Of a DNA stretch of 64,000 bases, positions 1 to 64,000 are shown in pieces. Position numbers and translations under genes: made by a program. The notes under the pieces are model-generated. The model had not been told where the DNA came from. It worked only from the letters and a program-made list of their open reading frames with translations, and ran no database searches. The first letter of the stretch is position 1; each line of letters opens with the position of its first letter. This DNA is from an uncultured Parvularculaceae bacterium (GTDB taxonomy: Bacteria > Pseudomonadota > Alphaproteobacteria > Caulobacterales > Parvularculaceae), in contig CAJXLJ010000003.1 in the NCBI GenBank assembly GCA_913055785.1, positions 62,001 through 126,000 on the forward strand, written 5' to 3'.

Positions 1-2355
1 GGTCATCACCCTGACGGCGTCGTCGGCGCGCTCCATTTCGCGTTTGATTTGGCCGGCGTTTTTTTCGAACCACTGGATGAACAGGTTCAGGGAGCGCGGG
101 TACGATATTTCGAAATCGAGCGCCTGGCGCAGCATCTCATCGACAGCGTCGCGCGAGGCTTCTGTCAGGCGTTCGTAGAAGAGCCGCCTCCCCGAAGGCG
201 CGCCGGTTTCAAGGAGATGCGTCAGGAACGCAAAAGGCCCTTCCTTGAGCCCGATGGCGCGCGCAGTTTTGAGGCGGCGGACGGCGTCTTTCCAGTGAGG
301 GTTTTCCTCAGCGCGCTTCGACAGGGACGCCCACAGGCTCACATTTTTGGGCCGGTCATGAGCGAGAGGGAATAGATCGTTGTCGTCGTCAAAACTGAAG
401 AGCGGGCTTTTGAGAACTTCCGCAAGCGAAAGATCGTCTGAAGCGTAGATGGCGAATTTGCAGGCGGAGATAAGATCTTCAACCGCCGGGTCTTCGAGAA
501 GTTTCAGCCTGTCAGCGCCGGCGACGGGAACGCCCTGCCGGGCGAGCGTGTGGATCGTTTCGTCGAACAACGCGCCGCGGCTCTGGACGAGGATCATCAC
601 ATCGCCCGGCGTGATCGGGCGGTCTTGCGACTCAAGCATCGCACCTTCGTCAAGCCAGCCTTTGACGGTCGAGGCGATCTTCTCGCTTAAAACGCGGACC
701 GGATGGTTCGGCGCTTCTTCATCGAGCGGCGCGTCCCATGGATTGGTTTCCGGTTTTTCCGGCCGGGGTGTTAGCGGCCAGATTTCGACAAGTCCCGCGT
801 CGCCTGCGCGCTTGCAGGCATGGCGCGGTATCGGCGAGCCGCCAAGCCCTTCAGCGGCGGCTTGATCGGCGAACAGGGCGTCCACGAAGGCAAGCACCGG
901 CTCGACCGTGCGGAACGATAGTTCGAGGGAGACGCTGTCATAATGGGTGACGGCGCCAAGCCGTTTGCCGAGCGCTTGTTCCTTTTCGAAGAAAAGCCCG
1001 GCGTCGGCGCCCTGGAATGAGTAGATCGATTGTTTCATGTCGCCGACGGCGAAGAAGCTTCGCGGTTCTTCCCGCGCGCCGGCGCCGCTGAGGAACTCGT
1101 CGAACAGCGCCTCGATAACCTCCCATTGGGCGGGGCTTGTATCCTGCGCCTCGTCGATCAACACATGATCGATACCGAGATCGAGCTTGTACATTACCCA
1201 GGCGGCGTCGGTATTTCTGAGCAGTCTTTGCGTGCGTGCGATCAGGTCGTCGAAATCAAGCGCGGCGCGTGCGGCCTTCGCGCTGGCGTAGCGGTTGATG
1301 ACAGTGTGAAGGATGCGATGATGCGCGGCGGTGTTGCTGTAGATTGCAAGCGCTTTCAGCCGGTCAAGCGTTTCAACGAAAGCTGCTTGCTGATCTGAAA
1401 GATAGGGGCCCGCCCACGGGTCCGCCTTGTCGGTCGCCTGGGTGACGAGTTTTTTGCGCGGCGCTCCCGCTGTTGTCAGGAAAAGCGAGGAAAGCGCCGC
1501 CCAGCGCTCATCGAGCGATGCGTTTTCAAGAAACGATTTTACGGAAGGCGCGAGTTTCGCCGGGTTGCCGCCGCTGGCAAGCAGCGCTTCATGCACGCGT
1601 TGCATATCGGCTGCCGATAGGCGGTTTATAAATCCGGATTTCAGCACTTCAGTATCTTCAAGCGGATTAACATTCAGTTCCGTAGCCGTTGCTGCGAGTA
1701 GGCCTTCCAGCCCGCTAAACCGCGACACCGCCGCTTCGAAATCAAGACGCCCGCTGACGCCGGCGCGAACGAGATTGCGTAAGTCCTTTTCGTTGTAGAG
1801 CAGCGACAGGCGCGCAAAGTCTGCGGCAAGCGTCTTGTCCCGCACGCTCGCCGCAGCGGCGTTGTCGATCGCTTCGTCGATAAGGCGCGCCGACTCCGCA
1901 TCCTCAATGATCGAAAAACCCGGCGGCGCGCCGGCTTCAAGCGGAAACCGTTTCAGCGTCTGTTCGCAGAAGGAGTGAATGGTCTGGATTTTAAGCCCGC
2001 CCGGTGTTTCGAGGGCGCGGGCGAACAGGCGGCGCACATCGGCGAGCTCTTCTTTACTGCGCGGCGGCGCATTCTCGCCTTCAAGATCGGTCAGCGCGCC
2101 GATAAGTTTCGCATCGTCGGCGAGCGCCCAGCCGCCAAGAACGTCGAATAAGCGTTCGGCCATTTCGGCGGCGGCGGCCTTGGTGAAAGTGATGCAGAGA
2201 ATTTTGTCCGGCTTGACGCCGGCGAGAAGCAGCCGCGCCACGCGATTGGTGAGAACGCGGGTTTTTCCCGAGCCGGCGTTCGCCATTACGAAAGCCGACC
2301 TTTCCGGTTCGGCGGCGAGACGCTGGCGCCGCGTCGTCTCTATCAGCGGGCTCAT
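1..2355 (-). CDS. addA: AddA, helicase-nuclease subunit of AddAB double-strand break repair (3' part beyond the window)
   Basis: This is the N-terminal 785 residues or so of the UvrD-type helicase subunit of AddAB, the alphaproteobacterial counterpart of RecBCD that unwinds and resects broken DNA ends. Translation of the minus strand from the ATG at 2355 gives a Walker A motif (ANAGSGKT, about residues 24-31) followed by a motif Ia-like ITFTKAAA segment, and a Walker B segment [11 protein letters not shown] near position 1150. The start overlaps the addB stop in an ATGA junction, so the two subunits are probably translationally coupled. The C-terminal nuclease domain lies outside the window. 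Confidence 0.93.
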
Positions 2356-5348
2356 TCATCGCCCCCTTGCACATTTCGCTCGCGCCGCCGGGCGAGATGG
2401 TCGTAGTCGCCAAAATCGTCCGAATATTGCGGGCGCGGCTGCGACGGATAGGGTGTCGAAGGATCGCTGAAATGGCGTAAGAGCGCATGAAGGCCGGCTT
2501 CCGCCTCGGTAACTTTTTCGGCGCAGTCCTCGCCCTCGGCGCCGGTCGTATCACGCTTATCATCTTTCCGGCCAATGATCCGGACATAATTGAAACCGCT
2601 CACTGAAACCGGGCCGAGCGTTTCAAACCCGCCGCGCATGGCGATGAGGCCGGTGAGCGGCAGTTGCGGGCTGAATTTTTTCTGCTGTTTGTCGGTGGGC
2701 GGCGGCGCGCCGGTCTTGTAATCGGTGATGAAAACCGACCCGTCTTTCAGGCGATCGATGCGGTCGGCCTTGGCGCCGAGCGTGAATTCGCGGCCGTCGA
2801 GATTGAAGGTCCACACGCCCTTGCCTTCGATGACCGCCGCGGTCCCGCCTTCGCGTTGTTGCGCATCCCAGGCGGCGAGCCAGTCAAAGGCTTCATCCGC
2901 ACGCGCGCGCCAGAACGGGAGGTGCGTGTCATTCAGGCCGAAGCCGGGGGCGTTTCTTTCAAAAAGCGCGCGAAGACGATCGACCCGTTCGTCATGGCTT
3001 CCGGGTAAATCTTCGCGTGCATATTCCTCCAGCACTTTATGAAAAAGGTTGCCGATATGGCGTGCGTCGAGCGCTTCATTATGAGCGTCGAGTTTTTCGA
3101 TTCCGAGAATTTGTCTTGCATAGATGGCGTAAGGGTCGCGCATCAGCTTCTCGATGCGGGTGACGAAGAATTCGGCGGGACGCGCATCGACCGGCGGGCG
3201 CGGCGCCGGGGCGGGAATCTTTACCCGGTTCGCCGGCTCGTCGAGACGACGGGCGAGAACGTCGAACTGATGTGTCCGGTCGATTAACTCTAAGGCTTTG
3301 GCGCCTTTCAGGATGTTCTTGAGGCGAACGATCCAGCGCGAAGGCTTAGTTGGTTTGCCGGCGGCACGCTCCGCCCTTGTCAGCATGACTTCGGGCGCGG
3401 CGGCGAGCTGCGCGAAGTCATGGGCGGAAAGACCGATGCGTTGCTCCGGCGAAGGCAGTTTCAAATCCCGCCGCATCGGTCGCGACAGGAACGGATCGAT
3501 GGCTGCGTCGCGCGGCCATACGCCTTCGTTGAGACCGCCGAGAATGACGAGATCGGCGTACTGCAAACGCGCTTCGAGCGGGCCGAGGATCGCGATCCTG
3601 GGATGTGCGGGCGCGCTGCGGCGCACCACAACGCCGGCAATCAACTGGTCGAAAATATCCGGATAATTTTCAGGCTGATCGTGCGCGACGCCCGTGACGG
3701 CGTTGCGCAAGGGCGCCAGTCCGGCGGCGCCGGCGTCGCCGTCTTCGCCGCGCCAGAGTCGCTTTGCGCCTTTAATTTCACTTGTTGCGGCCAGGGTCTC
3801 TGCAATTTCGAGATGCGCCGCGAAACGCGCTGCGAAGGCGCCGTTTTCCGGCCAGCTGGAGAGCGCAGCTTCGAGCGCCGCGAGGAGCGGCGCCGCTTTT
3901 TCGTTGCGTCGTTCGCTTTCCCCGATTTTCGCGCGCAAGCCTTCTGCGCCGGGATTGGACCGTAGTCCTCGCAAGGCGCGGTCCATGGCGCTGATCGCGC
4001 TGTTGCGCGTTCTTTCATCAAGCCCGCCGCCAAACAGGGGATGGCGCATCACGGCCATCAACGCGACCGCATCAGATGGGTCGATCAGCCAGCGTGCGAC
4101 AAGCCGGAGAAACGTTCCGCACGGGCTGTTGGCGAAAGGAACGCCGGCGGAATCGTCAACTGTAACGTTCCAGCGTCTGAGCCGCGCGGCGACGCGGCGC
4201 GCCAGATCGCGGTCGGGCGTTGCGAGGATGACGGTTTTTTCGGGCGTCTCCAGCGCTTCGCGAATTTTAAGCGCGATGGCGGCGGCTTCACGCTCCTCGT
4301 CAGCCGCTTCGACCAGCGATACATGCGACAGTGCGGTTTCAAGACCGCCGCGATCCTTTTCAATGGCGGCGGCCCAGTCGCGCCAGCTATCGGATGCGTC
4401 CGCCGGGCAAAGCGCGACTGAGATGATCTCGCTGCGGCTCGAAGAGAAAGTTTCTTCCTTGCAGGGCCAGATTATGACATCGCGGCGCGCCGCGTCCAGT
4501 TCGGTCAGCAATTGTTTGAGCCCGCTTTGAGGGTGCGGCGCGTCAATGGTTTCCCAGAAGCGGTCAGATGAGGAGAGGTTGAGCCCCGGCAGCACGACGG
4601 CGCCCAGCGGCAAGGCCGCCGCTGTCTTCATCAGCCGTGCGACGGCGGGCGCCGATCCGGTCGTGCCGGCTATCACGACGGGATGAGCCGGCGGGTTTTT
4701 CTGCCAGGCCTCTCTTTGGCGGTCGATCAGCTTCATGCGCCGCTCGGCCGGATCCATCAGGCCGCGTTCCATGAGGTAGGCGGGCCATGCCGCGGTGACG
4801 ATCTCAAGAAAGTTGAGGGACCGCCGCCAGTGTTCGGCGAGATTGTCGGGAACCAGCGTCGCCAGTGCTTCGGGCGATACTTCTTCCGTATAGAAAGAAT
4901 CAAGGAGGCGGCCGAGTTCGTCGCCGGCGGCGAGCGCGCCCGCCCAGCGTTCATGGCCGTCGAATACGCGGTCGCGGGCGGCGACAAGGCCAGCGAGCGC
5001 AAGTCGGCGCTCCATAAGAGACACCGCCGGCGGCAGATCCAGTTCATCTGGGGCTGCGCCCCTGAAGATCGTGAATTCGTCTTCGTCGATATCGCCGATG
5101 GCGCGAATGCGCGGCAACAGGCTGGCGCGGGCGTCAGGCGCCGTCTCGACGAAGGCGTCGGTCAGCGCCCGCACGGCGCGCCGCGTCGGCAGGTAAATCA
5201 ACGCATCGGAAAGCGCGGCGCCTTCGGCGGTGAGTGATGCGCGCAAAGCGCAGGCGAGGTCGGCAAGGAACGGGCGCTCCGCCGCAATCGAAAAGAGGCG
5301 CAGCGGGGATCGCGCAAAAACGGTTGAAAGTTCGCCCGGCCCCTTCAA
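2352..5348 (-). CDS. addB: AddB, nuclease/inactive-helicase subunit of AddAB
   Basis: A 998-residue protein with the length and layout of alphaproteobacterial AddB. The C-terminal third carries a RecB-like nuclease signature: an Asp in [10 protein letters not shown] and, about 12 residues on, FITDYKTG, the D...DYK core of PD-(D/E)xK nucleases. AddB partners AddA in end resection before RecA loading. The furthest upstream start is TTG at 5348, which overlaps the murU stop (TTGA); no in-frame ATG lies close by, so this start is plausible but not proven. It sits fourth in the tsaE-amgK-murU-addB-addA operon. Confidence 0.93.
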
Positions 5349-6067
5349 TCGGCGGTCTCCTTAAGACGCGCCTCCGCGGCGGCGAGCCCGTCCGCGTCGC
5401 CTACATGCATCCAGAATCCGTCCATCCGGGCGCCGAACAGCCTTCCGCGGCCCGCGGCGCGCTCCCAGAGTATTTTCGTTGAGAAGGGGCCTTCCGGTCC
5501 TTCGTCAATGAGCGCCGGAGAGATGAGCTGCAAGCCGGTGAAGACAAAAGGCGCGTGGTCGCCTTGCCGGAACGCGAGCCGCCCCTCTTCGTCCTGCTCG
5601 AAGTCTCCCTTGCCGACGTAGCCGCTCGTTAGTTCTGAGGGGATGAGCAGCAACAGCGCGTCCATGCGCGTTTCATCCCAGGCGTCCGCGAGCAACCCGC
5701 AGGCTTCCGGGCCGGTTGCGTCCAGAATAATAGCGTCGGTGTTGGTGCAGAAGATCGGCCGGTTGCCGAAGTGCGTTCGCGCTTTTTTCAGACCGCCGCC
5801 GGTTTCGAGCAGCAGATCGCGTTCATCGGAGAAAATGATTTGCGGTTCTGATCGTGTGGCGAGATGCGCCTCGATTTGCTCGGCGAGGTGATGCACGTTG
5901 ACGACCGCCTTGGCGACGCCTGCGGCGGCGAACCGGTCCAGCGCATAGTCGATCAGCGGCTTGCCGGCGACTTCGATCAACGGTTTCGGGGTCTGATCCG
6001 TCAGGGGCCGCATGCGCGTACCGAGCCCGGCCGCAAGCACCATGGCGGTGTCGGGCATATGCGTCAT
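5345..6067 (-). CDS. murU: MurU-type N-acetylmuramate-1-phosphate uridylyltransferase
   Basis: A 240-residue nucleotidyltransferase. The N-terminus has the sugar-nucleotidyltransferase signature LAAGLGTRMRPLT followed by KPLIEVAGKPLI. In the known AmgK/MurU salvage route this enzyme makes UDP-MurNAc from MurNAc-1-phosphate, bypassing de novo MurNAc synthesis and hence the fosfomycin target. The assignment over a generic glucose-1-phosphate nucleotidyltransferase rests on the adjacent amgK-like kinase gene, whose stop overlaps this start in an ATGA. A second Met three residues in is an alternative start. Confidence 0.85.
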   Translation of the reverse strand: MTHMPDTAMVLAAGLGTRMRPLTDQTPKPLIEVAGKPLIDYALDRFAAAGVAKAVVNVHHLAEQIEAHLATRSEPQIIFSDERDLLLETGGGLKKARTHFGNRPIFCTNTDAIILDATGPEACGLLADAWDETRMDALLLLIPSELTSGYVGKGDFEQDEEGRLAFRQGDHAPFVFTGLQLISPALIDEGPEGPFSTKILWERAAGRGRLFGARMDGFWMHVGDADGLAAAEARLKETAD

Positions 6068-7158
6068 AAGACGAGGTCCGGAAAATGTCTGGCGATGAAG
6101 GCGCGCAAGTCCTCAAGGCCGGGCCGGGCGAGGTCGCGCCGGAAATGCGCTTCGACCCGCGGCAGAAAATCGAGATAGCGGGGTTTCTTGTCGCGCAGAT
6201 GGAGCCGCGCGAAAACCCCCAGGATTTTTGCATTCCGTTGCGCCGCGAGAACCGCATAGTCGTTCATGAAGCCCGCCTTGTCGAAGCTGCCTGCGCCTGA
6301 ATGCGAACGCGCATGCTCGCAATAGCGCGTGATCATTGCGCCGGCGAGATCTTCGGCGACATCCCGGCGCGCATCTTCAAGTAGCGAAACAAGATCGTAG
6401 GCGGCGCTGCCGTAGAGGCCGTCCTGAAAGTCGATCAGGCCGACGCGCCGGACGCCGGATTGTTCCGGCAGCCAGAGCAGGTTTTCCGCATGATAATCGC
6501 GCAGGACAAGACTGTGGGGCGCCGCTAGGCCGCCGATCAGCGCTGTGAAACGTTCGTTGTACTCCGCCTGCAGTTCATCGGGCGCCGGCGCACCTTTCTT
6601 GAGAGGCCAGTACCATTCGGTGAAGAGCGCGGCTTCGGCTTCAAGCGCGACCGCGTCATAGTCGAGCATGACATAGGAGGCGTCCGCCGGACGCGGCGGC
6701 GGCGCGGCGCGCATCTTCAGTAAAACATCCACGGCGCTGGCGTAGAGTTCCGCTTCGTCATGGGCGCCGATGGCGCGAACGTAAAGATCGTCGCCAAGGT
6801 CTTCGATTACTGCAAACCCCTCAGCCGGTTCGGCGGCGTATATCTCGGGCGCCGAAAGCCCGCTCGCGCGCAGGGCGTTCGAAACGGCGATGAAGGCGTT
6901 GAGGTTCGGACCGGCGAGCCGCGCCATGGCGTTATAGCCGAGCGCACGCCGCTCGGATGGGCTTGCCTCAGGGGGGCAGGCGGCGCTTTCAGCGCCGGGC
7001 GGCGCCAGCATCAGAACAGCGCGCGCGCCGTTGCGCTCGAGGCGTTTGTAGCTGCGCGTCGATGCGTCGCCCGCAAGCGGACGGATATCGGCGTTGGCCC
7101 AGCCGGCGCCGGCGAGAAACGCACTGAGAGCATCGTTGCTGGAATTGTCTACTGTCAT
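6064..7158 (-). CDS. amgK: AmgK-type anomeric MurNAc/GlcNAc kinase (aminoglycoside phosphotransferase fold)
   Basis: A 364-residue APH-fold kinase. The catalytic loop reads LRDYHAENLLW (about residue 218) and the metal-binding Asp follows in GLIDFQDG. AmgK phosphorylates the anomeric carbon of MurNAc or GlcNAc in the cytoplasm, feeding MurU in peptidoglycan recycling. The N-terminal part is alanine-rich, with a Leu-Ala linker. It lies 23 bases downstream of tsaE and overlaps murU by four bases. The fold alone would fit other small-molecule kinases; the murU neighbour decides the call. Confidence 0.85.
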   Translation of the reverse strand: MTVDNSSNDALSAFLAGAGWANADIRPLAGDASTRSYKRLERNGARAVLMLAPPGAESAACPPEASPSERRALGYNAMARLAGPNLNAFIAVSNALRASGLSAPEIYAAEPAEGFAVIEDLGDDLYVRAIGAHDEAELYASAVDVLLKMRAAPPPRPADASYVMLDYDAVALEAEAALFTEWYWPLKKGAPAPDELQAEYNERFTALIGGLAAPHSLVLRDYHAENLLWLPEQSGVRRVGLIDFQDGLYGSAAYDLVSLLEDARRDVAEDLAGAMITRYCEHARSHSGAGSFDKAGFMNDYAVLAAQRNAKILGVFARLHLRDKKPRYLDFLPRVEAHFRRDLARPGLEDLRAFIARHFPDLVL

Positions 7159-7181
7159 CGGGTCAGTCTTAGTCGATTCTC

Positions 7182-7640
7182 TTAAGATATTCCGGCTTCT
7201 GAAAGGCGATGAAGCCAGCGCGGCGGCGCCTCGATCTCAAGCCGCCGGCCGCCTTCCTGAATAAACAGTTTAAGCCGCAGCGCGCCGGTCGGGATCAGTC
7301 CGTCGATCCGGTCCGGCCATTCGATCAGGGCGACGCCATTATCCAGCGCTTCTTCCAGCCCGAGCTCCCAGACATCTTCCCGTTTTTCGAGCCGGTAAAG
7401 GTCGAAATGCCAGAGCGTCCCCGCCGCCCCTTCATAGGTTTCGACCAGGGTGAAGGTCGGGCTCGGGACTTCCAGAGCGCCGCAAAAAGCGATGATGAGG
7501 CCGCGGGCGAGCGTCGTTTTTCCGGCTCCGAGAGGCCCCTCCAGCAAAACCACATCGCCTGTCTCCAGCAGCGGCGCGAGTTTCGAACCGACCGCGGCGG
7601 CGGCGGTTTCGTCGGGAAGAAAGAGACGGATCGGCATCAT
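7182..7640 (-). CDS. tsaE: TsaE, ATPase of tRNA threonylcarbamoyladenosine synthesis
   Basis: A 152-residue P-loop protein with the TsaE Walker A region LEGPLGAGKTTLARGL (about residues 34-49), followed by SPTFTLVETYEG and HFDLYRL, both typical of the family. TsaE works with TsaB and TsaD to make t6A37 on ANN-decoding tRNAs. It is the first visible gene of the five-gene minus-strand operon. Two consecutive Met codons (7640 and 7637) are equally possible starts. Confidence 0.93.
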   Translation of the reverse strand: MMPIRLFLPDETAAAAVGSKLAPLLETGDVVLLEGPLGAGKTTLARGLIIAFCGALEVPSPTFTLVETYEGAAGTLWHFDLYRLEKREDVWELGLEEALDNGVALIEWPDRIDGLIPTGALRLKLFIQEGGRRLEIEAPPRWLHRLSEAGIS

Positions 7641-7746
7641 TGACCGTCATATCGGCGGGATAGGGCGGCGGCGCAAGCCGTTCCCCCGGCGCGACATTCG
7701 AGCTATTTCCCCATTAAAGTCTTGCCGAATGCGGCAATAGCTTTAA

Positions 7747-8109
<363 letters not shown>

Positions 8110-8167
8110 GTCGGCCGCGCGGCTTGCCGGGCTTGACGGATGCGCATCCCCGGCGTTTCATGAACAA

Positions 8168-8623
8168 ATGAAGAACGTTGAGACGCTGCATCTCGAAACA
8201 GGGGATGGCTTGTCGCGGCCCGATCAGACGACAGTGCTGACGCGCGGCGTGGTGCGGCTGTTCATCGATCTCGGTCTCGCCCCGCTCGTTGAATTCAAGC
8301 TCGCCAATGGCCGCCGCGCCGACGTCGCCGCGCTTGACCGGCAAGGCCGGCTCACCATCGCCGAAGTCAAATCCTGTCGCGCCGATTTTGAAGCCGACAG
8401 CAAATGGCCGGACTATCTCGACTTTTGCGATCGTTTTTACTTCGCGGTCGATCCGTCCTTTCCTCTGTCGATCCTGCCCGAAAGCGAAGGGCTTATTCTT
8501 GCGGATGCGTTCGGCGCCGTCGTCAGCAAGCCGGCCGAGGAACGCCCGCTTGTCGCGGCGCGCCGAAAGGCGGTGACATTGCGGTTCGCCCGTCAGGCGG
8601 CGCGGCGCGCCGTTATGGATTAA
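8168..8623 (+). CDS. mmcB: MmcB family DNA repair-associated protein
   Basis: A 151-residue protein of the MmcB family, first described in Caulobacter as a damage-inducible gene linked to the ImuABC mutagenesis pathway. The body contains VEFKLANGRRADVAAL and, about 15 residues on, IAEVKSCRADF; the D...E-x-K arrangement is that of a PD-(D/E)xK nuclease-like core. The ATG at 8168 gives the family's usual length; an upstream in-frame ATG at 8081 would overlap the ferredoxin gene. I see no clear LexA box upstream. Confidence 0.85.
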   Translation: MKNVETLHLETGDGLSRPDQTTVLTRGVVRLFIDLGLAPLVEFKLANGRRADVAALDRQGRLTIAEVKSCRADFEADSKWPDYLDFCDRFYFAVDPSFPLSILPESEGLILADAFGAVVSKPAEERPLVAARRKAVTLRFARQAARRAVMD

Positions 8624-8648
8624 GCATCAAAACAGAGGAACGCTGGTA

Positions 8649-9776
8649 ATGAAGCGGATGTTTGTCGCCCTTTTCCTGTTACTTTTTTGTTCGATCTGCG
8701 CGAGCGCTTCGGAACCAGCGATTACGACAAAAAAGATAAGCGACAATTTTTATGTTTTTTATGGCGGGGGCGGGCTTGGCGCTAACGCCGGCATGAGTAT
8801 CGGGGAAGACGGCGTGCTTTTGGTCGATGTGATGAAAGATACAACGGCGCCGATGCTTTACGCTGAAATCCGCAAGATCACCGATAAACCGGTCAAGTAT
8901 GTTATCAATACGCATGGCGATTTTGATCATGCCGGCGGCAACAATTTTTTTAAAGAAAAAGGCGCCGTCATTATCGGGCAATCCAATGCGCATTACAGTT
9001 CCGCCAAAAGCGACATTAAGATAGGCAATGCGTTCACGCTTGAGTTTAACGGTGAAACCATTGCGGCTAAGCATGTGGAAGCGCATTCTTTCAATGATAT
9101 GATCATCTATTTCCCGATCGACAATATTATTTTTACGGGAGATACTTTCACCAATCAGTCGCCGCCTTATTCGTTCATTGATGGCGCGCGGGGGCAGTTA
9201 ATGGCGATTGAGGCGGCTCTTGGTTTTTCCGACGAGGAAACAACAATCGTTCCCGGCCATGGCGGCATAGACAATGCTTCAGGGTTGCGCGCCTATCGCG
9301 AAAAATTCACTGCCTGGATTGGCCGGATCAAGACGCTGCATGATAAAGGCATGACGGCCGCAGAGATGGTCCGCGATGCAAAACTCAATGAGATCAAACA
9401 GCGCTTTTTAGTGATCAACAAGGGGGAAGAAGTGGCGGATGCTCGTTTCGAGCGGCTTGTCGCGCGCACGCTGTCTTCGGATTTTGTTGACGCTTATGCG
9501 CTGCCGGAAGAAGTCAGGGACGCTTATCCGGGAATCTATCGGAAGGCGGAAGGGGGTGTTGTGGAGGTGTTCAGCGAGAACGATCGATTGTTCCTGCGAC
9601 AAGAGGGCGCCTTCATGTGGGAGTTGGCGCCTCAGTCCCTGACCGAGTTTAAAATACGCGTGCTGCTCGGCGACAGCATTGTATTCAACGTCAATCGCGA
9701 CACCGGCGCGGTGATCGGGTTCGAAGGGACGCTTCACGGCGGCCCCATTTCCGCTAAACGGATCGCTGCGCCTTAA
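8649..9776 (+). CDS. Exported metallo-beta-lactamase-fold hydrolase with altered metal motif
   Basis: A 375-residue protein with a clear signal peptide (MKRMFVALFLLLFCSICASA). The N-terminal 220 residues are an MBL fold: NTHGDFDHAGGN at about 87-98, a His in EAHSFND, GDTF, and IVPGHGG. The canonical HxHxDH reads HGDFDH here, so the second metal-binding His is Asp91; the codon is GAT. The C-terminal 150 residues resemble the accessory domain found after MBL domains in uncharacterised exported hydrolases. Periplasmic location is inferred from the signal. Substrate unknown. The sequence looks less GC-biased than its neighbours. Confidence 0.85.
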   Translation: MKRMFVALFLLLFCSICASASEPAITTKKISDNFYVFYGGGGLGANAGMSIGEDGVLLVDVMKDTTAPMLYAEIRKITDKPVKYVINTHGDFDHAGGNNFFKEKGAVIIGQSNAHYSSAKSDIKIGNAFTLEFNGETIAAKHVEAHSFNDMIIYFPIDNIIFTGDTFTNQSPPYSFIDGARGQLMAIEAALGFSDEETTIVPGHGGIDNASGLRAYREKFTAWIGRIKTLHDKGMTAAEMVRDAKLNEIKQRFLVINKGEEVADARFERLVARTLSSDFVDAYALPEEVRDAYPGIYRKAEGGVVEVFSENDRLFLRQEGAFMWELAPQSLTEFKIRVLLGDSIVFNVNRDTGAVIGFEGTLHGGPISAKRIAAP

Positions 9777-9777
9777 C

Positions 9778-10971
9778 CTATCGCGGCGTCAGGCGCAGCA
9801 GCTTGCCTTCAAGAGCGCCGCCGCGGTCTTCCGTCGTCACATAGATCGCGCCGTCTGGCCCGACACGTACGTCACGAACCCGCTCGCCGACGAGGTAGCG
9901 TTCTTCTCCGGTCTCCTTGTCGCCGTCCATAATTACGCGGTGCAGCGCGCGCTTGCCGAGCGCGCCGACCAGGAGATCGCCGTTCCAGTCTGCAAATAAA
10001 CCGCCTCGGTAAACGGCGAGGCCGGAAGGCGCGATCGATGGCGTCCAGTATTTGAACGGCTGCTCGGTGCCTTCATATTCCGTGAACGGCGTAATGCGCG
10101 CGCCGTTATAGTCGATGCCGTAAGAGGCGACCGGCCAGCCGTAATTCAAACCGGGTTTGATGATGTTGACCTCATCGCCGCCGCGCGGCCCGTGCTCATG
10201 CTCCCAAAAAATGTTCCGCTTTGTGTCATAAGCAAAGCCTTGCGGATTGCGGTGGCCCTTGGAGTAGAGTTCCGGCAGCGAGCCTTCGCCGAAGTCCGGG
10301 TTGTCGTCCGGAACGGAGCCGTCCTCATTCAGGCGAATGACAGCGCCGAAACTGGTCGACATGTCCTGCGCTTTCTCCTTGTAGCGCGACCCTTCGCCGA
10401 TCGTGAAATAGAGCTTGTCGTCCGGCCCCCAAACAAGACGGCCGCCGAAATGATGGCCGGTGTCTTTCAAGGGTTTGGCTTCGTAAATCACTTCAATGTC
10501 GCTGATCGCTTCGCCGTCGAAACGCGCTCGCGCTACGCGCAGCGCATTCGATCCGGGCGCGCCATGTGCGTAGGAAATAAAGATGACGTTGTTTTCTACG
10601 TAATCAGGATGCGGAAGAATATCGAATAGACCTCCCTGGCCGTAGGACATCACCTCCGGCGTCCCCGGGATCGGCGCAGAAGCAAGTTCGCCATTCCTGA
10701 TGGCGCGAACGCGTCCAGGTCTTTCGGTGACGAGAATGGTCCCGTCCGGAAAGAACGATACCGACCATGGATTGGCGAGCCCCGATGCGAGCGTCTCGAT
10801 CGTGAGCGCGGTTTCGCCTTCCGGCGCCGGATCGGCGAGGGTCTTTTGCAAATCGGGGTCGCCGCCGCCGCCTCCCTGTTTCAGCCCTTGCGAGGCGGAC
10901 GCGTTTTCCGGCCCGGAGCATCCCATCGCCATCAAGGCCAAACCGCAAGCGATCAAAGGCTTAAGGGTCAT
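9778..10971 (-). CDS. PQQ-dependent aldose sugar dehydrogenase-like lipoprotein (YliI/glucose-sorbosone dehydrogenase family)
   Basis: A 397-residue protein. The N-terminus is a lipoprotein signal with lipobox MGC (cleavage before Cys18). The body is a six-bladed beta-propeller of the glucose/sorbosone dehydrogenase family: SGLANPWSVSFFPDG, HHFGGRLVWGPDDKLY, GHRNPQGFAYD, HEHGPRGGDEVN and a final DVRVGPDGAIYVTTED. Characterised relatives oxidise aldoses with PQQ and Ca2+. No PQQ biosynthesis genes are visible here. Convergent with the MBL gene, whose stop is two bases away. Confidence 0.88.
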   Translation of the reverse strand: MTLKPLIACGLALMAMGCSGPENASASQGLKQGGGGGDPDLQKTLADPAPEGETALTIETLASGLANPWSVSFFPDGTILVTERPGRVRAIRNGELASAPIPGTPEVMSYGQGGLFDILPHPDYVENNVIFISYAHGAPGSNALRVARARFDGEAISDIEVIYEAKPLKDTGHHFGGRLVWGPDDKLYFTIGEGSRYKEKAQDMSTSFGAVIRLNEDGSVPDDNPDFGEGSLPELYSKGHRNPQGFAYDTKRNIFWEHEHGPRGGDEVNIIKPGLNYGWPVASYGIDYNGARITPFTEYEGTEQPFKYWTPSIAPSGLAVYRGGLFADWNGDLLVGALGKRALHRVIMDGDKETGEERYLVGERVRDVRVGPDGAIYVTTEDRGGALEGKLLRLTPR

Positions 10972-11095
10972 CGCGTCACCTCGTTATTTCAACCGCCCGG
11001 CGCGCGGCGCGCAAATTATCCGTATTCGACGCCGCCGCTGCTGTCTGATAGGAAACAGTCCTATCAGCAAGCTGAGAGAAAGGCGACAGGCAGGC

Positions 11096-11545
11096 ATGGG
11101 CATTCTCGGTCATATAGGCGCCTTCGCGGCTTCCGCCGCCGTCACCTACACGCTGTCGGCGATTTTTTACACGCAACAGGTGCTCGCCAAGCAGTTCGCC
11201 ATCGGCGCCGTTTATTCGCTGGAACAGCAGGCGTCAGCTTATGTCCAAAACTTTATCGGCCTGGCCCCCGCGTTTGGCGTTGTCCTTGCGATTGCGTTGC
11301 TGCTCGGCTTCATCGTTTCGGCGATTGTCAAGCGCATCATCAGGCCGCTTGCGCCGATTGCGTATCCCGTCGCCGGCGCGGCGGCGGTATTCACGGCGAT
11401 CTGGCTGATCGATAACACGCTTGGCAAGGGCGGCGCCGGCGCCATCGGCGGCGCGCGGGACGCTCTGGGGCTCGGGCTTCAATGTCTGGCCGGTTTCGCC
11501 GGCGGCGTGGTCTTTTCCTTGCTTCGGCCGCGCATCCGCAGGTGA
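11096..11545 (+). CDS. Small integral membrane protein of unknown function
   Basis: A 149-residue protein I do not recognise. It has three or four hydrophobic segments: residues about 5-25, 60-85 (FGVVLAIALLLGFIVSAIV), 90-112 (PIAYPVAGAAAVFTAIWLI) and 128-145. A short basic tail (RPRIRR) follows. The start at 11096 was chosen because upstream codons in this frame overlap the divergent sugar dehydrogenase gene and its promoter. It ends about 90 bases before phoR, so co-transcription is possible. Confidence 0.65.
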   Translation: MGILGHIGAFAASAAVTYTLSAIFYTQQVLAKQFAIGAVYSLEQQASAYVQNFIGLAPAFGVVLAIALLLGFIVSAIVKRIIRPLAPIAYPVAGAAAVFTAIWLIDNTLGKGGAGAIGGARDALGLGLQCLAGFAGGVVFSLLRPRIRR

Positions 11546-11635
11546 ATGCTCCGTGCAGGAAGCGTTAAGCGGCAAGCGGTCGCTGCAATCTGTCCGATTG
11601 CTTTAGGGAGAATGTCCGCCTAGGGTCCCGCCGCC

Positions 11636-13024
11636 ATGCAGGAAGATCTTTCCCACATCATCAAGAAAGCCGCCGCCAGGCTGCGCGTACAGGATCTGCT
11701 CTGGGCGCTTGGGGTAAGCGGCGGTATCGCAGGCATGCTTTCGGTCTACGAGGCTGCGGACTGGCGCCTGCTCTTGTTCGGATGGGTCTGTCTGGCGATC
11801 GCGCTGGGGTTGCGTTATCGCATAGCGTCAGGTGACGCCGGGGCGGAGCAGATTGAGGAGGCGGTGGAAGAAAGGCTCGCCGCACAGCGGGCGGAGCTTT
11901 CGGAACTGCGTGTCGTCAAGGGCGTCGCCCATGCCCTGCCTGAACCGCTTTACATTCTGGACGCGGAGGGTGTCGTCGAATACGCCAACCCGGCGGCTGA
12001 AGACTTTGTCGGCTCGAAGAGCCTTCCCGGGCGTCATTTCGCGGCCGTCTTGCGCGCGCCCGGCGTTTTCGAGGCGGCGGAAGCGGCGATCGCTGCGCGC
12101 GAGGCGCAGGCGGTCGATTTTGTCACGACAGATTCGGTAGAACGATCCTGTCGCGCGCTGGTGACGCCGCTAACCGACGGTGTTGATGACGATGCGCCCA
12201 GCCGGGCGCTGGTCTTTATACGCGACCTGACCAGCGAGCGCCGTGTCGAGCAGATGCGCGCCGACTTTATCGCCAGCGCCAGCCATGAGCTGAGGACTCC
12301 GCTTGCTTCGCTGCTCGGGTTTATCGAAACGCTCCGCGGGCACGCGAAAACGGACCCGGATGCGCAGGAAAAGTTTCTTTCCATCATGCAGTCACAGGCC
12401 GAGCGCATGCAGCGGCTGGTTTCCGATCTGATGTCGCTGTCGCGTATTGAAATCAACGAACATGTGCCGCCGAAAGAGGTGGTCGATCTTGCGGAAATCG
12501 CCGCGGATGTCGTTGATAGTCTCGGGCCGTTGTTTGAGAATGCGGGCGCGATTGTCGACTTCACCGCGGAAACCGATCAGCCCACCCGTTTTGTCGGCGA
12601 ACATGACGAAGTCTTTCAGGCGATCCAGAACCTTCTCGACAATGCGGTGAAATACGGCGGCGATCATGCGATGATCAAACTGCGCGTCGGCCGGGGCGTC
12701 GCGCCGTCGCTCACCGAAGGCGGCGAGCCGGGGCATCGCGCCGGGGATTCGCCCGCGCAGATCGCCGCCCGGCTGGGCGTCTCCGCGAACGATCTGCTTT
12801 ATGTGCAGATCAGGGACTTCGGGCCCGGCATTGAACGAGCCGCCCTGCCGCGTCTCACCGAGCGTTTTTACCGCGTAAACGTCGAGCGCAGCCGGAAAAG
12901 CGGCGGCACCGGCCTCGGCCTCGCGATCGTCAAGCATATCATGAACCGCCATAAGGGCGGGTTTCAGATCGAAAGCCAGCTTGCGGGCGGCACGGCTTTC
13001 AACTGTTACTTCCGCGCCGTCTGA
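11636..13024 (+). CDS. phoR: PhoR-type phosphate regulon sensor histidine kinase
   Basis: A 462-residue membrane kinase. Two hydrophobic segments lie within residues 18-60, followed by a PAS domain (YILDAEGVVEYANPAAEDF, about 105-123). The dimerisation/phosphoacceptor box is SHELRTPLASLLGF with His217. The ATPase part shows the N box (NLLDNAVKYGG), a G1 DFGPGI and a G2 GTGLGLAIVKHI. The identification as PhoR comes from the architecture and the phoU and phoB genes just downstream. A 130-base gap separates it from phoU, where Pst transporter genes are often found. Confidence 0.9.
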   Translation: MQEDLSHIIKKAAARLRVQDLLWALGVSGGIAGMLSVYEAADWRLLLFGWVCLAIALGLRYRIASGDAGAEQIEEAVEERLAAQRAELSELRVVKGVAHALPEPLYILDAEGVVEYANPAAEDFVGSKSLPGRHFAAVLRAPGVFEAAEAAIAAREAQAVDFVTTDSVERSCRALVTPLTDGVDDDAPSRALVFIRDLTSERRVEQMRADFIASASHELRTPLASLLGFIETLRGHAKTDPDAQEKFLSIMQSQAERMQRLVSDLMSLSRIEINEHVPPKEVVDLAEIAADVVDSLGPLFENAGAIVDFTAETDQPTRFVGEHDEVFQAIQNLLDNAVKYGGDHAMIKLRVGRGVAPSLTEGGEPGHRAGDSPAQIAARLGVSANDLLYVQIRDFGPGIERAALPRLTERFYRVNVERSRKSGGTGLGLAIVKHIMNRHKGGFQIESQLAGGTAFNCYFRAV

Positions 13025-13157
13025 CAGGTTTGGGGAAACCTAAATTATGCTTAGCGCACAAATTGCGCCATTTTGTTGCATTTGGACAAGAATGTGTCAC
13101 AAAAGATCGGCATACGGCTCTCTTTGCTGATTCTCGCTGTTTTTGCTGAAAGTTTCG

Positions 13158-13895
13158 ATGGTTATGCCTGAACAGGCTTCAAATTTTGCACGACTGGCGC
13201 TCCGCGAACTCGAAGCGGAGCTGTCGCGCATGGCGGCCCTCGTTGAAAGCCAGCTGCAGGCGGCGATTACGGCATTCGAGCGCCGGGACGTTACGGCGGC
13301 GGAAAAATTGATACCCGCCGATCGCCGGATTGACGAGTTCGACCGGGATATTGAACTCAAGGTCATGGCGCTGCTGGCCCGGGAAGTATTGCCCGAGCAC
13401 GCCCTGCGCGAAGTCATGACGATGATGAAACTCACTGGCGAGCTCGAGCGTGTCGGCGATCTCGCCAAGAATATCGCCAAGCGGACGCTGGTTGTGAGCC
13501 GCGAGGCGCCGGCGAGGCCGACCCTCGGGGTTGCGCGTATGGGGCGCGCAAGTCTGCGGCAGTTTTCCGACATCCTGAACGCATACTCGATGCGCAATCT
13601 GGAAGCCGCCAAGGCGGTCTGGGGCGGCGACGACGAGCTGGACGAGCTTTACAATTCTGTTTTTCAGGAAATCCTTCTGGCGATGATGGAGGACTCCTCG
13701 CTTGTGAACGCGTGTACGCACCTCGTGTTCATCGCCAAGAACTTCGAACGCGTTGGCGACCATGCGACGAATATCGCCGAAACCATCCACTTTCTTGTGA
13801 CAGGCTCCCCACTTGTGGAGCCGCGCCCAAAAGGCGATGAAACGTCGACGACGGTCGTGGAGCCGCCGAAACAGTCGGGCGGGGCGGCGTCATAA
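13158..13895 (+). CDS. phoU: PhoU, phosphate signalling regulator
   Basis: A protein of about 245 residues made of two tandem three-helix PhoU repeats. The first repeat has VMALLAREVLPEHALREV followed by TGELERVGDLAKNIAKR; the second has VFIAKNFERVGDHATNIAE. These E/D-rich helices bind metal clusters in known structures. PhoU links the Pst transporter to PhoR and keeps the regulon off when phosphate is plentiful. ATG codons at 13158 and 13164 are both possible starts; neither has a strong ribosome site. Twenty bases separate it from phoB. Confidence 0.92.
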   Translation: MVMPEQASNFARLALRELEAELSRMAALVESQLQAAITAFERRDVTAAEKLIPADRRIDEFDRDIELKVMALLAREVLPEHALREVMTMMKLTGELERVGDLAKNIAKRTLVVSREAPARPTLGVARMGRASLRQFSDILNAYSMRNLEAAKAVWGGDDELDELYNSVFQEILLAMMEDSSLVNACTHLVFIAKNFERVGDHATNIAETIHFLVTGSPLVEPRPKGDETSTTVVEPPKQSGGAAS

Positions 13896-13914
13896 CAGAC
13901 CCTAGGAGACGACG

Positions 13915-14604
13915 ATGGCCGGTACTCACATTCTGATCGTCGAGGATGAAGAAGCCTTGGCGACGCTGCTGGAGTACAATCTCGGTAAGGAGAGTTTCGA
14001 GGTGGCGATCGCCGGGGACGGCGAAGAGGCCTTGCTCAAGATCGATGAGCGGGCGCCGGATCTGGTTATTCTCGACTGGATGCTTCCAAAGATCTCGGGG
14101 ATCGAAGTCTGCCGCCGCATTCGCTCAAAACCGGAAACCCGCAATATGCCGGTGATCATGCTGACAGCGCGCTCGGAAGAAGCGGACCGTATTCGCGGAC
14201 TTGACACCGGCGCCGACGACTATCTGACCAAACCCTTCTCCACCAACGAACTGATCGCTCGCGTGCGCGCCGTCCTGCGCCGCATCCGGCCGGGGCTCGC
14301 CGAGGACAAGGTGACGGTCGGCGATATCGAGATCGATCGGGTCTCGCACCGGGTCGTCCGGGGCGAAAAGGAAATTCATCTCGGTCCCACCGAGTTTCGC
14401 CTGCTTGATCACCTGATCCAGCATCCAGGCCGGGTGTTTTCTCGCGAGCAGCTTCTCAACGCAGTCTGGGGATCGGACGTTTTCGTTGAAGTGCGCACGG
14501 TCGATGTTCATATAGGCAGGCTCAGGAAGGCCCTAAACAAGTACAAACAGGGCGACCCGATCCGCACCGTGCGATCGGCAGGATATGCTCTCGACGCTGG
14601 TTGA
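13915..14604 (+). CDS. phoB: PhoB, phosphate regulon response regulator
   Basis: A 229-residue OmpR/PhoB-type regulator. The receiver domain has the acidic pair in VEDE (Glu10, Asp11), phosphoacceptor Asp54 in VILDWMLP, and Lys in YLTKPFS. The C-terminal winged helix reads LGPTEFRLLDHLIQHPGRVFSR and VRTVDVHIGRLRKAL, the DNA recognition helix typical of PhoB. A good ribosome site (GGAGACGACG) precedes the ATG. It is the last gene before a strong terminator. Confidence 0.95.
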   Translation: MAGTHILIVEDEEALATLLEYNLGKESFEVAIAGDGEEALLKIDERAPDLVILDWMLPKISGIEVCRRIRSKPETRNMPVIMLTARSEEADRIRGLDTGADDYLTKPFSTNELIARVRAVLRRIRPGLAEDKVTVGDIEIDRVSHRVVRGEKEIHLGPTEFRLLDHLIQHPGRVFSREQLLNAVWGSDVFVEVRTVDVHIGRLRKALNKYKQGDPIRTVRSAGYALDAG

Positions 14605-14625
14605 GGGCGCTCTTTCGTCCCATAA

Positions 14626-14659
14626 AAAACCCCGCCCTTTATAAAAAAGGCGGGGTTTT
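14626..14659. terminator. Bidirectional Rho-independent terminator between phoB and gcrA
   Basis: AAAACCCCGCC (14626-14636) pairs perfectly with GGCGGGGTTTT (14649-14659) across a 12-base AT-rich loop. A-rich and T-rich arms let it act for phoB on the plus strand and for gcrA on the minus strand. Confidence 0.9.
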
Positions 14660-14676
14660 CTGGAAGGCTGAAAGTC

Positions 14677-15186
14677 CTAGCCGGCGGCGCGGCGTTTTTC
14701 CTGCGCCGGCAAGGCGCGTCTCGGTTCCCGGCGCGGTTCCCGCCTTTGCGGCGGCTGGAAGGCCAGATGCGCATGATAGGCGCAGTAGGATTTCCCAGAG
14801 AGAGTGGACTGGCCGCAGAAGTGGAAATCATCTTTGGCCGGATCGCCGATCGGCCATTTGCACATATTGTTGGAGATCGTCGCCACAGTTGTCCGATCGC
14901 CGCTTTCGAGCACGAGCGGGGCCGTAAATTCAGGTTCGGGGATGACTGACTTCGGTTCTGCGCGTCGTTCCTTGACGACCGGGCTCTCTTCCTTCAGCGG
15001 GGCGGATGGGGCGCAGCCGCGCTGGGGCTTGGCCGGTGTCGCGCGGCCCGACAGGCCGAGCCGGTGAACCTTGCCGATAACGGCGTTTCGGGTGACGCCG
15101 CCCATCTTGTTCGCGATCTGGGCTGCTGAAAGGCCCTCCGCCCACAATTTCTTCAAAAGCTCAACCCGCTCGTCTGTCCAGGCCAT
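14677..15186 (-). CDS. gcrA: GcrA cell-cycle regulator
   Basis: A 169-residue GcrA protein. The N-terminal 45 residues form the characteristic helix-turn-helix: MAWTDERVELLKKLW, GLSAAQIANKMGG, TRNAVIGKVHRLGL. A low-complexity Pro/Glu linker follows, and the C-terminal domain that contacts sigma-70 contains NNMCKWPIGDP and FCGQ...YCAYHA. GcrA acts with sigma-70 at promoters methylated by CcrM at GANTC in Caulobacter and relatives. The start at 15186 matches the conserved N-terminus; an in-frame ATG 33 bases upstream adds unrelated residues. This gene is the best single marker for the host lineage. Confidence 0.95.
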   Translation of the reverse strand: MAWTDERVELLKKLWAEGLSAAQIANKMGGVTRNAVIGKVHRLGLSGRATPAKPQRGCAPSAPLKEESPVVKERRAEPKSVIPEPEFTAPLVLESGDRTTVATISNNMCKWPIGDPAKDDFHFCGQSTLSGKSYCAYHAHLAFQPPQRREPRREPRRALPAQEKRRAAG

Positions 15187-15423
15187 ATCCGCCTTGCTCC
15201 CTTCGAGTTGGCGCGTCACCCTTGGCGCCTTGAAAAATCAATATCTTGTATGCTCATCATCGGCGCTATCCTGTGCGCCCAAATATAGTATCGAACGGAA
15301 TTGAAAACACAACATGGCGCCATCAGTTATTTTTGCCCACAATATGTTGATAACAGGAGCCGCTTGACGAAGCATGAGCGCACGGCCACATCGTTGCGTT
15401 GCAACAATAAAAAGACCGAGCCT

Positions 15424-16284
15424 ATGGATGCCGTCGGACAGTCTCCGGAAACCCGCGCGCTGACGCCTGGCCGGCAGGCGCTGTTCGGCGAGCGCCGTTT
15501 CGGCGCGGTCAACTGGCTCGGGCTCAAGACGCTTTATCTCAAAGAAGTCCGGCGGTTCATGAAGGTCATCACCCAGACGGTCGTCGCGCCGGTGATCTCG
15601 ACCCTCCTGTTCCTGATTGTTTTTATGCAGGCTTTCGGCGCGACCCGGCCAGCGGTCGGCGGCGTGCCATTCATCGAATTTCTCACCCCCGGGCTGATCA
15701 TGATGGCGGTGCTGACCAACGCCTTCACGAACTCCTCTTCGTCGCTGATTATTTCAAAGGTACAGGGATCAATTGTCGATGTTCTGATGCCGCCGCTTTC
15801 GGCGTTTGAGCTGACCGTCGCTTTTGTCGCCGGCGCTGCGTCGCGCGGCATGCTGGTCGGTTTTATCACCGCCGTCACCTGCGGCGCCTTCATGGCGGCG
15901 AACGGCGAGCCGATGGCCGTCGCCAATTTCGCCCTTGTGCTTTATTTTTCGCTCGCCGCAGCGACCATCTTCGCCATGCTGGGCGTAGTCGGAGGAGTCT
16001 GGGCGGAAAAGTTCGATCAACTCGCTGCGGTTACCAATTTCGTGATCACGCCGCTGACGTTTCTTTCGGGGACGTTTTATTCTGTGGACAGACTGCCTGA
16101 GCCGTTCAGCACGGCGAGCCACTTCAATCCCGTCTTCTATCTGATCGACGGCTTTCGCGCCGGCTTCACCGGTCACGCGGAATCTAGCCTCGTCGCCGGC
16201 GTTGCGATGACGTCAGGTCTGATGCTTGTCCTCGGCTTCTGGTGTTACCGGCTCTTCCGGTCGGGCTACAAGCTCAAGGAGTAG
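15424..16284 (+). CDS. ABC-2 type transporter permease
   Basis: A 286-residue membrane protein with six predicted membrane segments (for example VVAPVISTLLFLIVFMQAF, and a C-terminal segment before the GYKLKE tail). The layout and the NPVFYLIDGFRAGF signature before the last helix match ABC-2 permeases that export polysaccharides, drugs or lipids. No ATPase gene is adjacent, so its partner must be elsewhere. The start at 15424 gives a normal cytoplasmic N-terminus; an upstream TTG at 15301 is possible but adds an unlikely 41-residue leader. Confidence 0.82.
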   Translation: MDAVGQSPETRALTPGRQALFGERRFGAVNWLGLKTLYLKEVRRFMKVITQTVVAPVISTLLFLIVFMQAFGATRPAVGGVPFIEFLTPGLIMMAVLTNAFTNSSSSLIISKVQGSIVDVLMPPLSAFELTVAFVAGAASRGMLVGFITAVTCGAFMAANGEPMAVANFALVLYFSLAAATIFAMLGVVGGVWAEKFDQLAAVTNFVITPLTFLSGTFYSVDRLPEPFSTASHFNPVFYLIDGFRAGFTGHAESSLVAGVAMTSGLMLVLGFWCYRLFRSGYKLKE

Positions 16285-16289
16285 GGCGC

Positions 16290-17222
16290 ATGGCTGACGA
16301 TGAAGCTGCGGCGGCGCTATCTGATTATATTCTGCCGTTTCAGGTCAGCGAAACCGCTGTCCGGGGGCGTGTCGTGCGGCTCAGCGGCGCCATCGACGAG
16401 ATTCTCAAGGCGCATGACTTTCCGCCCTCGACCTCCGTTCTCGTCGGCGAGGCCGCCGCGCTCGTCGCCATGATGGGCGCCGCGCTTAAATTCGACGGCA
16501 AGCTTATCTTTCAGGCGCAAGGGGACGGGCCGGTTTCAATGATCGTTGCGGATTATTCCGCTGGTGGCGCCCTGCGCGCGACAGCGAAACTCCGCGACGA
16601 AGAGGCAAGCCTCGCTGCGCAAGGCGCCAGTAGTCTCCTTGGCGCCGGCCATATGGTGCTGACCATCGATCAGGGGCCGGACATGGATCGTTACCAGGGC
16701 GTGACGCCGCTTGAAGGCGCAGCGCTTGCCGACGCCGCCGTTTCCTACTTTCGTCAGTCAGAACAAATTCCGACGGTCGTACGGCTCGCCGTCGGGAAGC
16801 TTTCCGCGCCGGGGGAGCCCGACCGCTGGCGCGCCGGCGGGATCATGGCGCAGTTCGTTCCCGGCGAGGGGGGCGCCCGCGAGCGCGGCGAGGAAGCGCG
16901 CATGGGCGCCGCCGATCAGGAAATCTGGAACCGGGCGGAGGCCTTTGTCGCGTCGACCCAGGATGATGAGCTGCTTGATCCGTCAATCGCGCCGGAAACG
17001 CTGCTTTACCGGCTGTTCCATGAGGACGGCGTGCGCTTGTTCGAGTCGCAGCCGGTGCACGCCGACTGCAGCTGCAACGCCGGTAAAATCGCCGCCGTGC
17101 TTTCGCGATACAGCGCAGAGGATCTGACGGAAATGGTCGAGAACGGCGTCATTACCGTCACTTGCGAGTTTTGCCGCAGGGATTATCGTTTCACGCCGGA
17201 AGGAAGGCCGGCTGAGGCATGA
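16290..17222 (+). CDS. hslO: Hsp33 family redox-regulated chaperone
   Basis: A 310-residue Hsp33. The C-terminal zinc-binding redox switch is visible as HADCSCNAGKI followed about 30 residues later by VTCEFCRRDY, the CxC...CxxC arrangement. On oxidation these four cysteines form disulfides and the protein becomes an active holdase. The N-terminal substrate-binding domain has GDGPVSMIVADY. The ATG at 16290 follows the permease stop by five bases. Its stop overlaps the start of the PPK2 gene (ATGA). Confidence 0.93.
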   Translation: MADDEAAAALSDYILPFQVSETAVRGRVVRLSGAIDEILKAHDFPPSTSVLVGEAAALVAMMGAALKFDGKLIFQAQGDGPVSMIVADYSAGGALRATAKLRDEEASLAAQGASSLLGAGHMVLTIDQGPDMDRYQGVTPLEGAALADAAVSYFRQSEQIPTVVRLAVGKLSAPGEPDRWRAGGIMAQFVPGEGGARERGEEARMGAADQEIWNRAEAFVASTQDDELLDPSIAPETLLYRLFHEDGVRLFESQPVHADCSCNAGKIAAVLSRYSAEDLTEMVENGVITVTCEFCRRDYRFTPEGRPAEA

Positions 17223-18007
17223 AAAAGAAAGCTTTTGAAGAAGAACTCGAAACCCTCGAGTTTGAACTCGCCAAACTGCAGGAGACGGTGCAGCGCAAGG
17301 GGCTCAAGCTCGCCATTATCTTTGAAGGCCGCGACGCCGCGGGCAAGGGCGGCGCCATCAAAACCATCATGCGGCGGATGAATGCGCGGGTCTGGCGGAT
17401 TGCGGCGCTACCCAAGCCTTCCGATCGAGAACGCACGCAATGGTATTTCGAGCGATACGTCGCGCATTTACCGGCCGGCGGCGAGATCGTTCTGTTCGAT
17501 CGTTCCTGGTACAATCGTGCCGTGATTGAGCCGGTCATGGGATTTTGCGACAGCGAAGACTATGAGCGCTTCATGCGCGAGGTTCCGCTGTTTGAGCAAA
17601 TGCTGATCGACAGCGGCGTCATTCTCATCAAGTTCTGGATTCATGTGTCCATGAAGGAACAGGAGCAGCGTTTTCAGGACAGGGCGTGCGATCCGCGAAA
17701 ACGCTGGAAATTATCGCCAATTGACCTCAAGGGCCGCGAATTGTGGATTGAGTCGACGAAGTACCGCGACGCCATGTTCGAAAGAACATCTACGGACGAA
17801 GCGCCGTGGCTGGTCGTCGACGGCGACGACAAGCGCAAGGCGCGGCTCAATATTATCCGCGCGATCCTTGATCGCACGCCTTACGAGTTCAACGAGGATG
17901 CGTTTGAGCCGGTTGCGCTGCCGCCTCGGCCGAAGGTCAAAGACGGCGGCTATGACGAGCCGGCGCTCGAAAAGCTCAACGTCATTACCGACTATTACGG
18001 GGGTTGA
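17219..18007 (+). CDS. Polyphosphate kinase 2 family protein
   Basis: A 262-residue PPK2. It has the Walker A FEGRDAAGKGGAIK (about residues 35-48), the Walker B region VLFDRSWYNRA and the lid-like CDPRKRWKLSPID. PPK2 enzymes transfer phosphate between polyphosphate and nucleotides; class I and III members favour nucleotide phosphorylation from polyP. The four-base overlap with hslO suggests translational coupling of an oxidative-stress chaperone with polyphosphate metabolism. Which nucleotide it uses cannot be told from sequence. Confidence 0.92.
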   Translation: MKKKAFEEELETLEFELAKLQETVQRKGLKLAIIFEGRDAAGKGGAIKTIMRRMNARVWRIAALPKPSDRERTQWYFERYVAHLPAGGEIVLFDRSWYNRAVIEPVMGFCDSEDYERFMREVPLFEQMLIDSGVILIKFWIHVSMKEQEQRFQDRACDPRKRWKLSPIDLKGRELWIESTKYRDAMFERTSTDEAPWLVVDGDDKRKARLNIIRAILDRTPYEFNEDAFEPVALPPRPKVKDGGYDEPALEKLNVITDYYGG

Positions 18008-18013
18008 TCCGTC

Positions 18014-18748
18014 TTAGCGCCAGTGTTCGGCGATCCAGGGCGTCGGGCGGACATGTTTGTAAATCCGTTTGTGAAGCGGCGCCGGCCAGACCCCGTCGCG
18101 GGCCTCATCCGGGTCCGGATGGCCGGTGAAGGCGACAAGCTTCGTTTCTTTCGGCAATTCCGGCGTCTTCAACCAGTTCATCGGAAATTTCGGCAGGAGC
18201 GAGTGTTTGAAACTCACGCACCAGTCGGCAGGCCAGTATATTTTCCCCGGTAGCATCGCGGAGACATATTGCTGGCTCGCCCTGAATTGCGAAAGCACGT
18301 CGTCCGCGTTGTTTTCGAAGTTTTCGAAAATCGTCGTGTGCTCGCCCACATGGAACCGATAGCAGGTAGTGTTGCCGATCCCTTCACCCATCTGCGTCCA
18401 GTTCTCGATGATGCAGGTTTCGCCCGGCCGATAGTTGAAGAAATCATCGAGCGGGCCGGTGATGACGACGTCGAGATCAAGGAACAATACGTCTTCGTTA
18501 TTGAGAGGGCCCAGCGGCGCCTGCCATAGCGAGATCTTTCGCCAGGGTTTCCACTGGACGCGCTCGGGAATCTTGATCGGCGGCAAGGGGTGCGCCTCAA
18601 TCTCCGGGATTAACCCCTCGGCGTCGTCCGTAAAGCAGATGAATCTGAGATCGCCGGTGATGTTCCGGCGCACCGACGCATAAAGGCGGTTCGCGTAATC
18701 CGCGCCGTATCGCGCGCCCCATTTCATTGAGATGATGTTCTTCGCCAT
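18014..18748 (-). CDS. Glycosyltransferase-like protein (GT-A fold, GT8-like)
   Basis: A 244-residue protein. The segment VLFLDLDVVITGPLDDFF has a DxD motif in the position used by GT-A enzymes to bind a metal and nucleotide sugar. The start MAKNIISMKWGARYGADYANRLY and the block FICFTDD resemble uncharacterised alphaproteobacterial glycosyltransferases. No signal peptide or membrane segment is visible, so it is probably cytoplasmic. The start at 18748 was chosen because the conserved region begins there. Acceptor and donor are unknown. Convergent with the PPK2 gene. Confidence 0.7.
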   Translation of the reverse strand: MAKNIISMKWGARYGADYANRLYASVRRNITGDLRFICFTDDAEGLIPEIEAHPLPPIKIPERVQWKPWRKISLWQAPLGPLNNEDVLFLDLDVVITGPLDDFFNYRPGETCIIENWTQMGEGIGNTTCYRFHVGEHTTIFENFENNADDVLSQFRASQQYVSAMLPGKIYWPADWCVSFKHSLLPKFPMNWLKTPELPKETKLVAFTGHPDPDEARDGVWPAPLHKRIYKHVRPTPWIAEHWR

Positions 18749-18808
18749 AACGTTACGCCATAGCATCGCCGCTGCGCCGGTCAATAAGGCGGTCAATTCG
18801 TTCTTCGG

Positions 18809-20218
18809 CTAATCGAAGGCGAAGCTGAACGGCGCAGCCATGCGGCGGTGCTCGTCGATGATCAGCCGGCGTTCGAGCGGGGGGTGGGCGCGGGCGGCGC
18901 ATGCGGGGCGAGGGCAGAGCCGGCAGGTCACGCCGATCGGCGATGGCGTTACTGCTGAAAGGTCGAGATTGTCTGCATAGACCAGCTTGCTCGCGTGCTT
19001 GAGTTCGCAGCCGAGCGCCACCGCTCTTTCTGCGAGCGGCGCGTGAAAGCCGCCTTCGCCGCCATGAACGGTTCGGGCGATGGAGAAATAGACCTCGCCG
19101 TCCGGGAGCTGCACCGCCTCGGTGATAATGCGCCGCGGGGTTTTGAAGGTCTGATGGATCGACCAGAGCGGGCACGAGCCGCCATAACGCGCGAACGGGA
19201 AAACGCCGCCGGAAAACCGCTTGGAGACATTGCCGGCCGCATCGATGCGCAGGAAGAAAAACGGAATTCCTTCACGTCCGGGACGCTGCAGGGTGGTGAG
19301 GCGGTGCGCGACCTGCTCGAAACTGGCGTTGAAGCGGCGGGACAGGGCTTCGATGTCGTATTTGAGTTCCTGCGCCGACTCGAAAAACCGCTCATAGGGA
19401 AAAATGATCGCCCCGGCGGCGTAATTGGCGAGCGCCGCTCTGGCGAGGCGCCGCCCGGCGTCTGTTTCAAAAGCGTCAGCGCTCACGGCGTCGTCAAGAA
19501 GCGCGCCAAGTTCTAAAAGGACAAGCTGCAGCGTCGCCTGAAAAGACCGGCTCGCCTGATCAAGCGCTTCCGAAATCGCAATTTGAGAGCGGTGCCGATC
19601 GTGGCGGCGATAGGCGCCGACCATGATGTCGGCGGGCAGGACGCGCAGGGAGAGGCCGTGTTTCTGCTTGAACCGTTCGCCAAGCGCGTCGATGAGATTC
19701 GGACTTTGCAGAGCGAGCGCGCGGGAGATTTCCTCGCCTGCCTGGTCGAGGCCGGGAAAATAATTCCGCGCCGCCGAAATGAAGCTGCGCGCTTCTTCAA
19801 GCGGGTCTTTTCCGGTTTCGTCGCCGGCGCGCGCCTCCATGACGGCGCTCTGGCTTGCTCGATAGCTTTGGTAGAGCGCGGCGACGGCCTCTCCGAGCGC
19901 CGGGTTGGCGGAGAGGAGGTCGCGGATGTCGTCGCGGCTGATCGAGAATTCTGCAAATAGCGGATCAGCGAGCGCGGTTTCAAGCTGGGAGAGTGTCTCG
20001 TCTTCTGCGGCGGCGAAGGCGGCGATATCGACGTCGTAGGCTTCGGCGAGTCGGATCAGCAGATCGGCCGACATCGGCCGGTGATTGCGTTCGATGAGGG
20101 CGATGTATGACGGCGAGATGTCGAGATCCTTGGCCATCGCAGCCTGGGTGAGGCCGAGTTCTCGCCGCAGACGGCGGAGGCGTGGTCCCATGAATGTGCT
20201 GCGAGGAGTTTTCGCCAT
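18809..20218 (-). CDS. ScfR/RamB-type transcriptional regulator of acyl-CoA and glyoxylate metabolism
   Basis: A 469-residue regulator. Residues about 12-70 form an XRE helix-turn-helix (LGLTQAAMAKDLDISPSYIALIERNHRPM). The middle resembles the IrrE/ImmA peptidase-like domain, and the C-terminus has conserved cysteines in GGSCPLW and CRLCPRPAC, typical of short-chain fatty acyl-CoA regulators. Known relatives such as RamB control aceA and other acetate or propionate genes. Isocitrate lyase lies 1.1 kb away, on the far side of one orphan gene, supporting the same role here. Confidence 0.85.
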   Translation of the reverse strand: MAKTPRSTFMGPRLRRLRRELGLTQAAMAKDLDISPSYIALIERNHRPMSADLLIRLAEAYDVDIAAFAAAEDETLSQLETALADPLFAEFSISRDDIRDLLSANPALGEAVAALYQSYRASQSAVMEARAGDETGKDPLEEARSFISAARNYFPGLDQAGEEISRALALQSPNLIDALGERFKQKHGLSLRVLPADIMVGAYRRHDRHRSQIAISEALDQASRSFQATLQLVLLELGALLDDAVSADAFETDAGRRLARAALANYAAGAIIFPYERFFESAQELKYDIEALSRRFNASFEQVAHRLTTLQRPGREGIPFFFLRIDAAGNVSKRFSGGVFPFARYGGSCPLWSIHQTFKTPRRIITEAVQLPDGEVYFSIARTVHGGEGGFHAPLAERAVALGCELKHASKLVYADNLDLSAVTPSPIGVTCRLCPRPACAARAHPPLERRLIIDEHRRMAAPFSFAFD

Positions 20219-20246
20219 AGCGCTGTCATTTGTGAAACTGTGGATA

Positions 20247-20293
20247 ATTTTACTTCATAACACGAAAAAACTGTAAAATCTCTACACTTTACA
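20247..20293. promoter_or_regulatory. Candidate operator: inverted TTTAC/GTAAA half-sites upstream of the ScfR-like gene
   Basis: ATTTTAC (20247-20253) and GTAAAAT (20273-20279) form an inverted pair, and TGTAAA (20272-20277) with TTTACA (20288-20293) form a second with a 10-base spacer. They lie 30-75 bases upstream of the regulator's ATG. Related half-sites recur upstream of isocitrate lyase. Binding by the regulator is an inference. The region is AT-rich, so chance is possible. Confidence 0.4.
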
Positions 20294-20397
20294 CAATTCA
20301 TGGTTGCGCGATTTGAAATCGTCGTCGTTAGATATCGGCCAAGTTGTGTTGAAAAGCTTAGCGATGAAGTGATGGGGGCTTCTCGAGGGAGGGGCTG

Positions 20398-21162
20398 ATG
20401 GCCAAAAATGTAAACAATTCGAATAAAAGGGGTGTTGTCTCCGGCGTGTTGGAGATGGCTCAAGGCGCGGCGTCTGCTGCAACGGTCGGGCAGTGGTTTG
20501 GAATTTCCTCGCCAGCGATTTTGGTGACGGCCGCTGCGTCTTATTATGAATTAACGTATGACGCCGGCTTGAATCTGGGATTGATCGCGGGGGTTGGCGG
20601 GGCGATGGCGCTCTCGAGTTTGGCGGGCGCGGCTGTCATTCGGCTTGGCCAAAAGCGGGTTGTGAGGCATGCGGCTGATGCGGCGCATTTTTCCCTTCTG
20701 AATGACATTGATCGCCCGCTCTTGAGCTTGCGGTTTCCGCCGGAATTGCTTGCCTTGCTTGTCAATGCGGACGGAACGCCGCGTGAAGGCTTTGATTTAA
20801 CGCCCTATCTCACGCAATTTGTCGTGGATGACGTGAACAGTAAATTTCTGGATTTCTACGGCTTCAAACTGGAAACAATCAAAGGCGCAAACCTTCTAAC
20901 AATTCGGCGGTTATTGTCGGAGAGGTTCATCGCTCCTTTGGGCGTGGAGCAAAACGAATATGATGAAACGCTTGGCGAGTGTTTTGACAAGCGCATCATC
21001 AGGTCGTTGATCGGTCAAAAAAACGCGTCCTGCAAGGTCCTGGTCAAGCGCGCCGGCGCCCCGGTGGCCTGCAGCATCAAATACAATGTTTACAACAAGG
21101 ATTATCACGGGCCGCGTTTGCGTATTTGCACAGAGCTTACAAAGCGCTTCTCGCTTGATTGA
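20398..21162 (+). CDS. Orphan membrane-associated protein of unknown function
   Basis: A 254-residue protein I do not recognise. Two hydrophobic stretches lie at about residues 36-50 (SSPAILVTAAASYYEL) and 57-82 (GLNLGLIAGVGGAMALSSLAGAAVI). After them comes a hydrophilic 170-residue domain with a DxVNSKFLDFYGF block and a terminal VYNKDYHGPRLRICTELTKRF. A good ribosome site (GGGAGGGG) precedes the ATG. Codon use appears less GC-rich than in most neighbours. Its place between a glyoxylate-type regulator and isocitrate lyase is the only functional hint. Confidence 0.7.
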   Translation: MAKNVNNSNKRGVVSGVLEMAQGAASAATVGQWFGISSPAILVTAAASYYELTYDAGLNLGLIAGVGGAMALSSLAGAAVIRLGQKRVVRHAADAAHFSLLNDIDRPLLSLRFPPELLALLVNADGTPREGFDLTPYLTQFVVDDVNSKFLDFYGFKLETIKGANLLTIRRLLSERFIAPLGVEQNEYDETLGECFDKRIIRSLIGQKNASCKVLVKRAGAPVACSIKYNVYNKDYHGPRLRICTELTKRFSLD

Positions 21163-21180
21163 GGGCTGTGCGGCAGCGCC

Positions 21181-21231
21181 GTTGTAAGCAAGATTACATC
21201 TTTACATAATAGGTTGGTAAATTCTTACAAC
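21181..21231. promoter_or_regulatory. Candidate operator upstream of isocitrate lyase
   Basis: GTTGTAAG (21181-21188) and CTTACAAC (21224-21231) are a perfect 8-base inverted repeat. Nested inside are TTTAC (21201-21205) and GTAAA (21217-21221). The block ends about 100 bases before the aceA ATG. The half-site resembles those upstream of the ScfR-like gene, which makes it a candidate regulator site. No experiment is implied. Confidence 0.42.
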
Positions 21232-21328
21232 CGCACTGTTTCGCGCATGCAAAATGCAACCGCCGGGGCGTATGGCTGGATCAAACAAAACGCAGGGCGC
21301 GTGCGCTCATGAAATCAGGATGTGAAGT

Positions 21329-22921
21329 ATGGCTTACCAAGAAGACATTGACGCGACCCGGCAGCTGATCACCGGTTACGAAGGGACCTGGAGCGGTGTT
21401 GACGCTGAAGCCGTCGCCCGCATGCGCGCGCAGAACCGTTTCCGCACAGGACTCGATATCGCGAAATACTGCGCGAAGATCATGCGCGAGGACATGGCGG
21501 CCTATGACGCCGATCCGGCGAATTACACCCAGTCGCTCGGCTGCTGGCATGGCTTTGTCGGCCAACAGAAGATGATCTCCATCAAGAAGCATTTCGGCTC
21601 GACCAAGCGCCGTTATCTTTATCTTTCAGGCTGGATGGTCGCGGCCCTGCGGTCCGAGTTCGGACCGCTCCCCGACCAGTCTATGCATGAAAAGACCTCT
21701 GTGCCGGGGCTGATTGAGGAGCTTTACACGTTCCTGAAGCAGGCTGATGCGCGCGAACTCGGTCTTCTGTTCCGCGATCTCGATGCGGCGCGCGAAGAAG
21801 GCGATCAGGTCAAAGAGCGGCGTCTCCTCAACCAGATCGACAATTTTGAAACCCATGTCGTGCCGATCATCGCCGATATCGACGCCGGTTTCGGCAACGC
21901 CGAGGCGACTTACCTGCTCGCCAAGAAAATGATCGAAGCCGGCGCCTGCGCTCTGCAGATCGAAAACCAGGTCTCGGATGAAAAGCAGTGCGGCCACCAG
22001 GACGGCAAGGTCACCGTGCCCCATGAAGACTTCCTCGCCAAGATCCGCGCCTGCCGTTACGCCTTCCTCGAGCTCGGCGTCGATGACGGGGTTATCGTCG
22101 CGCGCACGGATTCGCTCGGCGCCGGCCTTACGAAACAGATCGCTTTCAGCGCTGAAGCGGGCGATCTCGGCGACCAGTACAATTCATTCCTCGATTGCGA
22201 TGAGGTATCGCCGGACGAGATCGGCAATGGCGAGGTGTTCATCTCTCGGGGCGGCAAGCTGATGCGCCCCAAACGTCTGCGCTCAAACCTCTTCCAGTTC
22301 CGGAAGGACACCGGCGTTGACCGTGTTGTTCTCGATTGCATAACGTCCCTGCAGCATGGCGCGGACCTGTTGTGGATCGAGACGGAAAAGCCCCATGTGG
22401 AGCAGATCGCCGGCATGGTCGACCGCATTCGCGAAGTCGTGCCCAACGCCAAGCTCGTCTACAACAACTCGCCGTCCTTCAACTGGACGCTGAACTTCCG
22501 CCAGCAGGTGTTCGACGCCTGGAAAGAGGCGGGCAAGGATGTTTCGGCCTACGATCGCGATAAGCTGATGAGCGTCGACTATGACGACACCGAACTGGCG
22601 CTCGAGGCGGACAGAAAAATCCAGTCCTTCCAGCGCGACGCGGCGGCGCGCGCCGGCATCTTCCACCATCTCATCACGCTGCCGACTTATCACACGACGG
22701 CGCTTTCCACCGACAATCTCGCCAAGCGCTACTTCGGCGAGGAGGCGATGCTCGGTTACGTCAAGAACGTGCAGCGCGCGGAAATTCGTCAGGGGATCGC
22801 CTGCGTCAAGCACCAGAACATGGCGGGTTCCGACATCGGCGACGATCACAAGGAGTATTTCGCCGGCGAGGCGGCGCTCAAAGCCGCTGGCGAAGACAAC
22901 ACGATGCACCAGTTCGGGTAA
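21329..22921 (+). CDS. aceA: Isocitrate lyase
   Basis: A 530-residue isocitrate lyase, the first enzyme of the glyoxylate shunt, splitting isocitrate into succinate and glyoxylate. The catalytic loop is present as EKQCGHQDGK with Cys221, preceded by the metal-binding DIDAGFGNAE. The length fits the long subfamily of about 530 residues (as in Pseudomonas), rather than the 430-residue E. coli type. Malate synthase is not in the window. It is a single-gene unit ended by a strong terminator. Confidence 0.96.
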   Translation: MAYQEDIDATRQLITGYEGTWSGVDAEAVARMRAQNRFRTGLDIAKYCAKIMREDMAAYDADPANYTQSLGCWHGFVGQQKMISIKKHFGSTKRRYLYLSGWMVAALRSEFGPLPDQSMHEKTSVPGLIEELYTFLKQADARELGLLFRDLDAAREEGDQVKERRLLNQIDNFETHVVPIIADIDAGFGNAEATYLLAKKMIEAGACALQIENQVSDEKQCGHQDGKVTVPHEDFLAKIRACRYAFLELGVDDGVIVARTDSLGAGLTKQIAFSAEAGDLGDQYNSFLDCDEVSPDEIGNGEVFISRGGKLMRPKRLRSNLFQFRKDTGVDRVVLDCITSLQHGADLLWIETEKPHVEQIAGMVDRIREVVPNAKLVYNNSPSFNWTLNFRQQVFDAWKEAGKDVSAYDRDKLMSVDYDDTELALEADRKIQSFQRDAAARAGIFHHLITLPTYHTTALSTDNLAKRYFGEEAMLGYVKNVQRAEIRQGIACVKHQNMAGSDIGDDHKEYFAGEAALKAAGEDNTMHQFG

Positions 22922-22991
22922 ATCCGTCAGGCCAGCGGCGAGTTTACAACGCTGCATCCTGACCGGGCGTTCTTGCAGGGAGGGAACGCCG

Positions 22992-23030
22992 AACGCCGCC
23001 GCGGGAATGCTCCGCGGCGGCGTTTTATTT
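22992..23030 (+). terminator. Rho-independent terminator of aceA
   Basis: AACGCCGCCGCGG (22992-23004) pairs perfectly over 13 bases with CCGCGGCGGCGTT (23012-23024) across a 7-base loop, followed by a T-rich run. It lies about 70 bases after the aceA stop. Confidence 0.92.
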
Positions 23031-23035
23031 TTATT

Positions 23036-23120
23036 CCGCTCATCCCGGCGAAAGCCGGGATCTCTTCGGACGAGCGTCGACCTTGTGGTTGGAGATTCCG
23101 GCCTGCGCCGGAATGAGCGG
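23036..23120. repeat. REP/BIME-like double-hairpin intergenic element
   Basis: The outer arms CCGCTCAT (23036-23043) and ATGAGCGG (23113-23120) are inverted. Inside are two compact hairpins: CCCGGC-GAAA-GCCGGG (23044-23059) and ATTCCGGC-CTGC-GCCGGAAT (23095-23114). This is the form of repetitive extragenic palindromes found in many copies in proteobacterial genomes. Only one full copy lies in this window. It fills the space between the aceA terminator and the end of the GDPD gene. Confidence 0.7.
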
Positions 23121-23122
23121 GG

Positions 23123-24262
23123 CTAGTTGTTATATTTTGTAAGTTCGCCGCGTGCTTTTGTGGCGTCGTCTGGGAAATTAGGAAAGGCGGCTATGCATCG
23201 CCGCATCTCGACAGCCGTATCCGGAAAATCAGTAAAAACGCCATCTACCCAACTGCCAAAAGCGGCATAGAGCTCTTTCTTGTAGGGCAGCAAAGAGTCG
23301 GCGTCCAAAGAGCCGTCAGCTGACGTGCAATAACGTGAATTTGGTGAGGCAAAGACACCGTTAACTTCTGACACGCTGGCGTCATTGCGAAACGTCCAAG
23401 GATGCACGAACAGCTCGAGATTGTGAGCTGTATGTAAAAGACCTATGTGCAAGGTGGGCGACGGAAACAAAAGTTCTTTCGGCGGCCCTACTCCATCCGC
23501 GTATTCTGCAATCTCCGCCAGCGGAATGTTCGGGCCAGCGCTAGGGGTTTCTTCATAGACGAGCTGCACGAGTTTCGCGTCGGTCTTTCCCTTGAGGTGC
23601 TTTAATATTTCCGGTTCGAAGGACTGGATGAAGACGGGGCCGGCGCTGAAGCCTTCAAGAGCCGCCAGCAATGGCTCTTCGAAATCCATGCCGATGCTCT
23701 GGAAATAGCCGGGATGTTTCGTTTCCGGATAAACGCCGACAGGCCGACCGGCCGCCGCCGCCTTCTCCGTCACCAGCGCCAGCACTTCCTCGAAGGTGGG
23801 GATTTCATAAAGCCCGTCGAATTCTTTCGGGCGGCCCTCTCGAGGCTGCACGGCGCGAAGGGTCTTGATCTCCGCAAGCGTGAAATCCTCGACCCACCAG
23901 TCTTCGCGCCGCGCATCGCCAGCATCCTCGTTGGGTTTCCTGCGTGCGGCGAACTCGGGCCGCCCGGCGATGTCGGTGGTCGTCGAGAGGTAGCGGTCGT
24001 GCCGCGCGACGAGCACGCCGTCCTTGGTGAACACGAGGTCGGGTTCGATAACATCGGCGCCCTGCTCGATGGCGAGTTCATAGGCTTCAAGCGTGTGTTC
24101 GGGGAGATAGCCGCTCGCGCCGCGATGGGCGATAATCAGAGGCGGCTCGCCGTCAAGGGTCCTCCAGAGCGGATCGACCCGCTTTGGCGGATTATTGTCG
24201 TCGCCTGGCGGCGCGCAGGCCGATGCGAAGACGGCCATGGCCGCGATTGCAAAGGATCTCAT
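23123..24262 (-). CDS. Glycerophosphodiester phosphodiesterase lipoprotein
   Basis: A 379-residue GDPD-family protein. The N-terminus is a lipoprotein signal with lipobox ASAC (Cys16). The catalytic TIM-barrel begins IIAHRGASGYLPEHT, followed by the metal-binding GADVIEPDLVFTKDGVLVARHD. These are the HR, ExD and H residues of GlpQ-type enzymes, which hydrolyse glycerophosphodiesters to glycerol-3-phosphate. Start at 24262 gives a proper signal; longer in-frame starts add basic, unrelated sequence. Membrane-anchored periplasmic action is inferred. Confidence 0.9.
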   Translation of the reverse strand: MRSFAIAAMAVFASACAPPGDDNNPPKRVDPLWRTLDGEPPLIIAHRGASGYLPEHTLEAYELAIEQGADVIEPDLVFTKDGVLVARHDRYLSTTTDIAGRPEFAARRKPNEDAGDARREDWWVEDFTLAEIKTLRAVQPREGRPKEFDGLYEIPTFEEVLALVTEKAAAAGRPVGVYPETKHPGYFQSIGMDFEEPLLAALEGFSAGPVFIQSFEPEILKHLKGKTDAKLVQLVYEETPSAGPNIPLAEIAEYADGVGPPKELLFPSPTLHIGLLHTAHNLELFVHPWTFRNDASVSEVNGVFASPNSRYCTSADGSLDADSLLPYKKELYAAFGSWVDGVFTDFPDTAVEMRRCIAAFPNFPDDATKARGELTKYNN

Positions 24263-24330
24263 CGGCGCCCTCCGAAACGTCGCGAGGGCGAAACCTAGCG
24301 CTCTTTCACGCCGCGGTCTGCACGGGCCAT

Positions 24331-24361
24331 AAAAAAACCGCCCGGCGCGTGGCCGGGCGGT
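24331..24361 (-). terminator. Rho-independent terminator of the PEP-CTERM-like gene
   Basis: ACCGCCCGGC (24337-24346) pairs with GCCGGGCGGT (24352-24361) across a 5-base loop. The run of A at 24331-24337 becomes a U-run on the minus strand, directly after the hairpin and 26 bases beyond the stop of the gene at 24387. Confidence 0.9.
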
Positions 24362-24386
24362 CTGTCTCTCGACATGCGAGCAGGTT

Positions 24387-25088
24387 TTACGCTTTTTTGC
24401 GGCGGCGGCTGGCGAAGCCAAGACCCGCAATGCCGGAAAGCAGCAACGGCAAAGCGCCCGGAAGCGGAACTTCCGCAAATTCGAGATCGTCAAGAGCGCC
24501 GGACGCCGAGAACGTCACGATAATCTGGTCGATCAACATCGGCTGACCGAAATAGTCTTCCAGCGTGTCGCCGAGATAATAGGCGAAAGTTTCAGCGAAT
24601 GAGATGTAATTACCATCGCCGATTGCGCTGCCGGCGACAGTGGCGCCGCCGATAAACGCTCCGTTGTTCAACAGTTGTACTTGAACGTTTTCGCCATTGT
24701 CGATGTCGAAAATGTTGATGCCGATGAACTCAACCACGCTTGCGAAATCAAACGTGATGGAGCCGCCGGCGGCTTCATCGTCCGGATCGTTGGAGTCGCC
24801 GTCTTCGGAAATGATCAGCACATGGCCGGGCATGATCCCGTCGGCGCCGCCGGGCGTCGGCGTGTTGAACGGCGCGTCGAGGTCATTGTCGCCGCCCGTA
24901 TAATTGTCTGTGTCGAAGATCATCGCCTGATCGAACGATCCGTTCGAATCCGCGGAAATCGTCAGCAACGGACCGTACTGGGTTGTAATTACCGTTCCGG
25001 TTGACTGGTCTTCAAAATCGATGACAGTCGCAAACGCACTGCCAGTAAGCGCGAGCAAGCCTGCAGCGGTTGAAAGCAAGATACGCAT
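24387..25088 (-). CDS. PEP-CTERM/VPLPA-type sorted exported protein
   Basis: A 233-residue protein with a signal peptide (MRILLSTAAGLLALTGSAFA) and a C-terminal sorting tail: VPLPGALPLLLSGIAGLGF then RRRKKA. That is the motif, membrane helix and basic cluster processed by exosortase/EpsH-type enzymes. The mature domain is acidic and glycine-rich (DGDSNDPDDEAAGG) and probably beta-rich. No exosortase gene lies in the window. The protein probably ends up on the surface or in the matrix, but its role is unknown. Confidence 0.83.
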   Translation of the reverse strand: MRILLSTAAGLLALTGSAFATVIDFEDQSTGTVITTQYGPLLTISADSNGSFDQAMIFDTDNYTGGDNDLDAPFNTPTPGGADGIMPGHVLIISEDGDSNDPDDEAAGGSITFDFASVVEFIGINIFDIDNGENVQVQLLNNGAFIGGATVAGSAIGDGNYISFAETFAYYLGDTLEDYFGQPMLIDQIIVTFSASGALDDLEFAEVPLPGALPLLLSGIAGLGFASRRRKKA

Positions 25089-25220
25089 GAGATCCCCACA
25101 GAAATAACGCAACACCAAGGCCGACAATAAAGATCCCGGCTCGCGGGAGCCAGCTGTATTCCGCACCTGCGGAACACGCATTGCACGAAATTATCCATTT
25201 AAATCAGTGATTAACTATAT

Positions 25221-25931
25221 TCAGCGCCGCCGTTCGCCGCCGCCGCGCTTGCCTCCCGGCGGACCGCGCCGGCGCCGTTCGCCGTCTCCGCGCTGAAATA
25301 ATGGCGGTGTAAACAGCGCCATTTTGATTTCGCCGAACTCGGCGGCGAAGCGGCTGGCGTCTTCAACTTCTTCGTCGGAGAGTGCAGCAGTCATCAGGGC
25401 GAGTGTTTCGGGGTAAACCGAAGGCAAAGCGAAGAGGTCGCGCTCAGAATTATCCTCATAAACAAGCGCCCAGCCCATGGCCTCGACGGGAACCGGTGCG
25501 ACGCCTTCCGCCGCCAGCCTTTCGTCGCCGCTTAAAATGGTCGCCAACTTGTGTTGCGCACGAGCCTGACCCGCATAAGCAGCGCGGCGCAGCCAGAACA
25601 AGGCTTCTTCCCGGAAGAGGGCGGTCTCAATGGTGTTGGCGCCGTCCGCTTCAAGAAGGCAGGCGCCGAGTTCATATTGCGCGACTTCGTAGCCTTCTCC
25701 GAAGGCGGCGATGACGCGATAGGCTGGCGTGGCGGCGGCGCAGCCCTGGCTCGCCTGTAACTTGCGCGCGTGGGAGAGAAACATTCCGGAGCGGCTGAGC
25801 GCCGCATCGGGACCCTGTTGCGCCGGACCGGGCGCTTCCTTTTCGGTAGCGGGTTTGTCCGGATGGGGCGCCGGTATCGGCTCCTGAACCCCTGCAAGCA
25901 GCAGGACGGCGAGGGCGGCGGCAGTTATCAT
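25221..25931 (-). CDS. Exported Sel1/TPR-like repeat protein with Arg-Gly-rich tail
   Basis: A 236-residue protein starting with a signal-like segment (MITAAALAVLLLAGVQ), then a Pro-rich linker. The centre has Sel1-like helical repeats (YEVAQYELGACLLEADG, EALFWLRRAAYAGQARAQHKLATIL). The last 25 residues are highly basic and glycine-rich (RGDGERRRRGPPGGKRGG). Such tails can bind RNA or acidic polymers, but nothing shows which. Start chosen at 25931 because the signal begins there. Function unknown. Confidence 0.68.
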   Translation of the reverse strand: MITAAALAVLLLAGVQEPIPAPHPDKPATEKEAPGPAQQGPDAALSRSGMFLSHARKLQASQGCAAATPAYRVIAAFGEGYEVAQYELGACLLEADGANTIETALFREEALFWLRRAAYAGQARAQHKLATILSGDERLAAEGVAPVPVEAMGWALVYEDNSERDLFALPSVYPETLALMTAALSDEEVEDASRFAAEFGEIKMALFTPPLFQRGDGERRRRGPPGGKRGGGERRR

Positions 25932-26023
25932 GACGGTTTTCTCTCCAGGTGAACTCGACACCCCGCTTGCGCATTAAACGGAGCGGGCGCGCCAATCCGT
26001 CGGAAAATTTTTCGGAAAATCAG

Positions 26024-26161
26024 CGCCGGAAACGTCTTGGCCGGACGTTTCAGAACCGGCGATGGAAAAGAGCACACCCCGCGCTGCATGCGCCCCTCCC
26101 TCTCTGATATGCAGCGCAGCGAAGAACGTGCGGACGGCCGTGGGCCGGCCCGCACGTTTTT
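26024..26161 (+). ncRNA. Candidate structured small RNA with anti-Shine-Dalgarno loop and terminator
   Basis: Three stem-loops follow each other in non-coding DNA. The first: CGCCGG (26024-26029) plus AAACGTC (26030-26036) pairs with GACGTTT (26044-26050) and, past a 5-base bulge, CCGGCG (26056-26061). The second: GCGCTGCAT (26081-26089) pairs with ATGCAGCGC (26109-26117), exposing a 19-base loop holding CCCCTCCCTCTCT. The third: AACGTGCGG (26125-26133) pairs with CCGCACGTT (26150-26158) and runs into T-tract, a Rho-independent terminator with no gene ending upstream. CCUCC loops are known in several alphaproteobacterial sRNAs that block ribosome sites. The 5' end is unknown. It could also be a leader of the gene at 26275. 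The remainder of the 25932-26274 gap shows nothing else. Confidence 0.55.
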
Positions 26162-26274
26162 CGCATAGATTTCGGGCGGTTGGGCGCGCCTGTGGAAATT
26201 CGTAAAATCTTCTTGGGGCTCCAGCTTGCCGCCGGATTAATCCTGATCTAGGTTTCTCCACAGGGGTTGGGGTA

Positions 26275-27573
26275 GTGGGAAACGCATTGTTTAGCCGGAT
26301 TTTGTATTGGTCCGCGGGGATTGGCGCTGTCGTCACCAGTCTTGCGGTGGTCGCCGCAGCGCAGACAGCCACAGCGCCGTCAATCGCCGACCGACTCAAG
26401 GAAAAAGTTCCCCAGTTCGATCTCTCCGCGCTCGCGCCAAAGCCGACTAATCGCACGATTGATTTTGAAAATCTCGACGGGCGGCTCACCAAGCAATATG
26501 CAGAAGAATACGGCGTCTCGTTCGGACGCGGCGTAAGCGTTCACATTTGCTCCGGGTCTTCGTTCACGGCGGCGGCGGTCGTCGATCAAACCTGTCCCTA
26601 TCAGCAGGCGGCGAACGGCAGCCAACGGGCGGCGTATTTCGATGCGCGCTCGAACTCTTTCATGGAAATCGATTTCGCCAGGCCGGTTTCGTATGCCGAT
26701 ATAAAGATCAACCCCACCGGCGGCGCGCCGGATTCTGAATTCACAGTTGAAGTTAAAGGTTTTGACTCCAACGGGAATGAGATTGGGGCGAATAGGCGGA
26801 CTTTTAACTGGCTTCAGGATGCCTTCACCTGGCCGAACAGAGTCGATCTTGAAACCGACAAGGGCCGCGTTTCGCGCATGACGGTGCGGCTGCTCAATGC
26901 GAGAGGCGAGCCGACACGGTTTCTGTTCGACGATCTTTCCTTTGTTTATGCGCCTGACCTGAGCGACACGCCGGTTCTTGAAGCGCTCGCCGAGCGTCGT
27001 GGACCGCCGCCCCTGCCGGGGGAGATGCGCGAGACGATGACGGAGATCAGGGCTGATGCGGCGACGAAACTGCGGCGCTACAAGGTTGCGAGACAAATGC
27101 GCTCGCCGATTGACTGGGATGCGGTTGACGCGACGCTCGGCAAACAAAATGATCGCAATATGCGCCCCGGCGCCGCGCGGATGGTCAATCGCGCCCGCGA
27201 TCGCGCCAAAATGCCAATGCTGCTGCCGGCGAACGCCGATGACGGGACGCTGAGCGTAGTCGGCGGCGAGGATTCCTACCACGCGGATTTTAAAATGGGC
27301 GGCCGCGCCTATTCGATCTACGGCACCAGGGTCCTCACCATGATGGAGCCCGCCAAAGGCGCGCCGAAACCGGAATTCAATGTCATTGAGCAGGAAACCG
27401 AATACGCGCTGGTGGTGAGCTTCTCGCTGTTTGGCGCATCCTTTACGGTGACGCGCTACTGCCTCAATGACAGCGCCGAGGAAGACCCCACCTGTTACGA
27501 CCGCGACGCCATGGGCGGAATGATGCGCGATATCGTCGTCGATGTCGGCGAAGCAGGGATGCAGCGGCCATGA
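26275..27573 (+). CDS. Exported protein of unknown function (GTG start)
   Basis: A 432-residue protein. The GTG at 26275 yields a signal-like N-terminus (LYWSAGIGAVVTSLAVVAAAQTA). Residues about 60-230 look like a beta-sandwich that may bind carbohydrate: TIDFENLDGRLTKQY, FMEIDFARPVSYADIKI, RFLFDDLSFVY. The C-terminal 200 residues are a separate domain with paired cysteines (CLNDSAEEDPTC). I recognise no catalytic motif. It overlaps the M23 peptidase gene by four bases, so the two probably act in the same place. Confidence 0.7.
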   Translation: MGNALFSRILYWSAGIGAVVTSLAVVAAAQTATAPSIADRLKEKVPQFDLSALAPKPTNRTIDFENLDGRLTKQYAEEYGVSFGRGVSVHICSGSSFTAAAVVDQTCPYQQAANGSQRAAYFDARSNSFMEIDFARPVSYADIKINPTGGAPDSEFTVEVKGFDSNGNEIGANRRTFNWLQDAFTWPNRVDLETDKGRVSRMTVRLLNARGEPTRFLFDDLSFVYAPDLSDTPVLEALAERRGPPPLPGEMRETMTEIRADAATKLRRYKVARQMRSPIDWDAVDATLGKQNDRNMRPGAARMVNRARDRAKMPMLLPANADDGTLSVVGGEDSYHADFKMGGRAYSIYGTRVLTMMEPAKGAPKPEFNVIEQETEYALVVSFSLFGASFTVTRYCLNDSAEEDPTCYDRDAMGGMMRDIVVDVGEAGMQRP

Positions 27574-28508
27574 CGTTTCGCGCGCTTCTCGAGAATCTCA
27601 TCAAACTGCTGGCCGTGTCGGCGCTCGCTGTAAGCGTTGTCGCTTGCGGCGGCGATGGCGGTTCTTCGACCCCGCCGGATGACGATACGCCGCCGGCGGA
27701 TGGCGATGACGACGTTCCACCCCCTGTTGAGGATGACGACGAGATTGAATTCGAGCATGGCGCGCCTGGCGAGTTATTGTTGCTCGAGCCGGAAGGCAAT
27801 CTCGGTTCGGCGCGGTTCAACGGCGTTTTCGGCGTCACCGACGATTCCGTCGTCGCGCCGGGGATACGTTTTCCACTCGAGACCGGTCCGGCTTTTCTGA
27901 ACTCGCAAATCTTCGGCTATGGCGGCGGCGGTTACGACTATGGCGGCGGCGAGGTCTATGAGAACCCGAATGTCGGTCAGGAAAACGATGCGCGCAATTT
28001 CGAGTATCCCTGGTACGACAATTTCTGCGAAGTGCGCAGCCATACGCTCGGCATGTGTGAGGCCGGGGTCGGCCATCAGGGGCAGGATATCCGCCCGGCG
28101 ACCTGTGAGAACGGCGCCTTTTTCGCGGTGGCGCCGGAAGACGGCTATGTGCGTCGCGTTGGCGAAACCCACTTGCTTGAGATCTATGGCGACAGCGGCC
28201 TCGTCTACAAATATCTGCATCTCGACCGGCCGCTGGAGCCGGGGATCGAGCTCAATGAGCGTGTGACTCGCGGCCAGCGGCTGGGCAAGATTTCCAACAA
28301 GACCGGCGCGACGTCGCGTTCGACCACGGTCCATCTTCATTTCGAAATCTGGCACGGCACCGCCTCGGGCGGCGTCAATACCGGCGCCGGACCGCTGCCG
28401 CCTTACACCAGCCTTGTCGAGGCCTATCTGGATCTTATCGAAGAGCACCCAGACCAGTTCGATCCGGTGCCGCCGCCTTCCGACGTGCAGGAATGCCGCG
28501 AGCCTTGA
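27570..28508 (+). CDS. M23 family metallopeptidase lipoprotein
   Basis: A 312-residue lipoprotein: lipobox VVAC at about residues 25-28, then an acidic, proline-rich linker of roughly 40 residues that could span the periplasm. The peptidase domain has HQGQDIRP (first zinc ligands H and D) and HLHFEIWHG (HxH), the LytM/M23 signature, with YKYLHLDRP between. M23 enzymes cut peptidoglycan cross-bridges or regulate amidases. All visible zinc ligands are present, so it may be active. Start overlaps the upstream gene (ATGA). Confidence 0.87.
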   Translation: MTFRALLENLIKLLAVSALAVSVVACGGDGGSSTPPDDDTPPADGDDDVPPPVEDDDEIEFEHGAPGELLLLEPEGNLGSARFNGVFGVTDDSVVAPGIRFPLETGPAFLNSQIFGYGGGGYDYGGGEVYENPNVGQENDARNFEYPWYDNFCEVRSHTLGMCEAGVGHQGQDIRPATCENGAFFAVAPEDGYVRRVGETHLLEIYGDSGLVYKYLHLDRPLEPGIELNERVTRGQRLGKISNKTGATSRSTTVHLHFEIWHGTASGGVNTGAGPLPPYTSLVEAYLDLIEEHPDQFDPVPPPSDVQECREP

Positions 28509-28585
28509 GGCTTTCACCCTTCCGGGCGATATGAATTCCAGACAACAGGCCTCAGTCTCGGCTGGCGCAATGCTGGAGGTAAATC

Positions 28586-29182
28586 ATGTCCGAAGCCCAG
28601 AAGCTCGAAATGGAGCTCTATGAGAAGGCCCTGAAGCTCGCCGCCCTGAGGCGCGCCGATGCCCCCGTCGAAGTGCCGGATTACGAATTTCAGACCCTCA
28701 ATGGAACGACGAGCCTCTCCGCGCTGTTCGCCGGCCGCGAGCGGCTTCTCGCGATCCACAATATGGGGCAGGGCTGCCGTTACTGCACGCTCTGGGCGGA
28801 CGGGATCAATGGCATCCTATCCCACCTTGAAGACGCGATGGCGGTGGTGCTGGTGTCGAAGGATGCGCCCGCGCTGCAGCGGCGCATGGCCCAGGACCGC
28901 GGCTGGCGGTTCCGTTTCGCTTCCCATGGAGGCGGGAAATACATGACGGAGCAAAATGTCATGGAAGGCGAAGGGAATTACCCCGGCGCGGTCATTTATG
29001 AGATGAAAGACGGAAAGATTTTCCGGCGCGGCTCCGCGCCCTTCGGGCCGGGCGATCTCTATTCGCCGATGTGGCATTTCCTTTCTCTCGCCGGTCTTGA
29101 GGAAAAGGACTGGACGCCGCAATTCCATTACTGGAGCCGCCCGCAAAAGCTGGAAGACGGCGGCGAGAATGTCCGGGACTGA
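28586..29182 (+). CDS. DUF899 family thioredoxin-like protein
   Basis: A 198-residue protein of the DUF899 family. It has a thioredoxin-like fold with a single CxxC, QGCRYCTLWADG (about residues 60-71), and WHFLSLAGLEEKDWTPQFHYW near the end. The reaction is unknown. The ribosome site TGGAGGT is well placed before the ATG. The 3' end overlaps yidD by 14 bases. Confidence 0.82.
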   Translation: MSEAQKLEMELYEKALKLAALRRADAPVEVPDYEFQTLNGTTSLSALFAGRERLLAIHNMGQGCRYCTLWADGINGILSHLEDAMAVVLVSKDAPALQRRMAQDRGWRFRFASHGGGKYMTEQNVMEGEGNYPGAVIYEMKDGKIFRRGSAPFGPGDLYSPMWHFLSLAGLEEKDWTPQFHYWSRPQKLEDGGENVRD

Positions 29183-29528
29183 CAAACGGCGCAGCGTTGT
29201 CGCCGGTGCCGCTCTCGGGCTTTTGTGGCTTTACAAGCGAACGCTCTCGCCGCTGTTTTATTTTCTCGGCGCAAGGTGTCGTCATACGCCGACCTGTTCG
29301 GAATACGCTGCGGAAGCGTTTCGCATTCATCATCCATGGCGGGCTTTCTGGCTTTCGCTTTCGCGGCTATCGCGCTGCCATCCTTGGGGTAGTCACGGAT
29401 TTGATCCGGTTCCGGAGGAAACGCCGTCAGCAGGATGGCGCTTCTGGCGGCTCGGCGACTGGGCGTGGACGGAGCGCTGCGGCGAAACCAAAACAGGGCG
29501 GCTCTCGCCGCCCTGTCAGGAGTCGTAA
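29169..29528 (+). CDS. yidD: YidD, membrane protein insertion efficiency factor
   Basis: A 119-residue YidD. It has the family block LLWLYKRTLSPLFYFLGARCRHTPTCSEYA and then HHPWRAFWLSLSRLSRCHPWGSHGFDPVP. YidD assists YidC in membrane protein insertion and usually sits beside rpmH-rnpA-yidC; here it is detached from that cluster, as is common in alphaproteobacteria. The protein is longer at the C-terminus than the usual 70-90 residues. Its last codons overlap a hairpin serving as the slipin terminator. Confidence 0.92.
   Translation: MSGTDKRRSVVAGAALGLLWLYKRTLSPLFYFLGARCRHTPTCSEYAAEAFRIHHPWRAFWLSLSRLSRCHPWGSHGFDPVPEETPSAGWRFWRLGDWAWTERCGETKTGRLSPPCQES
29487..29516 (-). terminator. Terminator-like hairpin for the slipin gene, inside the yidD 3' end
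   Basis: ACAGGGCGGC (29493-29502) pairs perfectly with GCCGCCCTGT (29507-29516) around a TCTC loop. On the minus strand the hairpin is followed by TTTGGTTT, a modest U-run. It lies 25 bases beyond the slipin stop. Confidence 0.6.
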
Positions 29529-29540
29529 TCCGCGATTTCC

Positions 29541-30698
29541 TTACGGTTTTGGCCGCAAGGAAACCAGACGGTCGACAATCGCATTCAGGCCTTCGCCCGA
29601 AGAAGCGTGTACGTCGATCCGGCCGATACGGTCCGTGACGCGTTCCAGCGCTTCGAGTTCTTTCAAACGCAGAAGCGTCGGGTTGTCTTCCATCAATCGT
29701 GCGGTGTTCAGAAGCGACCGCGTAGCAGCCGTTTCCTCACGCCGGCGGATCAGGTTCGCCTGAGCGGTTTTTTCCGCTTCGACGACCCGGTTGATTAGCT
29801 CGCGCATGTCGCCCGGAAGAATGACGTCTTTGACGCCAAGCTCCGTGACGGCGACGCCGATGTCGCCGATCTCGCGCCGGACATGGGCGACGATCTGCTC
29901 GTCGACCGTTTCTCGGTCCGAGAGGACTTCATCAAGCGTGCGTCCGCCGATCGCTTCCCGAACCGCGAACTGCACGAGCTTGTAAACATGGCTCATGTAG
30001 TCCGGGGTCGAAAGCGCCGCTTTCGGTGCGTCCGTCACCTGGACGAACGACGTCAACGTTACTCGCAGAGAGACCTTGTCTTTCGTCAGGATCTCCTGCG
30101 CCGTCACTTCCAGCGGGAGCGGCCGGGTGTCGAGCATTTTGGCCGACACTTTGCGGCCGATCTGCCAGTAGCCGTAACGGCCTGGCGCGAGCGTTTCGAC
30201 AAGCTCGCCATCGAAAAAGACGAGACCCGTTTGCGCTTCGGGGACAGTAACGATCCCGATCGTCGGCCCAGCCGCTGAAGAAGCGCCTTCGCCCATCGCC
30301 ATGGCTTTTTCGTAGGCGACAAGCTCGGCTTTCGTCAGCCGCGGATTGTCGAGCGCGTTGATGCGCGTGACCGTCACGTCTTGGAGCACTTTCCAGACAT
30401 GCGCCGTCAGTCCCGGACGCACAATCGCCGAGGCCCGGCCATCAAACGAGATGACCGCAACTTCCCCTTCGCCGACGCGCACCGTATCAAAGTACCGTGA
30501 CGCCAGTTCCGGGTGGCGCTTTTCGATGATCTCCGCCCAAGGCGACAGGAACAAGCCCTGCGCTTTGAATGTCTCGACGCTCAATCGTCCGAGTGCGTCG
30601 AAATAGACGTGCCGGCCCGGTTCGAGCACGGCGATCATGCGGCCATCCTTGATGAGGAGGCCGCGTTGGTTTTCAGCGATTACGAATGTTTTAAGCAT
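29541..30698 (-). CDS. Slipin family SPFH/band 7 protein
   Basis: A 385-residue slipin-like protein. The SPFH domain spans about residues 170-320, with ALSTPDYMSHVYKLVQFAVREAIG, and VTELGVKDVILPGDMRELINRVVEAEK typical of prokaryotic slipins. There is no obvious N-terminal membrane helix. The first 150 residues form an extra domain beginning MLKTFVIAENQRGLLIKDG. A strong ribosome site (GGAGG) lies before the ATG. Slipins organise membrane microdomains; the usual NfeD partner is not adjacent. Confidence 0.85.
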   Translation of the reverse strand: MLKTFVIAENQRGLLIKDGRMIAVLEPGRHVYFDALGRLSVETFKAQGLFLSPWAEIIEKRHPELASRYFDTVRVGEGEVAVISFDGRASAIVRPGLTAHVWKVLQDVTVTRINALDNPRLTKAELVAYEKAMAMGEGASSAAGPTIGIVTVPEAQTGLVFFDGELVETLAPGRYGYWQIGRKVSAKMLDTRPLPLEVTAQEILTKDKVSLRVTLTSFVQVTDAPKAALSTPDYMSHVYKLVQFAVREAIGGRTLDEVLSDRETVDEQIVAHVRREIGDIGVAVTELGVKDVILPGDMRELINRVVEAEKTAQANLIRRREETAATRSLLNTARLMEDNPTLLRLKELEALERVTDRIGRIDVHASSGEGLNAIVDRLVSLRPKP

Positions 30699-30778
30699 CG
30701 CTTCGCCTCCTCTTTCCGCCTGATCGTTAAACCCGCATCTAATGCGTGTTGCCCGGACAGTCGGTTCGGCGAATCGGG

Positions 30779-30819
30779 CCGCTAAGGCCCTATTTCAATA
30801 GAAAAGAGAGCCTTAGCGG
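30779..30819. repeat. 10-base-arm palindrome upstream of the slipin gene
   Basis: CCGCTAAGGC (30779-30788) and GCCTTAGCGG (30810-30819) are exact inverted repeats with a 21-base A-rich loop. It sits about 80 bases upstream of the slipin start. It lacks a T-run, so it is not a standard terminator. It could be a regulator site or the remains of a mobile element end. Confidence 0.6.
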
Positions 30820-31368
30820 CGGCGTTTGTTCGCCGGACACGCGTCCGTTCAAACACATATGTTGATCGCCAGCTTTCAAATCAGGCTCTTTTTAAATTCG
30901 CCGACCCCATGCCGGCGAAAGGGACGCGTGACCTAGTTGGGCGCTCTATCTGTGTAAAGAGGAACTTCAAAAATAATTCAGTATTAGAGACTATCTGTGT
31001 CTTTATTGTCGCAACAAAACTCTCGTCGTGGAGATTCCTCGCACATTGAAAGCGTGTTTCGGAAATCGCTGTTAGGCAGCGCTGATATTCTGAAGGACGA
31101 CAAGGTCGGCCGGAAAAATTCCCCGGGAACAAAGCGGTCCGGCGTTTCAGGCGGCGACTTTGCGGTTTGCGGCGTCCGCAGCGGCAGGGCTTCCAGCCTT
31201 GCTCTGGGAGACGACGCGCCCCGTTTGGGTCGCCGCCGGCATCCACGCCGGCGCATGGCCCGTTCTCGGGCGCCCTTCAGGTTTTGCGGTTTGGCCGAAG
31301 CCTTCCCGCCGCCCCTTTGGGCTGAATTTCTCCGGCCTTCCCGTTATTGGAACGGTATTGCAGACCGT

Positions 31369-31442
31369 GCTTTGGTGCGGGAATCGAACCCGCGACTCCT
31401 ACGTTAACAGCGTAGTGCTCTACCCAACTGAGCTAACCAGTG
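31369..31442 (-). tRNA. tRNA-Asn(GTT)-like gene, probably degenerate
   Basis: The minus strand folds as a cloverleaf body of normal spacing: D stem GCTC/GAGC with loop AGTTGGGTA, anticodon stem CTACG/CGTAG with loop CTGTTAA (anticodon GTT, Asn), variable GAGTC, and T arm GCGGG-TTCGATT-CCCGC. The acceptor arms CACTGGT and ACCAAAG mispair at positions 2-71 and 3-70, and no CCA follows the discriminator. It may be a pseudogene or may need editing. Confidence 0.5.
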
Positions 31443-31514
31443 TGGCTTCTATGAAGGACTCGAACCTTCGACCTTCCGGCATCGCCGGACGCTCTTCCGC
31501 TGAGCTAATAGACC
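31443..31514 (-). pseudogene. Second tRNA-like sequence abutting the tRNA-Asn-like gene
   Basis: The minus strand has TAGCTC-AGCGGAA-GAGC (D arm) and GAAGG-TTCGAGT-CCTTC (T arm), then ATAGAAG and CCA-like bases ending exactly where the next tRNA-like unit begins. The anticodon arm TCCGG/CCGGA leaves a loop of only 5 bases, or a GAT anticodon without U33, and the region is one or two bases short. The first two acceptor pairs do not match. It is most likely a decayed tRNA gene. Confidence 0.4.
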
Positions 31515-31663
31515 TGTGCCTTTAGTCTTCATCGTGGAACACGGCATCGGCAGCGCCGCCCGCGCCCGCGGGGCGACAAGCCCCTGCGAAACAATGAAAA
31601 CCGGCTGGCGCTTATAAACAAGCGCGGAAACATGTCCACTGCATTGCAGTGAATTTTTGCGAA

Positions 31664-32152
31664 TCAGCGATTGCTGCGTTCAAACAGCAATGAAAAGCCG
31701 CCCTCTTCGCCGTTTTCGATAAGTACGATATCGGCCTGCAGGGAATTTTCGTCCGGCATCCAGTAGCGGATTGACTTGACGGTCTCCGACGGCGGGTCGG
31801 CGGTGAAAGTGACGTCGTTCTCGCTGGCGTCGGTGAGCACGAGCGTCACCGGTCCGGCTTCCTCCCAGGTCGAAAAATCGGCGTTGTAATGCTTGAAGCG
31901 CATGACCAGTCCGGCGTCTTCATCGGAAACGACGATGTATTCGAGGACGGCGAGCGTCCCGCTTTTAACGCCCCGCGCCATGGCGGTCATGACGCCGCCC
32001 TCAGGTCCCGACCAGATTTCCTCGAACGTAAAATCCTCGCCGCCTTTCCACGCGCCTTCGAGGAAGGCGAGGTCATCGAAGCTGAAACGATCTCCCGCCT
32101 GCGCCGGCGCGAGGGCGGAGATCAGGATGAGAATGGCGGCGATGCGGATCAT
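31664..32152 (-). CDS. Exported DUF6265-like protein
   Basis: A 162-residue protein with a signal peptide (MIRIAAILILISALAPAQA). The mature part has DDLAFLEGAWKG at its N-terminus, GPEGGVMTAMARGVKSG, and alternating strands ending GFSLLFERSN, which fits the small beta-barrel, lipocalin-like DUF6265 group. Ligand and role are unknown. The frame stays open far upstream, opposite the ATP-grasp gene, but the signal peptide places the start at 32152. Confidence 0.72.
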   Translation of the reverse strand: MIRIAAILILISALAPAQAGDRFSFDDLAFLEGAWKGGEDFTFEEIWSGPEGGVMTAMARGVKSGTLAVLEYIVVSDEDAGLVMRFKHYNADFSTWEEAGPVTLVLTDASENDVTFTADPPSETVKSIRYWMPDENSLQADIVLIENGEEGGFSLLFERSNR

Positions 32153-32272
32153 GAGCGGCTCCCTGTGTGCTTTCCCCCAAGACGCGCGACCGGTCGCCGT
32201 CTCGACATTCCCCGCGCTGCGGGGCATCAGAAAGCTTCTTTTAGCACAGGCGTTTCGGGGCGGCTCGGCAAA

Positions 32273-33118
32273 ATGGACATCCTTTTCGCGACCTGCCTTG
32301 AGCAGCCGGACATGACGCCGAGCGACCGGCTCGTTGCGGAAGCGCTCGCCCGGCGCGGCGTCGCGGTAGCGGCGGCGCCCTGGAATGGCGATCAGGCGCC
32401 TTTCGGCAAGGCCGGTTTGGTCGTCATGCGCAGCGCTTGGGATTACTACAAACACGCTGAGGCGTTCGCCGGGTGGCTCGACCGTCTCGAAGGGCGGAAT
32501 GTCGCCAATGCGCCGGCGCTGATGCGCTGGAATATGTCGAAGGCCTATCTCGAAGAGATGGCGGCGAAAGGCGCGAGATTGCCGGCCATGCGCCGCACCC
32601 GCGCCGCCGTCGGGGATATCGCCGCGGCGATGGACGCACTCAAACTTGACGAGGCGGTGGTCAAACCTCTGATCGGGGCGAGCGCCCATGGGCTGACGCT
32701 GGCGCGCCGGCGCGAGCCGGAAACCATTGCACAGGCGGCTGAAAGCCTCGATGGCGAAGGCTTTGTCCAGCAGAAAATGGAGGCCGTCACGACCGCCGGC
32801 GAGACCTCCTTCATGTTTTTTGGCGGGGCGTTCTCTCATGCGGTCGTCAAGCGCCCGAAAGCGGGCGATCTCAGGGTGCAGGAGGAGCATGGCGGCGTCA
32901 CGGCCCGCATCGACCCGCCGGGCTGGGCGGTCGACGAGGCCGCGCGCCTTCTTGAGATGCTGCCCGAACCGGCCGATTACGCGCGCATCGACGCTGTCGT
33001 TCTTGACGGCGCGCTCTGGCTTATGGAAGTCGAAGTCCTTGAGCCGGAACTCTTTTTCACTTACGCACCTGAGGCGGCGGAACGCTTCGCCGAGGTGCTG
33101 GTCAATAGAATGAAGTAA
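32273..33118 (+). CDS. ATP-grasp domain protein
   Basis: A 281-residue protein resembling the RimK/DcsG-like ATP-grasp family. It starts MDILFATC with a Rossmann-like N-terminal part ([16 protein letters not shown]). The ATP-grasp core shows [14 protein letters not shown] (nucleotide-binding Lys), [29 protein letters not shown] and [14 protein letters not shown], where Glu residues would bind Mg2+. Such enzymes ligate a carboxylate to an amine; the substrates here are unknown. It precedes thrS by five bases and may share its transcript. Confidence 0.78.
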
Positions 33119-33123
33119 AAGCC

Positions 33124-35091
33124 ATGGTCGCCATTACGCTTCCCGACGGTTCGGTCCGCCAGTTCGACGGCGTCGTGACGGGTACGCAAATCGCTGAAGA
33201 CATTTCGAAATCGCTGGCGAAAAAAGCGCTGGCGGTGAAGGTTGACGGCAAGGTCAGCGACCTTTTCGGCGAGATCGATCGTGACGCGGCGGTCGAAATC
33301 ATCACGCGCGATCACGAAGACGCCCTCGACCTTATCCGTCACGACACGGCGCACCTCATGGCGCAGGCGGTGCAGGAGCTGTTTCCCGGAACGCAGGTCA
33401 CCATTGGCCCGAATATCGAGGACGGCTTTTTCTACGATTTCGGCCGCGACGAGCCGTTCTCGACTGATGATCTTGAGAAAATCGAAAAACGCATGAGCGA
33501 AATCGTCGACGAGGACCGGCCGACCCGTAAGGAGGTCTGGGACCGCGACGAAGCGATCAGGCATTTCGAAAACATCGGCGAAAAATATAAGGCCGAGATC
33601 ATCGCCGATCTGCCCAAAGACGAAGACGTCAAAGTCTATTTTCACGGCGACTGGCATGACCTCTGCCGCGGTCCGCACCTGCCGTCCACGAAACATATCG
33701 GCAAGGCGTTCAAGCTGATGAAAGTCGCCGGCGCCTATTGGCGCGGCGATCATCGCAACGCCGTGCTGCAGCGCATTTACGGCACGGCCTGGGCGAATGA
33801 GAAGGATTTGAAAGCCTATCTCGTCCGGCTCGAAGAGGCCGAAAAACGCGACCACCGCAAACTCGGCCGCGAGATGGATTTGTTTCATCTCCAGCCTGAG
33901 GCGCAAGGCTCGGTCTTTTGGCATCCAAAGGGCTATCTCATCTGGCGCCAGCTCGAGGCTTATATCCGCCGCCGGCTCGATGCGGACGGTTATGTGGAGG
34001 TCAAGACCCCGCAAGTCCTGAATTCGATCTTCTGGGAGCAGTCGGGCCACTGGGCGAAGTTCCGCGAGAACATGTTCGTCGTGCCGGATGAAATTCCGTC
34101 AACGGAAGAAGAGGGGCCTGTCCTTTCCGGCGAGGGCGACCTCATGGCGTTGAAGCCCATGAACTGTCCGGCCCATGTCCAGATCTTCAAACAGGGCATC
34201 AAGTCTTACCGCGATCTGCCGATCCGCATGGCCGAGTTCGGCTGTTGCCATCGCAACGAGGCCCATGGCGCGCTGCACGGCCTCTTGCGCGTGCGGCAGA
34301 TGACGCAGGACGACGCGCATATTTTCTGCCGCGAAGATCAGATCACCGATGAGACCCGTCGCTTTCTGGCGCTCTTCAGCTGCGTCTATAAAGACATGGG
34401 CATGACTGACATCGCTTATAAGTTGGCGACACGCCCCGAACAGCGCGCTGGCGACGACGCCACATGGGACAGGGCGGAAAAAGCGCTCGCCGAGGCGCTG
34501 ACCGCCGCCGGGCTCGATTTCGACTATGCCGAGGGCGAGGGCGCTTTTTACGGTCCGAAGCTCGAGTTTCACCTGACCGACGCCATTGGTCGAACCTGGC
34601 AGGCGGGCACGTATCAGCTCGACTATGTGTTGCCGGAGCGGCTTGACGCTTCCTATGTCGATGAGACCGGCGCGCGTCAGCGTCCGGTGATGCTGCACCG
34701 GGCGGTCTTCGGCACCTTCGAGCGCTTTATCGGTCTTCTCATCGAACATTACGCCGGCAAGCTGCCCTTCTGGCTTGCACCGGTGCAGGTCGTCGTCGCG
34801 ACGATTACGTCCGAAGCTGACGATTACGCCCGCGAGACGGCTGCGCTGTTTGAGAAGGCGGGCCTGCGCGTCGATCTCGACATTCGCAACGAGAAAATCA
34901 ACTACAAGGTGCGCGAGCATTCGCACGCAAAGATACCGGTGATCGCGGTTGTCGGCGCGCGGGAAGCGGAAGAAAAGAAAGTCTCCCTGCGCCGTCTCGG
35001 TGAAAAGAACCAGGAAGTCGCCGTCCGCGACGAGGCCGCCGCCGCGCTGGCGGTGGAAGCCATGGCGCCGGATCTGCGCCAGGCGACGTGA
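33124..35091 (+). CDS. thrS: Threonyl-tRNA synthetase
   Basis: A 655-residue class II synthetase of full bacterial length. Domains in order: TGS ([13 protein letters not shown], residues 4-16), second additional domain with the editing site ([11 protein letters not shown]), catalytic core with motif 2 ([19 protein letters not shown]) and zinc ligands including the Cys in MNCPAHV, then the anticodon-binding domain ([11 protein letters not shown]). Its stop overlaps the GTG start of the polysaccharide gene. Confidence 0.98.
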
Positions 35092-36353
35092 CGGTGATGA
35101 CGGCCGGCTGGAGAGAACGTCGCGACCGGGCGAGCCTGCGCTGGCAGCTTGCGCTTTTCGTCCTCCTGCCGATCACCGCCGTCTTCGGCCATAAGGGCGT
35201 TGCGCCCTGGCTTCTGCTCCTCAGCCTTCCGGCGTTTCTGCGCGGCGACTTCTGGCAGACAGCGTTCGGCCAGCTCTTCGACAGGCCGTCGCTCGCACGA
35301 CCGATGTTCGCTGGCTTCATCGCCATTCTGTTTTTCTGTTTCTGGATTTTTATTTCCGGCTTCTGGTCGCCGGCGCAGCACCCGTCGCTCGCCTTCTGGG
35401 TGCTTGCGCCGGTCCTGGTCGGCGGCAGCGTCGTCTGGTTTGCGCTGCACCTCTCAGATATCTGGAGCTATCGCCTGGCGTATGCTTTTGCGATCGCCAT
35501 CGCCGCCGGCATGGGCGTGTTGCTGCTCGAAGGACTGACAGAAGGTTTTTTGAGATCGGTCCTGCCGCCGGATGACCCGACCCCCAATCGCGGCGAAGAC
35601 ATCATCGCGCTCGGGCGGGGCGTGACGGCGCTGGCGCCGGCGCTGTTTCCGGCCGCGGCGATCGCCGCCATGGTCTGGGGGCGGGGGGCCGCTTTCGCGG
35701 TTCTGGCGCTTGGGGTCGGTGCGGCGGTCACCAACGACGTCACCGCCAATGTGGCGGGAATAGCGGCGGGGCTCGCCGCCTGCGCTGTCGCCTTGAAGGC
35801 GCCGACGCGCAGTCTCGACATCGCCGGTTGGGGCGTCATCGTTTGTTTGCTGCTGGCGCCGGTCGCCATGCTTTTGCCGGTTCAGTCCATCTTTGAGGCG
35901 GGCGCCGATGCGATGCCGAGCTCATGGCTGCATCGGGTTGCGATCTGGCAGGCGGTGGGCGAGAAGATCCCTGAAGGTCTGCCCCTCGGTTTCGGTGCCG
36001 ATTTTTCGCGCGTCTGGGAAGACACCGCGCCGAAAGTCATCGTGCCCGGCGCGGCCTATCCGATGTCGGTGATCTCGCTTCACCCTCATAATTTCTTTCT
36101 GCAGATCTGGCTGGAGCTTGGTTTGCCCGGCGTTCTTTCATTCGCTTTTTTCATCTATTGCGGCATGCGCGTCCTTAAAGCCGCAGAGCCGCCGCGCATC
36201 GTTGTCGCCGCCATCGTCAGCGCGCTGGCGGCGGTGCTGGCGTCGATCATGATCGAAGGCAGCATCTGGCAAGTCTGGCGCCTTGCGGCGATGGCCCTCG
36301 CCGCAATGGGCGTCGCTCTCGCTTTCTCTTTGCGCCGCGCCCGCGCGCGGTGA
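35088..36353 (+). CDS. O-antigen ligase/polymerase-like membrane protein
   Basis: A 421-residue protein with about ten hydrophobic segments. The large loop near residues 280-345 holds [19 protein letters not shown] and [15 protein letters not shown]; the HPHN motif with nearby Trp/Gln residues is characteristic of the Wzy_C O-antigen ligase superfamily. It probably joins or polymerises lipid-linked sugar chains at the periplasmic face. The GTG at 35088 overlaps the thrS stop (GTGA); an ATG at 35097 is also possible. It heads a coupled three-gene polysaccharide unit. Confidence 0.83.
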
Positions 36354-36357
36354 TGTC

Positions 36358-37347
36358 GTGAGCGCCCCATTAAATACGCCAGCCGTCGCCGAAGATCGCA
36401 AGGCGCAGGTGAGCGCGATTGTCGTCAGCTATTACACCGGCCCGGTGCTGGCGCGGTGCCTTGCATCCTTAAAATCCGAAGTCGATGAGATCATTCTCAT
36501 CGATAACGGCAATCCGCCGGGCGCCATTGAGGAAGCTGTCGCTGAAACGCCTGAAGGCGCTTCCTTGCGCATTCTGTCAGGACACGGAAATATTGGTTTC
36601 GCCGCCGCCTGCAATATGGGCGCGGCGAGCGCCGGCGGCGAGTTTCTGCTGTTCATCAATCCCGACGCGGTGATGCCGGCGGGCGGCGTTGCGCGACTGA
36701 CGGCGGATGGAGAAACGCTTTCCCGGCCCTGGCTGCAGGGCGCCAAGCTCATCGGGCCTGACGGCGAGGAGCAGCAGGGATCACGCCGCGCCGCCCTCAC
36801 TCCTTGGCGCGCTTTCGTAGAAGCAACCAGGCTCTACAAGCTCGCGCCGCGTCATCCATATTTCCAGCGGTTCAATCTGCACGCCCAGGAATGCCCTGTT
36901 GATATTACGCCGACAGCGACGATATCCGGGGCCTGTTTCTTTCTGCCGCGTGCGGACTATGCAGCGGCGAGCGGCATGGATGAGCACTATTTCATGCATT
37001 TTGAGGATGTCGATTTCTGCCTGCGTTTCGCCAAAGCCGGCGGCGGCGTGTATTTCAATCCTCATGTCAGCGTGACGCACTTCAAGAGTTCGAGCCGCGC
37101 AAACCCGATCCGCATTGAGGCGCGCAAGACGGCTGGCGCCGTGCGGTATTTCAACGCGCATTTCTCGGACGCGTATCCGAAGCCCTTCTTGTGGCTGGTC
37201 GCCGGCATGCTTTGGGCGGCGTTCGGTCTTTTATTTGTAAAGCGGGGATTTATGAAAATGCTGCGGGTGCTGCGCCTGTGGGCTCGCTCCGGGGGCGGGG
37301 CGATCAAGCGGGCCCGCGCGATGGCGGCCCGCCGTCTGTCCCGGTGA
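36358..37347 (+). CDS. GT2 glycosyltransferase, rhamnosyltransferase-like
   Basis: A 329-residue GT2 enzyme. The donor-binding core shows VSAIVVSYYTG, EIILIDNGNPPG, NIGFAAACNMGA and LFINPDAVMP (DxD-like), typical of the WbbL/rhamnosyltransferase subgroup. A conserved SGACFFLPR and HFEDVDFCLR follow, and a hydrophobic segment near residue 280 may anchor it to the membrane. The GTG at 36358 lies four bases after the upstream stop. Acceptor unknown. Confidence 0.85.
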   Translation: MSAPLNTPAVAEDRKAQVSAIVVSYYTGPVLARCLASLKSEVDEIILIDNGNPPGAIEEAVAETPEGASLRILSGHGNIGFAAACNMGAASAGGEFLLFINPDAVMPAGGVARLTADGETLSRPWLQGAKLIGPDGEEQQGSRRAALTPWRAFVEATRLYKLAPRHPYFQRFNLHAQECPVDITPTATISGACFFLPRADYAAASGMDEHYFMHFEDVDFCLRFAKAGGGVYFNPHVSVTHFKSSSRANPIRIEARKTAGAVRYFNAHFSDAYPKPFLWLVAGMLWAAFGLLFVKRGFMKMLRVLRLWARSGGGAIKRARAMAARRLSR

Positions 37348-38171
37348 CGGCTGAGAAGCAAAAGACTATAAAACCGCCGTTCATGACCGCTGGCCATTCA
37401 TCCGACAACGCCGCCGCCTTCTTTTCCTGGAGGGCGCCGCCTCATGACGCGCCTTCCTTGAGCGTTGTCGCGCCTATGATGAACGAAGAAGGGGCGGTGC
37501 AAAGCCTGGTGAGCGAGATCTCCGCCGCGCTTGAAAGTGTTTTCCATGAGATCATCATTGTCGATGACGGCTCCACGGACGGCACGCTTGCGGCGCTGAA
37601 AAAAGCGCGCGCCGCGCATCCGCAATTACGTATCATCCGCCATCGGCGCCGCGCCGGGCAGAGCCGCGCCATTCGCACCGGCGTCCTCGCCGCCCGGGCT
37701 GCGATCATCGCAACCCTTGACGGCGACGGGCAGAACGATCCCGCCGATATCCCTGCGCTTGTCGCCGCGCTTCATGCGGAGAAAGAAACCCTTATCGCCA
37801 TGATTGCGGGCGAGCGGCGGGAGCGGCGGGACAGCGCGGTCAAAAAATCCTCATCGCTGGTCGCGAACGCCCTGAGGCGGCGTTTATTGAATGACCGCGC
37901 CATCGATACGGGGTGCGGGCTCAAGGTATTCTATCGTGAAGCTTACCTGCGGCTTCCCTTTTTCGATCATATGCACCGTTACCTCCCGGCCTTGATGAAT
38001 AGGGAAGGGTTTGGGGTCGCCTTCTTGCCGGTTTCGCATCGCCCACGTCTGGCGGGGCGTTCCAAATACGGCGTCTGGGTGCGTTTATGGGTTGCGATCC
38101 GCGATCTCATGGGTGTTATGTGGTTGAAATCTCGTGCAAAATCGCCCGGAGACGTTAGGGAAGAACCTTGA
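37344..38171 (+). CDS. GT2 glycosyltransferase, dolichol-phosphate mannosyltransferase-like
   Basis: A 275-residue GT2 enzyme. It has LSVVAPMMNEEGAV, IIIVDDGSTDGTL and ATLDGDGQNDPADIP; the DGDGQNDP block is typical of DPM1/polyprenyl-phosphate glycosyltransferases. The C-terminal part reads CGLKVFYREAYLRLPFFDHMHRYLPAL and ends without membrane helices. The GTG at 37344 overlaps the upstream stop (GTGA); an ATG at 37383 would give a shorter N-terminus. It likely loads a sugar on a lipid carrier for the same surface glycan. Confidence 0.86.
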   Translation: MTAEKQKTIKPPFMTAGHSSDNAAAFFSWRAPPHDAPSLSVVAPMMNEEGAVQSLVSEISAALESVFHEIIIVDDGSTDGTLAALKKARAAHPQLRIIRHRRRAGQSRAIRTGVLAARAAIIATLDGDGQNDPADIPALVAALHAEKETLIAMIAGERRERRDSAVKKSSSLVANALRRRLLNDRAIDTGCGLKVFYREAYLRLPFFDHMHRYLPALMNREGFGVAFLPVSHRPRLAGRSKYGVWVRLWVAIRDLMGVMWLKSRAKSPGDVREEP

Positions 38172-38295
38172 GAATCGGTTTTTGCGGACGCTCGCGTCCG
38201 TGTTAAGGTGTCATTAAGGAGTTTGAAGCCGTCCGACCGGCGGACGGCGGCGTTCGGCCACCCGGGGGGCGGCGTAACAAAAGGATTTTCGGGCC

Positions 38296-38727
38296 ATGTA
38301 TCAAATGTTTCCGCTGCTGGCGATCAGTCTCGTCATTTACACCATCCTGTCGCTGACCGGCGCCGCCGACACGGCGGAGCTTGCCTGGCATCAGGTGGAA
38401 GTCCTGAAACTTCCCATGGCGTCCGGTGTCGACTGGTCGGTGAAATTCGGCGACATCTTCCTGCTGTTCAGCAACAGCCTCCTCTTCGCCGAACTATTGC
38501 GCTCGACCAAGTCGGGAACGGAATCAATCATGAACCACGCTTTTTCATTCGTGGTCTTTCTGGTCGCCTTCCTGATGTTTCTGTTCCTGAAGGAATTCGC
38601 GAATTCGGTGTTCTTCCTGTTCCTCACCATGACGCTGCTTGATTTCATGGCGGGCTTTATCGTGACGACGGTAACGGCGCGCCGAGATCTCAGCGTCGGC
38701 GACGGCGCCGGCAAGCTGCTCGGCTAA
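38296..38727 (+). CDS. Small four-helix membrane protein of unknown function
   Basis: A 143-residue protein with four hydrophobic segments: residues about 4-22, 50-68, 82-100 and 105-125 (VFFLFLTMTLLDFMAGFIVTT). The type of protein is widespread in alphaproteobacteria as an unnamed gene; I cannot assign a function. It stands alone, 125 bases after the glycosyltransferase and before a strong terminator. Confidence 0.72.
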   Translation: MYQMFPLLAISLVIYTILSLTGAADTAELAWHQVEVLKLPMASGVDWSVKFGDIFLLFSNSLLFAELLRSTKSGTESIMNHAFSFVVFLVAFLMFLFLKEFANSVFFLFLTMTLLDFMAGFIVTTVTARRDLSVGDGAGKLLG

Positions 38728-38754
38728 GCCAGAATATCGACGATCATACCGGGG

Positions 38755-38796
38755 CGCGCGCATGACCATAGGGTCATGCGCGCGTAACCCTTTTTT
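38755..38796 (+). terminator. Rho-independent terminator after the small membrane protein gene
   Basis: CGCGCGCATGACC (38755-38767) pairs perfectly over 13 bases with GGTCATGCGCGCG (38772-38784) across a 4-base loop. A run of six T follows at 38791-38796. It ends the transcript of the gene at 38296. Confidence 0.88.
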
Positions 38797-39059
38797 GCGC
38801 CATTGTCGCTATAAAGCGGCGTCGCGCGGCTGTCCCGAATTGCAACACTCTTCCGCGCCGGTGTGGTGACGCTTTTCTCCCGCCGGTCGCGGGCCACCGG
38901 GAGACCGGGGGGTGAGTTGCGCAGGGCGGGAAGGTGAACAATTCCTTTCATAGCGTCGCCAACCGCAAGAACCGCGCCGACTCCGCGGCGTCCTCAACTT
39001 CAATTTTTATTTACGGCTCTGCGTGTAGTTTACGGTCGTCAATCAAGTGAGCAGGTCTG
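38797..39059. other. Non-coding stretch upstream of the GGDEF/EAL gene
   Basis: The part after the terminator contains no gene I can support. An AT-rich block near 39000-39030 (ATTTTTATTTACGG) is the most likely promoter region for the gene at 39060. Confidence 0.5.
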
Positions 39060-40835
39060 ATGGTGGAACACGCCGAAGCATTGCGCGAAGAGCATTCCGG
39101 CGAGGGGGGCGCAACAACGCAGGTTAGCCATACCGGCGCGCGAGCGCTGGAGGCGGTCGATCAACGTTCAGCCGCGGCGCCGGACAATGCGCTGCAGACG
39201 ATGTTCGAATTCGACCCTGCCAAAAACCAGCTTTTGTGGTCGGATGAAGTTTCAGCGGCGCGCATTCTCGGCGTTGAGGACGCGCGGGAAGTGAGCACGC
39301 TTGCTGCGTTCAACGCGCTGATTGAAGGCGACGCGGATCAGTCCCGGATAGATGCCTTTTCCGGCGACGCGCACAGTTATTGTTGCGAATTCCGTTTGCG
39401 CCGCGGCGACGGTGAAATCCATTGGGTGGAAGAGCGCGGCGGCTGGATTGGCTCTGACCAGTCCCGGCGGCTGATCAGTGTGATCCGTTCCATCGAAAGC
39501 CAGAAACAGCGCGAAGAGCGACTCTCCTGGCTTGCGCGCAATGATGAGCTGACCGGCTTGCTCAATCGCGTACATGTGCGCCGTGAAATCGACGAGACAA
39601 TCGCGCTCGCCAAAGCCGACGGCGCTGGCGCCGCCTATTTGATGGCCGGCATTGACGATCTCGGCGCTGTCAACGCCGATTTCGGTTTCGAAGCGGCCGA
39701 CAAGGTCATTGTTGAGATTTCAGAACGTCTAGCCGCACAGCTTGCTCCGCAGGATCGGATCGGGCGCGTCGCCGGCACCAAATTCGGCATCGTCATCCAC
39801 CGTTGCGGCGACGATGAATTGCGAGACGTCTGCGTGCGGCTGATGAACTCTGTTCGCGAAAGCGTCATTGAGACGAAAAAGGGCGGGGTCGCCGCGTCGA
39901 TCTGCATCGGCGCGGTCGGGTTGCCCCATCATGCGGAAGAAGCAAACAGCGCGATGGCGCGCGCTGAAGCGGCGCTTGATTCCGCCAAGCGCCTCGGAAA
40001 ATCGAGCTGGTCGGCCTATTCAGAAAAAACCGACCCGGTCAGCATGCGCCGCCGCAATACGCACATGTCAGACGTCATTTTGACCGCTCTTAATGACCGC
40101 CGCGTAAGGCTCGCTTTCCAGCCTATCGTTACCGACCTCCATGAAACGCCGAAGAAATTCGAGTGCCTGATCCGGATGCGCGGCGAAGATGGCCGCGAAA
40201 TCCCGGCGCCGGAATTCATTCCGCCCGCCGAGCGGCTGGGCCTCGTGCACCTGCTTGACCGCCGGGTTCTGGAACTGGCTATCAATACGCTGGCCGTCTG
40301 TCCGAATATCCATCTGAACGTGAACATTTCGATGGAGACGGTGAAGGATTTCGTCTGGGCGGAAGGCTATATCGCCCATCTGCGCGCAAATCAGGAACTG
40401 GCGAAGCGCATCTGCGTAGAGCTTACAGAAACGCAAGTCATCGATTCGATCGACGCCTCGATCGAGTTTGTTTCAGAGATTAAAAAACTCGGCTGTTCTT
40501 TCGGTATCGACGATTTTGGCGCGGGCTATACGTCTTTCCGCAACCTGAAGGCGATGGACATCGATATTCTGAAGATCGACGGCTCCTTCGTGACAGGCGT
40601 ATCCTCGTCTCGGGACAATCAGCTCTTCGTCAGAACGCTCCTCGATCTCGCCCGCAATTTCGGCATGCAGTCGGTGGCCGAATGGGTCGACAATGAAGCT
40701 GACGCGATGCTTCTGAAAGGCCTCGGCGTCGACTATCTGCAGGGATATCTGATCGGCAAGCCGGAAACGAATCCGGGCTGGCTGCCGGAGGGTGCGCCGA
40801 ACGAGCCGCCGGCGCGGCGCGAGCGGATGGAATAG
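39060..40835 (+). CDS. Degenerate-GGDEF/EAL protein, probable c-di-GMP phosphodiesterase
   Basis: A 591-residue cytoplasmic protein: PAS-like sensor region (about 45-150), GGDEF domain (about 155-320) and EAL domain (about 335-575). The cyclase signature has decayed to AGTKF at 238-242, so synthesis is unlikely. The EAL domain keeps the key residues: ECLIR with Glu368, NVNIS, ELTE, DDFGAGYTS, LKIDGSFV and QGYLIGKP. The sensed signal is unknown. It is followed at once by a terminator shared with phaR. Confidence 0.9.
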   Translation: MVEHAEALREEHSGEGGATTQVSHTGARALEAVDQRSAAAPDNALQTMFEFDPAKNQLLWSDEVSAARILGVEDAREVSTLAAFNALIEGDADQSRIDAFSGDAHSYCCEFRLRRGDGEIHWVEERGGWIGSDQSRRLISVIRSIESQKQREERLSWLARNDELTGLLNRVHVRREIDETIALAKADGAGAAYLMAGIDDLGAVNADFGFEAADKVIVEISERLAAQLAPQDRIGRVAGTKFGIVIHRCGDDELRDVCVRLMNSVRESVIETKKGGVAASICIGAVGLPHHAEEANSAMARAEAALDSAKRLGKSSWSAYSEKTDPVSMRRRNTHMSDVILTALNDRRVRLAFQPIVTDLHETPKKFECLIRMRGEDGREIPAPEFIPPAERLGLVHLLDRRVLELAINTLAVCPNIHLNVNISMETVKDFVWAEGYIAHLRANQELAKRICVELTETQVIDSIDASIEFVSEIKKLGCSFGIDDFGAGYTSFRNLKAMDIDILKIDGSFVTGVSSSRDNQLFVRTLLDLARNFGMQSVAEWVDNEADAMLLKGLGVDYLQGYLIGKPETNPGWLPEGAPNEPPARRERME

Positions 40836-40836
40836 G

Positions 40837-40864
40837 AAAGGGCGCTTTTAAGCGCCCTTTTTTT
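40837..40864. terminator. Bidirectional terminator between the EAL gene and phaR
   Basis: AAAGGGCGCTT (40837-40847) pairs with AAGCGCCCTTT (40850-40860), followed by TTTT. The phaR stop codon lies inside it. A-rich and T-rich arms allow use in both directions. Confidence 0.85.
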
Positions 40865-41453
40865 CAAGTTCTTCCAGTTTTTTCTGCAAGGCGGCGACCT
40901 GCGACTTCAGCTCGTCAATATTGCCCGCTGGCTGGCCGGCGGGGGCGCCGCTGCTGCTCCCGGCGTACATATTACTCATCGGCGAGAACATTTTCACAGC
41001 CTGCTGATAGAGTTCCATGTTCTGACGCACGCTTTCTTCAAACATGGCGTAGCCTGGCGCGTTGGAAAACGCGTCGCGCATGCGGTTCCGGATGTCTTCC
41101 TGATTGCGCGCAAATGCGTCCATGCTCATTTCGAGATAGGATGGCAGGAACGACTGAAGGCTGTCGCCGTAAAATTTGATTAGTTGCCGAAGGAACTGGA
41201 TAGGCAACAAATTCTGTCCCTTGCTCTCTTCCTCGAAGATGATCTGGGTCAGGACGGAATGGGTGATGTCGTCGCCGGATTTTGCGTCAAAGACGACGAA
41301 GTCCTCGCCGTTCTTGACCATGTCGGCGAGGAAATCGAGGGTGACATAGGAACTGGTCGCCGTGTTGTATAAGCGGCGGTTCGCGTATTTCTTAATTACG
41401 GTGGCGTCGCCTGCGCCGCCGTTCTTGTGGCCCTTGGCGTTGGTTTCGGTCAT
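40848..41453 (-). CDS. phaR: PhaR, polyhydroxyalkanoate synthesis repressor
   Basis: A 201-residue PhaR. The N-terminal DNA-binding/accumulation domain reads VIKKYANRRLYNTATSSYVTLDFLADMV, followed by VFDAKSGDDITHSVLTQII, both diagnostic. The C-terminus is a coiled coil (ELKSQVAALQKKLEELEKK). PhaR senses PHB granules and represses phasin and synthesis genes. It is divergent from phaA-phaB, about 240 bases away, and its targets probably include that shared promoter region. The PHA synthase is not in this window. Confidence 0.94.
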   Translation of the reverse strand: MTETNAKGHKNGGAGDATVIKKYANRRLYNTATSSYVTLDFLADMVKNGEDFVVFDAKSGDDITHSVLTQIIFEEESKGQNLLPIQFLRQLIKFYGDSLQSFLPSYLEMSMDAFARNQEDIRNRMRDAFSNAPGYAMFEESVRQNMELYQQAVKMFSPMSNMYAGSSSGAPAGQPAGNIDELKSQVAALQKKLEELEKKGA

Positions 41454-41695
41454 ATGGCGGTCTCTCCCGGTCAGGCCAGCTGCGCCTGCTTCCCTAGGCT
41501 GCCGGCTTTTATTGCGGCGCAACTCTTTTTGTGCGCTTGCTAATCCTGCTATAGCATGAAAATCAGTGTTGCATACGCGTCACGAATAAGTTTGACGCGC
41601 CTTAAGTGGTTGAGAATTGGGGCTCTTCCGGAAAATCACGCTCAAACCGGCGTGATTTCGAGGTTTTGGGCCGGTTTATAGGATCGGGAGGATCT

Positions 41696-42871
41696 ATGAG
41701 CAGTGCGGTTATTGCGGCGGCGACGAGAACGGGCGTCGGCTCTTTTGGCGGCGGTTTGAGCACGGTTCCGGCCGCCAGGCTGGGAGAAACGGTTCTCAAG
41801 GCGGCGCTGGAGCGCGCCGGCGTTTCGGGAGACGACGTCGGGGAAGTCGTCATGGGCCATGTCCTTCAATCGGGACAGGGACAGAACACCGCCCGTCAGG
41901 CGTCGATTGGCGCCGGCGTTCCGAAAGAGCGGCCGGCGATGACGATCAACCAGGTCTGCGGTTCGGGTCTTCGGGCGGTCGCCATGGCGGCGCAAACCGT
42001 CGCCCTAGGGGATGCGGACATTGTCGCCGCCGGCGGTCACGAGAACATGTCGCTGGCGCCGCACGCCGCCGTTTTGCGTTCCGGTGTCAAAATGGGCCCG
42101 GCGAATTTCGCCGACACCATGATCACGGACGGGCTCTGGGACGTCTTCAACGACTATCATATGGGCCAGACGGCGGAGAACCTCGCGGAGAAATACCAGA
42201 TCAGCCGTGAGGAACAGGACGCCTTTGCGGTAGCGAGTCAGAACAAGGCGGAAGCCGCGAAGAAGGACGGAAAGTTCAAGGATGAAATCACGCCGGTCGT
42301 GATCAGGACCCGCAAGGGTGAGATAGTGTTCGATCAGGACGAATATATCCGCGACGGCGCTACGCTGGAGTCTGTTTCCGGACTCAAGCCCGCCTTCAAG
42401 CGCGACGGCGGCACGGTCACAGCGGCGAACGCCTCGGGGATCAACGACGGCGCTGCAGCGCTGATCGTCATGTCGGAAAATGAAGCCGACAGGCGCGGAA
42501 TTGAGCCGCTCGCCCGCATCGCTTCCTGGGCCCATTGCGGCGTTGATCCGTCGATCATGGGCATCGGACCGGCGCCGGCCTCCCGGCTGGCGCTTGAAAA
42601 GGCGGGCTGGAGCCTTGACGATCTTGATCTCATCGAGGCGAACGAGGCGTTTGCGGCGCAGTCTCTGGCGGTCGGCAAAGAGCTCGGCTGGGATCCGGAA
42701 AAAGTCAACGTTAATGGCGGCGCCATCGCCATCGGCCACCCGATTGGCGCTTCAGGCGCGCGTATCCTGACGACCCTGCTTTACGAGCTCAAGCGCTCGG
42801 GCAAATCGAAGGGGCTCGCAACTCTCTGCATTGGCGGCGGCATGGGCATCGCCATGTGCGTCGAGCGCTGA
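41696..42871 (+). CDS. phaA: Acetyl-CoA acetyltransferase (beta-ketothiolase)
   Basis: A 391-residue thiolase. The nucleophilic Cys is in [12 protein letters not shown] (about residue 89), the second site is [16 protein letters not shown] (His about 347) and the last is [13 protein letters not shown] (Cys about 377). It condenses two acetyl-CoA to acetoacetyl-CoA, the first step of PHB synthesis. Followed 87 bases later by phaB. The start at 41696 has a GGGAGG ribosome site. Confidence 0.95.
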
Positions 42872-42958
42872 GCGGGCTATAGTTCGGCCGGGAGTTGCGT
42901 GCGCAGGGAATGGAAACAGCCGGTAAAAACCGGCCGCATCATCGAGGGAGAAAACAAT

Positions 42959-43684
42959 ATGGGAAGGAACGCAATCGTTACCGGCGGCACGCGCGGCATT
43001 GGCGCCGCCATCGCCCGGCGTCTGAAAGACGCTGGCTGCGGGGTCGCGGCGACCTATGCCGGCAATGATGACGCCGCAGCGAAGTTCAAAGAGGAAACCG
43101 GCATCGGCGTCTTCAAATGGGATGTCGGTGACTATGACGCCTGCAAGGCGGGCGTTGCGGAGATTGAGGCGGCGCAGGGGCCGACCGATATTCTCGTCAA
43201 CAACGCCGGCATCACCCGGGACGGCATGTTCCACAAGATGACGCCGCAACAATGGTCGGAAGTCATGCGCGCTGATCTCGACAGCGTCTTCAATATGTCT
43301 CACCAGGTGTTTCCGGGCATGCGCGAGCGCGGCTTCGGGCGCATCGTCAACATCTCCTCGATCAATGGCCAGAAAGGCCAGATGGGTCAGACCAACTATT
43401 CGGCTGCGAAAGCCGGCATGATTGGCTTCACCCGCGCGCTCGCGCAGGAAGGCGCTTTCAAGGGGGTCACCGTCAATGCGGTCGCGCCGGGCTATATAGC
43501 GACCGAGATGGTCTCGGCCATGAACGAGGATGTCCTGAAAAAAATCGCCGCACAAATCCCGGTTGGCCGGCTTGGCGAGGCTGAAGAAATCGCCGATTGC
43601 GTCGCATTTCTGGCCGCCGACAATGCGGGCTTTATCACTGGTTCCGTCCTGACGGCCAATGGCGGACAATATATCGCCGCTTAA
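42959..43684 (+). CDS. phaB: Acetoacetyl-CoA reductase (SDR family)
   Basis: A 241-residue short-chain dehydrogenase. It has TGGTRGIGAAIA for cofactor binding, NNAGIT, the catalytic Ser in NISSINGQKGQ and YSAAKAG with Tyr and Lys. The GQKGQMGQTNYSAAKAG stretch is typical of PhaB, which reduces acetoacetyl-CoA to (R)-3-hydroxybutyryl-CoA with NADPH. The ribosome site GGGAG lies before the ATG at 42959. A terminator follows. Confidence 0.94.
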   Translation: MGRNAIVTGGTRGIGAAIARRLKDAGCGVAATYAGNDDAAAKFKEETGIGVFKWDVGDYDACKAGVAEIEAAQGPTDILVNNAGITRDGMFHKMTPQQWSEVMRADLDSVFNMSHQVFPGMRERGFGRIVNISSINGQKGQMGQTNYSAAKAGMIGFTRALAQEGAFKGVTVNAVAPGYIATEMVSAMNEDVLKKIAAQIPVGRLGEAEEIADCVAFLAADNAGFITGSVLTANGGQYIAA

Positions 43685-43720
43685 GGGCGAAACCCTTTGT
43701 TTATGCGCCTTTCAGGCTAT

Positions 43721-43760
43721 GGGCCCCCGGTTCGGATTTTCTCCGGCGGGGCCCTTTTTT
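43721..43760 (+). terminator. Rho-independent terminator of phaA-phaB
   Basis: GGGCCCC plus CGG (43721-43730) pairs with CCGG and, past a one-base bulge, GGGGCCC (43743-43754), followed by six T (43755-43760). Located 37 bases past the phaB stop. Confidence 0.86.
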
Positions 43761-43822
43761 CACCAAATTACCTGACTAGACTGGCGTCGCCGCGGCAACT
43801 GCGGCGCAGTTGACGGGACCGG

Positions 43823-44683
43823 ATGAGCATCAAAACGGCGATATCATGGGCGCTCGCGGCGAGCCTTCTGGCGTCGGCCAGCGCCTTCGCGCAGGCGCCG
43901 TCCGACCAATCGGGCTCGTTGCATTACGCCCCTTCAAGTAACCCTTTCTCGGCGCTGGTGGGCAAGAAACGCGAGCGGCCCGAGCAGCGTATACGCGGGG
44001 GCGCAGTTCAACGTTACGTCCTTGCTTCCGATGACCGCGCATTTTTATTCGAGGACAGATCAAATTCGGCGCGCATCAAGTTTCTTTGCGGCAATGGAGA
44101 TATTCGCCTCGACTGCACGCTGGATCCGGAAGGGCCGACAGCCGAGATTTATCTGGTGACGCCGACCAGAGGGCCGCGCGGCGACGTGATTTACAAGAAC
44201 GCTGAGGGCGACACCTTGTTGCGTATTGCGTCTTACGGCGGAGCGACCGTGTACTGGCCGGGCGTCTTCGAGGGTGCGGCCGCCTCGCGTTCGTTCGGCG
44301 ATGATGCGGCCTTGCGTCTTCCATCAGCGGATTATAACGCCGCCCGGCGCCGGGCGGCGTCAGCGACCGCTATCGTCAGCGCGCTCGCTGGCGCACCGAT
44401 CGCCTTTGATCTCGGCGACGCCGCCGAGCGGCAAGAGGCCGATCATGCCGTGCTCGCCGATGCAGTGGCGCGCGCCGCCAAAGGCCTTAAAGACGTGGCC
44501 GACGATACGACGGGCGCGCGGGTGATTGCGGGTCGGATCGGCCGGGTCCTGTTCGTGCGCGCCGATGCGCCGGGGGTTTCGCTCGAGGGCGATGCGCTGC
44601 GCATATCCTATGTTCCGAAAGCGGATATTGAGGGGCGCCCTTCCTCATCCGCCGTCACGCGCTATCTGGAAGAGACCCTTTAA
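43823..44683 (+). CDS. Exported protein of unknown function
   Basis: A 286-residue protein with a signal peptide (ISWALAASLLASASAFAQA). The mature part includes RYVLASDDRAFLFEDRSNSARIKF and FLCGNGDIRLDCTL, where two cysteines may form a disulfide, then an alanine-rich half without motif. I recognise no family. It is followed 85 bases later by another small exported protein with a similar signal and no recognised domain, so they may share a function. Confidence 0.68.
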   Translation: MSIKTAISWALAASLLASASAFAQAPSDQSGSLHYAPSSNPFSALVGKKRERPEQRIRGGAVQRYVLASDDRAFLFEDRSNSARIKFLCGNGDIRLDCTLDPEGPTAEIYLVTPTRGPRGDVIYKNAEGDTLLRIASYGGATVYWPGVFEGAAASRSFGDDAALRLPSADYNAARRRAASATAIVSALAGAPIAFDLGDAAERQEADHAVLADAVARAAKGLKDVADDTTGARVIAGRIGRVLFVRADAPGVSLEGDALRISYVPKADIEGRPSSSAVTRYLEETL

Positions 44684-44768
44684 GATTCGCGCTCCGGTAA
44701 GCTTAATCTTTAGGAAATCACCTGAGAATGTCTAAAAAGGGCCGTATTGCTGGGGCAGGCTTTTCAGA

Positions 44769-45212
44769 ATGGCGAAAGCGAACACCATCGTAAAAGTCTT
44801 CATCGCGCTCGCGGCGCTGGCCGCCGGCGGAGCCGCGCCGCTGGGCGGGGCGGCGGCCCAGTCGCTCAAGGAGATTCGCGCCCGTGAGAACGAGGAACGC
44901 GCTCTTGATCGGGAGGTTGCTTATACCGAGCAGGTTTGCGGCAGCTCAATCACCGCCTCGATAGACTGGCGCTCGGCGGTGAACTGGCCGGAAGGGCGCA
45001 GCCTTGCCGCTTCCTGTGACGGCGCCCTCGGCGCGCTTGAGTCGATCTGCCGCTCGAAGGACGGGAAGAACCGCGGCAGGAAGGTGTCGCGCTTCGTATG
45101 CGGCGGCGATGGAGCCGGTCCTTCATTGCGCGGCGGCACGCTGCGTTTCGGCGCCAGTCCGAACGGTAATGGTTTCGCCGCGACAAAATCCCTTCTCGAT
45201 TCTAAGCTTTAG
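44769..45212 (+). CDS. Small exported cysteine-containing protein of unknown function
   Basis: A 147-residue protein. The signal is Ala-rich (VKVFIALAALAAGGAAPLGGAAAQ). The mature part has four cysteines: in EQVCGSS, AASCDG, SICRSKD and FVCGGDG, enough for two disulfides in the periplasm. No family recognised. Convergent with marC, sharing a four-base overlap of stop codons. Confidence 0.65.
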   Translation: MAKANTIVKVFIALAALAAGGAAPLGGAAAQSLKEIRARENEERALDREVAYTEQVCGSSITASIDWRSAVNWPEGRSLAASCDGALGALESICRSKDGKNRGRKVSRFVCGGDGAGPSLRGGTLRFGASPNGNGFAATKSLLDSKL

Positions 45213-45856
45213 CTCGCGCCGGCGATCTTTTCGAGTATTCCCACGCGTACGCCGTCGAACACATACTGGGTCGACAGCGCCATCAGCAGCATGCCCAAGA
45301 TCCGGGTGATCGCGTTCATGCCGGTCCGGCCCAGGGCGTCGCCGATCCGGCTTGCAAAAGCCATCATCAGTACGCCGATCGCCAGCACGAGCGCCATGGC
45401 CGCGATCGCGGCGCCTTTGTCCGTGACGCTCTTTCCCGGACCCATCAGTAGCATGATGGTGGCGATCGCGCCGGGACCGGCGAGCATAGGGATCGCCAGC
45501 GGGAAGAACGCGATATTGTCGCGGGCCGAGGCTTGCGGGCCGGGCGTCTTGGCCTGGGTTTCGCTGTCCGGATCGAAGAACATCCGGAAACCCATGATGA
45601 ACAGAATGATGCCCATGGCCGCCCGGAAGGCGGCGAAACTGACCCCTAAATGATGCAGCATGGCGTTACCGGCGAATCCGAACAGCAAGAGGATGCCGAT
45701 GGAATAAATCGCCGCCATGAAAGCGATGCGCAGGCGTTCGCGCTGCGGATCGCTCTTGGTTAGCGACGCAAAAATCGGGGTCACCAGAATCGGATCGATC
45801 ACGATGAACAGCGTGACGAATGCAGCGACAAAGGCGGGTATGAAATCTGCGATCAT
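45209..45856 (-). CDS. MarC family integral membrane protein
   Basis: A 215-residue six-helix protein of the MarC/UPF0056 family. It begins FVTLFIVIDPILVTPIFASLT and has IPMLAGPGAIATIMLLMG in the middle, both signature blocks. The transported compound, if any, is unknown; the old link to multiple antibiotic resistance was not upheld for E. coli MarC. Start at 45856 is the first Met that gives the family N-terminus. Confidence 0.88.
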   Translation of the reverse strand: MIADFIPAFVAAFVTLFIVIDPILVTPIFASLTKSDPQRERLRIAFMAAIYSIGILLLFGFAGNAMLHHLGVSFAAFRAAMGIILFIMGFRMFFDPDSETQAKTPGPQASARDNIAFFPLAIPMLAGPGAIATIMLLMGPGKSVTDKGAAIAAMALVLAIGVLMMAFASRIGDALGRTGMNAITRILGMLLMALSTQYVFDGVRVGILEKIAGAS

Positions 45857-45908
45857 GGACTGGTTCTTTCGGGCGCCTTCTGCCGAACTATCGCGCCGTC
45901 TGCAAGCG

Positions 45909-47156
45909 CTATTCTTGCGAAGACGCCTTCTGCGAGGCGATTTCCTTGTAGATGTCGAGCATGGCCGCCGCTTTGGCGCGCCATGAATAAAGCGCCTCAA
46001 CGCGCGCGCGCGCGGCGACGCCCATGGATCGGACGCGCGCCGGGTCGCCGGCGAGCGCGGCCATGGCGTCTTTGAGCGTGCTGATAAAATCCGCACGACC
46101 GTTCGGCGGGATTAAAATGCCGGTTTCCGGAGTGACGTAATCTTGCGGCCCTCCCCAGTCTGTGGCGATCGCCGGCGTTTGGCAGGCGAAGGCTTCAAGG
46201 ACGACGGCGCCGCCGCATTCACGCATCGACGGCAGGATGAGCGCGGTCGCGGCGGCGAGCGCATCGCGGATTTCCGTTTGTGGCCGGAAACCAAGAAACT
46301 CGATCGGTCTGTCAGGATGAGTCTTGGTTTTTGCTTGTGCTTCCAGCGCCGCCCGTTCCGGCCCGTCGCCGATAATCACGAGCCTTGCCGGCGCGTTGAG
46401 CGCCGCAAATGCGTCGATCAGCAGGTCGAGGGCTTTCCACCAGACGAGACGGCCGACGAACACAAACACCGGCGTTGCGGGCCGGGGCGCGTCCGGCGGC
46501 GACCAGAGATCGAGATCGACCCCGTTCTCAACCAGAATGGCGGCGCGCGAGCGGTCGACGCCTTCCGGCAGGGCCGCCAGCGTCCTTTCATTGGCGGCGA
46601 GGAGGCGCGACGCCTGGCGTTTTCCCGATATGAGGTTGTTGGCGAGGCTTGACACGCTGCGCGCCACCGCCACCGCCGCGCTCGATCCGCGCGCGTAGTC
46701 TTTCTCGAAGGCGGGCGGATAATCCATGCCGCCGTTCAGGGGGCCGATCACCACCGGGGCGCGCATGCCTGTCAGGAAGGACGGTAGTTGCGGCGACACC
46801 GGCGTCGGCTGATGGATGACATCGAAGGATGTTTCCCGCTCCAGAGCCCGCGCCTTTCTTCCCATGCGCGCCAGCGTGACAGCGCTGATCGCAGTATTGA
46901 AAACGGTTTCGCGCAACGCACCAGGAGTGATTTCGCCAAGCTGATGAAGAAAGCGCTCAAGCGCGGCGTCTTCCACATAATGAAAAGCGGCGGCGTCAGC
47001 GAGCGGGCCATCGCTGATTTCCTCACGTACCCGCGCATGGGTCAGCGCGTGTACCTCAACCCCGAGCGCTGATAGCTCCCGCACATAATGCCATGGCAGG
47101 ATCGCTTCCCCACCCATGCGGGCGGAAATATTGGCGGCGACGATCAGCGCGCGCAT
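45909..47156 (-). CDS. GT4 family glycosyltransferase
   Basis: A 415-residue GT-B enzyme. The C-terminal nucleotide-sugar domain shows FVFVGRLVWWKALDLLIDAF, RLVIIGDGPERAAL and the EX7E motif in RECGGAVVLEAFACQTP. The N-terminus (AANISARMGGEAILPWHYV) binds the acceptor. Involved in building a surface glycan or glycolipid, acceptor unknown. It stands alone between marC and the divergent lysS-type gene. Confidence 0.88.
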   Translation of the reverse strand: MRALIVAANISARMGGEAILPWHYVRELSALGVEVHALTHARVREEISDGPLADAAAFHYVEDAALERFLHQLGEITPGALRETVFNTAISAVTLARMGRKARALERETSFDVIHQPTPVSPQLPSFLTGMRAPVVIGPLNGGMDYPPAFEKDYARGSSAAVAVARSVSSLANNLISGKRQASRLLAANERTLAALPEGVDRSRAAILVENGVDLDLWSPPDAPRPATPVFVFVGRLVWWKALDLLIDAFAALNAPARLVIIGDGPERAALEAQAKTKTHPDRPIEFLGFRPQTEIRDALAAATALILPSMRECGGAVVLEAFACQTPAIATDWGGPQDYVTPETGILIPPNGRADFISTLKDAMAALAGDPARVRSMGVAARARVEALYSWRAKAAAMLDIYKEIASQKASSQE

Positions 47157-47338
47157 GGCTTTCCGCTTTCTTTTCGGCGAGGGCCGGATATGTCCATATG
47201 GCTAAGCAAGGCCCCGTTCTGCTAGCGTGATCGCCAGCCCCGGCGCAACCGATCCCTGCTTTCGGCGATAAAGGCTTCACATAAGAGCTTTCGCCCCCTA
47301 AATCACAGCGCTTGCCGAAACCGCCAGAAAGACGCCGC

Positions 47339-48979
47339 ATGACCGCTTTGCAAATCAAGGATTTCACCGCTGAAGACGCCGCCAACGCCAAGTCCTGGCC
47401 CTTCCAGGAGGCGAGGAACCTGATCAAGCGGCTTGAGCGGGTGAAGAAGGACGGTCTTGTCGTGTTCGAGACCGGGTACGGTCCCTCGGGGCTGCCGCAT
47501 ATCGGCACCTTTCAGGAGGTCGCGCGCACGACAATGGTGCGCCGCGCCTTCGAATTGTTGACCGGGCGGGAGACAAAGCTCATCTCCTTTTCGGACGACA
47601 TGGACGGCCTTCGGAAAGTGCCGGACAATGTTCCGAACAAGGAATTGCTTGAGCGTTATCTCCAGATGCCGCTCACCAGGGTGCCGGACCCGTTTGGCGG
47701 CGAGGACGGCGAAGCGAAATACGAAAGCTTCGCTCATCATAACAATGCGCGGCTGAGGGCGTTTCTCGACAAGTTCGGGTTCGACTACGAGTTCCGGTCC
47801 GCGACCGAGGAATATGCGTCCGGCCGCTTCGACGCGATGCTGATGCGCATGCTCGAAAAATACGATGACGTGATGAACGTCATTCTGCCGACCATTGGCG
47901 ATGAACGTAAGCAGACCTATTCGCCTTTTTTGCCGATTTCACCGTCGACCGGGCGCGTCCTTTACGTGCCGATGCTCGAGCGCGATGCGAAAGAAGGAAC
48001 TGTCGTTTTCGAAGACGAGAACGGCGAAAAAGTGAAAACCGCAGTCACCGGCGGCGCGGTCAAGCTGCAGTGGAAGGCCGACTGGGCCGGGCGCTGGTTC
48101 GCCCTCGGCGTTGACTATGAGATGGCCGGCGAGGATCTCACCGAGTCGACCAAGCTGTCTTCGCGGATCGTGCGCGCTCTTGGCGGTGAACCGCCTGAGG
48201 GCTTCAACTTCCAGCTTTTCCTTGACCAACACGGCAAGAAGATATCGAAGTCCAAAGGCAATGGGATTTCCATTGAAGAATGGCTGACCTACGCCTCACC
48301 GGAAAGCCTCGCCCTGTATGGATTCCAAGCCCCTAAAAAAGCCAAGAAACTCTATTTCGACATCATCCCGAAAACGGCGGACGAATACTGGACCTTTGTT
48401 GAAAAATACAAGGAACAGGAAGGCGCGCAGGCGCTTGATAACCCGGCCTGGCACATCCACGAGGGCAAACCGCCGGCCGATACGCCGCCAGTGAGTTTCG
48501 CGATGCTGCTTAACCTCGTCAGCGCGTCAGGCTCCGCCGATCCGGAGCTTTTGCGCGGTTTCGTGAAGAAATACCGCCCTGAGGCAGGAGCGGCGGCGCT
48601 CGCTGCAACCGACGCGATGATCGGTTTCGCCGGGCGCTATTTCGACGACTTCATCAAGCCCCATAAGGAATTTCGCAGCCCCGATGGTCGCGAGCGCGCG
48701 GCGCTCGCAATGCTTTCGGCGCGCCTCCAGGAACTAGGCGAGGGCAAGACCGAAGACGAATACCAGACTGCGGTGTTCGATGCCGGCAAGGCCCAAGACT
48801 ATGAGAATATCCGCGACTGGTTCAAAGGGCTTTATGAAACGGTGTTCGGTCAATCCGACGGACCGCGCATGGGCGCCTTCACGCGCATCTTCGGAGCGGG
48901 CGAAACTGCGAAACTGATCGACGCGGCGCTGGCGCGTAAGCGCCCGCCCGCAAAGTCGCTGCACCCGAAGAAATTCTAA
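47339..48979 (+). CDS. lysK: Class I lysyl-tRNA synthetase
   Basis: A 546-residue class I LysRS, the archaeal-type enzyme that replaces class II LysRS in alphaproteobacteria and spirochetes. The HIGH-type motif is PSGLPHIGTF (about residues 46-55) and the KMSKS-type motif is KKISKSKGNG (about residues 301-310). The insert and C-terminal helical anticodon-binding domain have normal length. Start at 47339 chosen because the conserved N-terminus begins there; an in-frame ATG 27 bases upstream is also possible. Confidence 0.95.
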   Translation: MTALQIKDFTAEDAANAKSWPFQEARNLIKRLERVKKDGLVVFETGYGPSGLPHIGTFQEVARTTMVRRAFELLTGRETKLISFSDDMDGLRKVPDNVPNKELLERYLQMPLTRVPDPFGGEDGEAKYESFAHHNNARLRAFLDKFGFDYEFRSATEEYASGRFDAMLMRMLEKYDDVMNVILPTIGDERKQTYSPFLPISPSTGRVLYVPMLERDAKEGTVVFEDENGEKVKTAVTGGAVKLQWKADWAGRWFALGVDYEMAGEDLTESTKLSSRIVRALGGEPPEGFNFQLFLDQHGKKISKSKGNGISIEEWLTYASPESLALYGFQAPKKAKKLYFDIIPKTADEYWTFVEKYKEQEGAQALDNPAWHIHEGKPPADTPPVSFAMLLNLVSASGSADPELLRGFVKKYRPEAGAAALAATDAMIGFAGRYFDDFIKPHKEFRSPDGRERAALAMLSARLQELGEGKTEDEYQTAVFDAGKAQDYENIRDWFKGLYETVFGQSDGPRMGAFTRIFGAGETAKLIDAALARKRPPAKSLHPKKF

Positions 48980-49068
48980 TGGCTGAGGGGGAAGGCCGCT
49001 GCAACTTGCGCCGACTGTTGGCGGGGGAAGCCGGCGGCATGTCTTGCCGCGGAAGGCTTGTTGCGCTT

Positions 49069-50658
49069 TCAGTGTTCGTTCTCACGGCCAAGCCCGTCCA
49101 GCAAAGGCTGTAGCAATCGCGCTTCTGGCCGCCAGCGGCCGATCGATTTGCGGTTCATGCTTTGCCGGACTTGTCCGGCGCTGGCCGTATTGACGAATTT
49201 GGATTTTTCGAAAGCCAGACAGGAATCATCCCAGCTTAACCCGCAGTGAGCAAGCAGCCGCTCGGTTTGTCCGCGTTGGTCAGCTACCAGCTCTTCATAA
49301 TTGACGCGTAGCAAAACGCCTTCAGGTAGAACTTGTCGCCAGTGCGCCATGAGGTCCTTGTAGATTCTGTAGTAGCCGCCAAGGTCGCGCAGATCGTAGG
49401 AAAAGGCTTGCTGGTCACCGCCGAACTTTGTCGAGAAACAAGAAAGGCAGGTGTCGACAGGATTGCGGACGACATGAATAAACTTGGCATTCGGAAACGC
49501 AAGATGAATTAGTCCGACTAAGCCGACATTGCCGAGCATCTTGTCTGTAGTGCGTTTGTCATTCCCGGCAATGGGCGAATTAGCGCGAACATAATCTTGA
49601 GCGAGCGCCTCGAGCTTGTCGACGGTTATCGCAGGCTCATTGATGAAATTCGGCATAATAGCCCCGACAGCGTCCGGGAAAGCGGTGTTTTCGCCAGTGC
49701 TTTCCACATCCGGATGTCTCGCAACGATCTGCTCGGTGAGGGTCGTGCCGGACCGCGGCATGCCAAGAACAAAAATCGGCCTGGCTGCGGTATCGCACTT
49801 GCCGGCCCAGTGTTTTAACATATCGGCTGTGAATAAGGATTTTAGCCGATCCATTTCGTGTTTGGCGTTGTTTTCGTTGTAGACTAGGCGGGAGCGCACG
49901 AGACGGTTTGCGGTTAAGAGTTCGTCAAACCGCCGGTTGTGTTCGCCGATGTCTCCGTAGGCTTTGGCAAGCGCGAAGCGGAGCGCGATAATTTGATCGA
50001 GGGGCAAACTCGCCTCATCGCGGTGTAAAGATTCCAGCGCCAGTAGGTCGGGATCGTCAGGCGTGTATGTTTTCATGAGCGATAGAACCCGGTGGTTCAT
50101 GCAATTTTTTGGCTCGATGGCGATAGCGCGCCGGATAGCTGCTTGTGCTTCGTTCGGTTGGCCGGAGTAGAAGTGAATATAAGCCAGAAGGTAGAAGGCC
50201 GGCGCCATTTCCGGCTTTTGTGTCGTTACTTCTATTAAAAGGTCGCGCGCGCGATCAGCTGCTTGAAGCGCGGTCAGCAACTGAAAAAGGCGATAGAGTA
50301 TATTCGGTTGCGCGGGGTTGATCTCGATGGAGCGTTGAAAATGGTCTGCGGCGCGCGCCTTATCCCGAAGGGATTGGTAAGCTGCGCCTAGCTCACGTTC
50401 AGTTTCCGCTGACTGTGGGTTTTTTGAAACCGCCTCTTCGAGAATTAAACAGGCTTCCTGGGGCCGGCCTTGTTGGCTCAGCAGAACGCCAAGCTGATGA
50501 AGCGCCGGGAAACTGCGTTCGACGCCCAACGCCTTGCGATACATGGCTTCCGCTTCTGGGAACCGGCGCTGGCGATGGAGGGCGAGCGCATCATCAAAGA
50601 ACGCTTTCCCGTTATTCGAGGGTGTGGAAGGGGGGGCTAACTCCATGTGCGTTACCAT
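49069..50658 (-). CDS. TPR-containing sulfotransferase
   Basis: A protein of about 529 residues: tetratricopeptide repeats in roughly the first 250 residues (for example ALHQLGVLLSQQGRPQEACLI, AFYLLAYIHFYSGQPNEAQAA), then a PAPS-dependent sulfotransferase domain. The 5'-phosphosulfate loop is VLGMPRSGTTLTEQI (near residue 297) and the 3'-phosphate site is HVVRNPVDTCLS. The ATG at 50658 has an AGGA ribosome site; a TTG at 50673 is the longest alternative. Acceptor unknown. Third, more divergent relative of the tandem pair at 56.4-60.6 kb. Confidence 0.85.
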   Translation of the reverse strand: MVTHMELAPPSTPSNNGKAFFDDALALHRQRRFPEAEAMYRKALGVERSFPALHQLGVLLSQQGRPQEACLILEEAVSKNPQSAETERELGAAYQSLRDKARAADHFQRSIEINPAQPNILYRLFQLLTALQAADRARDLLIEVTTQKPEMAPAFYLLAYIHFYSGQPNEAQAAIRRAIAIEPKNCMNHRVLSLMKTYTPDDPDLLALESLHRDEASLPLDQIIALRFALAKAYGDIGEHNRRFDELLTANRLVRSRLVYNENNAKHEMDRLKSLFTADMLKHWAGKCDTAARPIFVLGMPRSGTTLTEQIVARHPDVESTGENTAFPDAVGAIMPNFINEPAITVDKLEALAQDYVRANSPIAGNDKRTTDKMLGNVGLVGLIHLAFPNAKFIHVVRNPVDTCLSCFSTKFGGDQQAFSYDLRDLGGYYRIYKDLMAHWRQVLPEGVLLRVNYEELVADQRGQTERLLAHCGLSWDDSCLAFEKSKFVNTASAGQVRQSMNRKSIGRWRPEARLLQPLLDGLGRENEH

Positions 50659-51008
50659 CTCGTCCTGTGACAACGGGCGCCGTTCGGGCTTGCGAGTATT
50701 AGGGCGAAAGCGTGTTGGCGGCGGCCGTGTCGGGCTCGTCTAGGTGGGGATCGTTTTGCGGTTTTGCGATACATAAAGGAACCTTGACGGCGGCTAAATG
50801 AGAATTTTGGCACTCGTCAGGTTAGACCGCTAAACTGAGCCGGCCCTCAAAACGAATCACACAAATATTCCAACGCCGTAGCAGAAAACAACAAACGCCG
50901 CGCACGCGTCGCTTTTGCGCAATTTTTTTTCCTGAAAATTTGTAACCATTCATCAGTCGTTTACTCGCAACAACGTCGTAACCGAACAGCGTCCTGATCA
51001 ATCGCCTG

Positions 51009-51037
51009 TTCGCATCTGCGCACGATTGCGGTATGAT
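51009..51037 (+). promoter_or_regulatory. Candidate sigma-70 promoter of the prkA leader
   Basis: TTCGCA (51009-51014) and TATGAT (51032-51037) are 17 bases apart. The -10 matches TATAAT at five of six positions; the -35 is weak. It is the best promoter-like site before the leader. Transcription start would be near 51044. Confidence 0.35.
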
Positions 51038-51150
51038 ATAACAACGTCTCGCCGGACAGGCGAAACGAAATATTAGGAGCCCATCATTAACCTTGTTGTC
51101 GAGCGCTGCGTATGGGCGCCCGGAACGGGGATTCGAAAGGACTCTTCGGG

Positions 51151-51264
51151 ATGGGAACGAAACGCGCAGGAAAGGTCGACATTCAAGTAGCGGGCTTCAG
51201 TCATGGCGTATCAAGTTCACGAAGAAGCGAGCGGCTGGCGGCGGCGCCGGAATTGCTTCGTTAA
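51151..51264 (+). CDS. Possible 37-residue leader peptide upstream of prkA
   Basis: ATG at 51151 follows AAAGGA (51136-51141) at good spacing and reads 37 codons to TAA (51262-51264). The peptide is basic and serine/alanine-rich (MGTKRAGKVDIQVAG...). It lies inside the putative leader that ends at a terminator 120 bases on. It has no recognised family. A chance frame is quite possible. Confidence 0.3.
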   Translation: MGTKRAGKVDIQVAGFSHGVSSSRRSERLAAAPELLR

Positions 51265-51383
51265 GACTTGCTTCGTTCCGGACGGTGCTTACATCCAAGA
51301 TGAGGCGTTGAAGGAGACTGAGGCGGCTGCAATGAAGGGATGCGCCTTTAACGGCGAGAATGAATTTGGCGAAGGCGAACGGG

Positions 51384-51415
51384 GCGCTGGGTCATCAATG
51401 ACCAGCGCTTTTTTT
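51384..51415 (+). terminator. Rho-independent terminator in the prkA leader
   Basis: GCGCTGG (51384-51390) pairs with CCAGCGC (51402-51408), with a possible inner TCAT/ATGA extension, and is followed by seven T (51409-51415). It ends only 59 bases before the prkA ATG, with no confirmed gene upstream on this strand, so it either ends a small transcript or attenuates prkA. Confidence 0.8.
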
Positions 51416-51474
51416 GTCTCAATCAACGGCAGGCGCGCCGAAGTAGGCGGCGGTGAAAAAGCGAGCGTGCGATC

Positions 51475-53424
51475 ATGACAGAAGACAATCTCGACGTTTT
51501 TGACGTCTTTTCCGAAGGCTATACGCGGGTCAAGCAGGAGGCGATGTCGCTGCGCGATTATCTGCTCGCGGCGCGCGACGATGCGATGCTCTACGCTACG
51601 CCTGCAGAACGCATGATTGCGGCGATCGGCGAACCGGAGATGATCGACACCTCGAAAGACCCGCGCCTGTCCCGGATTTTCTTCAATCGCACAATCCGCC
51701 GGTACAAGGCCTTCGACGGTTTTTACGGTATGGAAGACACGATTGAGCGTATCGTTTCGTTCTTTCGCCACGCCGCCCAAGGGCTCGAGGAAAAGCGCCA
51801 GATCCTTTACCTCCTCGGCCCTGTCGGCGGCGGCAAGTCGTCTCTCGCGGAACGTCTAAAGGATCTGATGGAAGAACATCCCATCTATGTCCTCAAGGCT
51901 GGAGACGAAATCTCGCCTGTCTTCGAAAGCCCGCTTGGTCTCTTCCAGTCTGAGCAGCTCAAGGAGCTTCTTCAGGAAAAATACAATATCGACAAGCGTC
52001 GCCTGACGGGCCTGATGAGCCCCTGGGCCGTCAAACGCCTCGACGAATTCGGCGGCGATATTTCAAAATTCGAAGTGGTGCGCCTTTACCCGTCGAAACT
52101 GCGCCAGATCGCCATCGCCAAGACCGAACCGGGCGATGAAAACAATCAGGACATCTCGGCGCTGGTCGGCAAGGTCGACATCCGCAAGCTCGAGCATTTC
52201 AGCCAGGACGACACCGACGCCTATTCTTATTCGGGCGGGCTCTGCCGCGCGAACCAGGGGCTTTTGGAGTTCGTTGAAATGTTCAAGGCGCCGATCAAGG
52301 TGCTGCACCCGCTCCTGACCGCCACTCAGGAGCAGAACTATGTGGGCACCGAAGCGCTCGGGCCTATACCGTTCACCGGGGTCATTCTCGCGCACTCGAA
52401 CGAAAGCGAGTGGCATCAGTTCCGCAACAACAAGAACAACGAGGCGTTCCTCGACCGCATCAACGTCATCAAGGTGCCGTATTCGCTGCGGGTGACGGAA
52501 GAGCGCCAGATCTATGAAAAGTTGTTGGCGAATTCCGAACTCTCGGCGGCGCCTTGCGCGCCGGAGACGCTCGGCCTGCTTGCCCGCTTCTCGGTGCTGA
52601 CCCGTCTGCGCGAGCATGAAAACTCCAACCTCTATTCGAAGCTACGGATCTATGACGGCGAAAAGCTGAAGGACACTGATCCCAAGGCGAAATCCCATCA
52701 GGAGTATCGCGACGCCGCCGGCATGGATGAGGGTATGGACGGCATCTCGACGCGCTTCGCCTACAAGGTGCTGTCGGAAACCTTCAACTTCGACACTGAC
52801 GAGGTTGCGGCCGATCCGGTCCATCTCATGTATGTGCTTGAAAACTCGATCAAGCGCGAGCAATACCCGGAAGAAACCGAGAAGAAGTATCTCGATTTCA
52901 TCAAGTCGGAGCTTTCACAGCGTTACGCCGAGTTCATCGGCAAGGAGATCCAGAAGGCCTATCTCGAAAGCTATGGCGAATACGGCCAGAACCTCTTTGA
53001 CCGGTACATCTCGTATGCGGACGCCTGGATCGAGGATCAGGACTTTAAAGATCCCGACACTGGCCAGCTTCTCGACCGCGCCACGCTCGACGCGGAGCTT
53101 TCGAAAATCGAAAAACCGGCGGGCATCGCGAACCCGAAGGACTTCCGCAACGAGGTCGTCAAGTTCGCCCTGCGCGCCCGGGCCAACAATGAAGGCAAGA
53201 ACCCGGCCTGGACGTCCTATGAGAAGCTTCGGAACGTCATTGAAAAGCGCATGTTCAGTCAGGTCGAAGACTTGCTTCCTGTCATCTCGTTTGACTCGAA
53301 GAAAGACAGCGAAACTGCTGACAAGCACGACAACTTCGTCGCTCGCATGACTGAGCGGGGCTATACGCCCCGTCAGGTCCGCCGGCTGGTGGAATGGTAT
53401 ATGCGGGTTAACAAGGCAGGGTAG
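51475..53424 (+). CDS. prkA: PrkA family serine protein kinase (YeaG)
   Basis: A 649-residue protein of the PrkA/YeaG family. The AAA-like N-terminal domain has Walker A YLLGPVGGGKSSLAERL (about 113-129) after FYGMEDTIERIVSFF. Long conserved blocks GFWS-type repeats are replaced by family motifs such as GALCRANQGLLEF-like SGGLCRANQGLLEFVEMFKA and GVILAHSNESEW. The C-terminal part resembles a kinase domain. In enterobacteria YeaG acts with YeaH and YcgB in nitrogen starvation and stationary phase. First gene of prkA-yeaH-spoVR. Confidence 0.95.
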   Translation: MTEDNLDVFDVFSEGYTRVKQEAMSLRDYLLAARDDAMLYATPAERMIAAIGEPEMIDTSKDPRLSRIFFNRTIRRYKAFDGFYGMEDTIERIVSFFRHAAQGLEEKRQILYLLGPVGGGKSSLAERLKDLMEEHPIYVLKAGDEISPVFESPLGLFQSEQLKELLQEKYNIDKRRLTGLMSPWAVKRLDEFGGDISKFEVVRLYPSKLRQIAIAKTEPGDENNQDISALVGKVDIRKLEHFSQDDTDAYSYSGGLCRANQGLLEFVEMFKAPIKVLHPLLTATQEQNYVGTEALGPIPFTGVILAHSNESEWHQFRNNKNNEAFLDRINVIKVPYSLRVTEERQIYEKLLANSELSAAPCAPETLGLLARFSVLTRLREHENSNLYSKLRIYDGEKLKDTDPKAKSHQEYRDAAGMDEGMDGISTRFAYKVLSETFNFDTDEVAADPVHLMYVLENSIKREQYPEETEKKYLDFIKSELSQRYAEFIGKEIQKAYLESYGEYGQNLFDRYISYADAWIEDQDFKDPDTGQLLDRATLDAELSKIEKPAGIANPKDFRNEVVKFALRARANNEGKNPAWTSYEKLRNVIEKRMFSQVEDLLPVISFDSKKDSETADKHDNFVARMTERGYTPRQVRRLVEWYMRVNKAG

Positions 53425-53430
53425 GTGACG

Positions 53431-53495
53431 GGTTGTAGGTAGTAGGGTGTAGGTTGTCTCGAAATCCCTACGACCTGCAAACTACAGCCTGCAAA
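53431..53495. repeat. Degenerate GTAGG-type repeat between prkA and yeaH
   Basis: The plus strand has GTTGTAGGTAGTAGGGTGTAG and, after a short AT-rich centre, CCCTACGACCTGCAAACTACAGCCTGC, which is a loose inverse of the first half. It is unlike coding DNA around it and unlike a terminator. It may be an intergenic repeat inserted between the two coupled genes. Confidence 0.35.
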
Positions 53496-53500
53496 CGCAC

Positions 53501-54823
53501 ATGAACGCTTCTCATTTCATCGACCGGCGCAAGAACCCGAAGGGCAAATCGCTCGGCAACCGGCAGCGTTTCCTCAAACGCGCCCGCGCCCAGATCAAGG
53601 AAGCGGTCAACAAGTCGCTCCGCGAACGGTCGCTGAAAGAGATCGACAAGGGCGAGAAAATCTCGATCCCTGCGAAATCGACCGCGGAGCCGCGTTTCCG
53701 GCACGATCCTGAAACCGGCGAGCGTGAAGTCGTCCATCCCGGCAACAAGGAGTTCGGTCAGGGCGACAAGATCAAGAAACCGCCCAAGGGTGCCGGCAAG
53801 GGGCAAGGCAAGAAAGCCTCGACCGAGGGCGATTCCGAAGACTCCTTCCAGTTCACGCTCACCCAGGATGAGTTTCTCGACATCTTCTTTGAAGACCTCG
53901 AACTCCCCAATCTCGTCAAGCGGTCGTTGAAAGAGATCAAGGCGACCGCGTGGAAGCGCGCCGGCATTACCGCCGCAGGCTCGCCGACCAACATGAATCT
54001 GATCCGCACCATGCGCAACGCCCATGGCCGGCGCCTCGCCTTGAAGCGTCCGTCGACGCGGGAAATGAACGCGCTCAAGGAGCGTCTCTTCCAGCTCGAG
54101 CGGATCGCCCAGCCCGGCGAGGAAGAAGTCGCCGAGAAAAAAAGCATACTTGCAAAGCTGGAGGAGATGGAAGCGCGCCGCCGCTGGGCACCGTTCATCG
54201 ACCCGCTTGACGTACGCTACAACGCTTATGAGCCGACGCCGGTCGAAACGACTGCGGCGGTGATGTTCTGCCTGATGGACGTTTCCGGCTCCATGGGCGA
54301 ACGCGAGAAGGACCTCGCCAAGCGCTTTTACATGCTGCTCTATCTATTCCTGAAGCGGCGTTACGAACGCGTGGAAGTCGTTTTCATTCGCCACACCCAT
54401 CACGCCGAGGAAGTCGACGAGGAAACCTTCTTCTATTCGCGCCAGTCCGGCGGCACGGTGGTCTCGACCGCGCTTGAAAAGATGCTGGAAGTTCAAAAAG
54501 AGCGCTTCCCGGCCCATGAATGGAACATCTATGTGGCGCAGGCGTCCGACGGGTTCACGCAGTCGGGCGACGCCAAGCAGTGCGTCCAGCTCCTGCAGGA
54601 TGCGGTGATGCCGGTCTCGCAGTACTACGCCTATATCGAGATCCTCGACGAGCGTGAACTGGAAGTCTTTTCATCGGAGGATTCCGGCGCCGAGCTCTGG
54701 CGCGCCTACCGCACTTTCGCGCCCGCCTGGCCGAATTTCGCCCAGACCCGCATCGCGCGCCCGCAAGATATCTTCCCGGTCTTCCGCGAGCTCTTCTCCA
54801 AGAGCAAAAGGGAGGCGGCGTGA
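53501..54823 (+). CDS. YeaH/YhbH family protein (UPF0229) with VWA-like domain
   Basis: A 440-residue protein. The basic N-terminal third (FIDRRKNPKGKSLGNRQRF) precedes a von Willebrand A-like domain with the metal-site motif LMDVSGSMGE (Asp260) and, later, YVAQASDGF. It is the standard partner of PrkA and SpoVR across proteobacteria; the three are thought to act together in stress and late growth, by a mechanism not known. No clear ribosome site is visible at 53501. Confidence 0.92.
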   Translation: MNASHFIDRRKNPKGKSLGNRQRFLKRARAQIKEAVNKSLRERSLKEIDKGEKISIPAKSTAEPRFRHDPETGEREVVHPGNKEFGQGDKIKKPPKGAGKGQGKKASTEGDSEDSFQFTLTQDEFLDIFFEDLELPNLVKRSLKEIKATAWKRAGITAAGSPTNMNLIRTMRNAHGRRLALKRPSTREMNALKERLFQLERIAQPGEEEVAEKKSILAKLEEMEARRRWAPFIDPLDVRYNAYEPTPVETTAAVMFCLMDVSGSMGEREKDLAKRFYMLLYLFLKRRYERVEVVFIRHTHHAEEVDEETFFYSRQSGGTVVSTALEKMLEVQKERFPAHEWNIYVAQASDGFTQSGDAKQCVQLLQDAVMPVSQYYAYIEILDERELEVFSSEDSGAELWRAYRTFAPAWPNFAQTRIARPQDIFPVFRELFSKSKREAA

Positions 54824-56328
54824 TGAGCGAGCTTGCTGCGAAACCCGACCTCCTGTTCTCCGGCGCCGACTGGGACTTCGAGACGCTGCAGAGAACGCTC
54901 GACGCGATCGAGGAGATCGCTCTCAACGATCTCAAACTCGACGTCTACCCGAACCAGATCGAGATCATTTCCTCCGAGCAGATGCTGGATGCTTACTCCA
55001 GCCACGGCATGCCGCTGATGTACAAACACTGGTCGTTCGGGAAGCATTTCGCTCGCGACCAGATGATGTACCAGAAGGGTTATACCGGTCTCGCTTATGA
55101 GATCGTGATCAACTCAGATCCCTGCATCGCCTACCTCATGGAAGAAAACACCATGACCATGCAGGCGCTGGTAATGGCGCACGCCTCCTTCGGGCATAAT
55201 CATTTCTTCAAGAACAATTACCTCTTCCGTCAGTGGACGGACGCCGAAGGCATTCTCTCCTATCTCGACTTCGCCAAAAAATACATCGCCAAATGCGAAG
55301 ACGAATACGGGTTTGAGGAAGTCGAAGCGATCCTCGACGCCGCCCATGCGCTGATGGATCAGGGCGTTTTCCGCTATAATCGTCCGCCGCGCCTTTCCGA
55401 AGCTGACCGCATGGCGAAGCTCGCCCGCCGCGCCGAGCATGAGGAGATGACCTTCAACGATATCTGGCGGACGCTGCCGAATACCGAAGAAGACGAAGAA
55501 GAAAAGGAAGTTCGCCAGCAGGAAGTCCGGTTCATCAAGCTGCCTGAAGAAAACCTTCTTTATTTCATCGAAAAAGCCTCGCCGATCCTGCGCCCGTGGC
55601 AGCGCGAGCTGGTGCGCATCGTTCGCCACATCGCGCAGTATTTCTATCCCCAGAAGCAGACAAAGGTGATGAACGAAGGCTGCGCAACCTTCGTCCATCA
55701 CTACATCATGAACGAGCTTTACAACCAGGGCCGCATCGGCGAAGGCACGATCATGGAGTTTCTCCATTCGCACTCTTCTGTCGTCTTTCAGCCCGACTTC
55801 GACGATCCGCGCTATTCAGGGATCAATCCTTACGCGCTCGGTTTCGCCATGATGGAAGACATCCGCCGCATCTGCGAGCGCCCGGGCGATGAAGATCGCG
55901 AATTGTTCCCCGATATCGCCGGCCTCTCTCAAAAGGGGGGCGACTGGCGTGACGTTCTAAAGGACGCCTGGGCGAATTTCCGGGATGAAAGTTTTATTCT
56001 GCAGTACCTTTCGCCGAAAGTGACCCGCGACTTCCATCTCTTCGCCATCGCCGACGACGCGAAGGAAGCGCATGTGGAGGTTTCCGCAATCCATGACGAG
56101 CGCGGCTTCCGGCGCGTCCGCGAACGCCTCGCCGCGATGTACGATCTCGGCATGCATGATCCGAATATTCAGGTTGTCGCCGCCGATCTTGAGGGCGACC
56201 GGACCCTGCATCTGCGTCACGAGGTCCATAACGGCCGCGCCCTGAGCGAGAAGACCAAGGACGCCGTCCTCACGCATATCGAAACCCTGTGGGGTCACGA
56301 AGTCGATCTTCAGGAAAAACCCGCCTGA
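54823..56328 (+). CDS. SpoVR family protein (YcgB)
   Basis: A 501-residue SpoVR-like protein. Conserved blocks include LDVYPNQIEIISSEQMLDAY, HWSFGKHF, ENTMTMQALVMAHASFGHNHFFKNNYLF, and NEGCATFVHHYIMN, with many His/Glu residues that may bind metal. The ATG at 54823 shares a base with the yeaH stop and has a GGGAGG ribosome site; a GTG one codon upstream is possible. Last gene of the PrkA-YeaH-SpoVR unit. Confidence 0.93.
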   Translation: MSELAAKPDLLFSGADWDFETLQRTLDAIEEIALNDLKLDVYPNQIEIISSEQMLDAYSSHGMPLMYKHWSFGKHFARDQMMYQKGYTGLAYEIVINSDPCIAYLMEENTMTMQALVMAHASFGHNHFFKNNYLFRQWTDAEGILSYLDFAKKYIAKCEDEYGFEEVEAILDAAHALMDQGVFRYNRPPRLSEADRMAKLARRAEHEEMTFNDIWRTLPNTEEDEEEKEVRQQEVRFIKLPEENLLYFIEKASPILRPWQRELVRIVRHIAQYFYPQKQTKVMNEGCATFVHHYIMNELYNQGRIGEGTIMEFLHSHSSVVFQPDFDDPRYSGINPYALGFAMMEDIRRICERPGDEDRELFPDIAGLSQKGGDWRDVLKDAWANFRDESFILQYLSPKVTRDFHLFAIADDAKEAHVEVSAIHDERGFRRVRERLAAMYDLGMHDPNIQVVAADLEGDRTLHLRHEVHNGRALSEKTKDAVLTHIETLWGHEVDLQEKPA

Positions 56329-56439
56329 GGCCTGACGGCTGACGCGCGCATGGGTTGCGCTGCTGTTAACCGTTTATGAGCATGTTCCCCAATACAAAAA
56401 GAAAACCGTTTCTTGAAAGTCTTAACGGCGGGGAAAGGC

Positions 56440-58458
56440 ATGGCCCTATCGGTCGACCGAGCCATCCGGAAAGCAAAGCAATGCGTCAAAACCGGCGACG
56501 CCGCCGGGGCGGCGGCGCATTACCAGACCGTTCTTGAACAATTTCCAGACAATGCGCGCGCCCTTTCCGGGCTGAAAGCCCTGCAGCAGGTGTTGCGCGC
56601 CAGGCTCGATGCGGCAAGTGCGGCCCCAGCGGCTGACTTGCGCGCTGTGGCAGAGCTGTCGCGGGAAGGGCGTTACGATGCGGCGCTTGATCTGGCGAGC
56701 GGCCTCATTCAGCGCTTTCCCCGTTCGGTAGAACTCTACAACATTCTCGGCGTCAACTATTCGAAAACCGGCAGGCATGAAGAAGCGTTGGCCAGTTACG
56801 ACCAGGCGCTGGCGATCAGGCCGGACTGCGTTGAAGCGTTGTGGAACCGCGGCGGCGCGCTGAAGGCGCTCGGCGATGAAGAAAAGTGCCTCGCCACTTA
56901 TAACGAGGCGATCCGTCAGGCGCCCGAGAATGCCGAAGCGTTCGCCAATCTCGGTCATGCGCTTTGCCATTTCGGGCGTCATGAAGCGGCGGTTTCAGCT
57001 TATTCTAAAGCCCTCAAATTGCGGCCCGGCCACGCCGTCACGCACTACAATCGCGGCCTCGCTTATAAGGCGCTTGGCCGCGCCGATGAGGCGATCGCTG
57101 CTTTTGAAAACGCGCTCGCCTTGAAATCCGATCTTGCCGAAGCGCTCGACAGTCTCGGCTGCGCGCTGGTTGATGCTGGACGGCCCGAAGAGGCGCTTGA
57201 GAAGCTTCAAAGAGCGGTGGCCCTCAAGCCGGATTTCGCCGGCGCTCACAGCAATCTCGGCAATGTCCTTAAAACACTTGGCCGCCATCAGGACGCCATC
57301 GCCGCATATGAAGAAGCGCTGAAGCACGCGCCCGCGCTCGCCGAAGCCTATAACAATATCGGCGCGGTCTACACCGACCTTGGGTGGAAGGGCGATGCTG
57401 CGGTGAATTTCGAGCGCGCCCTCGCCGTTAAGCCTGAATGCGCCAAGGCGCATCTTTATCTGAGTTCGGTCAGGCGTTATTCCGCCGGCGATCCACAGAT
57501 CGAACAGATGCAGTCGCTGCTGGAAAGCGGGCGCCTTTCGGCGGTTGATCAATCCGGCGTGCATTTCGCGCTTGGCAAGGCGATGGACGATCTTGGCCGC
57601 TACGCCGACGCTTTCGATCATTTCATTGAGGGCAACCGCCTGCGCAAAACGGTGACCGGTTATTCAATCGACAGCGATATCGCGCTTTTCGGCCGCATCA
57701 AGGATTCGCACCTTTCATCGCCGGCGCCTGACCTCAGGAAAGCTGTTGCAAAAGCGGAGCCGGCCCCGTTGTTCATTGTCGGCATGCCGCGCTCAGGCAC
57801 CTCTCTTGTCGAACAGATCCTCGCCAGCCATTCAGCGGTCCATGGCGCGGGCGAGCTTGGAACCCTGTCCCGGGAATTGAAGTCGGCGGGCGGAGTGCGG
57901 CCGGATATGTCCGCCTGCTCATTTGGGCGGATCAGGGAAAATTATCTCGAGCGGCTCGCTGCGTTTGCGCCGGACGCCGCTTACGTCACCGACAAGATGC
58001 CGGTCAATTTTTGCTGGATCGGCGTCATTCGCCGCGCGCTCCCCGAAGCGAAAATCATCTGGGTCGAGCGGGATGCAAGGGCGGTGTGCTGGTCGATATT
58101 CCGGCGCTCGTTCGCGACAAAGGGGAATGGTTACGCCGACGACCTGAATGATCTTACGGCCTTCTACGCGCTTTACAAAGATTTGATGGCGTTCTGGATG
58201 CGTGAGTTCCCGGGCGAAATCTATCATCTGAATTATGAGCGCCTGACCGAACACCAGGAGGAGGAGACGCGAAAGCTTCTTGAATACGCCGGTCTCGAAT
58301 GGGAGGAATCCTGTCTTGAATTCCACAAGACGAGAAGGTCGGTTGCAACCGCCTCCGCGCTGCAGGTCAAAACGCAAATGTATAAGGGCAGCTCTGAGGA
58401 GTGGCGAAATTACGAGCCTTTCCTCAAACCGATGATCGAGGCCCTGTCGGAATTTTAG
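56440..58458 (+). CDS. TPR-containing sulfotransferase, copy A of a tandem pair
   Basis: A 672-residue protein. About ten tetratricopeptide repeats fill residues 5-370 (for example NAEAFANLGHALCHFGRHEAA, FAGAHSNLGNVLKTLGRHQDA), followed by a PAPS sulfotransferase domain: IVGMPRSGTSLVEQILASHS (from about 446) and IIWVERDARAVCWSIFRRSF. TPRs may guide a polypeptide or glycan acceptor. The start at 56440 has a GGGGAAAGG ribosome site. The next gene is highly similar along its length. Confidence 0.87.
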   Translation: MALSVDRAIRKAKQCVKTGDAAGAAAHYQTVLEQFPDNARALSGLKALQQVLRARLDAASAAPAADLRAVAELSREGRYDAALDLASGLIQRFPRSVELYNILGVNYSKTGRHEEALASYDQALAIRPDCVEALWNRGGALKALGDEEKCLATYNEAIRQAPENAEAFANLGHALCHFGRHEAAVSAYSKALKLRPGHAVTHYNRGLAYKALGRADEAIAAFENALALKSDLAEALDSLGCALVDAGRPEEALEKLQRAVALKPDFAGAHSNLGNVLKTLGRHQDAIAAYEEALKHAPALAEAYNNIGAVYTDLGWKGDAAVNFERALAVKPECAKAHLYLSSVRRYSAGDPQIEQMQSLLESGRLSAVDQSGVHFALGKAMDDLGRYADAFDHFIEGNRLRKTVTGYSIDSDIALFGRIKDSHLSSPAPDLRKAVAKAEPAPLFIVGMPRSGTSLVEQILASHSAVHGAGELGTLSRELKSAGGVRPDMSACSFGRIRENYLERLAAFAPDAAYVTDKMPVNFCWIGVIRRALPEAKIIWVERDARAVCWSIFRRSFATKGNGYADDLNDLTAFYALYKDLMAFWMREFPGEIYHLNYERLTEHQEEETRKLLEYAGLEWEESCLEFHKTRRSVATASALQVKTQMYKGSSEEWRNYEPFLKPMIEALSEF

Positions 58459-58583
58459 GCCGGCGGGCCTCCGCGCATTGCATCGCCTTGATGAAGGCTG
58501 ATACGCACGTTACCTTTCCGTAAGCGGCTTTCCTGACAGGTTTGGGAAGCGCCGCCTCATGAAGGTAGAAAAATCTAGCAGCG

Positions 58584-60608
58584 ATGACTCAGTCGGCGGA
58601 CCAGTTGATCCGAAAAGCAAAGCGTTTCGCCAAGGCCGGCGATGCGTCTCAGGCGGCCGCTCTCTATCAGGCGGTCCTTGAGAAATTCCCCAACAACGCC
58701 CGCGCGCAGGCGGGGCTAAGCGCTATGCAGCAGACTTTGCAAGTGAAGTCCGAGGCGGCGAATGCGCCGCCGCCGGCGGAATTGCAAAATCTGGCCGCTC
58801 TTTGCGCCGCAGGCAGATCCGATGTGGCTATTGATCGCGCGCTCGAGCTTGCAAAACGGTTCCCCCGATCGTTTCAGCTCTTCAATTTTCTCGGCGTAAA
58901 CTACGCGAATGGCGACCGGTTTGCTGAGGCGGTGGAGAGCTTCAATCACGCGCTTTCGATCAAGCCGGACTATTTGGAAGCGCTTTGGAATCTTGGCAAT
59001 CTCTATCAGCGTCTTGGCGATGAGGCCAATTGCGTCGCCCTTTGTGAAAGAGCAGTCTCTCTCTCGCCCGACAACGCCGATGCGCTCACCAATCTTGGCA
59101 ATGCGCTTGTTTACTTCGGGCGGGATGAAGAGGCGCTTCCCTCCTATGTGAAGGCGCGCAAGCTTTTGCCCAAAAGCGAGATCACTCATTTTAATTATGC
59201 TCGCGCGCTAATCTTATGCGGCCGCAGCAAAGACGCGATCCCGGTTCTTGAAAAGTCGCTCGCCATCAAGCCAAACTTCGTCGAGGCGCTTGACAGGCTT
59301 GGCTGCGCGCTTGCTGAGGCTGGCCGTCAGGAAGAAGCGGTTGAAGCCTTCTCGAAGGCGGTTGAAATCCGTCCGGATTTCGCCATTGCGCATAACAATC
59401 TCGGCTACTATTTCCAAAAGGCGGGCCGATATGATGAGGCGTTGGCGTCTTGTGTCAAAGCCACGGAATGCGCTCCCGATTTTGCGGAAGCCCACAACAA
59501 TCTCGGCGCCATATACAGGGATCTTGGACTTCGGGAAAAGGCGGCCGAAAGCTTTGAGCGCGCGATAGCGGTGCGGCCGAATTATGTCCGTGCGTATCTT
59601 AATCTGACGACAGTGAAAGACTTCGCTTCCGGTAATCGCGAGGTCGAGTCCATGCAGGCGCTTCTGGCCGGTGAGGCCCTCTCGTCGTTCGAGCGTTCCG
59701 AGCTTCACTTTTCACTCGGCAAAGCGAGGGACGATCTTGGCGACTATGCGCAGGCTTTCGAGCAGTTCGCCCAGGGCAACCGCTTGCGCAAGGAGCGAAC
59801 CGATTATTCTACCGATACGGACAGGGCGCAGTTCGCACGCATCAGGGACGTTTATGGATCAATACCAGAAAGCGGAGAAGCCTTGGATGAAGCTTCAGGG
59901 CCGACGCCGGTGTTCATCGTCGGCATGCCGCGATCCGGCACCTCGCTGGTTGAACAGATTCTCGCCAGTCATTCGCTTGTGCATGGCGGCGGAGAACTTA
60001 GCGCGCTGGAAACGGCGATCATGGCTAACGGGGGGCTAAACCCGGGGCTTTCACCGTCGAATGTTGGCCGGATCGGTCGTGATTACCGCCAAGACCTCGG
60101 CAAACTTGCTGCAGACGCGCGTTACGTCACGGATAAGCTGCCGCTTAATTTCCGCTGGATCGGTTTTATTCGCCGTGCAATCCCCGATGCGAAAATCATC
60201 TGGGTTGAGCGAGATGCGAGGGCTGTGTGCTGGTCTCTGTTCAGGCGCCCTTTCGCCAATATTGGCCACGGATTCGCCGACGATCTGGACGATCTTACGG
60301 CGTTTTACGCGCTTTATAAGGAGTTGATGGCGTTCTGGATGCGTGAATTTCCAGACGACATCTATCGGGTAGATTATGAGCGTCTGACCGAGCGGCAGGA
60401 AGAAGAGACGAAAAACCTTCTTGAGCATATCGGCCTCGGCTGGGAAGATGCTTGTCTTGAGTTTCACAAAACGGAGCGCGCCGTTGCGACAGCGTCATCC
60501 ATACAGGTGAAGCAAAAGATGTATCGGGGCAGCTCGGAGGAATGGCGCAATTACGAAGCGTTCCTGCAGCCGATGATCAAGGCGTTGTCGGAAACTCGTG
60601 AAGCCTAA
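58584..60608 (+). CDS. TPR-containing sulfotransferase, copy B of a tandem pair
   Basis: A 674-residue paralogue of the gene just upstream, with the same order: TPR array (residues about 5-370) and sulfotransferase domain (GMPRSGTSLVEQILASHS from about 447, IIWVERDARAVCWSLFRRPF). The C-terminal 150 residues match copy A almost throughout, including YKGSSEEWRNYE versus YRGSSEEWRNYE. This indicates tandem duplication with divergence mainly in the TPRs, as expected if the copies serve different acceptors. Its stop overlaps the tyrA stop (convergent). Confidence 0.87.
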   Translation: MTQSADQLIRKAKRFAKAGDASQAAALYQAVLEKFPNNARAQAGLSAMQQTLQVKSEAANAPPPAELQNLAALCAAGRSDVAIDRALELAKRFPRSFQLFNFLGVNYANGDRFAEAVESFNHALSIKPDYLEALWNLGNLYQRLGDEANCVALCERAVSLSPDNADALTNLGNALVYFGRDEEALPSYVKARKLLPKSEITHFNYARALILCGRSKDAIPVLEKSLAIKPNFVEALDRLGCALAEAGRQEEAVEAFSKAVEIRPDFAIAHNNLGYYFQKAGRYDEALASCVKATECAPDFAEAHNNLGAIYRDLGLREKAAESFERAIAVRPNYVRAYLNLTTVKDFASGNREVESMQALLAGEALSSFERSELHFSLGKARDDLGDYAQAFEQFAQGNRLRKERTDYSTDTDRAQFARIRDVYGSIPESGEALDEASGPTPVFIVGMPRSGTSLVEQILASHSLVHGGGELSALETAIMANGGLNPGLSPSNVGRIGRDYRQDLGKLAADARYVTDKLPLNFRWIGFIRRAIPDAKIIWVERDARAVCWSLFRRPFANIGHGFADDLDDLTAFYALYKELMAFWMREFPDDIYRVDYERLTERQEEETKNLLEHIGLGWEDACLEFHKTERAVATASSIQVKQKMYRGSSEEWRNYEAFLQPMIKALSETREA

Positions 60609-61543
60609 TGGCCTTCTTCGTTCCGGCCGAAATTCGGCGCGGCGGTTTCCTGACCGGCCTCGACGATGGCGCGACGCAACGCACGGCCGCGGGTGAAGAT
60701 ATCGTGCAGCGTTTGCCCGTCGCCCCAGCGGATCGCCCGTTGCAACACGGCGAGCTCTTCTGAAAACCGGCCCAGGACTTCGAGCACTGCGTCCTTGTTG
60801 TGCAGAAAGACGTCGCGCCACATCACCGGGTCGGAAGCGGCGATGCGGGTGAAGTCCCGGAAACCGCCAGCGGAATATTTGACGACTTCTCCTTGCGCGA
60901 CCGACTCGACGTCATCGGCGGCCCCGACCAGCGTGAAGGCGATCAGGTGCGGCAAGTGACTGGTGACGGCGAGCGCAAGATCGTGATGGGCGGCGTCCAT
61001 CTCCTCCACATGAGCGCCGGCTGCTTCCCAGAGCGCCTTGGCGTTCGTCACCGACGCCTTGTAGGCGTCGTCTTCGCGGGCGAGCGGCGTCACGATGCAC
61101 CAGCGGTCCTTGAAGAGCGTCGCAAAACCGGCTTCCGGCCCGGATTGCTCGGTGCCCGCGACCGGATGACAGGGAACAAAGTGGAGATCGTCGCGCAAAC
61201 TTTTCGCCGCCTCGACAATGGCGCCTTTTACCGATCCGACATCGATGATGAGCGCGCCGGGCGCGGCGTCAGCATTCAGTTGCGCGCAGAGCTCGCCGAT
61301 GGCGCCGACTGGCGTGGCGAGCACAATCAGACTGGCGTTCTGGACGGCGGATTTGAAATCGCCCGCCGCTTCGTCGACGACGCCGATGGCGCGCGCACGT
61401 TCGGCGACGGCGTTCTCCTTGTCATAGCCAACGAACGTCTTTGCGGCGCCCGCCTCGCGCAAGGCGAGGGCGAGGGACGAGCCGATCAGGCCCGGCCCGA
61501 TAATGACGGCGCGTTCGTATGTCGGCTTTGCGCTATCGGTCAT
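60605..61543 (-). CDS. Prephenate/arogenate dehydrogenase
   Basis: A 312-residue TyrA-type dehydrogenase. The NAD(P)-binding loop is IIGPGLIGSSLALAL (about residues 14-28), followed by VLATPVGAI, and PCHPVAGTEQSGPEAGF with the catalytic His. It makes 4-hydroxyphenylpyruvate or tyrosine. It overlaps hisC by 11 bases, and hisC-tyrA pairs are common in alphaproteobacteria because the aminotransferase may serve both pathways. Prephenate or arogenate preference cannot be read from the sequence. Confidence 0.92.
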   Translation of the reverse strand: MTDSAKPTYERAVIIGPGLIGSSLALALREAGAAKTFVGYDKENAVAERARAIGVVDEAAGDFKSAVQNASLIVLATPVGAIGELCAQLNADAAPGALIIDVGSVKGAIVEAAKSLRDDLHFVPCHPVAGTEQSGPEAGFATLFKDRWCIVTPLAREDDAYKASVTNAKALWEAAGAHVEEMDAAHHDLALAVTSHLPHLIAFTLVGAADDVESVAQGEVVKYSAGGFRDFTRIAASDPVMWRDVFLHNKDAVLEVLGRFSEELAVLQRAIRWGDGQTLHDIFTRGRALRRAIVEAGQETAAPNFGRNEEGH

Positions 61544-62630
61544 CGCCGAAACGCTCGCTCAATAGCTCGACCAGCCGACGGTTGGCTTCCTTTGTTCCGA
61601 TCGAGATGCGGAGATAGTCGCCAAGTTTGTAAGGCCCCATCTCGCGCACGATAACGCCTTGCGATTTTAAAAAGGCCTGAACGTCGTCGGCGCTGCGCCC
61701 CGGTTCGGCTGGAAACTTCACCAGAATGAAATTGCCGAAGCTTGGAACATAGTCGAGGCCAAGACGGCCGAACTGCTGGTTCAGCCAGTCGCGTTCTTCG
61801 CGATTGAAGTCGCGGTTGCGGGAGACAAAGTCCTGGTCTTCAAGCGCAGCGACGCCGGCGATCTGCGCAGTCGCAGCGACATTGAACGGCCCGCGGATAC
61901 GGTTCAGAACATCAGCGATCGCCGGCGGGCAATAGCACCAGCCGAGGCGGAGGGCGGCGAGGCCGTAGATTTTCGAAAAAGTGCGCGTCATCACGACATT
62001 GTCGAAATCATCGACCATCGACGCGCCGTTTTCGTAGTCCGGCTCTTCGACGAACTCCGCATAGGCTGCATCGACGACCAGCAATATGTCCTCGCGCAGG
62101 TTTTCGCGCAGCCGCCTGAGTTCTGCGCCCGGAATATAAGTGCCAGTCGGATTGTTCGGATTGGCGACGAACATGACGCGCGTGTTCTCGTCGACTGCTT
62201 CCAGCATGGCGTCGACATCGGTGGTCAGGTTGGTTTCTCTGGCGAAGCGCGGTTCTGCGCCGGCCGATTTCGCCGCCAGCGCGTAAACAAGGAACCCGTG
62301 ATCGCTCATCACGATGTTGTCGCCGGGGCCTGCATAGGCGCGCGTCAGCATCTGCAGGAGCTCGTCCGAGCCCGCGCCGCAGACGATTCGCGCTGGGTCA
62401 TGGCCATAGATCTCGCCGATCTTCTCGCGCAGTTTCGTCGATGCGCCGTCTGGGTAAAGGAAAAGCGCGCCGGCGCCGTCGCGATAGGCGTCCATGGCCT
62501 TGGGGCTGGCGCCGAGCGCGGACTCGTTCGAGGCGAGCTTGTAGACCTTCGCCGCGCCGGGCGCGGATGAACCGCCGGGCACATAAGGTTTGATATCGAG
62601 AATGCCGGGGCGCGGGGTCGGCGTCGCCAT
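61533..62630 (-). CDS. hisC: Histidinol-phosphate aminotransferase
   Basis: A 365-residue class II (fold type I) aminotransferase. PLP-binding Lys lies in TRTFSKIYGLAALRLGW (about residue 223), with the usual NPNNPTG block and DAAYAEFV upstream, and ISIGTKEANRRLVE near the end. It catalyses the histidinol-phosphate step and may also transaminate aromatic acids, as the tyrA coupling suggests. Four bases separate it from the upstream methyltransferase gene. Confidence 0.92.
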   Translation of the reverse strand: MATPTPRPGILDIKPYVPGGSSAPGAAKVYKLASNESALGASPKAMDAYRDGAGALFLYPDGASTKLREKIGEIYGHDPARIVCGAGSDELLQMLTRAYAGPGDNIVMSDHGFLVYALAAKSAGAEPRFARETNLTTDVDAMLEAVDENTRVMFVANPNNPTGTYIPGAELRRLRENLREDILLVVDAAYAEFVEEPDYENGASMVDDFDNVVMTRTFSKIYGLAALRLGWCYCPPAIADVLNRIRGPFNVAATAQIAGVAALEDQDFVSRNRDFNREERDWLNQQFGRLGLDYVPSFGNFILVKFPAEPGRSADDVQAFLKSQGVIVREMGPYKLGDYLRISIGTKEANRRLVELLSERFGDDR

Positions 62631-62634
62631 GATC

Positions 62635-63411
62635 CTAACCTCTTTCTTGCGGACCCCGCGTATAGCCGCTGCGGCCCGCCGGGTTCAAGCGCGCGGGCTG
62701 GGGCGCGGCGAGCGCGGGCTTGGCGACCCGGCCGCGGGCGCTGCGAATGACCCCGACCGGCGCCATCATGTTCTTGGCCGCGTCGACCATCAGAACGCCG
62801 GAAAGCCCGGGCCAGACCCGCGCGCCCGCCCGCTCCCATGCGCGCGCCGCGCGCAGCAGAAACCGCGTGCGCAGCGGCGGAAAATAGAGCGCTGCGCTCC
62901 AACGCTCGGCGCGGAACATCGCGCCTTCGAGCAGCGCATTGAGCTGGCGCTTGAGATAGGGCCGCCCCGCGGCGAAGGGCGTTGAATCGATCATCGACCA
63001 CAAGCCGCGCCGGTGCGAGGCGACGATGATGAGACGCCCGTCATTGGCGAGGACCCGCCAGGCCTCGCGTAACAATCGTTGCGGATCGGGGGATTCCTCA
63101 AGACCGTGGACGATGAGCAGCCGGTCGATCGAGGCGTCGGGAAGCGGCCAGTAATATTCAGCGACGAGGCTCGCGGCGTTCCGACCGTCGGCGGGCCAGC
63201 GGATCACGCCTTGCGCGCCCGGCGACAGGACCAGCCGCCGCGCCGCCTGCGGGTAGAGTTCAAGATAAGGGTTGGCGTACCCGAAACCGGCGATCGCGAG
63301 CCGTTCGCCATCGCCCCAGGCTTCCGCCAACCGGCCGCCGATAAACTCCCGCGTCGCCGCGCCGAGGGCGGTGCGGTAAAACTCATGGAAGTCGAGAATG
63401 TCGGTGCGCAT
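62635..63411 (-). CDS. Class I SAM-dependent methyltransferase
   Basis: A 258-residue protein with a methyltransferase type 11-like core: ERLAIAGFGYANPYLEL (a loosely conserved motif I), IDRLLIVHGLEESPDPQRLLREAWRVLANDGRLIIVA. The C-terminal 30 residues are Pro/Ala/Arg-rich and probably disordered. The motif I glycines are atypical, but the post-motif region is clear. Substrate unknown. Divergent from gloB, and likely the first gene of the methyltransferase-hisC-tyrA transcript. Confidence 0.82.
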   Translation of the reverse strand: MRTDILDFHEFYRTALGAATREFIGGRLAEAWGDGERLAIAGFGYANPYLELYPQAARRLVLSPGAQGVIRWPADGRNAASLVAEYYWPLPDASIDRLLIVHGLEESPDPQRLLREAWRVLANDGRLIIVASHRRGLWSMIDSTPFAAGRPYLKRQLNALLEGAMFRAERWSAALYFPPLRTRFLLRAARAWERAGARVWPGLSGVLMVDAAKNMMAPVGVIRSARGRVAKPALAAPQPARLNPAGRSGYTRGPQERG

Positions 63412-63495
63412 GGGAGTCCCGAAATGTTGTCTTGCGGCGCCTGTCCGTTATGCTCGGGCCCGGCTTCACAGGTCAACGCCGGAAAGGAGCCCGCC

Positions 63496-64000
63496 TTGCC
63501 CCTTGAGATCAGACAATTTCCCTGCCTTTCCGATAATTACGGGTTTTTGATCCGGGACCGGGAGACCGGCGCCGTGGCGACCGTCGATACGCCGGACGCT
63601 GCGGCCATCAACGCCGCGCTTGATGAGGCCGGCTGGCGGCTCACCCACATCCTGAACACCCACCATCATTTCGACCATGCGGGCGGCAATCTTGCGCTGA
63701 AGGCGCAATGGAACTGCGAGATTATCGGGCCCAAGGCGGAAGCTGCGCGCATCCCGGGGATCGACCGGCCGGTCGGCGACGGCGATATCGTCATGCTGGG
63801 GACGTCGAAAGCGGCGGTCTACGATACGCCCGGACATACGGCGGGCCACATCGTCTACCACTTCGCCAGCGACGCCGCCGCCTTTGTGGGCGACACGATT
63901 TTCGCCATGGGGTGCGGGCGTCTCTTCGAGGGAACGCCGGCGGAGATGTGGGCGTCGCTCAGAAAAGTCGCGGGCCTGCCGCCGGAGACGAGGCTCTACT
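63496..64000 (+). CDS. gloB: Hydroxyacylglutathione hydrolase (glyoxalase II), N-terminal part
   Basis: The first 168 residues of a glyoxalase II. The metal motif is NTHHHFDHAGGN, with HxHxDH intact, followed by YDTPGHTAGHI and FVGDTIFAMGCGRLFEG. It hydrolyses S-lactoylglutathione to lactate and glutathione. The start is TTG at 63496: GGAAAGGAG at 63481-63489 is a strong ribosome site six bases before it, and no ATG fits. The gene continues past the window. Confidence 0.93.
   Translation, partial: MPLEIRQFPCLSDNYGFLIRDRETGAVATVDTPDAAAINAALDEAGWRLTHILNTHHHFDHAGGNLALKAQWNCEIIGPKAEAARIPGIDRPVGDGDIVMLGTSKAAVYDTPGHTAGHIVYHFASDAAAFVGDTIFAMGCGRLFEGTPAEMWASLRKVAGLPPETRLY

Follow-up and report, generated by a model that had tools for sequence, protein, structure and literature searches.

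GsrN of Caulobacter, a small RNA (sRNA) of the EcfG regulon, pairs through a C-rich loop with the G-rich leader of katG and, according to the available parts of its description, lies near general stress genes in most relatives, with BLASTn homologues limited to the Caulobacteraceae (PMC5869019). The Alpha-r8 family (SisA-D of Caulobacter; SisA/MmgR) is defined, in the accessible portion of the source, by a single-stranded 10-mer, UUUCCUCCCU (PMC12559287), and CcsR1-4 of Rhodobacter are linked, in the sections available, to a host gene, ccaF1, that encodes a DUF1127 RNA-binding protein, and to RNase E processing (PMC8625941). In Caulobacter vibrioides, moreover, the EF-hand gene cabp lies beside the ECF gene sigV, and its promoter, determined by 5' RACE, consists of GGAAA, a 13-nt spacer and CGTTCA; a reporter depends on SigV, direct SigV binding is unproven according to the authors, and SigT is also linked to the promoter, as far as the available text goes (PMC13171946).

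We describe here a predicted sRNA of about 105 nt (26057..26161, plus strand) in a window of 64,000 nucleotides, the whole stretch of DNA that was analysed, from an uncultured marine alphaproteobacterium of the Parvularculaceae whose genus includes Marinicaulis flavus and whose genome (G000) comprises 3.26 Mb over 85 contigs. The RNA matches no Rfam family; other sRNAs that depend on an ECF factor and have a C-rich loop are already known. In Rfam 15 the best match at the RNA in the window was ncS035, with 18.8 bits against a cut-off of 79, and no family passed there or at the RNA in 17 relatives, where BTH_s1 (34.9 of 74) and anti-hemB (25 of 49.5) overlapped it below cut-off in loci L007 and L006. 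Across the whole window, only two adjacent tRNA genes (31373-31439 and 31448-31512, minus strand) exceed an Rfam cut-off.

Like GsrN, the RNA would depend on an ECF sigma factor and exposes a C-rich loop (PMC5869019, available parts), a feature common to several unrelated sRNAs. With the Alpha-r8 RNAs, as described in the accessible text, it shares a C-rich anti-Shine-Dalgarno stretch ahead of the terminator (PMC12559287). It differs from them in its unrelated promoter and in that UUUCCUCCCU is absent from 26024-26161 even with one mismatch (the window as a whole has five such matches, for 3.04 expected, all outside this segment); moreover, the N-formylglutamate amidohydrolase gene that adjoins Alpha-r8 in most species is not among the nine neighbouring proteins at 21329-30698. 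CcsR1-4, so far as the consulted sections describe them, are stress RNAs that originate in the 3' UTR of an mRNA for a small protein, and the RNA seems to have such an origin in relatives that carry a gene here called C (PMC8625941), yet they are four RNAs, whereas that of the window stands alone with no small-protein gene upstream. The likeness to MicA, RybB and MicL of E. coli lies in the proposal of an RNA arm of an ECF regulon, theirs being an envelope-stress regulon in the part of the source available (PMC8103513); these RpoE-dependent RNAs belong to another sigma family, and the likeness is meant as one of regulatory role. The cabp-sigV circuit is similar in its neighbouring EF-hand and ECF sigma genes and in its promoter spacing, and different in that its available text mentions no sRNA and places a separate sigV promoter inside cabp (PMC13171946). 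A literature search that covered few subscription papers found no sRNA in a SigV-type regulon, and no paper in the literature searched joined Marinicaulis with a small RNA.

A predicted intergenic RNA between divergent genes

The setting is intergenic, with gene A on the minus strand to the left of the RNA and gene B on the plus strand to its right. Gene A (25221..25961), with a more likely start at an ATG at about 25931, encodes a small exported protein, to which 35 of the 100 relatives searched have a match, and gene B (26275..27573), a neighbour outside the RNA unit, encodes an exported protein with matches in 42 of 100; neither belongs to a Pfam or NCBIfam family at E 0.001. Beyond gene A, the minus strand encodes at 24390-25181 a protein with a PEP-CTERM-like tail, which scored 20.6 bits, just below the Pfam cut-off of 20.7.

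The first-pass annotation of this stretch had proposed an intergenic RNA of about 140 nt with three hairpins, a CCUCC-type loop and an orphan terminator. Three stem-loops are indeed present: 26024-26161 folds with a minimum free energy of -62.5 kcal/mol against a shuffle mean of -50.8 (z -3.14; 0 of 200 shuffles as good). Hairpin 2 (26081..26117, plus strand), identified by its fold, by a covariance model match at 26077-26162 and by pair counts, has the arms GCGCTGCAT (26081-26089) and ATGCAGCGC (26109-26117), which enclose the C-rich loop GCGCCCCTCCCTCTCTGAT (26090-26108), and is followed by an intrinsic terminator (26122..26161, plus strand) recognised by its stem fold and pair counts, with the T tract TTTTT at 26157-26161. 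With up to one mismatch allowed, the window has a single copy of CGCCCCTCCCTCT, against 0.13 expected. The proposal of a C-rich loop and of a terminator of the RNA's own is supported by both the fold and the covariance models.

Hairpin 1 (26024-26061) is better explained as promoter DNA than as part of the RNA. It is overlapped by a predicted SigV-type promoter, CGCCGGA-N15-CGTTTCA (26024..26052, plus strand), in which CGCCGGA (26024-26030) departs from the -35 motif by one mismatch (6 of 7), CGTT is intact, and GGAAA (26028-26032) is separated by 13 nt from CGTTTC (26046-26051); the spacing from GGAAN to CGTT is 13-14 nt in relatives. The same motif, inverted, forms the predicted SigV-type promoter of gene A, CGACGGA-N15-CGTTTAA (25974..26002, minus strand). 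Counted over 30 regions from relatives, the first 330 nt of each, requiring 6 or 7 of 7 positions in the first box and accepting CGTA as well on the minus strand, the motif was found on the plus strand in 18 regions (11 of 1500 shuffles) and on the minus strand in 27 (16 of 1500); all 13 RNA-bearing genomes have the plus-strand copy. This two-box motif is what relatives conserve at the site of hairpin 1, and no hairpin was seen there in the relatives compared by eye. A scan for sigma-70 promoters found none ahead of the RNA. Hairpin 1 contains both boxes, -35 and -10, of this conserved promoter of ECF type, and the transcript is therefore probably about 105 nt long instead of 140, with a start placed from the -10 box.

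The first-pass annotation had also raised the alternative of a leader that attenuates the exported protein's gene at 26275 (gene B), about 114 nt upstream of which the terminator lies, on the same strand. A separate conserved block, CTTGCCG (26226..26258, plus strand), a probable promoter of gene B in its own right, lies between the two: CTTGC[CA][GA] was found there at 12 of 16 orthologue loci, with a match in L012 that looks coding, against 1 of 16 for a control stretch. Together with the arrangement in G047, where the RNA, as judged by eye, lies next to a different gene and has no gene B beside it, this block rules against attenuation, to which we give hardly any credence.

Structure and conservation in relatives

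The RNA is not conserved at the level that BLASTN detects, the one match in 199 relatives being 42 nt long and inside a fliF-like coding frame of G130; genes A and B were therefore sought in 100 relatives each and the adjoining stretches read. By position, an RNA consisting of a C-rich-loop stem followed by a strong hairpin was recognised in 12 other genomes, ten of the same genus (G001, G011, G013, G014, G015, G016, G017, G020, G021 and G023) and two, G047 and G053, from another genus of the family. These 13 sequences, the window's included, were picked by eye; folded individually, the 12 from relatives all give the stem with the C-rich loop and the strong hairpin, and so, in similar form, does a segment of G058. 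The T tract is not clear in G017 and G053. The loop contains GCGCCCCUCCCUCUCUGAU in the window and GCGCCCCUU or CGCCCCUCCC in several relatives, and its C-rich character is kept although loop lengths vary. An additional pairing segment is present in the loop of G013, and in G002 (L067 1905-2056) the loop seems to contain an inserted nested hairpin.

An ATG at 26062 opens a frame that can be read as a very small mRNA. It would have almost no leader, the frame crosses the terminator, and relatives, with loops of 19 to 40 nt, do not keep it, which makes such a message extremely improbable.

Among 30 regions on the gene A side, 17 have no assigned RNA, five of which (G004, G008, G022, G027 and G058) have the promoter, followed by structured sequence rich in C. 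A descriptor whose thresholds were fixed after examples had been viewed, which favours the RNA reading, matched 9 of the 30 regions in plus orientation, of which 8 at the RNA and that of G022 elsewhere, none in minus orientation and 6 of 600 shuffles. Three MAFFT alignments (A1, A2, A4) did not bring the structures into register and were excluded from the covariance models. A first model, R1, from three relatives was weak (54 matches at E 10, mostly chance) and served to put five relatives in register for a second, R2, from which the window was left out. Searched against 36 loci (130.5 kb), R2 gave 35 matches at E 1, five of them its training sequences, and the best of the others was the window itself, at 26077-26162 (E 8.8e-5 in 130.5 kb). 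Nine of these 30 non-training matches fall at the RNA (window, G020, G015, G002, G001, G023, G053, G047, G017), a tenth (G008) falls in the right stretch, and the remaining ones look like chance. The RNA of G002, which lies behind gene C at 2.6 kb from gene A, was found in this way and is outside the 13.

Alignment A8, of eight sequences including the window, was made to fit the structure, a choice in the structure's favour: 92.7% of cells are paired, against at most 51.5% in slid registers, 13 of 21 pairs are changed on both sides, and 0 of 500 shuffles did as well on any of the five measures. In helix 1, the C-rich stem, nine pairs divide into four invariant, two with one-sided and three with two-sided changes, and 94.4% of cells are paired; in helix 2, the terminator, ten of 12 pairs vary on both sides. 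Position and structure are thus conserved for hairpin 2 and the terminator, and of the three stems in which the first-pass annotation had proposed compensating changes as a check, these two show them.

A third model, R3, matched in 21 of 28 genomes of the genus at E 1. The syntenic RNA was its best genome-wide match in the eight training genomes and in the untrained G023 (E 0.0035) and G001 (E 0.020); G017 gave no match at E 1. The best matches in G010 (E 0.014) and G009 (E 0.016) are non-syntenic and as strong as that of G001, so that R3 alone is not specific at this level. With stricter filters over 199 genomes, nine passed E 0.001, namely seven training genomes, G014 being the one missed, and G123 and G139, both from another family.

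The matches in G123 and G139 (L121 1432-1584, plus strand, and L122 1501-1584, minus strand) are only suggestive, at E 1.1e-4 and 3.7e-4 with 199 genomes searched. Both RNAs have C-rich loops and a terminator, lie between EF-hand-like frames (identified by eye) and are preceded by a further conserved stretch, CGCCTCCCGCG. One of only four genome-wide promoter motifs of G123 ends 39 nt before its RNA match; no SigV-type motif was found ahead of that in G139.

Gene C and the candidate sigma factor

Eight relatives have the RNA immediately behind gene C, which encodes a small, exported, lipoprotein-like product marked by a lipobox-like signal and by DRRESRRDER repeats, and which is absent at the window locus. 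There the plus strand just upstream of 26024 holds only short frames antisense to gene A, so that the terminator is an orphan in the window, as first described, and is not one in relatives with gene C. The stop of gene C lies 9-18 nt before the RNA core (the C-rich stem) in G011, G013, G014, G015, G016, G017 and G023; in G020 (L073) the frame is broken by a stop, with promoter and RNA kept. The distance from motif to RNA core is 441-500 nt in the eight genomes with gene C and 25-73 nt in the five without it between promoter and C-rich hairpin (the window, G021, G001, G047 and G053; in the last two it was looked for only between gene A and the RNA). A search for gene C gave some match in 23 of 60 relatives and none in G001 or G021; in G000 it turned up only a partial match (53%), located on a different contig. 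In G029, which belongs to another genus, gene C stands beside gene A, with no recognised RNA and no plus-strand motif. Gene C may have been lost in the window lineage, not gained in the others.

This arrangement could mean that hairpin and terminator are a functionless relic, the mere transcription end of a missing gene C, since they directly follow that gene in eight relatives and a strong terminator alone could yield much covariation, ten of the 13 doubly changed pairs being in the terminator helix. We regard a relic as unlikely. Both the C-rich hairpin and the promoter persist, 25-73 nt apart, in the five genomes that have no gene C between them; helix 1 has its own three two-sided changes with 94.4% of cells paired; and loops of varying length are C-rich throughout. 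Promoter and RNA are found as a pair whether or not the coding part is there, an argument that the RNA matters in its own right.

A candidate for the sigma factor is encoded on another contig of G000 (G000:C25:25765-26319), where an ECF sigma gene of NF004113 type (NF004113/PRK05602; 228.2 bits, cut-off 208) lies behind an EF-hand gene with the promoter motif. The pattern CGACGGAN{15,16}CGTTNNA occurs four times in G000 (once for a reversed control): at gene A, at the EF-hand gene followed by the ECF sigma gene, at an efflux-adaptor-like gene and inside a coding frame. Of 30 sigma loci of NF004113 type, all but L160 carry the exact motif, CGACGGA-N15/16-CGT[TA], no more than 1500 nt upstream of the sigma gene (29 of 30), with none antisense and 2 in 600 shuffles. 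A crude pattern found an EF-hand frame at 14 of these 30 loci, and misses real ones (G000, G017, G021); the motif lies 7-37 nt before such a frame in five of eight other genomes searched (G004, G017, G021, G022 and G139) and likewise, from the sigma loci, in G020. SigV-type motifs stand before a MacA-like efflux adaptor gene (G000:C14:3943-3971, L124) and a TolC-like outer-membrane gene (G016:C46:54438, L131), both named by eye; these genes are possible further members of the regulon.

The EcfG promoter consensus is GGAAC-N16/17-CGTT, a longer spacer than the 13 nt of the window or the 13-14 nt between GGAAN and CGTT across its relatives. An RNA of the EcfG/PhyR general stress response resembling GsrN thus fits the promoter poorly, the motif instead marking the NF004113-type loci, and none of nine scanned neighbours is a general-stress regulator; even with the C-rich 5' loop and ECF-type promoter that GsrN too has, in the available description (PMC5869019), we consider this quite improbable. 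The NF004113-type factor may correspond to SigV of Caulobacter (CCNA_02837), an equation drawn from family, neighbouring gene and promoter. NF004113 matched in 10 of 14 controls, C. vibrioides among them, one (not specified which) being over the cut-off, and a primer search for the Caulobacter cabp locus found it in 0 of 249 f3 genomes.

A proposed RNA arm

Our preferred reading, to which we assign a probability of roughly 70%, is a trans-acting sRNA at about 26057-26161 whose synthesis would depend on a SigV-type sigma factor and whose C-rich loop would regulate translation. Stress would free the ECF factor, and this SigV-type (NF004113) protein would read leftward into gene A and rightward into the RNA, which would end at its own terminator. 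The loop may then pair with G-rich ribosome-binding regions, by analogy with GsrN, SisA and the RpoE-dependent sRNAs, and so alter translation, most likely by repression, through which the sigma factor would gain an RNA arm. In relatives with gene C the RNA would be the 3' UTR of the gene C mRNA, made from the same promoter; in the window, where gene C is missing, promoter and RNA would have been joined.

The search for targets yielded none. Gene B was considered as one and rejected: its start ranks fourth among 54 window genes by duplex energy, and in seven genomes its pairing with the cognate RNA was no better than that of shuffled start regions, of which 150, 74, 240, 110, 57, 202 and 212 of 300 scored as low. 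Separately, the best duplex energy among the 54 genes belongs to that at 20398-21162, whose ribosome site (GGGAGGGGC, within 20340-20410) has 11 nt complementary to the loop.

A broader view, in which the RNA is the hitherto undescribed non-coding arm of an EF-hand-linked SigV-type stress regulon of this order, an arm that evolves between the 3' UTR of a lipoprotein-like mRNA and a stand-alone form joined to the same promoter and that includes the RNAs of G123 and G139, we offer tentatively, at somewhat under even odds. As a case, the locus shows that promoter DNA can pass for the 5' hairpin of a predicted sRNA, and the comparison of genomes with and without gene C is a natural experiment in which 3' UTR RNAs and independent sRNA genes become directly testable against one another. 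If the proposal is true, an ECF sigma factor that has hardly been studied, and that is associated with EF-hand calcium-binding proteins, gains a post-transcriptional arm, which would parallel MicA and RybB for RpoE and GsrN for EcfG.
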